From: Planctomycetia bacterium
GTDB lineage: Bacteria > Planctomycetota > UBA1135 > UBA2386
Assembly (NCBI GenBank): GCA_005776365.1
Contig: SXPK01000016.1
Location: forward strand, 1-32,308
DNA length: 32,308 bases
Direction: 5' to 3'
The position numbers were made by a program, and so were the translations under genes. The notes below the pieces were generated by a model. The model was not told where the DNA came from, did not search any database, and worked only from the letters and a program-made list of their open reading frames with translations. This document shows positions 1 to 32,308 of the stretch, piece after piece. Within the stretch, counting starts at the first letter, position 1. Every line of letters begins with the position of its first letter.

Positions 1-755
1 ATGCAGGGGCGGTGTGGCTTGCTGCCGACCTGGAAGAACTGCGGCTTGCGGTCCATGCCGATCCACAGCAGTTCGCCAGCCTTCAGATCGCGCACGATCT
101 CGTAACCCGCAACGTCCAGCACGACAGACTCGCTCGCGACTGCGTACTGCCAGCCCTTCTCCGTGTTCTTGCGACCAAAGATGCACGGCTTGATGCCAAA
201 GGGATCGCGGAACGCATACATGCCGACGCCTGCGATGATCCCGACGACGGAGTAGGCGCCTTTCACCCGTTCAAAGGTCTCGCGCGTCGCCTCGACGACG
301 TCCTCCGGCGCAACTGCATCGCCCTTGCGGCGCAGCAACCGATCGGCGAACACATACAGAACCGCCTCGAGATCGCAGTTGCTGGCGAGTCGAACGTGGC
401 GCGCCGCGAAGTAGTCCCGCTTCAGTTCGTGGAAGTTGGTGACGTTGCCGTTGTGCGCCATCGCCACGCCGACGGGGAAGTCGATCCAGAACGGCTGCAC
501 GTCGCCGACCTCATTCAGGCCAACCGTTGGATAGCGCACGTGGCCTACCGCCATCGAACCCGCCAACCGTGCGAGGTGCTTCTCTTCGAACACTTCGCGC
601 ACCAAGCCGAGTCCCTTCTTGGCCTGGAACTTCTGGTCGAAGCTGACGATGCCCGCCGCATCCTGCCCGCGGTGCTGGATTGCCAGGAGTCCCGTGAGGA
701 TGTCCTGCAGGACGTCAGAGCCTTCGGGACCGAAGATCGAAATGAAGCCGCACAT
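1..755 (-). CDS. purF: Amidophosphoribosyltransferase, N-terminal part (cut by window edge)
   Basis: The first committed step of purine synthesis: the enzyme transfers ammonia from glutamine to PRPP to give phosphoribosylamine, in the cytosol. The reading frame starts with ATG at 755 and stays open for 251 codons to the left edge, so the 3' half is missing. It begins MCGFISIFG, which puts the N-terminal nucleophile cysteine of class II glutamine amidotransferases at residue 2, directly after the start Met. The family motifs IQHRGQDAAGI, GHVRYPT, AHNGN and DPFGIKP follow in the expected order. It is divergent from the aminotransferase gene, with about 140 bases between them. The family is certain. 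Completeness cannot be judged here. Confidence 0.94.
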   Translation of the reverse strand, partial: MCGFISIFGPEGSDVLQDILTGLLAIQHRGQDAAGIVSFDQKFQAKKGLGLVREVFEEKHLARLAGSMAVGHVRYPTVGLNEVGDVQPFWIDFPVGVAMAHNGNVTNFHELKRDYFAARHVRLASNCDLEAVLYVFADRLLRRKGDAVAPEDVVEATRETFERVKGAYSVVGIIAGVGMYAFRDPFGIKPCIFGRKNTEKGWQYAVASESVVLDVAGYEIVRDLKAGELLWIGMDRKPQFFQVGSKPHRPC

Positions 756-897
756 CGGATGAACGAGTCTAGCGATGGCGTCGAGTCGCCGCCGCTGCCC
801 GAAACGGCGAAAAATCCGCACCCTGGAGGCCGGCCGCTTTGTCCGACCGCATTCTGCCGCGTTGCACCGAAGAGCGCGGGGCGGATGCTGCTCGGCC

Positions 898-1794
898 ATG
901 GCGAACTTCTGCAACGTCGACGGCAGGATCGTGCCCGAAACCGAGGCTGTCGTGCCGGTGCTCGACCGCGGCTTTCTCTTCGGCGACTCGATCTACGAAG
1001 TGATCCGCACCCGGCACGGCAGTCTGTTTGCTTGGCGGGAGCACCTCGACCGCCTGCGCGACTCGGCAAAAGGTATCGGCATGGCGCTGTCACTGGATGA
1101 CACCGAGATCCTGCGCCGCATCCTCGCCACGATGCAGACAGCGGCCAATCGGGAGCACTACGTGCGCATCGTGGTGACGCGCGGCGACGGCACGGCGCCC
1201 AGCATCGACCTGCGCACCGCAACAGGGCGCGAACGATGGATCGTGTTCGCTCGCGCGCTGCCGCCAGCCCCCACCGACGTGCGCTTGCAGATCATCGGTC
1301 GACTCCGCAACGACCGCCGCGCGCTCGACCCGGCGGTCAAGAGCGGTAACTACCTGAACAACGTGCTCGGCCTCGCCGAAGCGCAGCAAGCTGGCGCGAC
1401 CGACTGCTTGTTCCTCAACACCCAAGGGTTCCTGACCGAAGCCTCGACCAGCAACCTGTTCGTCGTGCGCCGCGACGAGTGGATCACACCGCCGCTGCAC
1501 GCAGGCATCCTCGCCGGCGTGACGCGCGCCTTATTGCTCAAATGGCTGCGGGACCACGGAGAACGCGCAACCGAACGCGACCTTTCGCGCGACGACGTCC
1601 TCTCGGCAGACGCGGTGTTCACCAGCAGCACCTTGCGGGACGTGGCGCCGGTTTCGCACGTGGACGGCCATTGTGTCGGCAATGCGACGACGCTGGACTT
1701 CGTGCGCAGACTCGGCTCGGACTTCACTGCGCACTGTGATCGCCGGGCGGCGGAACACGACGGCCCAGATGCGCTCGCTCTCGCTGCTCCATGA
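898..1794 (+). CDS. Class IV PLP aminotransferase (D-amino acid / branched-chain type)
   Basis: A 298-residue fold-type IV aminotransferase. The start ATG at 898 gives MANFCNVDG, which aligns with the usual family start; the frame is open further upstream but that part has no family resemblance. K148 in VKSGNYLNNVL is the expected PLP lysine, and EASTSNLFVV (181-190) followed by TPPLHAGILAGVTR (197-210) is the class IV signature and phosphate-binding region. The sequence around the lysine and the ILAGVTR motif fit D-alanine aminotransferase (D-Ala/D-Glu for peptidoglycan) somewhat better than branched-chain aminotransferase or aminodeoxychorismate lyase, but I cannot separate these by eye. 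Family confidence is high and substrate confidence is low. No partner gene is next to it. Confidence 0.86.
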   Translation: MANFCNVDGRIVPETEAVVPVLDRGFLFGDSIYEVIRTRHGSLFAWREHLDRLRDSAKGIGMALSLDDTEILRRILATMQTAANREHYVRIVVTRGDGTAPSIDLRTATGRERWIVFARALPPAPTDVRLQIIGRLRNDRRALDPAVKSGNYLNNVLGLAEAQQAGATDCLFLNTQGFLTEASTSNLFVVRRDEWITPPLHAGILAGVTRALLLKWLRDHGERATERDLSRDDVLSADAVFTSSTLRDVAPVSHVDGHCVGNATTLDFVRRLGSDFTAHCDRRAAEHDGPDALALAAP

Positions 1795-2008
1795 GCAACA
1801 GGCTTGCTCGGTCGACCTGTCAGGGACAGCGAGCCAGGATGGCCAAGGCAAGGTGCGAGTTGGTGCTCGACTCGCTGAGTTCCACTGAGAACGCGTGACG
1901 AATCGCAGCCGATGGCTCGATTGAAACCACCAATGTTCATCAGCTGCTGCCACCAACCGACGCCCGACCTCACATCGAGGCAGACGCCGGCTGGCGCTTG
2001 GCCGCGGC

Positions 2009-2410
2009 TCAGTTGAGCGCGTCGGCGAGGATCGCCTGAATGCGATCGAGCGCGGTGCGGTAACGCGACTTCGCGGCTTCGGAGTTGCGAACGGCGCTGA
2101 TGATGCCGTCGAGCGAGCTAAGGTCCATTCTGGCGGCCGCGCTCTTCGGCGGGCGGCCTGGGCCGCGCTTGACAGGCGCGCCAACGACGACAGCGGTCTT
2201 CGCGGCCTTTGCGACGGCGGCCTTGCCCTGCCCGCGTGGCCTGACCTTGACGTAACCGAGCAGTGCTTGGGCGCGGCCGTACATGATCGGGAAAATCGTC
2301 AGGCCCTTGGCGTCGGCCGACTGCTTGACGTCGGCATAGCTCGCGTGCCTGTTCTTCTTGATGGAGGCGACGATGAAGTCCATCGCCGACGTGTCTTTCT
2401 TGGCTGCCAT
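2009..2410 (-). CDS. Small AT-hook-like DNA-binding protein
   Basis: A 133-residue basic protein that I do not recognise as a named family. Three parts can be seen. The N-terminal part (about 1-57) is compact and could be a small helical or winged-helix-like domain (MDFIVASIKKN, then KGLTIFPIMYGRAQALLGYVKV). A linker rich in Ala, Lys and Val follows and holds KRGPGRPPKS at about 81-90. This is a canonical AT-hook core (GRP flanked by basic residues and prolines), a motif that binds the minor groove of AT-rich DNA. The C-terminal part (about 98-133) is a predicted amphipathic helix that might mediate pairing. A nucleoid-associated or regulatory role is inference. No Shine-Dalgarno is visible before the ATG. 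The upstream region carries two perfect palindromes, which could mean autoregulation. Confidence 0.72.
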   Translation of the reverse strand: MAAKKDTSAMDFIVASIKKNRHASYADVKQSADAKGLTIFPIMYGRAQALLGYVKVRPRGQGKAAVAKAAKTAVVVGAPVKRGPGRPPKSAAARMDLSSLDGIISAVRNSEAAKSRYRTALDRIQAILADALN

Positions 2411-2438
2411 ATTGGATTGAGTGTGCTCTTAGGGGGCT

Positions 2439-2450
2439 GTTACCGGTAAC
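2439..2450. promoter_or_regulatory. 12-base perfect palindrome, possible operator
   Basis: GTTACCGGTAAC is a perfect inverted repeat, 28 bases upstream of the start codon of the AT-hook-like gene. The half site GTTACC occurs again at 2511-2516 near the far end of the same intergenic region. The position suits a repressor site, but no regulator is identified. Confidence 0.4.
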
Positions 2451-2472
2451 CCGGATTGGGCGGCGGATGATG

Positions 2473-2488
2473 CGGCGCAATTGCGCCG
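2473..2488. promoter_or_regulatory. 16-base perfect palindrome, possible operator
   Basis: CGGCGCAATTGCGCCG reads the same on both strands and lies 62 bases upstream of the AT-hook-like gene, in the 112-base gap before the next gene. On the minus strand, a TTGGAA followed after 18 bases by CATCAT flanks it like a weak -35/-10 pair, which would place the palindrome in the promoter spacer. The promoter reading is speculative. Confidence 0.4.
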
Positions 2489-2522
2489 ATTTCCAACGAT
2501 ATTCCAGAGAGTTACCAATCGC

Positions 2523-4349
2523 TCACTGTCGGGATATGACCCAGGATTCCCCGGGGGCAAGCAACAGAGAACGGACCGGCAGCAGGTCCTTCTGCAACGA
2601 ATGGGCGCTACGCAGGTCGACCCGACTGACGTTGGGCAGCACGAAGCAACCAAAGGCATCCTCGACGATTGCGAGGTCCGGCGCCGCTGCGCGCGCGATT
2701 TCTACGGCCAGTGGATTGCGCGGCGAGAGCACCATCAGGTCGATACGTCCTGCGGGAAGGTCCTGCGGCCTCAAGGTCGGTCCAACGAACACGATGCGGT
2801 GAGGGCCAGGGAGATCGACCCGGTATCCCATGCCAAAGGCGACCTGGCCGTCCTGCCGCTCTTCGCCCAATGCCTGGATCTCGGCACCATTCGATTGCCG
2901 AACCGTCTCGCCGGGCTTGATGAGCGGCATCTCGGCCATCAACAGGCGCGGCAAGTGAAACGCGATATGTGCGTAGAACGGCCGCTGCAGGTTGGATTCC
3001 GCCATCCGCAGCAGCAACTGGTCGTTGCGCCGCGCCATGTCGAGCGGCTCCGTCAGCAGCAAGAACTCGGCTCCGGCCCAATAACGAGTCGCGACGTCTG
3101 CTCCTGCAGCATCGACCAAGAACGACTGTCGTTCGGCGCGAACGAGCCAACCGCTCTGCGACAACCGCGAGATAGTGAACCCGCGCTTCTGCACCGGCTG
3201 CATCGCATCGCGCGCGAGATCCTCGGAACGCAAGTCCCAGAAGAACGGCAACCCGCGCTGGCCCGCGGCCGCGACTTCGCGCGCCATGCGGCGATGCACG
3301 CGCTGGCAGTACTCGACGAAGTCCACGCGCGGCTGTCGCGCGATCTCACGATCGAGTTGCTGCAACAGTTCGAATCGCGCCAGCGAGCCCGCAGCCTCCG
3401 GCGCCGCACTCCCGTCGTGCACGGCAGGAGGGAGCCGGCGCAGCCGTGCCGTGATCGACTTCCAGAACTCCGGAGAAACTCGTTCGTCGAGCGAGAGCGT
3501 CGCGCGGTCTGGGATTCGCGGCAGCCCGTCTTTCAACGCGCCGTCATCGTCTAGCAGCATGACCGAGCCAAACAGTGCAGCGTCGGCGCCGACGCCGCAG
3601 CCAAAGGTCCAACCAATGCGCGTCTGCGGCATCGGGTCGGTGCTCTCGTCGAAGTCACTGACGACAATCTGCATGTCGACTACCGTTCCGGGCCTCGGCT
3701 CGACGCCGAGCGGCAGCAGCGTCTTCCACGGCAACTGCGCCTCGTAGGTGGTAATGCCCTTCTCGCGGTCGTGACTGACAACCACCCGTGCGTCATTCAC
3801 GACGCCAGCGGTCCCGCGGTATCGATCCCACCGCATGACTTCGTGCGAGGATTCCTCCGACAGCCAGAACTCGGAGTCGTCGGCCCGGCGAGGATCCGGC
3901 CCAAGCGAGCGCGTGTCGCGACGCGGATCGATGCTCAGCATCACGTTGTCGGCGATGGGCGTCTCCAGCAGCGTGATCGTCTTGGGATCGAGCGCGCGGT
4001 GCCATTCGTCCTTCACCGTCGCCGCAAACCAAAGATGGTCACCGTCCCACATCAAGAACGCGACCGCCGCGCAGTCTGCTGGAGAACGCCAGGCGCCGCC
4101 GCTCGTGCCCGATATCTGCCGCACGTCCTGCATGTCGATGGCGGGCAACTCAGGCCAGTCGACGAGCGACCCGTCGATCTCGATCGCGCGGCCTGCGCGA
4201 TGGCAGGCGAAACCGACAGACACCGGCATCGGCTCGCGTGGCGCGTTGGGATCGAGCATCGGCGCGTTCTGCGGCGGCGCAACCGGATCTTGCGCGACTG
4301 CACACGACAGCAAGGAGGCGAGCGATACGAGCGGCAGCAATGCGTTCAC
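2523..4349 (-). CDS. Secreted CBM9-like protein with metallo-beta-lactamase-like C-terminus
   Basis: A 608-residue exported protein. Residues 1-20 look like a signal peptide (hydrophobic core, AVA-Q cleavage; LLSC at 13-16 could instead be a poor lipobox). Residues about 45-265 resemble the CBM9-like sandwich domain: IEIDGSLVDWPEL, then LWFAATVKDEW, a central DNVMLSIDPRRD, and LPWKTLLP. These domains usually bind carbohydrate. A helical stretch (about 290-385) links to residues 388-608, which follow a metallo-beta-lactamase fold of the UlaG type: FLVDAAG, FLLLTEPLDMARRND where HxHxDH is expected, IKPGETV, GMGYRV, RIVFVGPT in place of the usual GDT, and RIDLMVLSP. All metal-binding His/Asp positions appear to be lost, so hydrolase activity is unlikely. 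Its ATG overlaps the stop of the CPBP-like gene (ATGA), so the two are probably translationally coupled. Confidence 0.7.
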   Translation of the reverse strand: MNALLPLVSLASLLSCAVAQDPVAPPQNAPMLDPNAPREPMPVSVGFACHRAGRAIEIDGSLVDWPELPAIDMQDVRQISGTSGGAWRSPADCAAVAFLMWDGDHLWFAATVKDEWHRALDPKTITLLETPIADNVMLSIDPRRDTRSLGPDPRRADDSEFWLSEESSHEVMRWDRYRGTAGVVNDARVVVSHDREKGITTYEAQLPWKTLLPLGVEPRPGTVVDMQIVVSDFDESTDPMPQTRIGWTFGCGVGADAALFGSVMLLDDDGALKDGLPRIPDRATLSLDERVSPEFWKSITARLRRLPPAVHDGSAAPEAAGSLARFELLQQLDREIARQPRVDFVEYCQRVHRRMAREVAAAGQRGLPFFWDLRSEDLARDAMQPVQKRGFTISRLSQSGWLVRAERQSFLVDAAGADVATRYWAGAEFLLLTEPLDMARRNDQLLLRMAESNLQRPFYAHIAFHLPRLLMAEMPLIKPGETVRQSNGAEIQALGEERQDGQVAFGMGYRVDLPGPHRIVFVGPTLRPQDLPAGRIDLMVLSPRNPLAVEIARAAAPDLAIVEDAFGCFVLPNVSRVDLRSAHSLQKDLLPVRSLLLAPGESWVISRQ

Positions 4350-4915
4350 GGGACCAGGATCCTACGCAGGGACCAGTAGAGGATCAGGGCATGCGCCAAC
4401 ATTGCCGGAAGGAGCCCCAACCCGGCCTCGACGACGCCAGTGAGCAACAATGCGAGCCCAAGGTGCAAGGGCCACAGCGCCCATACGCCGGGGCCGAGCG
4501 CCATCACTACGGCGATGGCGACCGAGGCGAGAAAGCCTTGCCACTGAAAGATCCAGAAGCGCACGACCAGCCCTTCGGAGACCGCGCACAAGACACTGAG
4601 CATCGCGAGCGCGACATCACTCGTATCTGCACAGTGGTGGGCGAACTTCTCTTCGATTGCTCGAACCTTGCCGAGCCGACGCGAGCACGCTGCCGTGAAC
4701 GCAGCGCCGATCAACGCGCACGGCATTCCGATCACTGGGACGAGCCCTGCTTCATGTCCGGACAGCAACGCCACTTCGAGGTCGTCAAACTCCTCGCGCC
4801 AGTCGAGCACGATCCACTCGACGACGAGAGCAAGACCATAGAACGCGAGGGCTGCCGCGATCCAGGTCTTGCCTTCGGTCTGCGGCGGTTCTTCGGGCGC
4901 GTCGCTTTCGCTCAC
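4346..4915 (-). CDS. Degenerate CPBP-family (Abi-like) membrane protein
   Basis: A 189-residue protein with about five hydrophobic segments (19-39, 56-77, 101-124, 128-161, 164-182). The layout fits the CPBP intramembrane protease family. SEGLVVR at 113-119 sits where the family has EExxxR, keeping one Glu and the Arg but with Gly in place of the second Glu. The closing LLPAMLAHALILY (168-180) matches the last CPBP motif (small residue, then AHALxN) but lacks the Asn. Catalytic activity is therefore doubtful. It lies between signal peptidase I and the CBM9-like secreted protein, with four-base ATGA overlaps at both ends, so the three are surely co-translated. A role in processing or assembling exported proteins is inference from that context. 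The family assignment is tentative. Confidence 0.62.
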   Translation of the reverse strand: MSESDAPEEPPQTEGKTWIAAALAFYGLALVVEWIVLDWREEFDDLEVALLSGHEAGLVPVIGMPCALIGAAFTAACSRRLGKVRAIEEKFAHHCADTSDVALAMLSVLCAVSEGLVVRFWIFQWQGFLASVAIAVVMALGPGVWALWPLHLGLALLLTGVVEAGLGLLPAMLAHALILYWSLRRILVP

Positions 4916-6201
4916 CGCAAAAGCCTACGGCCATGTGGCCAAGGGCCGAGCACGAACGACGGTCGACCGACGAACGCGTCCTGCGGCACTGGGCCGAACA
5001 TGCGGCTGTCGCGCGAGTCGACGGAGTTGTCACCGAGCAAGTAGGCCATGCCTTCTGGGACGTGTTTGGCGTCGCCACTGTGCATGCCAGGAAGCGAGCC
5101 GACGTTGAGCGGTGGCCGGAACCAGTGGATGTCGCGAAAGACCGTCAACGACGCGACGCGACATGGCGTGCTGGCGACGGCCGCAAGAAAGAGACCGTTC
5201 TTCGGCAACATCCAAGCAGCAGGTCCGGGGTCGGCAGCGACCCACTCGGGCCGATGCGAAGCGATCCAAAGGCCGTCGCGATCGCCGTCCACGCACAGGA
5301 AGAACTGCCCATCGAGCCTGCCGGCCTCGACCCGCACCGCGCCGCTGCGCGACGGGTCGATCACGCGGTGCGATGCGACACCGGAATCCGCGACCGACAC
5401 CGGCTTGCCATTGCGAAAGAGTTCGACGCTGCCGGTCGCCAACATCCATCGCAGCGTCCATGCATCGGGCCGAAGATCGATGCGACAGAGGATCTCGCGC
5501 ACGCCCGCTGCATCGAACCGCAGGTCGACGCCGAAGTCACCGACCGGAACGTCGCGGCCCTCGGCACTGTGACCGCCGCGCGCGTCGACATAGGAAGCGT
5601 CGATCGACTGCGTTGTCGCCAGCCAATCGCCCGTCGCCAGGCGGTCCTTGGGCTCGAGTTCGCCAATGCGGCGGCGCTCGGCCTCCGTGCATCCGATCAG
5701 GGCCTGCTCTGCCGAAGCGAACACCGGCAGCATCGGTGCGCCTCCCTGCCTTGGGCCGGTCAGCGCGATCAGGTCCGCATTCGGCTCGACCGAGCCGTCC
5801 GGTCGCGGTTCCGTGGCCGGCCAGCGCAGCCAGACGATGCGCAGATCGCGCGCATCGAGAGGGTGCTTCACGTCGCGCATGAGGCGCTGCTCGGAAGGCC
5901 CGACGAAGAGATCGCCATCCCGAAGTTCGACCCATTCGCCGCCGAGCGACACAACACGCTTGACCAGGTGCTGCCGCGAGTCGTGTTGTGAGAACACACC
6001 GAGGTCGTAGCGACGCAGCGTTTCCACTCCGACGAGCATGTCGACGAGCACGACGTCGCCCCCGGGTTCCGCGCCATAGAGCGTTGGCTGCATGCTGCCG
6101 GAGGGGATCACGTAGCGTTCGGCGACCTGGTGACGCAGGACCTGGAAGACCAGGCCCGACACCAGCACCACCGCCACCGCCTCGCGGAGCAGGGCTTTCA
6201 T
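4912..6201 (-). CDS. lepB: Signal peptidase I with large insertion
   Basis: This enzyme removes signal peptides from exported proteins at the outer face of the inner membrane. The 429-residue reading begins at the ATG at 6201 (MKALLREAVAVVL), which places the N-terminal membrane anchor (residues 5-22) directly at the start; the open frame upstream of it is not hydrophobic. The nucleophile Ser36 is in IPSGSMQPTL, the general base Lys81 is in HLVKRVV, and the C-terminal signature GDNSVDSRDSRMFGPV begins at 390. Between about 100 and 370 there is an insertion of roughly 270 residues. Its second half has an alternating strand pattern, including FGVDLRFD, VRVEAGRLDGQFFLCVDGD and VASLTVFRDIHW, like a concanavalin/LamG sandwich. 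The E. coli enzyme has 324 residues. The gene starts a coupled operon with the CPBP-like and CBM9-like genes. Confidence 0.92.
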   Translation of the reverse strand: MKALLREAVAVVLVSGLVFQVLRHQVAERYVIPSGSMQPTLYGAEPGGDVVLVDMLVGVETLRRYDLGVFSQHDSRQHLVKRVVSLGGEWVELRDGDLFVGPSEQRLMRDVKHPLDARDLRIVWLRWPATEPRPDGSVEPNADLIALTGPRQGGAPMLPVFASAEQALIGCTEAERRRIGELEPKDRLATGDWLATTQSIDASYVDARGGHSAEGRDVPVGDFGVDLRFDAAGVREILCRIDLRPDAWTLRWMLATGSVELFRNGKPVSVADSGVASHRVIDPSRSGAVRVEAGRLDGQFFLCVDGDRDGLWIASHRPEWVAADPGPAAWMLPKNGLFLAAVASTPCRVASLTVFRDIHWFRPPLNVGSLPGMHSGDAKHVPEGMAYLLGDNSVDSRDSRMFGPVPQDAFVGRPSFVLGPWPHGRRLLR

Positions 6202-6431
6202 GCGCGGACTATGCCCACGGAAGTGGAATGTTTGCGTCCTAGGACCATTCGGCAGCCCCGTATTCCCTCGTGTATGCCTTGCCCCATCGACGGTTGGGAT
6301 GACCTCATTCTGGATGCAGCCAGCCACTTTCGTTGGACCGGAATCCGAGGCGGTTGCGGCATTGGAGCAGCAGCTCTAGAGGGGGCGGGCCGATTCCCCG
6401 AGATCGCGGCTCCGGGACCAGCTCTATCGCC

Positions 6432-7562
6432 ATGAAAAAGACCCCTCGCGCCCTCCCCTTTGGACGGATTCTCGATCTCTGCGACGAGTTGCAGCGGATC
6501 CGAGCCCGCATTTCTGATCCCACCACCGGCCGCGATGAACGCGAGCGCCTGCGTCGTCAGACCGAGCGGCAGAAGCTCAGCCTGGAGCGGCAGCTCGCGG
6601 CCTACCGCGGTCGAGGTCCACTCGCCAACTTGCTGCGCAAGCACAAGCTCGACGCCCACGAGTTCGAAGTGCTCGCGGTGCTGCTGCAGCGGGCGGTCCG
6701 CGCCGAAGAGCCCGAGATCGAAGGCCGCCTCATTCTCGGCAGTCTCTTCGACTCGTCGTTCGGCGTTCTGTCTGGCCTGCATCTGCTGGCGGAGGATGCC
6801 CGCTTGCGCACGAGCGGTCTAGTGCGCGCAGCCACGGACCAGCCAATCGGGACGGACGTGTTGGAAACTCGGTTCCGACTGTCGGACTTCGCCCTGCAAG
6901 CCATGCGCGAAGAGGTCGCCGGTCGTCGGGCAACCAAGAAGCACGTCCAGGAGACCACCGGCTACCGCACCCAGCGCGAGCTGCTGCTGGACCTGCGCAT
7001 GCTGCACAACCACTACTTGCGGCGTTGCGACCTGATCTTCGAGGAGTCGCGTTGGCGCAGCCTGCATCCAACGACCGACTCCACCTCGTGCCTGCAAAAG
7101 CGCATCGACGAGCTGTGGGGAGCCATGCGCACACGGCTGCTGCGCACCGAGAACCCTTCGAGCCTGCCGCTGCTGTCGTTGCTGCGCGAGCACAAGCTGT
7201 CGGACGAGGAGACGATGATCGTCGTGCACTTGCTGTTCGAGGAGCTGTATCACGGCGAGCCGCACGCGGAAGCCGTCGATCTGCTGTGCCTCGTCAGCAC
7301 CGACGACGCCTCGTTGCTGCGCGCCAAGAAACTCCTGCACAAGGACTCGCCGCTGGTGAAGGGCCAGATCGTTGCGTTGGAGCCCTTCGTCGAGAATCGC
7401 GAACTCACCGCCGAAGTCCGGCTCGAGGACTGGGTCGTGACTCGGCTGCTCGACGAACAGGCGTCGGCTGGCGGCATCCACTCGGAGGAACGCATGCGGT
7501 GGCACCACTACCTGTCGCAACTCGACGGCAGCGACGGGTTCTTCCGTGATCTCGATGCGTGA
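6432..7562 (+). CDS. Protein with duplicated AAA-associated N-terminal domain, no ATPase
   Basis: A 376-residue soluble protein with a charged helical N-terminus (10-60, probably coiled). It then holds two copies of one domain of roughly 95 residues. Copy 1 (about 64-158) opens with LLRKHKLDAHEFEVLAVLL, runs through LLAEDARLRTSGLV and closes with RFRLSDFALQ. Copy 2 (about 246-341) opens with LLREHKLSDEETMIVVHLL, runs through LLHKDSPLVKGQIV and closes with EVRLEDWVVTRLL. This pattern (short helix, LS/LD-xxE, long helix, then a strand pair ending in RLxD) resembles the region before the ATPase domain in many large bacterial AAA+ proteins. No Walker A or B motif follows. The function is unknown; an adaptor or DNA/protein-binding role is possible. 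The stop overlaps a GTG of the next frame, but I prefer a later start for that gene. Confidence 0.68.
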   Translation: MKKTPRALPFGRILDLCDELQRIRARISDPTTGRDERERLRRQTERQKLSLERQLAAYRGRGPLANLLRKHKLDAHEFEVLAVLLQRAVRAEEPEIEGRLILGSLFDSSFGVLSGLHLLAEDARLRTSGLVRAATDQPIGTDVLETRFRLSDFALQAMREEVAGRRATKKHVQETTGYRTQRELLLDLRMLHNHYLRRCDLIFEESRWRSLHPTTDSTSCLQKRIDELWGAMRTRLLRTENPSSLPLLSLLREHKLSDEETMIVVHLLFEELYHGEPHAEAVDLLCLVSTDDASLLRAKKLLHKDSPLVKGQIVALEPFVENRELTAEVRLEDWVVTRLLDEQASAGGIHSEERMRWHHYLSQLDGSDGFFRDLDA

Positions 7563-7594
7563 CGGCGAGCGCGCCGGTGTTGCATGATGGCCGC

Positions 7595-8818
7595 ATGACG
7601 CGCATCGACGAGTTGATCCACGACTGGAACGCCCAGGATGGAACCTTCCGCCCTGTGCGTCCGCTGCAGTTCGACGACGAGACGTTGCGCGACGGCTTGC
7701 AATCGCCAGCCGTCAGCGACCCATCGCTCGAGAAGAAGATCGGGCTGTTGGAGTGGATGGACAAGCTCGGCATCCACACCGCGAATCTCGGTTTGCCTGG
7801 CGCCGGCGGCCGACCGCGCCAAGACATCCTGGCGATGGCGCAGCACATCGTGCGCAACAAGTTGAAGATCGGCGCAAACGTCGCGTGCCGCACGGTGGTC
7901 TCCGACATCGAGCCGGTCGCCGAAATCACGCAGAAGGCGGGCATGCCGATCGAAGTCTGCGCGTTCATCGGCAGCAGCTACATCCGCCAGTACGCCGAGG
8001 ACTGGACGCTGGAGATGATGCTCGACAACACGAGGAAGGCGCTGACCTTTGCGCGGCAGAACAACCTGCCGGTGATGTATGTCACCGAGGACACGACGCG
8101 CGCGCGGCCAGAGACGATCACCGCGCTCTACAGCCTCGCGATCGAACTCGGCGCTCGCCGTCTATGCGTCTGCGACACGGTCGGCCACGCAACGCCGCAG
8201 GGCACTCGCGCCGTCGTGCGCTTCGTCCGCGAACTCGCGGACAAGCACGATTCGACGATCGGCGTCGATTGGCACGGCCACCGCGACCGCGACCTCGGCA
8301 TCGCCAACTGCCTCGCTGCGATCGAAGCGGGCGCGGACCGAGTGCACGGCTCGGCACTCGGTGTCGGGGAACGCGCCGGCAACGCGCCGATGGACCTCCT
8401 GCTCATCAACTGCAGGCTCCAGGGCTGGATCGACAACGACCTGACGGCGATGCCGGGCTACGTCGCCGCGGCCGCGCGGGCGCTCGAGGTCGACATTCCG
8501 CACAACTACCCAGTGCTCGGCAAGGACGCCTTCGAGACCGGAACCGGCGTGCACGCGGCGGCGGTCATCAAAGCCTTCCGCAAGGGTGAGATCGCGCTCG
8601 CCGACGCCGTCTACTCCGGCGTGCCCGCTGGCATGGTCGGCCTGCAACAGCAGATTGCCGTCGGTCCGATGAGCGGAAGGTCCAACGCCACCTTCGTGCT
8701 CGAGCGGCTTGGTATCGAACCCTCCGAAGCGCGCGTCCAAGCCGTCCTTGCCGCCGGCAAGACGAGCAAGCGCCTGTTGACCGATGCCGAGATCCGCGCG
8801 GTCGCAACGAAGGACTGA
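7595..8818 (+). CDS. 2-isopropylmalate / homocitrate synthase-family enzyme, short form
   Basis: A 407-residue member of the HMG-CoA lyase-like TIM barrel family that condenses acetyl-CoA with a 2-oxoacid. DETLRDGLQ (28-36) supplies the metal Asp and catalytic Arg. GVDWHGHRDRDLG (223-235) has the HxH metal ligands, GVGERAGNAP (256-265) is the second family signature, and GTGVHAAAV and SGRSN (360-364) follow in the linker part. The roughly 100-residue C-terminal allosteric domain of classical LeuA is absent, so leucine feedback through that domain is not expected. LeuA-like, homocitrate (NifV-like) or citramalate activity cannot be separated by eye. I chose the ATG at 7595 because the family-like sequence begins there. 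A GTG at 7559, overlapping the previous stop, is an alternative and would add 12 residues. Confidence 0.85.
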   Translation: MTRIDELIHDWNAQDGTFRPVRPLQFDDETLRDGLQSPAVSDPSLEKKIGLLEWMDKLGIHTANLGLPGAGGRPRQDILAMAQHIVRNKLKIGANVACRTVVSDIEPVAEITQKAGMPIEVCAFIGSSYIRQYAEDWTLEMMLDNTRKALTFARQNNLPVMYVTEDTTRARPETITALYSLAIELGARRLCVCDTVGHATPQGTRAVVRFVRELADKHDSTIGVDWHGHRDRDLGIANCLAAIEAGADRVHGSALGVGERAGNAPMDLLLINCRLQGWIDNDLTAMPGYVAAAARALEVDIPHNYPVLGKDAFETGTGVHAAAVIKAFRKGEIALADAVYSGVPAGMVGLQQQIAVGPMSGRSNATFVLERLGIEPSEARVQAVLAAGKTSKRLLTDAEIRAVATKD

Positions 8819-8900
8819 CGTCCCGCTTCGAGCCGAAACGCGCGTCGACGGTTGCGGCTCATCAAGCCGCCTCGCCCAGCTCGCCGATGTGCCGGGTGTG

Positions 8901-9257
8901 ATGGACGTCCTGGACATGACGGTGGTCGACGAACTGATCGCGCTCTCTGACGATGGCGAACCCGAGTTGCTGCTCGATCTGATCGGCCTGTTCTTGTCAG
9001 ACGGTCCAACCAAGCTCGAGGCCGTGTCAGAAGGCGTGCTGGCCGGTGACCTCGAACGCGTCGAGCGCGCGGCCCATTCGCTGAAAGGCTCGTCGGGCAA
9101 CCTCGGCGCGCGTCGACTCCAGCATCTGTGCGAGAACCTAGTCGGGCGCACGCGCGTGGGTGAACTGGACGGTGCCCGACGCGTGGCTGCACAGTTGGAT
9201 GAGGTCTTCGAGGAGGCCCGCGACGCCTTGCTGAGGTTGCAGGAGCAGTTCGCCTGA
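8901..9257 (+). CDS. Stand-alone HPt (histidine phosphotransfer) protein
   Basis: A 118-residue all-helical protein. RAAHSLKGSSGNLGARRL contains the HPt signature HSLKGSSxNLGA, with the phospho-accepting His at residue 59. It would shuttle phosphate between a hybrid histidine kinase and a response regulator, but neither partner is in this window. The ATG at 8901 gives MDVLDMTVVDELIAL, a normal first HPt helix. The frame is open upstream but that part has Arg/Ser-rich, non-family sequence. The in-frame ATG at 8916 is a second option. It lies 82 bases after the synthase gene, with no evident Shine-Dalgarno, so co-transcription is possible but no functional link is evident. Confidence 0.85.
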   Translation: MDVLDMTVVDELIALSDDGEPELLLDLIGLFLSDGPTKLEAVSEGVLAGDLERVERAAHSLKGSSGNLGARRLQHLCENLVGRTRVGELDGARRVAAQLDEVFEEARDALLRLQEQFA

Positions 9258-9511
9258 AGCGCTGCTTGCTGGCGCCGGCAGTCCGTTGATCCCCGGCTGC
9301 TGAGCCGAGAACGTGGCGATGTGCCTCGCTTTACTCCGCACGAACTGCGTCACGCGGGTCGAAGGCCGACCGCATCACCGGGATGCCTAGCCAAAGGGGC
9401 GACCTCAAGGGGAGGGAAGGGAATCGAATCCACGGCTTCGACGCGATTCGAAGGGCGCCGAGATCGCCTCGGATGGAAGGACTCGCCGATCCCCGGCACC
9501 GCTGCGCGCTG

Positions 9512-9838
9512 CTAGCCTGCCGCTTCAGCCGCCTTGGACTTGCCGACCTTGCGCGACGCGGTGGCCGACTTGCCGGCGGGTCCTGCGGCGGCTGGCGCCT
9601 TCGCCGGACGCGGGATCTCGACGATCTTGGTCGGGACCGCTCGCTCCCCGACGCGAGTCGTGCCGTTCTGGGAGGAGACTGCCGGCTCCTCCGGCTGCCA
9701 CTCGGCGGCCTTCCCCCGGAACATGCAGCGATGGCACTTGTGGTAGTGACAGGACTGGCGCGACATGCAGTCCTGCGCCGAGATCCGATGGATGATCAGC
9801 GGCATCGAGGTGCTGTGGACGGTCGGGCAGTCGCGCAT
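9512..9838 (-). CDS. Small Cys/His-rich protein with basic Ala/Lys tail
   Basis: A 108-residue protein of unknown family. Residues 1-43 are rich in Cys and His: C4, H8, H17, C24, C30, H31, H33, C35, H36 and C38, the last ones in CHYHKCHRC. The spacing C24-x5-C30-x4-C35-x2-C38 could hold a zinc ion or a metal cluster. From about 68 to the end the protein is Ala/Pro/Lys-rich (KAPAAAG, GKSATASRKVGKSK), like histone H1-type tails of bacterial nucleoid proteins. A nucleic-acid-binding role is inference. It has the best ribosome binding site in the window (AGGAGG, seven bases before ATG), which supports it as a real, well-expressed gene. It stands alone, convergent with the HPt gene. Confidence 0.74.
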   Translation of the reverse strand: MRDCPTVHSTSMPLIIHRISAQDCMSRQSCHYHKCHRCMFRGKAAEWQPEEPAVSSQNGTTRVGERAVPTKIVEIPRPAKAPAAAGPAGKSATASRKVGKSKAAEAAG

Positions 9839-9845
9839 GAGCTTT

Positions 9846-9851
9846 CCTCCT
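9846..9851 (-). promoter_or_regulatory. Strong Shine-Dalgarno (AGGAGG) for the Cys-rich protein
   Basis: On the minus strand AGGAGG lies seven bases before the ATG at 9838, an ideal spacing. Most other genes here have weak or no Shine-Dalgarno, so it marks both the start codon and probably high translation. Confidence 0.75.
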
Positions 9852-9932
9852 GGGGGAGATCAGGTCAGAACCGCGCCTGACCTGCTCGGGAGAGACCGAG
9901 GGCGACAGAAGATAGACGGATGCCGTCTCGGA

Positions 9933-10751
9933 TCAACGACTCGAAGCCCAGGTGTCCCTGCACCGCTTCACCGCCAGCGGAGCCATGTGGCAGTGCCGCG
10001 GCAGCTCGAAGCAAACCGGTCCAGCGTAAGGACCTGCGGCGAGTCCTCGCAGCACGGCCGCAAAGTCCAAGTCGCCATCGCCAGGCAATAAATGCTCGTG
10101 CACACCGCGCCGTTGGTCCTCGAGGTGCACTTGGGCCAGCAACGGAGCGACTTCTTGGCAGATCGCCGCAACGTCGCCTTCGTCCTGCACGTGCAAGTGG
10201 CCCACATCCAGAGTCAGGGCCGGCGACTCGCCTCCGAGTGCAGCCTTGACCAGCCGCCAATCGGCGACCGTCGCCACGGCCATACCGGGCTCCGGCTCCA
10301 GCGAAGGCGTCAGTCCAACCGCCCGGATCAGTTCGCAGGACCGCCGGACGCCGTCCAGCAATCGCTGCGGGGAGTCGACTTGCGGCATCCGGTCGATGCC
10401 GGACCAGAACGACACCACCCTGGCCCCGAGATCCCGTCCGATCCTGGCGACACGGGTGGTGAACTCGAACCGCCGCTCGCGGGCAGCAGCGTCAGGCGTC
10501 ATCAGGGTCGGCTCGTGCTTATGGGTTGGATCGAGCACGAAGCGAGCGCCGGTCTCCATGGTAGGCACGAGTCCAAGCCTGGCCAGCACTGAGGCGATGG
10601 CCTCGACCTCGCGCGCTGAGGTCCGAAACGGGTCGAGGTGGCAGACATCCGGCGTGATCGCGACGGCTTGATAGCCATGGTCCGCCAAGAGCCGCAGCGC
10701 CTCGTCCAGGCGGTGGTTCTGCAGGCCGTTGGTGTTGTAGCCGAGCAGCAC
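9933..10751 (-). CDS. Sugar phosphate isomerase/epimerase-like TIM barrel
   Basis: A 272-residue protein of the xylose isomerase-like TIM barrel superfamily. It starts with GTG and reads MLLGYNTNGLQNHRLDEAL. Likely metal-binding residues lie at barrel strand ends: SLEPEPGM (Glu), LTLDVGHLHV (Asp/His), LAQVHLEDQRRG (His/Asp) and VCFELPRHCH (Glu), the usual E-D/H-H/D-E pattern of this superfamily. Members isomerise or epimerise sugars and cyclitols or act on DNA. The substrate here is unknown, and proteins with a similar start occur in gene clusters for secondary products, so a biosynthetic role is possible. It begins seven bases after the stop of the single-TM protein gene and is likely co-transcribed with it. 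Confidence 0.8.
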   Translation of the reverse strand: MLLGYNTNGLQNHRLDEALRLLADHGYQAVAITPDVCHLDPFRTSAREVEAIASVLARLGLVPTMETGARFVLDPTHKHEPTLMTPDAAARERRFEFTTRVARIGRDLGARVVSFWSGIDRMPQVDSPQRLLDGVRRSCELIRAVGLTPSLEPEPGMAVATVADWRLVKAALGGESPALTLDVGHLHVQDEGDVAAICQEVAPLLAQVHLEDQRRGVHEHLLPGDGDLDFAAVLRGLAAGPYAGPVCFELPRHCHMAPLAVKRCRDTWASSR

Positions 10752-10758
10752 AGTCGTC

Positions 10759-11355
10759 TCAGCCGCCGCCGCCGCCCTTGCGGACCTCGTTGTTGAGGCG
10801 GCCGAAGGTCCCGAACAAGCGCTCGAGCGTCATGTATTCGGCTGGCTGCGCCCATTCTTCCATCTGCGCCATCTCCTGCCAGCGCAACGGCGCGGACACC
10901 ATCTCCTCCCATTGCAGCAGCAGCTTGTGGGCCTCGTTCATCTTCGCTTTCGCCTTCGCAGTGTCGGAAGAGCCGGTGCGAGCAGTGACGGCCTCGTTGC
11001 GCAGCGCCTTCACCTTGTCGAGCAAACTGCTCAGGTCTTGCAGGGTCGCCTGCGTCAGCGGCGGCGGTGGAGTCGTCGGCGCCTTGCCCTGCTTTGGCGC
11101 CGCGATCGGGAGCGTCGAGACGGAAGGCGCAGCGGCGGGTTGCTGCGTCGGGGCCGCGACGGGCGCGGGCTGTTTCGAAGATGCGGGAGCCTTGGAGCCG
11201 CCGCTCAATGCGAAGAACGCAATCGCTCCGGCAACCACGACGCTGATCCCGATCACCATCGGCATCTGCGACGATGAAGCGCGGGAAGGCGAGGAGGCGC
11301 GAGAAGCGCCGCCGCGACCCGATGCCGACGCGCGTGACGTGGGACGAGAAGTCAT
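10759..11355 (-). CDS. Single-TM protein with Ser/Arg-rich N-terminus
   Basis: A 198-residue protein of unknown family. Residues 1-30 are almost only Ser, Arg, Ala and Gly, followed by one hydrophobic span (33-50, VIGISVVVAGAIAFFAL), a Pro/Ala/Gln-rich linker (55-100) and a helical C-terminal domain (about 102-190, TQATLQDLSSLLDKVKALRNE and later LQWEEMVSAPLRWQEMAQMEEW). It ends in five glycines. The positive residues before the membrane span suggest a cytoplasmic N-terminus and a periplasmic C-terminal domain. It precedes the TIM-barrel gene by seven bases. Nothing visible indicates its function; the helical part might bind another envelope protein. Confidence 0.7.
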   Translation of the reverse strand: MTSRPTSRASASGRGGASRASSPSRASSSQMPMVIGISVVVAGAIAFFALSGGSKAPASSKQPAPVAAPTQQPAAAPSVSTLPIAAPKQGKAPTTPPPPLTQATLQDLSSLLDKVKALRNEAVTARTGSSDTAKAKAKMNEAHKLLLQWEEMVSAPLRWQEMAQMEEWAQPAEYMTLERLFGTFGRLNNEVRKGGGGG

Positions 11356-11427
11356 GGCGGGGCGTTCTATCGCCGGCGCGAGCGAGCGGAAACCCCCGAG
11401 CGCACCTCGAACATGTTTGCGACAGCT

Positions 11428-12723
11428 TCAGCGACGCACGAGACGAGCGAAGTAGCCGCCGTCGCGCACTCGCGACTCGGGCAGGGACAACTGTTCGCGC
11501 TCGACGACGAAACCGTGCGCGTTCGCCACTGCGCGCGCGAGGTCGGCGTTTTCTTCGTGCTCGATCGAGCAAGTCGAGTGCACGATCGCACCGTCAGGCT
11601 TCGCTTTCTGCGCCGCGAGATCGAGGATCGGGCGTTGGATCGCAACCATGGCGGCAAAGGTCTCGTTGCGCAGCCGATGACGGACCTCGACACGCCGCTG
11701 CAACACGCCCGTGTTGCTGCACGGCACATCAGCGAGCACTGCATCGCACTGCGGCGCTTCCGACAGATCCTCGATCACGCGCAGAGTCTTCTGCAACGAC
11801 AACCGCTTGGCGTTCTCGACGATCCGCATCCTGCGCGTCCTGTCGGGGTCGAAGGCGTAGACGACCCCGTCTGGCTTCACCCGCTCGGCGAGCAATGTGG
11901 CCTTCGTTCCCGGCGCCGCGCAGAGATCGAGGATGGCCATGCCGGGAGCGGCACCCACTGCTTCGGCTGCTTCGATCGCAGTCGGATCTTGCGCGACGAA
12001 GAGGCCGCGGCGGAACGCCTCGCTGCCAAATGGCGCGCCGCCCTCGACGCGCAACGCCAGTGGATGGCAAGCGGGCTCCGTGCGAACGTCATCGCGGAGC
12101 AGTTCGCGAGCAAGCTCATCGCGAGCGATGCCATTGCACGCGCGGAGGAACACGGCAGGTTGCGCGCTCGTTGCGGCACACACACGCGCAGTCGGGATGT
12201 CGCCCAAGGCTTCACGCCATCGCGCAACGAGGAAGTCCGGCAACGAGTGCCGAAGGGCAAGTGGCTCCTTTGACGCAGACAGGCCAGGCACACGCAGCAG
12301 CAAGCAGCGAGTCCGCGATAGTTCGATCTCCGTCTCCGGCCGCGTCGCGTCAGCGGGTCGGTCTTGGATCGCCTCGCTGCATCGGCGCAACACTGCGTTG
12401 ACGAAGGCCTGATCGCGTTGCAGCAGCTCGACTGTCTCATACACCGCGGCACGCGCCGGCATGCCGGCTTGCAGCAACAGTTGGTAGGCGCCCATGCGCA
12501 ACGCCGAGCGCGTTCGCGGGTCCTTCGGCAATCCACGCGAGCAGTAGCTCTCGAGCACAAGGTCGAGCAAGCGCTGGTTGCGCACCACGCCGAGCGCGAT
12601 GTCGGCGGCCAGCGCGGCATTGCGTGGATCGAGCCGCCGGCGTTGCAGTTCTTCGCCGACGCGCTCGATCCTCCCCTTCTCGAAGAGCTGAAGCGTCGCC
12701 AACGCCGCGGCGCGCGCGGGCAT
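11428..12723 (-). CDS. rsmB: 16S rRNA m5C967 methyltransferase RsmB
   Basis: A 431-residue enzyme that methylates C5 of cytosine 967 in 16S rRNA, using SAM. Residues 1-120 form the NusB-like RNA-binding domain (LGVVRNQRLLDLVLE, LRMGAYQLL, FVNAVLRR). The catalytic Rossmann domain covers about 240-431: QDPTAIEAAEA, SAM motif LDLCAAPGTKATLLAE (265-280), motif IV DVPCSNTGVL with Cys335, and motif VI HSTCSIE with Cys385. In RNA m5C methyltransferases the motif VI cysteine is the nucleophile and the motif IV cysteine helps release. The length matches the E. coli protein (429). It starts two bases after the fmt stop, the common fmt-rsmB pairing. Confidence 0.94.
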   Translation of the reverse strand: MPARAAALATLQLFEKGRIERVGEELQRRRLDPRNAALAADIALGVVRNQRLLDLVLESYCSRGLPKDPRTRSALRMGAYQLLLQAGMPARAAVYETVELLQRDQAFVNAVLRRCSEAIQDRPADATRPETEIELSRTRCLLLRVPGLSASKEPLALRHSLPDFLVARWREALGDIPTARVCAATSAQPAVFLRACNGIARDELARELLRDDVRTEPACHPLALRVEGGAPFGSEAFRRGLFVAQDPTAIEAAEAVGAAPGMAILDLCAAPGTKATLLAERVKPDGVVYAFDPDRTRRMRIVENAKRLSLQKTLRVIEDLSEAPQCDAVLADVPCSNTGVLQRRVEVRHRLRNETFAAMVAIQRPILDLAAQKAKPDGAIVHSTCSIEHEENADLARAVANAHGFVVEREQLSLPESRVRDGGYFARLVRR

Positions 12724-12725
12724 TG

Positions 12726-13667
12726 TCAGCCGAACCGCGCGTCGGGGGGAATGTTGTGGCCGCGCACGAACTCGCCAGCGCTCATGTTGCGGCCGTTGTC
12801 AGGCTTGATCCGCGTGATCCGGAAGATGTCCTTGCCGGTGCAGACGCGGATGCCTTCTTCGCCTGCGGATTGAAGGCCGCCTGGAATGCCCATGCCGTAG
12901 AGGTCCTTCTCGACGAATCCCTCCATGACGATGAATCGCTTGGCCCCGAGCCGCGTTTGCGCTCCGGGTTTCGGAGTCATCGCGCGAACGAGCAGGCTGA
13001 CCTTCGTGGCGGGCTGCTTCCAGTCGATTACGCCATCGGGCTTTTCGATCTTGCGCGCATACGTCGCCCTCGGCTCATCCTGGTCGATGAAGCGGGCCTT
13101 GCCCGACGCAATCGACTCGAGCGCTTGCATGAGCGCCTTCCCCGACAGTGCGGCGAGCCGATCGCGCAGCGCGCCGGCGTTTTCGTTGGGCCCGATCGGC
13201 GTCGTCTCGGTCAGCAACACCGGCCCCGCATCGAGCTTCTCGACGATGCGCATGATCGTGATCCCCGTGTCCTGCTGGCCGTCCCAGATCGCGTGCTGAA
13301 TCGGCGCGGCGCCGCGATACAGCGGCAGCAGGGATGCGTGCGCGTTGATGTGGCCATGCTTAGGCAACGTCAGCAGCGAATGCTTGAGCAGCACGCCATA
13401 GCTGATGACGACGCCGATGTCGGGCTTCAGCGCGTTCAGTTGTTCGATGAACTCGGGCGCGTGCGGATCCTCGGGCTGTGCGCAGGGAAGCGAGAGTTCC
13501 TGCGCGCCGAGCTTGACCTCATTGTCGTAGATCTTGCGGCCGCGACCCTTGGGTGCGTCGGGCTTGGTGACGACGAGTTCGGGCGCGAAGCCGCCTTCCT
13601 TGAGAGCAGCCAACGCCGGGACGGCGAAATCGCTGCTGCCGAAGAAGACGATCTTGAGTGAGGCCAA
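12726..13667 (-). CDS. fmt: Methionyl-tRNA formyltransferase
   Basis: This enzyme formylates initiator Met-tRNA from 10-formyl-tetrahydrofolate. I start it at TTG 13667, which gives 313 residues opening (M)ASLKIVFFGSSDFAVPAL, exactly the family start. The frame is open far upstream, but that sequence is Arg-rich noise with no Fmt similarity. A GGAAG lies about nine bases before the TTG. The catalytic segment INAHASLLPLYRGAAPI contains the Asn and His of the active site, and WDGQQDTGITIM contains the Asp. The C-terminal tRNA-binding OB-like domain follows (KPDGVIDWKQPA). The stop is two bases before rsmB. A non-AUG start on a translation-initiation gene could limit its expression. Confidence 0.93.
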   Translation of the reverse strand: MASLKIVFFGSSDFAVPALAALKEGGFAPELVVTKPDAPKGRGRKIYDNEVKLGAQELSLPCAQPEDPHAPEFIEQLNALKPDIGVVISYGVLLKHSLLTLPKHGHINAHASLLPLYRGAAPIQHAIWDGQQDTGITIMRIVEKLDAGPVLLTETTPIGPNENAGALRDRLAALSGKALMQALESIASGKARFIDQDEPRATYARKIEKPDGVIDWKQPATKVSLLVRAMTPKPGAQTRLGAKRFIVMEGFVEKDLYGMGIPGGLQSAGEEGIRVCTGKDIFRITRIKPDNGRNMSAGEFVRGHNIPPDARFG

Positions 13668-13816
13668 GGTGGATTCTTCCCTGATGTCGAAGCGGTGCTG
13701 CTGACTTCGGGGGCGCAGAAGGTAGCGGCACGCACAGGGCGAGGCAATCGACGGGCAGATGCGGCAAGCTACGCGTGGCGTGACGAACCGAGGCCCGGTC
13801 GCTGCGACCACCGACG

Positions 13817-14626
13817 ATGCAGGATCAACCTGACCTCTCCGCTGCGCGCGCAGCCCTGCAGCCGACGAACTACGCGCCCGTGGCACGGCGAACACTGGAA
13901 GTGTTCGGCGCACAAGCCGAACTCGTGCTCCTCCCTGGCCGCGCGACGCGGCCAAACCGTCCAGGCCATGAACGCGCAGCATTCGGCCAAGACCGCGGCA
14001 AGGCGATCGTCGAAACCGAGGCTTCATGGCGCGAGCACGGACTCGCGTTGACAGGGAACAAGTTCCCCTTCGCCCGCGCGCAGACGGTCTTGTGGAGCGA
14101 GCGGACGCTGCGCGAGCCCGACGAAGAATTCCTCGCTGGCGCGCTCGCATGGGTCGATGTTCGAGGCGGGACCTTGCTCGTGAATTCGATCGGCGCCGCC
14201 GCGTCCATCGCGCGCGCGCATGCCCACCACACCGACGAGGCGCTCCCCTTTCTCGCGCAGCTACGAGAACGGGCTCTTGTGGCGGATTGGTTGCCCAACG
14301 TGGACGGCGCGAGCTACTGGACCAAGGACGTCGCCTACTGCTTGCTCGGCGTGCGCGGCTGTGCATCCGCGCGCAAGCAGGCCGTAGCAGCGCTCCAGAC
14401 GCGCCGGCTCACGGCCGCAGTGAATCTCATCTCCACGGCAGGCGAAACCTGGTTGTTCCCGCGCGCCGTAGAAACGCCCGCGCCGTTCTTTCCATACGCG
14501 CTTGGTGCAGCAGAAGCCTGGGGCCGCTGGTGCTACGTCGACGAAGGGCCGTTCCTCGCAGCGACATCGCGCGATCTGGAACAGGCGTTGCGGATGGCGG
14601 GTTGCGGCGCCATCCCGCAGGCCTGA
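13817..14626 (+). CDS. HIT-like nucleotidyltransferase-fold protein
   Basis: A 269-residue protein that resembles the HIT superfamily branch of GalT, Ap4A phosphorylase and GDP-galactose phosphorylase. NKFPFARAQTVLWSE (81-95) corresponds to the NKFPF-type strand, and GGTLLVNSIGAAASIARAHAHHT (117-139) matches the region NS-G-xAS-x-H-x-H of that branch. These enzymes transfer or release nucleoside monophosphates through a His in the H-x-H motif, here H135/H137 or H137/H138. The usual final Gln of GalT-type motifs is replaced by Thr. The substrate is unknown. It diverges from fmt with 149 bases between the starts, and ends three bases from the convergent CHRD gene. Confidence 0.6.
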   Translation: MQDQPDLSAARAALQPTNYAPVARRTLEVFGAQAELVLLPGRATRPNRPGHERAAFGQDRGKAIVETEASWREHGLALTGNKFPFARAQTVLWSERTLREPDEEFLAGALAWVDVRGGTLLVNSIGAAASIARAHAHHTDEALPFLAQLRERALVADWLPNVDGASYWTKDVAYCLLGVRGCASARKQAVAALQTRRLTAAVNLISTAGETWLFPRAVETPAPFFPYALGAAEAWGRWCYVDEGPFLAATSRDLEQALRMAGCGAIPQA

Positions 14627-14629
14627 CCT

Positions 14630-16138
14630 TCACTGCACGGCGAAGGTCATCGCATTCGAAGTGACGATGCCAGCGGGGTTGGCGGGTCCGTCGAGCGTCG
14701 CACTCTGAACGTAGAGCGGAATCCCGCGCAATGCGGGGTCGACAGGGATCGGCAGCGCCTGCGTCGAATAGCCCTGCGGGTTTGCCAGCACGGTGTACTG
14801 GAGCACGATCGACGTGATCAGCGCGAAGCAATCGGGTGCAGCGAGTCCGATGACCGGCAGCTCAATGGGGCCAGGATCGCGTTGGTCGCCAATGAAGATC
14901 AGGCTGAGCGACGAAGGCGGCGTGCCGTAGAGGTCCATGCTCCACGACGAACCCATGCTGGCGAACCCCGTCGCTCCCATCCGCGGGCGCACGCCGGAAC
15001 TGCTCAGGCAGCCGTCGCCGTAGACCGTGGGCAGGGTTGCTGGCAGCAGTTGGCCGCGAATCTCTCCGCCAGGGAACGCGGGGCTATGCACGTTCACGTA
15101 CCACAGGCCGGCCCTTAGTTCGGCAAGGTCGATTGCACTCGGCGAGAAAGAACCCGACAGCACGCCGCCGCCGAAGCTGAGTGGGAACACCACCGGTCCA
15201 TTGATGCCGACCAAGCCGCGGTGGACATGCGCCGCGATGGCCCCCGTAGGCAATGCGGTGAATCCGCCAGTCAACTGGACCAGCCCTGACGGGCTCACGA
15301 CGATTTGTGCGCCACCGACGCTAGGGCTCGGGGTCGGTGGGTTCTCGCTCGCACCGACGCAGTCGGCCGTGAAGTGACTGCCGAGGTCGCGCAGCAGCTG
15401 CGCGCGAACCTCGCCGCCCGGAAACGCCGCCGTGTGCACGTTGACGTAGTAGTTGTTCGCCTGCAGGGCCGTCATTTGCACCGAAGTGAGCTTCGGCGTG
15501 ACGCCAAAGTAGGTTCCACCAGAACCGTTGAGGGCAAACTCGACGCCACCGCTCGTGCCGAATGCACCAAGGTGAATGTGCGCGGCGACAACGCTGGACA
15601 ATCCGCTGGACTCCACAGCATAGACGAGGCGGTTGTCTGGTTCGTGCAGCCAAGCGACCGCTGTGCCGCCCGCGCCACTGCCCGTCGGTGGAACTTCTTG
15701 GGCGCCGCTCAGCAGGCCGGCGTAGCGCGTGCTACGCGCTTCGATGATCTGCCCACGGATCTCGCCACCGGGAAAGGTGGTCGAGTGCACATTGAAGTAC
15801 ATGCCGCCGCCGCTCAAGGTCGCCACTTGCACAGGCGAGAGAACGCCTGAACCGGTCCAGGTGTTGGACACCGTCGAGAACATGCCGACGACGACGCCCC
15901 CACTCACGCCCACTGGACCATCGTGCATGTGCGCGGCAACTCCCGTCGCAGTGAGTGCGCCGTGGTGGCAGTAAAGCTGGACCGAGTTCGTTGCGACATC
16001 GAGTCGCACGATGCCAAAGCCTTTGCTCGAACTCGCAGTAGGCGGAACTTCTTGCGCACCATCGAGCGAGGCAGAGAAGTAGCGAACCTGGGCAAACGCA
16101 GAACTGGCGACAAACGCCAAGACGAGAAGTGAGCGCAT
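14630..16138 (-). CDS. Secreted triple-CHRD protein with planctomycete-type C-terminal domain
   Basis: A 502-residue exported protein with a clear signal peptide (MRSLLVLAFVASSAFA, cleavage before Q17). Three CHRD domains follow at about 20-133, 137-253 and 257-366. Each carries the family marks: a GAQEVPPT-like opening (SENPPT in the third), AHxH in the middle (AAHMHDGPVG, AAHIHLGAFG, AAHVHRGLVG) and a VNVHTxxFPGGEIRGQ-like end. CHRD domains are beta-sandwiches first seen in chordin; their bacterial role is unknown. Residues 372-502 open with YGDGC and read like the lineage-specific C-terminal domain of many secreted planctomycete proteins, ending with DPALRGIPLYVQ and TSNAMTF. It could be a surface-anchoring or sorting domain, which is inference. 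Confidence 0.88.
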   Translation of the reverse strand: MRSLLVLAFVASSAFAQVRYFSASLDGAQEVPPTASSSKGFGIVRLDVATNSVQLYCHHGALTATGVAAHMHDGPVGVSGGVVVGMFSTVSNTWTGSGVLSPVQVATLSGGGMYFNVHSTTFPGGEIRGQIIEARSTRYAGLLSGAQEVPPTGSGAGGTAVAWLHEPDNRLVYAVESSGLSSVVAAHIHLGAFGTSGGVEFALNGSGGTYFGVTPKLTSVQMTALQANNYYVNVHTAAFPGGEVRAQLLRDLGSHFTADCVGASENPPTPSPSVGGAQIVVSPSGLVQLTGGFTALPTGAIAAHVHRGLVGINGPVVFPLSFGGGVLSGSFSPSAIDLAELRAGLWYVNVHSPAFPGGEIRGQLLPATLPTVYGDGCLSSSGVRPRMGATGFASMGSSWSMDLYGTPPSSLSLIFIGDQRDPGPIELPVIGLAAPDCFALITSIVLQYTVLANPQGYSTQALPIPVDPALRGIPLYVQSATLDGPANPAGIVTSNAMTFAVQ

Positions 16139-16457
16139 GGATGGGATAAGCCCCTTGCGGGCAAGGTGAAGCGACAGTGTGAGGCTGTCGCAAGGAACTA
16201 GAGCCTATGCCCCCATGCCAAATCCTGGCAACCACCCCCCAACTCGGCTCTCGCACCACGGAAACACGGTGGAGCGTGGCTGAGGCTCCAATCCGCGGGT
16301 TGCGCTACTGCAAGTCGGTCCAACTGAAAACCAAGTCTTGGCTGGCGATGGCATCGCGAGGCGTCCTTGTCATGCGCAGTTCGCACGCATGCCTGCTTGC
16401 ACGCGTTCGCAGCGACCACTTCCAGCCACCTCGTCGCGCTGGTGCGCGAAGGTCTGG
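16139..16457. other. 319-base gap between scpA and the CHRD gene
   Basis: I see no convincing gene or RNA here. The part next to the CHRD gene holds a short inverted repeat CCTTG-CGGG-CAAGG (16153-16166), just upstream of that gene's start codon, too small to call. The region presumably carries the CHRD promoter and the end of the scpA transcript. Open frames in it are short, Arg/Cys-rich and have no family features. Confidence 0.5.
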
Positions 16458-17384
16458 TCAGCCTTCGCTGGCAAGCTCGCCGTTGGCTTCGCCAGCCGTT
16501 TCGGCTGGAGTCGTTTGCACGCGTTCTTCCGCGGCTTCGGTACTGAGTCCGATGTCGTTGCCTTCGCCGGCGGCCTTTGCCATCGCGGCTTCGGCTTCCG
16601 CCTGACGCTGCTTCTCTTCTTCGGCGCTGATGCCTGCAAGGATCAGATCCGCGGTCACGTCGTCACCACCCTTGTAGGCCAGCGTGATCTCACCAAAGCA
16701 CATCTCCTGGTGCGCGCGCAGATAGCCTTGCTTCATCATCTCGAGCAGCGCGATGAGCGTGCCGATCAACCCGTAGCGCCCTTCGCGCTTGTCGAAGATC
16801 TCCGCGAACCCAACCTCGCGCTTCTGCTTGAACTGAGTCAACAGACGTCGCGTGTAGAAGCCGACGTCTCGCGTATCGACCTCGATCTGCATCGTTGCTT
16901 GCTGGCCAATCTGCTCCAGCAGTTTTGCGAACGCTGACGTGAGATCCCAGACCTGCACATTGCCGAGATCGAGTTGGTCCTCGTCCTCCGTCTCCTGCAT
17001 TTCCTTGGGCAAGGACATGACGAGCGTCGACTGCCGACTCCGCCGGCCGGCGCGCGAATCGAGCTCGCGGGCGAGGTCTCGGTAACGCTTGTATTCGAGC
17101 AGCCGCCGGATGAGGTCATCCTTGGGATCCAGTTCTTCTTCCAGCTCGACGGACTCGGACGGCAACAACTCGCGCGACTTGATCTCCATCAAGGTGCTCG
17201 CCATCACGACGAAATCGCCGATGTCGTGCAGGTCGAGTTGGCGCAGCACTTCGAGGTGCTTGAGGAAGTCGTGCAGGATCGGCGCGATCGAGATCTCGTG
17301 GATGTCCACTTCCTGCTGGCGAACGAGATGCAGCAGCAGGTCCATGGGACCGGAGAAGACAGGGAGATTGACTCGGTAGGACAC
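16458..17384 (-). CDS. scpA: Segregation and condensation protein A (ScpA kleisin)
   Basis: The kleisin subunit of the SMC-ScpAB condensin complex, which folds and segregates the chromosome. I choose GTG at 17384, giving 308 residues starting (M)SYRVNLPVFSGPMDLLLHLV, the typical ScpA N-terminal helix region that binds the SMC neck. A TTG at 17414 would add ten residues of no family likeness. Family features: QQEVDIHEISIAPI, then a middle segment FVVMASTLMEIKSRELLP and the acidic linker, and a C-terminal winged helix with REGRYGLIGTLIALLEMMKQGYL (about 215-237). The last 60 residues are an Ala/Glu-rich tail. Neither scpB nor smc is adjacent. It is divergent from kdsD. Confidence 0.93.
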   Translation of the reverse strand: MSYRVNLPVFSGPMDLLLHLVRQQEVDIHEISIAPILHDFLKHLEVLRQLDLHDIGDFVVMASTLMEIKSRELLPSESVELEEELDPKDDLIRRLLEYKRYRDLARELDSRAGRRSRQSTLVMSLPKEMQETEDEDQLDLGNVQVWDLTSAFAKLLEQIGQQATMQIEVDTRDVGFYTRRLLTQFKQKREVGFAEIFDKREGRYGLIGTLIALLEMMKQGYLRAHQEMCFGEITLAYKGGDDVTADLILAGISAEEEKQRQAEAEAAMAKAAGEGNDIGLSTEAAEERVQTTPAETAGEANGELASEG

Positions 17385-17548
17385 GGGACCTCGCGGTGCA
17401 TGCTCGCAGACCAAGGGACGCGGGGAAACTGCCAGTTGCCGCGAAAGTCCTTAGACCATTGCTCCAACTGCGCCGCGGCGGATGGCGGACGCGGACCTTC
17501 AACTCGGCGGCGGAAAGCGACCGTCTTGATGCGATACTCTCCGCCCCA

Positions 17549-18520
17549 ATGGACCCACGGATCCAACGAGCTCGCGAGATCATCGCGCACGAGGCGGACG
17601 CCGTTCGCCAAGTCGCCGACCGCCTCGGCGCCGACTTCGCCCGCGTCGTCGACCTCGTGCTGTCGCGCCGAGGCCGCGTCGTCACAGCGGGGATGGGCAA
17701 GGCCGGCATCATTGCGACCAAAGTGTCCGCGACGCTGGCTTCGACGGGCACCCCGTCGATCTTCCTGCATCCAGCCGAAGCCATCCACGGTGACCTCGGC
17801 CGTCTCGGCGAAGGCGATGTGTTGCTCGCATTTTCGAAGTCGGGCGAAACCCAGGAGCTTCTCGTCATGCTGCCGCACGTGAAGTCGGCGGCGGTGCCGA
17901 TCGTCAGCGTGACGCAGAGCCGCAATTCAACGATGGGTCGGCACAGCGACGTCGTGCTCGAACTCGGCGCGATCGACGAGTCAGGTCCGCACGGCCTCGC
18001 CCCCAGCGCGTCCACGACCGCGATGCTCGCGCTCGGCGACGCGCTCGCGCTCGTCGTGCAGGAAGGACGCAACTTCGGGCCGCAGGAGTTTGCGCGCTTC
18101 CACCCAGGTGGCGACCTCGGCCGCAAGTTGATGAAGGTCGGCGAACTGATGCGTCGTGGCGATCGCAACCCGTCGGTTGCTTCGGGAGCGACCTTGCTCG
18201 GCGCGATCGAAGTGATGACTCGGACTCCGGGCCGTCCGGGCGCCACTTCGATCGTTGCGAAAGAAGGCGCTCTGCTCGGCTTCTTCACCGACGGCGACCT
18301 CCGCCGCCTGATCGAGCGCGGCCTGGCTGATCCTCGCGCCGTGCGCATCGACGACGTGATGACGAGAAACCCCCGCCGCATCTCGGACGAGACCTTTGCG
18401 ATGGAAGCGCTCGGACTGATGCGACAGTACTCAGTCGACCAACTGCCGGTTGTGGACGCTGGCGACAAGCTGATCGGGTTGCTCGACGTCCAGGACCTGC
18501 TCGACCTCAAGATCGGATGA
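17549..18520 (+). CDS. kdsD: Arabinose-5-phosphate isomerase
   Basis: Converts ribulose 5-phosphate to arabinose 5-phosphate, the first step to Kdo of LPS. The ATG at 17549 gives 323 residues, close to E. coli KdsD (328). The SIS domain spans about 35-170: VTAGMGKAGIIATKVSATLASTGTPSIFLH, HGDLG, and AFSKSGETQELL for phosphosugar binding. HPGGDLGRKL joins to two CBS domains (about 200-323) ending LIGLLDVQDLLDL. It is the first gene of a plus-strand operon and its stop overlaps the kdsC start by four bases (ATGA). Together with kdsC and the lpt genes this shows a Kdo-containing LPS. Confidence 0.94.
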   Translation: MDPRIQRAREIIAHEADAVRQVADRLGADFARVVDLVLSRRGRVVTAGMGKAGIIATKVSATLASTGTPSIFLHPAEAIHGDLGRLGEGDVLLAFSKSGETQELLVMLPHVKSAAVPIVSVTQSRNSTMGRHSDVVLELGAIDESGPHGLAPSASTTAMLALGDALALVVQEGRNFGPQEFARFHPGGDLGRKLMKVGELMRRGDRNPSVASGATLLGAIEVMTRTPGRPGATSIVAKEGALLGFFTDGDLRRLIERGLADPRAVRIDDVMTRNPRRISDETFAMEALGLMRQYSVDQLPVVDAGDKLIGLLDVQDLLDLKIG

Positions 18521-19074
18521 CCGGCGAACGCACACCTGATCTCGCGCGCCTGCCAGCAGAGGACGTGCTGCGGGGCATTCGCATGCTCTTGCTCGACGTC
18601 GACGGCGTGCTGACCGACGGTCGTATCCACTTCGACCCGGAAGGCCGCGAGTACAAGTCGTTCCACGTCCGCGACGCGGCCGGGATCGCCTACTGGCACA
18701 GGAGCGGCCACCTATCTGGCTTCTTGTCGGGACGCGGCGGCCATGTCGTCGAACTGCGAGCGAAGCAACTCGGGATCCATGAGCCGATCCTCAATCGCAA
18801 GGACAAGGGCGCCGCATTCGGCGAGATGCTGACGCGCCAGTCCTTGCAGGCGCACCAAGTCGCATACGTCGGCGACGACATCCTCGATTTGCCTGTGCTC
18901 CGTCAGGTCGGGTTTGCCGTCACCGTGCCGGAAGCGCCGATCGAAGTGCGCCAAGCTGCGCACTACACCACGGTCACTGCCGGCGGATTTGGCGCGGCGC
19001 GCGAAGTCATCGACCTGTTGTTGCAACGGAAGGGACTCTGGGACGCGATCGTGCAGCGCGGGGGCTCCTTGTGA
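18517..19074 (+). CDS. kdsC: Kdo-8-phosphate phosphatase
   Basis: A HAD-family phosphatase of 185 residues that removes phosphate from 3-deoxy-D-manno-octulosonate 8-phosphate to yield Kdo. Motif I is LLLDVDGVLTDG with nucleophile Asp27 and acid/base Asp29. FLSGRGG (about 68-74) stands for motif II, LNRKDKG includes the motif III Lys, and YVGDDILDLPVL is motif IV, the Mg-binding pair. The small capless form is typical of KdsC. It overlaps kdsD (ATGA) and the next gene starts on GTG overlapping its TGA (GTGA), so the operon is translationally coupled. Confidence 0.94.
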   Translation: MTGERTPDLARLPAEDVLRGIRMLLLDVDGVLTDGRIHFDPEGREYKSFHVRDAAGIAYWHRSGHLSGFLSGRGGHVVELRAKQLGIHEPILNRKDKGAAFGEMLTRQSLQAHQVAYVGDDILDLPVLRQVGFAVTVPEAPIEVRQAAHYTTVTAGGFGAAREVIDLLLQRKGLWDAIVQRGGSL

Positions 19075-21899
19075 AACGCGTCCTCGCGTACTTGCTCCTG
19101 ATCGCCGGTGGATTCGTCGTGCTGATGTTCGCGCTTGGCGAGGAACAGGAACAACAACCGTCCTCGCAGCGGCAAGCTCCGCGGCAAGAACCTGCTCGCG
19201 TGGACAGCGCACCGTCCCAGATCCCGATCGAGCAAGGCGGCACACAGGTCGGCCTCAGCGGCGGCTTCACGATCAGCCGTCACCGCGACGTTCCGCGAGC
19301 AGGTGGCGGCGTGCTGCGGCAGAAGGTCTACGAGCTCACTTGCAAGGACAGCGCACCCTTCGCGGACGGCCGCCACCGACTGCAGGATCTTCGCGTGCAT
19401 CTGTTCGATGAAGGCAAGCACGCGGCGGATCTCACCGCATCGCGAGCGCTGGTCGAGCTGACGTCAAACGCTCAGAAGCAGCGCGAGCTGCGCGAGAATC
19501 GCGAACTCGAACTCGAGAACGCCGTGCTCGTGAGCCTGCCGGACGGTGGACTGCCGCCGCTACGCATGGAACTGGGTCTCGTGCGCGCCCTCGTCGGCGA
19601 AACGGCCATCACGCTCAACACGGCCGAAGGCAACCAGCCGGTTTCGGTGCTCATCGACGGCGATCGCGGCGGCGAACTACGCGGCAAGGGTCTGCGAGCG
19701 AGCCTTCCCCGTGAGCGGGATGCCGTTGCCAGCACGCTGCAACTGACGATCCTGAGCGAGCCATCGGTACGCATGCAGGGCATCACGTTGCGCGGCACAG
19801 GCGAGCTGCGCTACGAAGAGTCACTGCACAATGGCGCGGCGACCCTCGCTCTCGCCAACGACGTAGCCGCCGAGGTGCAATCGAAGGAAGCAAGCTCCGA
19901 CCTGGACCGGGGGCAACTTGTAGTAACCGGCAATCGAATGTTCGGCTGGTTGCAGCGAACGTCGGGCAGTGGCGGCGTCCGCGGATCGTCGCTTGCGTGG
20001 ACTGCGCTGCGACTCCACGGCGCGCCAGCGCGGGTAACCACCGACACGGTCGATCTACAGAGCTCGCGCATCACGGTGGAACCCGGCGCGTCCGGCCAGA
20101 TCGCGTCCATCACCGCTGACGGCGGCGAGTCTTCGCTCGTGCAACGCGGTGAGAACGGCGCGACGTTTCGCTCCGCGCACCCGATCCGACTGCATCGCAC
20201 GGCATCGGGTCTTGCGATGACGCATCGCGCATTTGGATTCCCGTCGCACGCGCTCGGCGCGATCGCGCAACTCGAAGTGGTCGTGTTCGACGGCCCATGT
20301 GAAGTCGACGCACGAGACGGTGTCGCGCTTGCGGCGGATCGCGGCATGCATGTCTTCCGGCCACAAGTCGGCGCCGGCGTGGCCGCGATCGTCGCGCGAG
20401 CTTTCGGGCGCGTCCGTGTCGCGTCAGGAACTGCAACGGACCGGATCGAGGCAACCGGCGATTCCGGCTTCCACCTCGTGCGCGCAGCTACCGGCGATCG
20501 GCTCCGACTCGGCTCGGCGGATGGCGCAGCGCAGCAGACCTTCGACGTTCGCCGCGACAACGTCCACCTATGGGGAACGGGCGCAACAAGTGTCACGCGC
20601 GCCTCGGATGGCGCGGTCACCGTTGCCTTGCGCAGCACGCCCGGCGCCCTGCAGGCCGAGAATGGCAACCGCGGCGACTCAGACTACGGCGCAATGCACA
20701 ATGCCGAGTCGATTGACGTCACGATCGCAGATGGCACGGTGCAATCGTTCGTCGCAAAGGGGCCAGCAACTGAGCTCGAGACCGAGCATGACAAGAAGCC
20801 GATGTTCGCCACGGCCTCACGCATCGAGCAGGTCAACCAGGCACAGTGGCGCCTCACCGGCACTCGCGGCTCGCCAGCAAGGCTGCGCTATCGTGGCGGG
20901 GACAACGAGATCTCGGGTAATCTGTCGGCGCCCAGAATCGACGTGCACCGCGTGACCGGCCGCGCCGTCGTGGTCGAGGCCGTCGAGCAAGACGAGGAAC
21001 GCGCGCGCATCGACGCCGTCCTGCCGATGCGATCTTTGGCCGCAAACCGTCGCGTGCGGGCCGCAGCCTCGCGCATTCGTGCGATGCCGTTCGCCGCCGG
21101 CACCGAGTTTGATCTTCGGCGGTTGTTTCCACTGCCACCCGGCGCATTCGAAGCCGCCGTTGCGCCGATGCGCGACCCGTGGCTCTGGGCCGAAAGTTCC
21201 GTCACCGCGGAACTCGACGACGAGAAAGGATCCATGAAGCTCGATGCTGCGTCGCTGCTGGCGCGCCCATCGACTCGATCCCTGATGATCCAGGGTGACG
21301 CCGCGCAATCGTCGCTCGCTCGACTCATGCGCTACGAGAATGGCAGCCCGGTGCTGTCCGCGCAGGGAGCGCGCGTGCGTTTCGCCGACGAAGACGGTGA
21401 GCGCGTGTCGTTGCTGACTTCTTATTCAAACGACAGCCGACTCATTCCGCCGCGAGTCTCGTTTCGTAGCGACGGCGCGCTCGGCTGGCTCTCCGGCGAG
21501 TGCAAGGGCGAGATCGAAGTCGCGCGCGAGGCGGTGCGCTTCCACGGCCCCGTGCATGCGCAGAGCCTCCTTGACGACATGACTCCTGACCCGCTCGGCA
21601 TGAACGTCGATGCGGCGCAACTGACAATGCGTCGACATCCGACCACCGGCGAGTTGCTCACGATCGACGCCGGAGGCGGAGTGACCATGCGTTGGCGAGA
21701 CCTCTTCGCCAAGAGCCAAGACATCGAACTCGACCTTCGCTGGAAGCGGTGCATCGCCGAGGATCCCAACGGCGCGCAGGTGCAGTTCGGAAACGGCCAG
21801 AGCTACGTGGCGCAACGCATCGAAGCGAACTACGAGACCTACACTGTGCGCAGCTACTTCGGACGACTCCAGCAGGACCCTAGGACCGCCGCGAAGTGA
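19071..21899 (+). CDS. Giant LptC/LptA-like LPS export bridge protein
   Basis: A 942-residue protein in the operon position of lptC-lptA. A GTG start overlaps the kdsC stop. One N-terminal membrane anchor (4-22) is followed by a polar periplasmic region. Residues about 60-190 follow the LptC pattern: LQDLRVHLFDEGKHAADLTASRA, then LENAVLVSLPDGG. The last 96 residues (847-942) follow the LptA/OstA pattern: LLTIDAGGGVTMRW, KSQDIELDL and AQVQFGNGQ then QRIEANYETYTV. The long middle has repeated beta-strand segments with the same look (ADGGESSLV, HNAESIDVTIADGTVQSF, DNEISGNLSAPRIDVH). LptC in E. coli has 191 residues and LptA 185. I infer a continuous beta-jellyroll bridge from the inner membrane Lpt ATPase to LptD, in one chain. 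Periplasmic location is expected from the anchor. Confidence 0.78.
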   Translation: MKRVLAYLLLIAGGFVVLMFALGEEQEQQPSSQRQAPRQEPARVDSAPSQIPIEQGGTQVGLSGGFTISRHRDVPRAGGGVLRQKVYELTCKDSAPFADGRHRLQDLRVHLFDEGKHAADLTASRALVELTSNAQKQRELRENRELELENAVLVSLPDGGLPPLRMELGLVRALVGETAITLNTAEGNQPVSVLIDGDRGGELRGKGLRASLPRERDAVASTLQLTILSEPSVRMQGITLRGTGELRYEESLHNGAATLALANDVAAEVQSKEASSDLDRGQLVVTGNRMFGWLQRTSGSGGVRGSSLAWTALRLHGAPARVTTDTVDLQSSRITVEPGASGQIASITADGGESSLVQRGENGATFRSAHPIRLHRTASGLAMTHRAFGFPSHALGAIAQLEVVVFDGPCEVDARDGVALAADRGMHVFRPQVGAGVAAIVARAFGRVRVASGTATDRIEATGDSGFHLVRAATGDRLRLGSADGAAQQTFDVRRDNVHLWGTGATSVTRASDGAVTVALRSTPGALQAENGNRGDSDYGAMHNAESIDVTIADGTVQSFVAKGPATELETEHDKKPMFATASRIEQVNQAQWRLTGTRGSPARLRYRGGDNEISGNLSAPRIDVHRVTGRAVVVEAVEQDEERARIDAVLPMRSLAANRRVRAAASRIRAMPFAAGTEFDLRRLFPLPPGAFEAAVAPMRDPWLWAESSVTAELDDEKGSMKLDAASLLARPSTRSLMIQGDAAQSSLARLMRYENGSPVLSAQGARVRFADEDGERVSLLTSYSNDSRLIPPRVSFRSDGALGWLSGECKGEIEVAREAVRFHGPVHAQSLLDDMTPDPLGMNVDAAQLTMRRHPTTGELLTIDAGGGVTMRWRDLFAKSQDIELDLRWKRCIAEDPNGAQVQFGNGQSYVAQRIEANYETYTVRSYFGRLQQDPRTAAK

Positions 21900-24454
21900 T
21901 GGCTCCGACCCGCACGATCCTCCCCATGGTCGCGGCGATCGTCGCCTTGGCCTCGCTTCGCGCCCAGGATGCGACCTTGCCGGCGCCCGCAGTTCCATCG
22001 GTAGGGCCGCAGCCGCTGTTCGCCTTCGACTTCGCCTTCGGCAGCAGTGGACCGCAGGACGATTTCTGGGAGACCTGCGGTTACGGCGGCTTCCGGTTTC
22101 GCTGGCCCGGCCTCGACATGGAGATCCGCGGGCGCAACGGACTGCTGTTGTCGGACCGCGCCGCGATCCTGCGGCTCACGCAGCGCAACGACGGAGCGGG
22201 TGACCTGCCGACACGGGATGCCGCGGACCCGCAACCGCGTCGTGCGATGTCGAGCGAGTTGCTGCAACAACGCGCAGAACGGTTGATGCAAGCCATCGGC
22301 GGCGGCGACAAGCCGAAGCTGCCGCCTGGCCAGCTCGCCTACGAGGTTCCGCGCTTCCTCTACTTCGAAGGCGGCGTGCAGATCATCCGCCAAGGCGTGC
22401 TGGTCGCGAACTGCGAGCGCATGTGGATCTCGCCGCTCGACGACCGCATCGTCGTCGAGGAAGCAGAACTGCGTTGGCGCCAGGACGATGGCAAGGGCGG
22501 CCCACCCATCACGCTGGTCGTGCGCGGCAAGAAACTCGAGAAGCAAGGGCCGCGATGGACGGGTCGCAATCTCACCATCACGAGCTGCTCGGCTGGCGAG
22601 CCGCACGCGGCGCTGGCAAGCGGCGAACTGGAACTGCTCGAGCGCGGCGACCAATTCGAGGTCTACTCGCGCGGCAACTCGCTGCTCGTCGGCGGCACGA
22701 AGATCCTGCCGCTGCCCGACGCCCACTTCTTCAGCGCCGAGCAGAGCGCGCTGCCGATCAAGGGCGTGCGATTCGGCTTCTCCGGCGCTGACGGCATGCG
22801 CACCGAAGTCGAACTCGGCATGCCTTACCAAAGCGCGGGCGGCGCCGTTCACGAGTGGCTGACCGGACGGCCTGCGCACGAGTTCCGCGGTGAGTGGAAC
22901 CTTGGCGTCGGCTGGATCGAGAGTCGCGGCTTCCCGCTGCGCGGCGACGTCGACTATGGCGCCGCGGGTCTCTACCAGGGCCGAACCGAAGGCTTCTGGA
23001 TGGAGGACAACGGCCCCAACCGCCGCGAGATCACGGCAAACCTCGACGGCACCACCATCGACGACTATGCGCGATCGTTGGTGCGCACCGAGAACCGGGT
23101 CTTCCTCGGGGAACGCACCAATGTCGACGTCCAAGCGTTCACCGCCGGCGACGCAGCTGTCTACAGCGAGTACTTCCGAGCCGACTATCGCGGCCGCGAA
23201 CTGCCGGAGAGCAGCCTCTACTTCCATCACGCGTGGGACAACGTGCTCGTCACGACCACCGCGCGATTCACGGCCGACGACTTCTCGTATCGTGACAATC
23301 GTTCGCTCGCGAACTCGTTCACGGAGGAGATGCCGGTAGCGACCCTGCAGTGGCTGTCGCAACCAATCGCTGAGACGCCCTGGGAGACGCCGATCGTGCT
23401 CGATGTCGAGACCGAGATTGGCGAGAGGCGGCTCTCGGTCAACGCCGGTTCACCCACGCCTGCGAGCGAGGATCGCAAGACCCGCGCCGATCAGATTGTC
23501 GAGTTGTCGGCCCCGTTCCTCATTGGGCCCGTAACGCTGCGTCCCTTCGTGCAGGGGCGGCTCACCCACTACGACGAAGACGCACTTGGCGAGTCCGCCA
23601 ACCGTTGGGCGACGACGTATGGGCTGCGTGCCGGTTCGCGCTTCTCCCGCACGTGGGACTGGATCGACGATCACGGCCGCGAACAGTCGATGCGCCACGT
23701 CGTTTCGCCAATCGTCTCGGTCCTCGATCGACCGCAGGTGACCGGCAATCCGGCGCAGTTCCGTCAGTTCGACCCTGCTGTCACCCAGCGTCGTGACCCA
23801 ACGGACGAGTTCACCGAACAGAGCCTCGTTCGCTTCGAGTTGCGCAACCTGCTGCAACGCACGCGTGCGGATGAGAAGCTCGAACCAAAGACCGAGGACG
23901 TGGTGTTCCTCGATCTTGCGCAGGACTTCTGGCCCGACCCATCGCGCACCGATGGCACCGATGCGGATGGCGACGGCCTAGGCTTGTTCTACTACGACTT
24001 CCTCGTGCGGCCTGAGCCATCGTGGTGGCCGTCGAACGACCTTGCACTCGGGCTCTACGGCGACCAGGACTGGAAAACTGGTCTGCGCACGCTCGATGCC
24101 GAGTTGATGATCGGCAGCATCGGTGGGCTGGATTGGACCCTCGATTACCGAACCGACAGCGTGGTCAGTGGCGCCGCCGGTTTCGGCGTGCGCGCCGAGT
24201 TGCTCGGGCGCTGGGATGTGCAAGGCAACGTCATGTACGACCTCGAGCGCGATGACATCCTGACGTACTACGCGGGTATGCGCCGCGACGATCACGACTG
24301 GTCGCTGCTCGTCGGACTCAGCTACGACCCATTCATGGACGCGGTGACGTTCCGCATCGACATGGAACCGAAGTTGTTCGGACTCGGACGGCAGCGGAAC
24401 TCCGGTTGGTTCGGTCCAGTCACCGACAGCCGGATGTATCCGACCGATTGGTGA
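21899..24454 (+). CDS. lptD: LPS-assembly outer membrane protein LptD
   Basis: An 851-residue outer membrane LPS translocon. The ATG at 21899 overlaps the previous stop by one base (TGATG); a GTG three bases earlier is also possible. It has a signal peptide (1-22). The N-terminal jellyroll domain covers about 60-265 (FLYFEGGVQIIRQGVLVANCERM), and NSLLVGGTKILPLPDAHF (260-277) matches the conserved entry into the barrel. The large barrel follows, with RHVVSPIVSVL and RQFDPAV, the family RHxxxP region, then RNLLQR and VFLDLAQDFWPD. Three cysteines (60, 172, 230) lie in the N-terminal domain. The pair of adjacent barrel cysteines of E. coli is not seen. lptE, lptB and lptFG are not in the window. 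Confidence 0.84.
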   Translation: MAPTRTILPMVAAIVALASLRAQDATLPAPAVPSVGPQPLFAFDFAFGSSGPQDDFWETCGYGGFRFRWPGLDMEIRGRNGLLLSDRAAILRLTQRNDGAGDLPTRDAADPQPRRAMSSELLQQRAERLMQAIGGGDKPKLPPGQLAYEVPRFLYFEGGVQIIRQGVLVANCERMWISPLDDRIVVEEAELRWRQDDGKGGPPITLVVRGKKLEKQGPRWTGRNLTITSCSAGEPHAALASGELELLERGDQFEVYSRGNSLLVGGTKILPLPDAHFFSAEQSALPIKGVRFGFSGADGMRTEVELGMPYQSAGGAVHEWLTGRPAHEFRGEWNLGVGWIESRGFPLRGDVDYGAAGLYQGRTEGFWMEDNGPNRREITANLDGTTIDDYARSLVRTENRVFLGERTNVDVQAFTAGDAAVYSEYFRADYRGRELPESSLYFHHAWDNVLVTTTARFTADDFSYRDNRSLANSFTEEMPVATLQWLSQPIAETPWETPIVLDVETEIGERRLSVNAGSPTPASEDRKTRADQIVELSAPFLIGPVTLRPFVQGRLTHYDEDALGESANRWATTYGLRAGSRFSRTWDWIDDHGREQSMRHVVSPIVSVLDRPQVTGNPAQFRQFDPAVTQRRDPTDEFTEQSLVRFELRNLLQRTRADEKLEPKTEDVVFLDLAQDFWPDPSRTDGTDADGDGLGLFYYDFLVRPEPSWWPSNDLALGLYGDQDWKTGLRTLDAELMIGSIGGLDWTLDYRTDSVVSGAAGFGVRAELLGRWDVQGNVMYDLERDDILTYYAGMRRDDHDWSLLVGLSYDPFMDAVTFRIDMEPKLFGLGRQRNSGWFGPVTDSRMYPTDW

Positions 24455-24515
24455 CTGGCGCGCACGAGCGGGTGCGGGCAAACGCCCTCGAACTCAAGGA
24501 CTCTGCCCAGCTAGC

Positions 24516-25526
24516 TCAGAAGCTCCAGCCGACCGTCAACAGCACGCGGTGGTCACTGCGTTCGCGCGTCGGCGCTGGCGTGTTGTCGTAGTCCCAGATC
24601 CACGCGATCGAACCGATCATGCTGTCGGTCAGATTGGTGCGCAGCTCGGTCGTCGCTTGGAAGTAGACGTCTTCGCTGTTCTCCGTGCTCGGAAACGCTT
24701 CGACGCCGTGGATCAACTTCGTGCGTTCGTTGAACGTGTGCCGGAGCTTGTAGGCAATGCGCGCGGCGAGGTAGTCATTGCTCGGCGCGCCGGAGCGGAA
24801 GTTCTCGGTCAGGTAGGAGAGACCGGCTTCGGCAGTCAGCTTGGTTTCTGCGCCATCGAGCAGCTGGAAGCCGTAGCCAAGACCGGCAGTCCAGCGCAGG
24901 TCGAGGTCAGCCATCGTGTCACCCAACACTCGCGTCGTCGCAAGCGCATAGGTCGTCTCGGTGACGAAGCGGTCGTACTTGAGGCCACCGCCAGTGCGGC
25001 GTTGCGTCAGGTTCCACTGCTCCGTTGCCTGGTCCTGGTCCTGCGCATAGTCCCACTGCGCGTCCGCCGCGAGGCGGTCTCCGGTTCGGCGCAGCTCTGC
25101 ATCGAAGGCTCCGCTCGCGCTGCGACGTTCGGTGTTGCCGCTGATCAGACCAGCGCCGAGCTTGAGCGCGCCGGTCCAATCCGCCTCTTTCCGCTCCGGT
25201 GGGTTGATCGCCGCGAGATTGGCGACCAGTTCGGAGCCAGCGTCGTGAAAGCGCATCGTGCCGCTGTCGATGCCGGCGATGCGACGGCGAATGAGATCGC
25301 CGGTGGACGTCTTCAGTTGCACTTGTTCGGCGGTCTGCAGATCCCGCACCTCAGCCATCGGGACCACGACGTCGCCGAGCGCCGCTGAGTTCAACGTCAG
25401 CTTCCCGTCGGTCATCGTCCTGACTTGGCCGGTCAGCACATCGCCATTGTTGAGTGTGACCTTGTCCTGCGCGATTGCTGCAGCGGACAGGAGTGCAGGG
25501 AAAAGGAGACCAAAGAGGCTGCGCAT
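24516..25526 (-). CDS. DUF481 (YdiY-like) outer membrane protein
   Basis: A 336-residue exported protein. The start ATG at 25526 gives the signal peptide MRSLFGLLFPALLSAAAIAQ; the frame runs further up through the ettA end but without a signal. Residues 20-80 (DKVTLNNGDVLTGQVRTMTDGKLTLN, VVVPMAEV) resemble a small Sm-like beta domain that often precedes DUF481. From about 112 (WTGALKLGAGLISGNTERRS) to the end (SDHRVLLTVGWSF, with the final aromatic of a barrel) is the DUF481 beta-barrel, like YdiY/salt-stress-induced proteins. The role is unknown. It follows ettA by 20 bases, so they may share a transcript, and converges on lptD with 61 bases between them. Confidence 0.88.
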   Translation of the reverse strand: MRSLFGLLFPALLSAAAIAQDKVTLNNGDVLTGQVRTMTDGKLTLNSAALGDVVVPMAEVRDLQTAEQVQLKTSTGDLIRRRIAGIDSGTMRFHDAGSELVANLAAINPPERKEADWTGALKLGAGLISGNTERRSASGAFDAELRRTGDRLAADAQWDYAQDQDQATEQWNLTQRRTGGGLKYDRFVTETTYALATTRVLGDTMADLDLRWTAGLGYGFQLLDGAETKLTAEAGLSYLTENFRSGAPSNDYLAARIAYKLRHTFNERTKLIHGVEAFPSTENSEDVYFQATTELRTNLTDSMIGSIAWIWDYDNTPAPTRERSDHRVLLTVGWSF

Positions 25527-25546
25527 GGTTTCGGTGCGTCGCGGGA

Positions 25547-27142
25547 TTACAGGCTGTCCAGGTACTTCCCAGCCTCGTAGTTGGCCAGGTCCAGGATCTT
25601 GGTGCAGATGCGATCGAGGAAGTAACGGTCGTGGGAGACCACCACCATGCATCCTGGGAACTCTTGGATCGCTTCTTCGAGCACGCGCAGCGTGTCGAGA
25701 TCCAAGTCGTTGGTTGGCTCATCGAGCAGGATCAGGTTGCCTCCACGACGCAGCATCTTGGCGAGCTGCACGCGATTGCGTTGACCTCCCGATAGCGATC
25801 CAACGAGCTGCTGCTGGTCTTGCCCAGTGAAGTTGAACTTCGCCACGTAGCTGCGGCTGTTCACCTCGAGCTTGCCGAGCTTGATGATGTCCTGACCTTC
25901 GCTGATCTCCTGCCAGACCGTCTTGGCGGGATCGAGCGACTCGCGCTCCTGGTCGACGTGACACAGCTCCACCGTCTGACCAACGACGACTCTGCCGCTC
26001 TGTGGCTGCAGTTTGCCGGTGATGAGCTTGAGACACGTCGTCTTGCCAGTGCCGTTCGGGCCGACGATCCCGAGGATGTCGCCGGGAGCCATCTCGAACG
26101 AGAGGTTGTCGACTACCTTGTTCGTTCCATCGTAGGAGTAGTCGACCTTCTCGAAGCGGACCACCGTGTCGCCCAGGCGCTTGCCGGCGGGAATGTGCAG
26201 CTCCACGGTGTCGTCGCGCTCTTCGACTTCGGTCTCGAGCATCTTGTCGTAGTTCTTGAGACGCGCCTTATTCTTGGTGGTTCTCGCCTTTGGGTTCATG
26301 CGGATCCACTCGAGTTCACGCTCGAGGAACTTCGCGCGCCGCGCTTCGACGGTCTCCTGCGCCTCCATTCGCTTGCTGCGCTGAATCAGGTACTCGGAGT
26401 AGTTGCCCTGATAGGGGATCGCGCGGCCGTGCCAGACCTCGAGCATCCAACCGACCACGTTGTCGAGGAAGAAGCGATCGTGGGTGATGACGACGACAGT
26501 GCCCTTGTACTCCTTGAGCGTCTCTTCGAGCCAACGGACGGTTTCGACGTCGAGGGGGGTGGTCGGTTCGTCGAGCAACAGGAGATCCGGGTGCTCGAGC
26601 AGGGTGCGGCACAAGGCGACGCGGCGACGCTCGCCTCCTGAGCACGCATTGACCATCTTCTCGCCTGCCGGAAGGTGCAGCTTCGTCATCGCGGTCTCGA
26701 CGTGACGGTCGATTTCCCACGCGTCCTTCGCCTCGATCTCATGCTGCAACCGCTCGAGCTCGGCCATGACCTTGTTCATCTCCTTCTCAGAGAGGTCCTC
26801 GCCGAGCTTCATGCTGAGGTCCTCGTGCTGTTTGAGCAGCGCACGAATCGGCGCGACAGCCAGTTCGACATTGTCGCGAACGCTCTTGGTCTCTTCGAGC
26901 TTCGGTTCCTGCGGCACGTAGCCAACCGTCTTGCCTTCCGCCAGGCGAGCAGTGCCGTCGAACTCTCGGTCGACGCCAGCCATGATGCGCAGCATCGTCG
27001 ACTTGCCAGCGCCGTTCTGTCCGATCACACCGATCTGGGCGCCTTCGAGGACCACCCAGGAGACGTTCTTGAGGACGGGCTTCTTGCTTTGATAGCTCTT
27101 GGTGAGTCGCTCGATGGCGAAGATGGGCTTGTTGTCGGCCAT
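25547..27142 (-). CDS. ettA: EttA-type ABC-F translation factor
   Basis: A soluble ABC-F ATPase of 531 residues that binds the ribosomal E site and gates the first elongation step according to ATP/ADP. ATG at 27142 starts MADNKPIFAIERLTKSY. Domain 1 has Walker A GQNGAGKST, signature CSGGERRRVALCR and Walker B LLLLDEPT; then comes an EttA arm segment and the P-site linker (RTTKNKARLKNYDKML). Domain 2 has GPNGTGKTT, LSGGQRNRVQLAK and LILLDEPTNDLD. His switches are THDRFFLD and SHDRYFLD. Two oddities: the canonical DEPTNHLD of domain 1 reads DEPTTPLD (residues 195-196), and the C-terminus stops after YFLDRICTKILDLANYEAGK, about 24 residues shorter than E. coli EttA, without the FEG...WF.GNY element. 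The family call is firm. Confidence 0.92.
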   Translation of the reverse strand: MADNKPIFAIERLTKSYQSKKPVLKNVSWVVLEGAQIGVIGQNGAGKSTMLRIMAGVDREFDGTARLAEGKTVGYVPQEPKLEETKSVRDNVELAVAPIRALLKQHEDLSMKLGEDLSEKEMNKVMAELERLQHEIEAKDAWEIDRHVETAMTKLHLPAGEKMVNACSGGERRRVALCRTLLEHPDLLLLDEPTTPLDVETVRWLEETLKEYKGTVVVITHDRFFLDNVVGWMLEVWHGRAIPYQGNYSEYLIQRSKRMEAQETVEARRAKFLERELEWIRMNPKARTTKNKARLKNYDKMLETEVEERDDTVELHIPAGKRLGDTVVRFEKVDYSYDGTNKVVDNLSFEMAPGDILGIVGPNGTGKTTCLKLITGKLQPQSGRVVVGQTVELCHVDQERESLDPAKTVWQEISEGQDIIKLGKLEVNSRSYVAKFNFTGQDQQQLVGSLSGGQRNRVQLAKMLRRGGNLILLDEPTNDLDLDTLRVLEEAIQEFPGCMVVVSHDRYFLDRICTKILDLANYEAGKYLDSL

Positions 27143-27261
27143 GGCTGCGTCGGGTTCCCGTCGGGAATGCGGGGCGAGGAGGTTAGGGACCGCCCTGCGC
27201 GCCGTCCAACCCCCAACGGCGCCGGGAGCCTTCAAAGGGGATCAGGAGCTATGCTGAGCGA

Positions 27262-27699
27262 GTGTTCGCTTTCCTACCGACGCTCGGGTTCCAGGAGCTC
27301 TTCGTCCTGTTCGTGCTGGGCATCCTGCTGTTCGGACGCAACCTGCCCGACGTCGGACGCAAGGTAGGTCGGACCGTCAATCAGCTACGCCGCAGCATGT
27401 CGGAGTTCAGGGCGCAGATGGACCGCGACGAATCGGTCAAGGAGATGCGCAACACGATCCGAGACGCTCGCGACGAACTCCGACGAGCCGATGCCATTCC
27501 GCGCGCGATCGTTGACCCAGCCGCCGCGGCGCGCGACTTCGCCAATCAGACGGTCCGTGACGCGTTCAACAACGGCGACGACGGGCAAGCTGCGGCACGG
27601 GGCACGCATGAGCCACACAACACTGAAGGCTCCGAGCAGGAGTCGACGGACAGCGAGGCCGAGCGGAAGTCAGAGGGCCAAGCTTCGCCTGGCTCCTGA
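27262..27699 (+). CDS. Sec-independent translocase TatA/TatB-type subunit
   Basis: A 145-residue Tat component that inserts in the inner membrane and helps move folded proteins. GTG start at 27262 gives (M)FAFLPTLGFQELFVLFVLGILLFG. The single membrane span (about 9-24) is followed by the hallmark FGRNLPDVGRKVGRTV amphipathic helix. A helical charged region (45-80) and an acidic, unstructured tail (100-145) complete it. TatA versus TatB cannot be decided by eye; the Phe-Gly at the hinge fits TatA and the long tail fits either. A candidate AGGAG lies 13 bases upstream. It is divergent from ettA; tatC is not nearby. Confidence 0.9.
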   Translation: MFAFLPTLGFQELFVLFVLGILLFGRNLPDVGRKVGRTVNQLRRSMSEFRAQMDRDESVKEMRNTIRDARDELRRADAIPRAIVDPAAAARDFANQTVRDAFNNGDDGQAAARGTHEPHNTEGSEQESTDSEAERKSEGQASPGS

Positions 27700-27713
27700 C
27701 GATCTCTGGTCGC

Positions 27714-28379
27714 TCAGCGCTTGTTAGGAGGCGTCGACTTCTTCTGGCCAATGCCGCCAAGCGTGTCTTGGATCGCAGCATCGCCCGCATCGAAGATGCT
27801 CATCCAGTCGCCACCCTTCTCCTTGGTGTTGGCACGCTTGGTCGCAGCCTGCTCGCGACGCTTCTGCTCCTGATCGAACCACGTTTTGTAGCTCGAGAAC
27901 AGCGATGCGAGCACCTTCTTGTTCTCCGAGATCAGGCCAACATACGGAAACAGCTCGCACTTCAGCTCGCGCTGCAACTTGTTGATCTGCTCGTAGGTGG
28001 TCAGGATCGGCATCGCGATGCAGACCACGTCGTCGAATACGTCCAGCGGCACGATCATGTTCTCGAACAGGACCTTCTCTGGAATGCGTTTCTTGGCTTC
28101 CTCGCTGATCGCGTAGCTGCTCGCCATCATGAATGGCAGATGGAAGTTTTCCGCGACCACCTTCGCGAGATCCCACTCGGTGATGTGGCCGCCAGAAACC
28201 AAAGTCTGGACGAAAGCGTCACCATGCTTGTCCTGGGCGTAGAGCGCTTCGGTGATCACCTCGGAGGCAATGGACTGCTTCTGCGAGAGGACCTCTGCGA
28301 GGCGAACACAGGTGAGCTTTTCGAGACCCTTCACGCGGTGTGCATCGACCAGAAGAAGCCGTGGCCTTGAGGCGGCCAT
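27714..28379 (-). CDS. Free-standing MshEN (GspE N-terminal-like) protein
   Basis: A 221-residue soluble protein. Residues about 24-150 follow the MshEN/T2SSE N-terminal pattern: VRLAEVLSQKQSIASEVITEALYAQDKHGDAFVQTLVSGGHITEWDLAKVVAE, then LPFMMASSYAISEEAKKRIPEKV and PLDVFDDVVCIAMPIL. In type II secretion and pilus ATPases this domain sits before the ATPase part and can bind c-di-GMP. No ATPase part follows; residues 155-221 are charged and end GQKKSTPPNKR. The c-di-GMP-binding residues cannot be judged by eye. It is 12 bases downstream of the MlaF-MlaE fusion and is probably co-transcribed, which could link lipid transport to a nucleotide signal (inference). Confidence 0.78.
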   Translation of the reverse strand: MAASRPRLLLVDAHRVKGLEKLTCVRLAEVLSQKQSIASEVITEALYAQDKHGDAFVQTLVSGGHITEWDLAKVVAENFHLPFMMASSYAISEEAKKRIPEKVLFENMIVPLDVFDDVVCIAMPILTTYEQINKLQRELKCELFPYVGLISENKKVLASLFSSYKTWFDQEQKRREQAATKRANTKEKGGDWMSIFDAGDAAIQDTLGGIGQKKSTPPNKR

Positions 28380-28391
28380 TGCATCGGCGTT

Positions 28392-29891
28392 TCAGACATA
28401 GACGCAGAGGGTCACGGTCGCATGCACGATCAGCGCGATGCCCATGGCATGGACGATCGCTCGGTTGACCGCCTCGCCCACGTCGGCCCCGGACCGCTTG
28501 GGGCCGGATCCGAGGTGGTAGCACACGAGCGCCACCAGGTAGCCGGACAACGCGGCCTTGCCCAAGGCGGCCTTCAGGTCGAGCGGGTCAACGTCTCGAA
28601 ACCAAGTCTGCACGAACCCGAGTGTCGAAGTCCCCGACACCGCCTGCGCTGCAATCAGGCCAGCTAACGACGCGAAGACCGCACCAACGAAGGTCGCGAC
28701 AGGGAGTCCGAGGACCATGCCCCAAACCAGCGGCGTCAGCAGATAGTCCGCGGGGTCAATGCCCATCATGCGCAAGGCCATCACCTGATGATTGCGCGTC
28801 ATCGTCCCGAGCCGCGCCGTGGCGCCGGCAGCGATTCTGGCGACGAAGAAGAACGCGCAGAGCAATGGCACGAGCACCGAGACGAGGACCTTTCCCGTCC
28901 CTTGCAGGATCTCCGCTTCGAAACCGCCATCGACCGGATTGTTGCGCAACGCAAAGAACGTGGCGATGCCGCCGATCGCCGCGCTCGCACCCGCAACGAA
29001 AGGCAGTGGAGACAGCGAGCACTCGACTACAGATCGCAGCGTTGACCGCATCTCGAACGGCGGCAGGCGCAGAACCGAGACGGCGAACGTATGAGCAAGG
29101 CCACCGACCGCGAGCGTCGCGTGACGCATCGCATGGACGAGGTTGTTCTCTGATTCTCGATCCGGTAGTGGACCGACGACAACGGGATCGGTGGCGGCAT
29201 CGCCCGCTGTGCGCATCGAGAGCGTGCGCGTCGAGCGATCCAACTCGAGGATCCCGTCGTGCAATCCATCGAAGGCCGCGAGGTCATGTGTGACCACGAT
29301 GGTCGTGCGTCCGGGCGAAGAATCGTGCGCAAGACGGAGCAGCGCAGCGATCTGAGCAGCGGATTGGGAATCGAGGCCTGCTGTCGGCTCGTCGCAGAAC
29401 AACGCTTCGGGTTCGGCCGCCAGCGCGCGCGCTACAGCGAGACGCTTTCTCATCCCACCAGACATGGATGCCACTCGATCCGGAAGTGGATCGAGACCAA
29501 CTTGCGCGAGCAACGCCGGCGCAAGTCGCTTCGACCGTCCGGCAGCACGCAATGCGAGTTCCACGTTTTGGCGCGGAGTGAGTTCGTCGAGGAGACCCTC
29601 CTCTTGCAAGATCGCAGCCATTCGCTTGCGCAGCGCGCGTGAGGGACCGCTCACGACCGACTCGCCCAGGCAATCAAACCCACCCTTGGTCCGAGGCAAT
29701 GGCTCGCGTGGGTCGAACAGTCCAACGCACAACCGCACGAGGCTCGACTTGCCGCCACCGCTCTTGCCGACCAACAGGTAGAAGCCGCCAATAGGCACGT
29801 CAATCGTCGCTCCCGACAGCAACAGTTCTTCGCCGTCGCCGCGTCGGTGCGCGAGCGAGAAGTCCCGCAGCGACCAGAAGGACGCGACCAT
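28392..29891 (-). CDS. MlaF-MlaE fusion: lipid-transport ABC ATPase and permease
   Basis: A 499-residue single chain combining two normally separate parts of the Mla/Pqi-type lipid transport system. Residues 1-225 are the ATPase: Walker A GKSGGGKSS (42-50), Q-loop region LQEEGLLDELT, signature MSGGMRKR (143-150), Walker B ALFCDEPTAGLD (163-174) and His202. Residues about 255-499 are the MlaE permease: FFVARIAAGATARLGTMTRNHQVMALRMMGIDPADYLLTPLVW follows the family pattern ELGTMxxxxQxxALxxMGxxPxxYLxxP, and the last part includes SGADVGEAVNRAIV. About six membrane spans are expected. It starts directly after the MCE gene stop (no gap). The half-transporter would dimerise to give two ATPase and two permease units. 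Confidence 0.88.
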   Translation of the reverse strand: MVASFWSLRDFSLAHRRGDGEELLLSGATIDVPIGGFYLLVGKSGGGKSSLVRLCVGLFDPREPLPRTKGGFDCLGESVVSGPSRALRKRMAAILQEEGLLDELTPRQNVELALRAAGRSKRLAPALLAQVGLDPLPDRVASMSGGMRKRLAVARALAAEPEALFCDEPTAGLDSQSAAQIAALLRLAHDSSPGRTTIVVTHDLAAFDGLHDGILELDRSTRTLSMRTAGDAATDPVVVGPLPDRESENNLVHAMRHATLAVGGLAHTFAVSVLRLPPFEMRSTLRSVVECSLSPLPFVAGASAAIGGIATFFALRNNPVDGGFEAEILQGTGKVLVSVLVPLLCAFFFVARIAAGATARLGTMTRNHQVMALRMMGIDPADYLLTPLVWGMVLGLPVATFVGAVFASLAGLIAAQAVSGTSTLGFVQTWFRDVDPLDLKAALGKAALSGYLVALVCYHLGSGPKRSGADVGEAVNRAIVHAMGIALIVHATVTLCVYV

Positions 29892-31367
29892 CTACTTGCG
29901 CGGCCTCAAGTCAGCCGGCGCCACACCGAGCCCGACAAGCCTTGCAAGGCTGTTCTTGCGTGGGGCGGTTTGACCCAGCAGGCCGCTCACCTTGGCTGCT
30001 TCGATCAGAATGCCACCGCGATGCTGATCAAGGACTGCGGCGAGGTCCGCGAGATCCGTGACCACAGCACGCGCTCCATCAGGACGGAGCGCGCGCAGTT
30101 CGCTCGGCGCAACGACGTCCACTTCGAATGCGAGCAAGTCTGCTGGCGTCCCGCGGAGGTCTGGCGGCGCTTCGTCGAGAACGAGAGCCGCGAGATCCAA
30201 ATCATTGGGTGCAGTCCACACCCGATGGCCGCGCAGCGCTGGCCCACCGGGGATCGATACGGTGATCTGTTCGCGATCGATGTCGACATCGCCCCATGTC
30301 TCGCTGGCCGTGTAGGCGCCATCGACGACGCTGCGCGCCGTCATGACCACCGCGCGACCACTCGCATCCAACCACAGCACGCCGGTGCCTTCGCCCCGGA
30401 TGCGGTCGTCTGCCGAGAAGGTGTCGCGGTCCACCGCGTCATAGACGATGCGGACGAGCACGATTGGATCGCCGGTATCTGCGACGCGCGAAGCTTGCTT
30501 GGCGATCGCTTCTGGCGGCACTTCGCCGACTGCGAGGTCCGGTCGTTCGGCTGCCGCGCCGGCGCGATGGCCGTCGACCACGGGCGAGCCCTTTCCTGGC
30601 TCGGTCGCATAGGCGACGAACGGCGAGACGATCGCTGAAAAGTCCGCGATGGCAAATCCAGACAGCAGCGCACCGCTCAGGTGCGGGCGCGCGACCCAGA
30701 AGACGCTGTGATCGGTCACCGTGTGGCGATGGCGATTGTCGACCCGCAGCGCGACTTCGACGCATCGGCCATCGGCCGCAAGCCTCACGCTCCGTACGTC
30801 CCCGGTTTGCGTGCCGCGGAACACGATCGGTGAACCTTCGCGCAAGCCGTGGTTCTCCGGCACCAGCAAGGTCATCAACAGGTCGCCGTGACCAATCGGG
30901 GCGAGCGTGTCAGGTTCGACGATCGCAGGCGGCCGCTCGTCGCCGGCCAACGTGGCGCCTGCCAACAGACGCGAGCCGCGTTCTTTCGGGGTCAAGAATG
31001 CGACGTAGGCATCGCGCACCAAGGTGTCGAGACCCGACGCGCCCGACGCCAGCCCGGAGAAGCGCGGCGCAACGATCCAGAATGCGGCGTTGATGCACGC
31101 TTGCTCTTCCCCCGCGGCATCGAGCATCAGATCGACCACCGCCTTGCTGCCGTCCTCCGCAACCTGCACCGCGCGCACTTGACCTACCCGCACGCCGCGG
31201 TAGCGCACGTCAGCTCCAGTCCGCAACCCACGCGCGTCACGGAACTCGACGCGGATCGGCATTCCGCTTCCGCCTTGCGCCGAAGTCAGCGCCTTCCACA
31301 AGACGAGCGCGCCGACGATTGCCAGCGCCAGCGCGACAACCCCCAACAAGTAGCGGGATCGGTGCAT
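29892..31367 (-). CDS. Two-MCE-domain lipid-transport protein with trypsin-like pseudoprotease C-terminus
   Basis: A 491-residue periplasmic protein with one membrane anchor (6-24). I start it at ATG 31367; a GTG 15 codons upstream gives a charged start and is less likely. MCE 1 (about 36-126, VEFRDARGLRTGADVRYRGVRVGQV, FWIVAPRFS) and MCE 2 (about 162-255, LVPENHGLREGSPIVFRGTQTGDV, FWVARPHLSG) match PqiB-like MCE proteins, which form lipid-carrying tunnels between the membranes. Residues 325-465 resemble a trypsin/HtrA-like fold: GEGTGVLWLDASG, VVMTARSVVDGA, ITVSIPGG, NDLDLAALVLD, HRGGILIEAAKVSGLLG. The His position is Arg/Ser and the Ser of the GNSGGPL site is replaced, so it should be inactive. 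It leads the operon with the MlaF-MlaE fusion. Confidence 0.84.
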   Translation of the reverse strand: MHRSRYLLGVVALALAIVGALVLWKALTSAQGGSGMPIRVEFRDARGLRTGADVRYRGVRVGQVRAVQVAEDGSKAVVDLMLDAAGEEQACINAAFWIVAPRFSGLASGASGLDTLVRDAYVAFLTPKERGSRLLAGATLAGDERPPAIVEPDTLAPIGHGDLLMTLLVPENHGLREGSPIVFRGTQTGDVRSVRLAADGRCVEVALRVDNRHRHTVTDHSVFWVARPHLSGALLSGFAIADFSAIVSPFVAYATEPGKGSPVVDGHRAGAAAERPDLAVGEVPPEAIAKQASRVADTGDPIVLVRIVYDAVDRDTFSADDRIRGEGTGVLWLDASGRAVVMTARSVVDGAYTASETWGDVDIDREQITVSIPGGPALRGHRVWTAPNDLDLAALVLDEAPPDLRGTPADLLAFEVDVVAPSELRALRPDGARAVVTDLADLAAVLDQHRGGILIEAAKVSGLLGQTAPRKNSLARLVGLGVAPADLRPRK

Positions 31368-31403
31368 CGTGCGGATTCCTGCTTGGCGCCGCACCCTCTG
31401 CGT

Positions 31404-31430
31404 TTCCGCCACCGCGCCGGAGCGGCGGAA
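31404..31430 (-). terminator. Hairpin between gyrB and the MCE operon
   Basis: TTCCGCC and GGCGGAA pair over seven bases, and CCG/CGG inside pairs again. It lies in the 72-base gap after the gyrB stop. No U-run follows, so it is a weak terminator candidate and could equally be an attenuator. Confidence 0.35.
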
Positions 31431-31439
31431 GGTGGTTGA

Positions 31440-32308
31440 TCAGATGTCGATGTTGGTCGCTTCGATCGCGTGCTTCTCGATGAACTCACGCCGCGGCTCG
31501 ACCTCAGGTCCCATCAACACTGTGAACATCTGGTCGGCCTCGACCATGTCATTGACGGTGACTCGCTTCAATGTGCGACGCTCGGGGTCCATCGTCGACT
31601 CGAAGAGCTGAGATGGATTCATCTCGCCGAGACCTTTGTAGCGTTGCGGTGGCTCGACTTCGCGCTCGCAGAGTTGCGTCAGCGCGCGCGCCGCGTCGCC
31701 GAGGTCGTCGAACACATCCGGCGTGCCATTGCCGCTCTTAACCGACCACTGTGCGAAGCCACGCTTCAGCATGTGGGGTTGAATGTCGAACGTCGCGAGC
31801 TTGCGCAGCAGGTTCTGCATCTCGAGGCCCATGTGCAACGCGTAGACCTCGAGGTCCGATTCTTCACGACGGTGCTTCGACTCGGGACCGGTGTAGATGT
31901 TGAGATCGCGACCAAGCGCCGTCTTGACCTTCTCGGTCTCCGCCTTGAGCTGCGATTCTGTGTCGAAGAACACGCCCTTGCCGCCGCGCACGACGAAGTA
32001 AGACGGCAACGTGAAATCCGGAACCGTTGCCGAGGTCGCGTAGTCACGCACCGAGATCAGACCGTCGGCAGGAAGACGCGACTGACAGGCAAAGACGCGA
32101 TGCAGCGCTTCGATCAGGTTGCGCAACTCTCTGCCTGAGAAGCTGCGGCCGCCCTGCACAGTGAGCTTGGTTTCGCCCAGACCCAGCTCGGCCATGATTT
32201 CGATCTTCTCGTCCTCGGTGACTGCGTAGCGCTCGGTCTTGCCCTTCTTGATGCGAGAGAGCGGTGGTTGCGCAACGAACACGTGCCCTCGCGAAACCCA
32301 CTCGGGCA
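31440..32308 (-). CDS. gyrB: DNA gyrase subunit B, C-terminal part (cut by window edge)
   Basis: The B subunit of the type II topoisomerase that adds negative supercoils. The gene enters from the right edge, so its N-terminal ATPase and transducer domains are missing. Visible are the end of the Toprim domain ([18 protein letters not shown]), the insert region, and the typical gyrase tail [29 protein letters not shown], then [16 protein letters not shown] and IDI at the end. The tail distinguishes it from ParE with good but not full certainty. The only deviation I note is LSRI where PLYKV/PLYRI is usual. Confidence 0.92.

Follow-up and report, generated by a model that had tools for sequence, protein, structure and literature searches.

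The window, by which we mean the whole stretch of DNA analyzed here (32,308 nucleotides of a contig from an uncultured planctomycete), carries a 491-aa open reading frame on the minus strand at 29892..31367, with its ATG at 31367 and its stop codon at 29892-29894. From the frame and its homologues we annotate it as an MCE protein with a C-terminal pseudo-HtrA domain, and the features tested place it in the MCE family. Residues 2-31 (31275..31364) form an N-terminal transmembrane helix, which is hydrophobic in sequence and is modeled as a helix by AlphaFold2 with pLDDT of about 80-96. The two MCE domains that a preliminary description of this DNA had placed ahead of the tail correspond to two stretches of PF02470 (E=3.5e-22, 78.9 bits against a Pfam cut-off of 25.1). 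MCE domain 1 spans about residues 36-143 (30939..31262) and matches LetB, PqiB and MlaD in fold; MCE domain 2 spans about residues 162-272 (30552..30884) and rests on the second PF02470 stretch, the AlphaFold2 model and its fold match. A flexible linker at residues 276-300 (30468..30542) follows, with low model confidence (pLDDT below 50 at residues 281-284 and 286-294) and poor conservation (mean pairwise identity 26%). The full-length AlphaFold2 model has a pTM of 0.46 and low inter-domain confidence; in a fold search it matches LetB, PqiB and MlaD plus HtrA, and this two-MCE protein has neither the long C-terminal helix nor the needle of other MCE proteins.

The tail itself is a domain of approximately 190 residues, about 301-491. 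Its first beta-barrel (residues 301-405, 30153..30467) has six high-confidence strands, aligns with HtrA in hhalign and is constrained like the MCE domains. The second barrel (residues 406-491, 29895..30152) is reduced to five short strands and ends in a P-x3-R-P motif. The domain had been placed at residues 325-465, and these do map exactly to 29973-30395 on the minus strand, but the domain proved to be larger on both sides. Every HtrA-like motif that had been picked out by eye is present, namely G325EGTGVLWLDASG, V340VMTARSVVD, ITVSIPGG, D391LAALVLD and H449RGG.

The ATG of the next gene follows directly after the MCE stop codon. This gene (28392..29891, minus strand) encodes a 499-aa fusion of an ABC ATPase (PF00005) to an MlaE-type permease (PF02405), and the fusion is kept in several planctomycete families. 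The fused permease is a divergent paralogue whose PF02405 scores, where listed, are about 105-117 bits; other MlaE copies of the same genomes mostly score 210-257 bits, and many of them lie in short stand-alone frames. Searches for MlaC among 61 relatives and for MlaA among 41 found neither in any of them, while the E. coli and Caulobacter controls were positive.

Further genes surround the pair. A gyrB gene (DNA_gyraseB_C) lies upstream of the MCE gene. Directly downstream of the transporter pair there is a small MshEN-like gene (27714-28379, minus strand; 22.9 bits, just under the Pfam cut-off), which occupies the same place in family f1. An 852-aa protein with no Pfam match is encoded at 21896-24454 (plus strand) and lies near the MCE cluster in several relatives; by eye it has the look of an LptD-type outer-membrane barrel. 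A DUF481 protein (24516-25529, minus strand; E=1.4e-38) is found near the cluster in many relatives.

Taken alone, the window tail gave a single Pfam match, to Trypsin_2, and this was below threshold (E=0.007, 17.5 versus 27.6 bits). A phmmer search of the single sequence against the PDB returned no relevant match, and the HtrA matches in a first PDB profile search were only marginal. Because the tail alone fell short of the Trypsin_2 threshold, homologues were gathered, and it was these homologues, the fold and a set of bridge sequences that decided the identity of the tail, single-sequence searches being weak. An alignment of 39 homologous tails served for both AlphaFold2 and hhalign. The AlphaFold2 model of the tail has a pLDDT of 94.9 and a pTM of 0.91, and the best 50 PDB matches found with Foldseek are HtrA, DegS, DegP, DegQ or plant Deg proteases in 50 cases out of 50, with E of about 1e-5 to 1.6e-4 and TM-scores to the query of 0.42-0.58, which is moderate. 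With hhalign the 39 tails matched HtrAs of the same lineage at P=8.6e-8, and the addition of distant members and a wider HtrA set gave P=4.3e-11, against 0.27 for a control with the first MCE domain (MCE1). The homology seen by hhalign covers the first barrel of the tail, and it places the by-eye motif match beyond chance.

Two sequences bridge the remaining distance. L157, a full-length homologue in a different family of planctomycetes, with two PF02470 stretches of its own, scores 35.6 bits against Trypsin_2, above the cut-off, and the match spans positions 1-143 of the 144 in the profile, thus both barrels. The tail family profile also reaches L161, a protease with an intact triad (TNRHV and GNSGG motifs; Trypsin_2 84.8 bits), at E=1e-9. 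Among the loci fetched, those matching the tail profile at E below 1e-18 also carry MCE, and the weaker matches, which are proteases, do not. The Pfam search of the MCE protein found no PDZ domain, and the trypsin-like domain is the end of the protein. Fold search and profile comparison with trypsin families have therefore borne out the central proposal of the preliminary description, and we consider it almost certain that this MCE protein ends in a catalytically dead domain of the trypsin/HtrA fold. An outer-membrane barrel was also considered for the tail and rejected, since the 50 best matches in the fold search are to soluble HtrA domains. The G000 genome, about 65% complete, has 14 Trypsin_2 matches and so contains many HtrA-type proteases in addition to the dead one.

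Residues at the former active site were counted in 43 tail family members aligned to an active-type protease relative. At the catalytic His position, residue 346, there is Ser in 39 members, Thr in 2, Arg in 2 and His in none. The site had been read as Arg/Ser; the loss of the His stands, with the refinement that Ser346 is its equivalent and Arg345 the residue before it (30330..30335, TARS versus TNRH). R345 is present in 41 of 43, and the residue preceding the His in the TNRHV of the active-type relative is likewise Arg. The catalytic Asp is kept, as had been noted, in a DLAxL motif: it corresponds to Asp391 (30195..30197), which is Asp in 42 of the 43. The nucleophile and oxyanion site GNSGG has given way to HRGG in the window protein (H449, 30012..30023, again in agreement with the by-eye reading) and usually to xRGG or xLGA elsewhere, and no Ser is conserved at this site across the 43 members. 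Also conserved are D349 and E366 (each 43/43) and, at the C-terminal end, P484, R488 and P489. Equivalents of R345, D349, W384 and D391 occur in the active-type relative, and these conserved residues may therefore be structural. Since both His and Ser were tested and are absent, the tail does not qualify as an HtrA protease by membership. As judged from sequence, it is an inherited pseudoprotease, predicted not to cut, and the loss of His and Ser is probably ancestral to the sampled tail family. Decay of a single gene was considered and rejected, because the loss of His is family-wide (43/43) and because of the constraint data given below.

A search for the same fusion in other planctomycete MCE genes had been proposed, and it was found throughout. 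There are 33 homologues in the same family, 43-73% identical and most of them aligned over the full length; the tail also occurs in several genomes of two other families, and a search of the phylum found distant members outside the class. In all, the MCE-pseudo-HtrA fusion is present in six or more planctomycete families, the tail is always joined to MCE, and the homologous contigs of named source are nearly all Planctomycetota MAGs. Where the contig extends far enough, the MCE and ATPase-MlaE genes lie side by side at nearly all homologous loci, and they do so at the distant L157-L159 as well. At one locus, L160 (669-3626, plus strand), a single MCE domain precedes the pseudo-HtrA tail, and the ATPase-MlaE gene was not found beside it within the 5.2-kb contig.

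A neighboring family, f8, has MCE proteins (L121-L150, n=30) with another conserved C-terminal domain of about 210 residues, marked by the motif WHGA-x-V-x-x-R-x-DG-x-LVGLLL. Direct comparison of these 30 sequences with HtrA gave no HtrA match, and comparisons of the f8 tail with the pseudo-HtrA tail were mixed (P=1.4e-4 in one, 0.047 in another). At L042, a gene with the f8-type tail adjoins what by eye is a pqiA-like gene.

The two barrels of the tail are under different constraint. Mean pairwise identity is 51% in the first barrel, 54-56% in the MCE domains and 29% in the second barrel. In close pairs the dN/dS of barrel 1, mostly 0.1-0.4, is near that of the MCE domains, and barrel 2 is clearly relaxed; some pairs have an almost saturated dS, which makes these values indicative only. 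The dN of the second barrel is about 2-4 times faster than that of the rest. Barrel 2 is shortened and is shorter still in family f6. In HtrA proteases it is the second barrel that bears the nucleophile and the specificity (S1) pocket. Because the first barrel and the His-Asp half-site are kept while the second barrel is eroded, docking or assembly through barrel 1 is the best reading of the tail: we infer, at roughly even confidence, that it sits where a short MCE tunnel opens into the periplasm and serves there, without catalysis, in docking or assembly. The preliminary description had suggested recognition of peptides or of outer-membrane partners. Docking of a partner is plausible, whereas recognition of peptides in an S1 pocket is less likely, given that the pocket belongs to the shortened, fast-evolving barrel.

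Other functions of the tail can be weighed against the same data. It might mainly stabilize the MCE assembly, the first barrels forming trimers or a collar that caps a two-ring hexamer with no outside partner. HtrA proteases trimerize via the protease domain, and conservation of the first barrel with relaxation of the cleft-forming second barrel fits this picture, but the poorly conserved, low-confidence linker suits a rigid collar poorly, and we hold this explanation to be appreciably less probable than docking. Unlikely, in our judgment, is a chaperone-like role in which the tail binds C-terminal peptides or unfolded proteins of the outer membrane and links lipid transport to envelope stress: DegS and DegP are among the fold matches and part of the old active site is still conserved, yet the half with the S1 pocket and oxyanion site has eroded and become shorter, and the protein lacks a PDZ domain.

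The retained half of the active site could instead be a ligand site, for example with Arg345 and Ser346 contacting a phospholipid head group, that gates the entry or exit of lipid. Retention without catalysis of R345 (41/43), S346 (39/43), D349 and E366 (both 43/43) and D391 (42/43) would agree with such a site; however, equivalents of R345, D349, W384 and D391 are already present in the active-type relative and may be structural, and we give this reading a lower probability still. That the tail is a functionless leftover of a fusion accident is very improbable. The short, relaxed second barrel is what such a leftover would show, but for barrel 1 the idea is contradicted by the constraint data (dN/dS mostly 0.1-0.4), and the tail, with residues that do not vary, has been maintained across six or more planctomycete families.

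On the docking reading, the MCE protein provides the substrate channel of a divergent ABC-type lipid transporter, and the neighboring ATPase-MlaE fusion is its partner. The LetB, PqiB and MlaD families form stacked hexameric rings that carry lipids. Since the MCE part resembles them, stacked hexameric rings would be expected here too, through which lipids would move to the ABC permease or away from it; by analogy, the two MCE domains would stack as two such rings on the inner membrane. Each subunit would then hold an HtrA-derived domain on a flexible linker at the tunnel's periplasmic opening. The tail would work through its first barrel and the old His-Asp half-site (R345, S346, D349, D391), binding a putative periplasmic or outer-membrane partner or the neighboring tails, and lipids would cross from the short tunnel to the outer membrane, or back, with no need of MlaC or MlaA. 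More tentatively, and with considerable doubt, we suggest that a protease scaffold with half an active site was recruited as a gating or docking site in a short two-ring MCE system that passes lipids to the outer membrane, or takes them from it, without MlaC or MlaA; such coupling is, as far as we have found, undescribed for MCE systems.

Planctomycete envelopes are poorly understood, and a conserved pseudoprotease tail offers a concrete, deletable element for testing how lipids are handed over from MCE tunnels to the outer membrane in bacteria without MlaA and MlaC. The tail apparently descends from HtrA, has lost its cutting residues and is reused as a non-catalytic part of a transporter; taken from the sequences, it would be a clear case of the HtrA fold re-employed without catalysis in a transport machine.

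Four architectures are reported to make up more than 97% of the 17,282 MCE proteins in one survey, whose main text makes no mention of proteases (PMC5561183). A literature search of partial coverage found no description of an MCE protein with a trypsin or pseudoprotease domain, or of PF02470 with PF13365, in keeping with the preliminary description, which knew of none. With the HtrA/Deg proteases (DegP, DegS, DegQ, HtrA1; PF13365) the tail shares the overall fold, the order of the motifs and the Asp; homology is clear for the first barrel, and L157 is above the Pfam cut-off over both. It differs from them in having no catalytic His or Ser (43 members), no GNSGG and no PDZ domain, in its short second barrel and in its fusion to MCE.

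For the MCE part, the best structural matches are PqiB and LetB/YebT of Proteobacteria, which likewise have an N-terminal transmembrane helix and several MCE domains per chain; the window protein, in contrast, has only two, without a needle or long tunnel, and adjoins an ABC ATPase-MlaE gene. MlaD of the MlaFEDB system is likewise an MCE subunit that has an MlaF-like ATPase and an MlaE-like permease as gene neighbors. Unlike MlaD, the window protein has two MCE domains and a pseudo-HtrA tail, its ATPase and permease are fused, and its relatives gave no MlaC (61) or MlaA (41). Long forms of MlaD with a C-terminal outer-membrane barrel tend to be found in the absence of MlaA and MlaC, and such barrels are reported to be absent from the PVC group (PMC10665443). 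The long MlaD of Veillonella parvula resembles the window protein in that an MCE protein is extended by a C-terminal beta-domain, but there a long helix leads into a membrane barrel of ten strands (PMC10665443), whereas here a short linker leads into a soluble domain with a trypsin-like fold.
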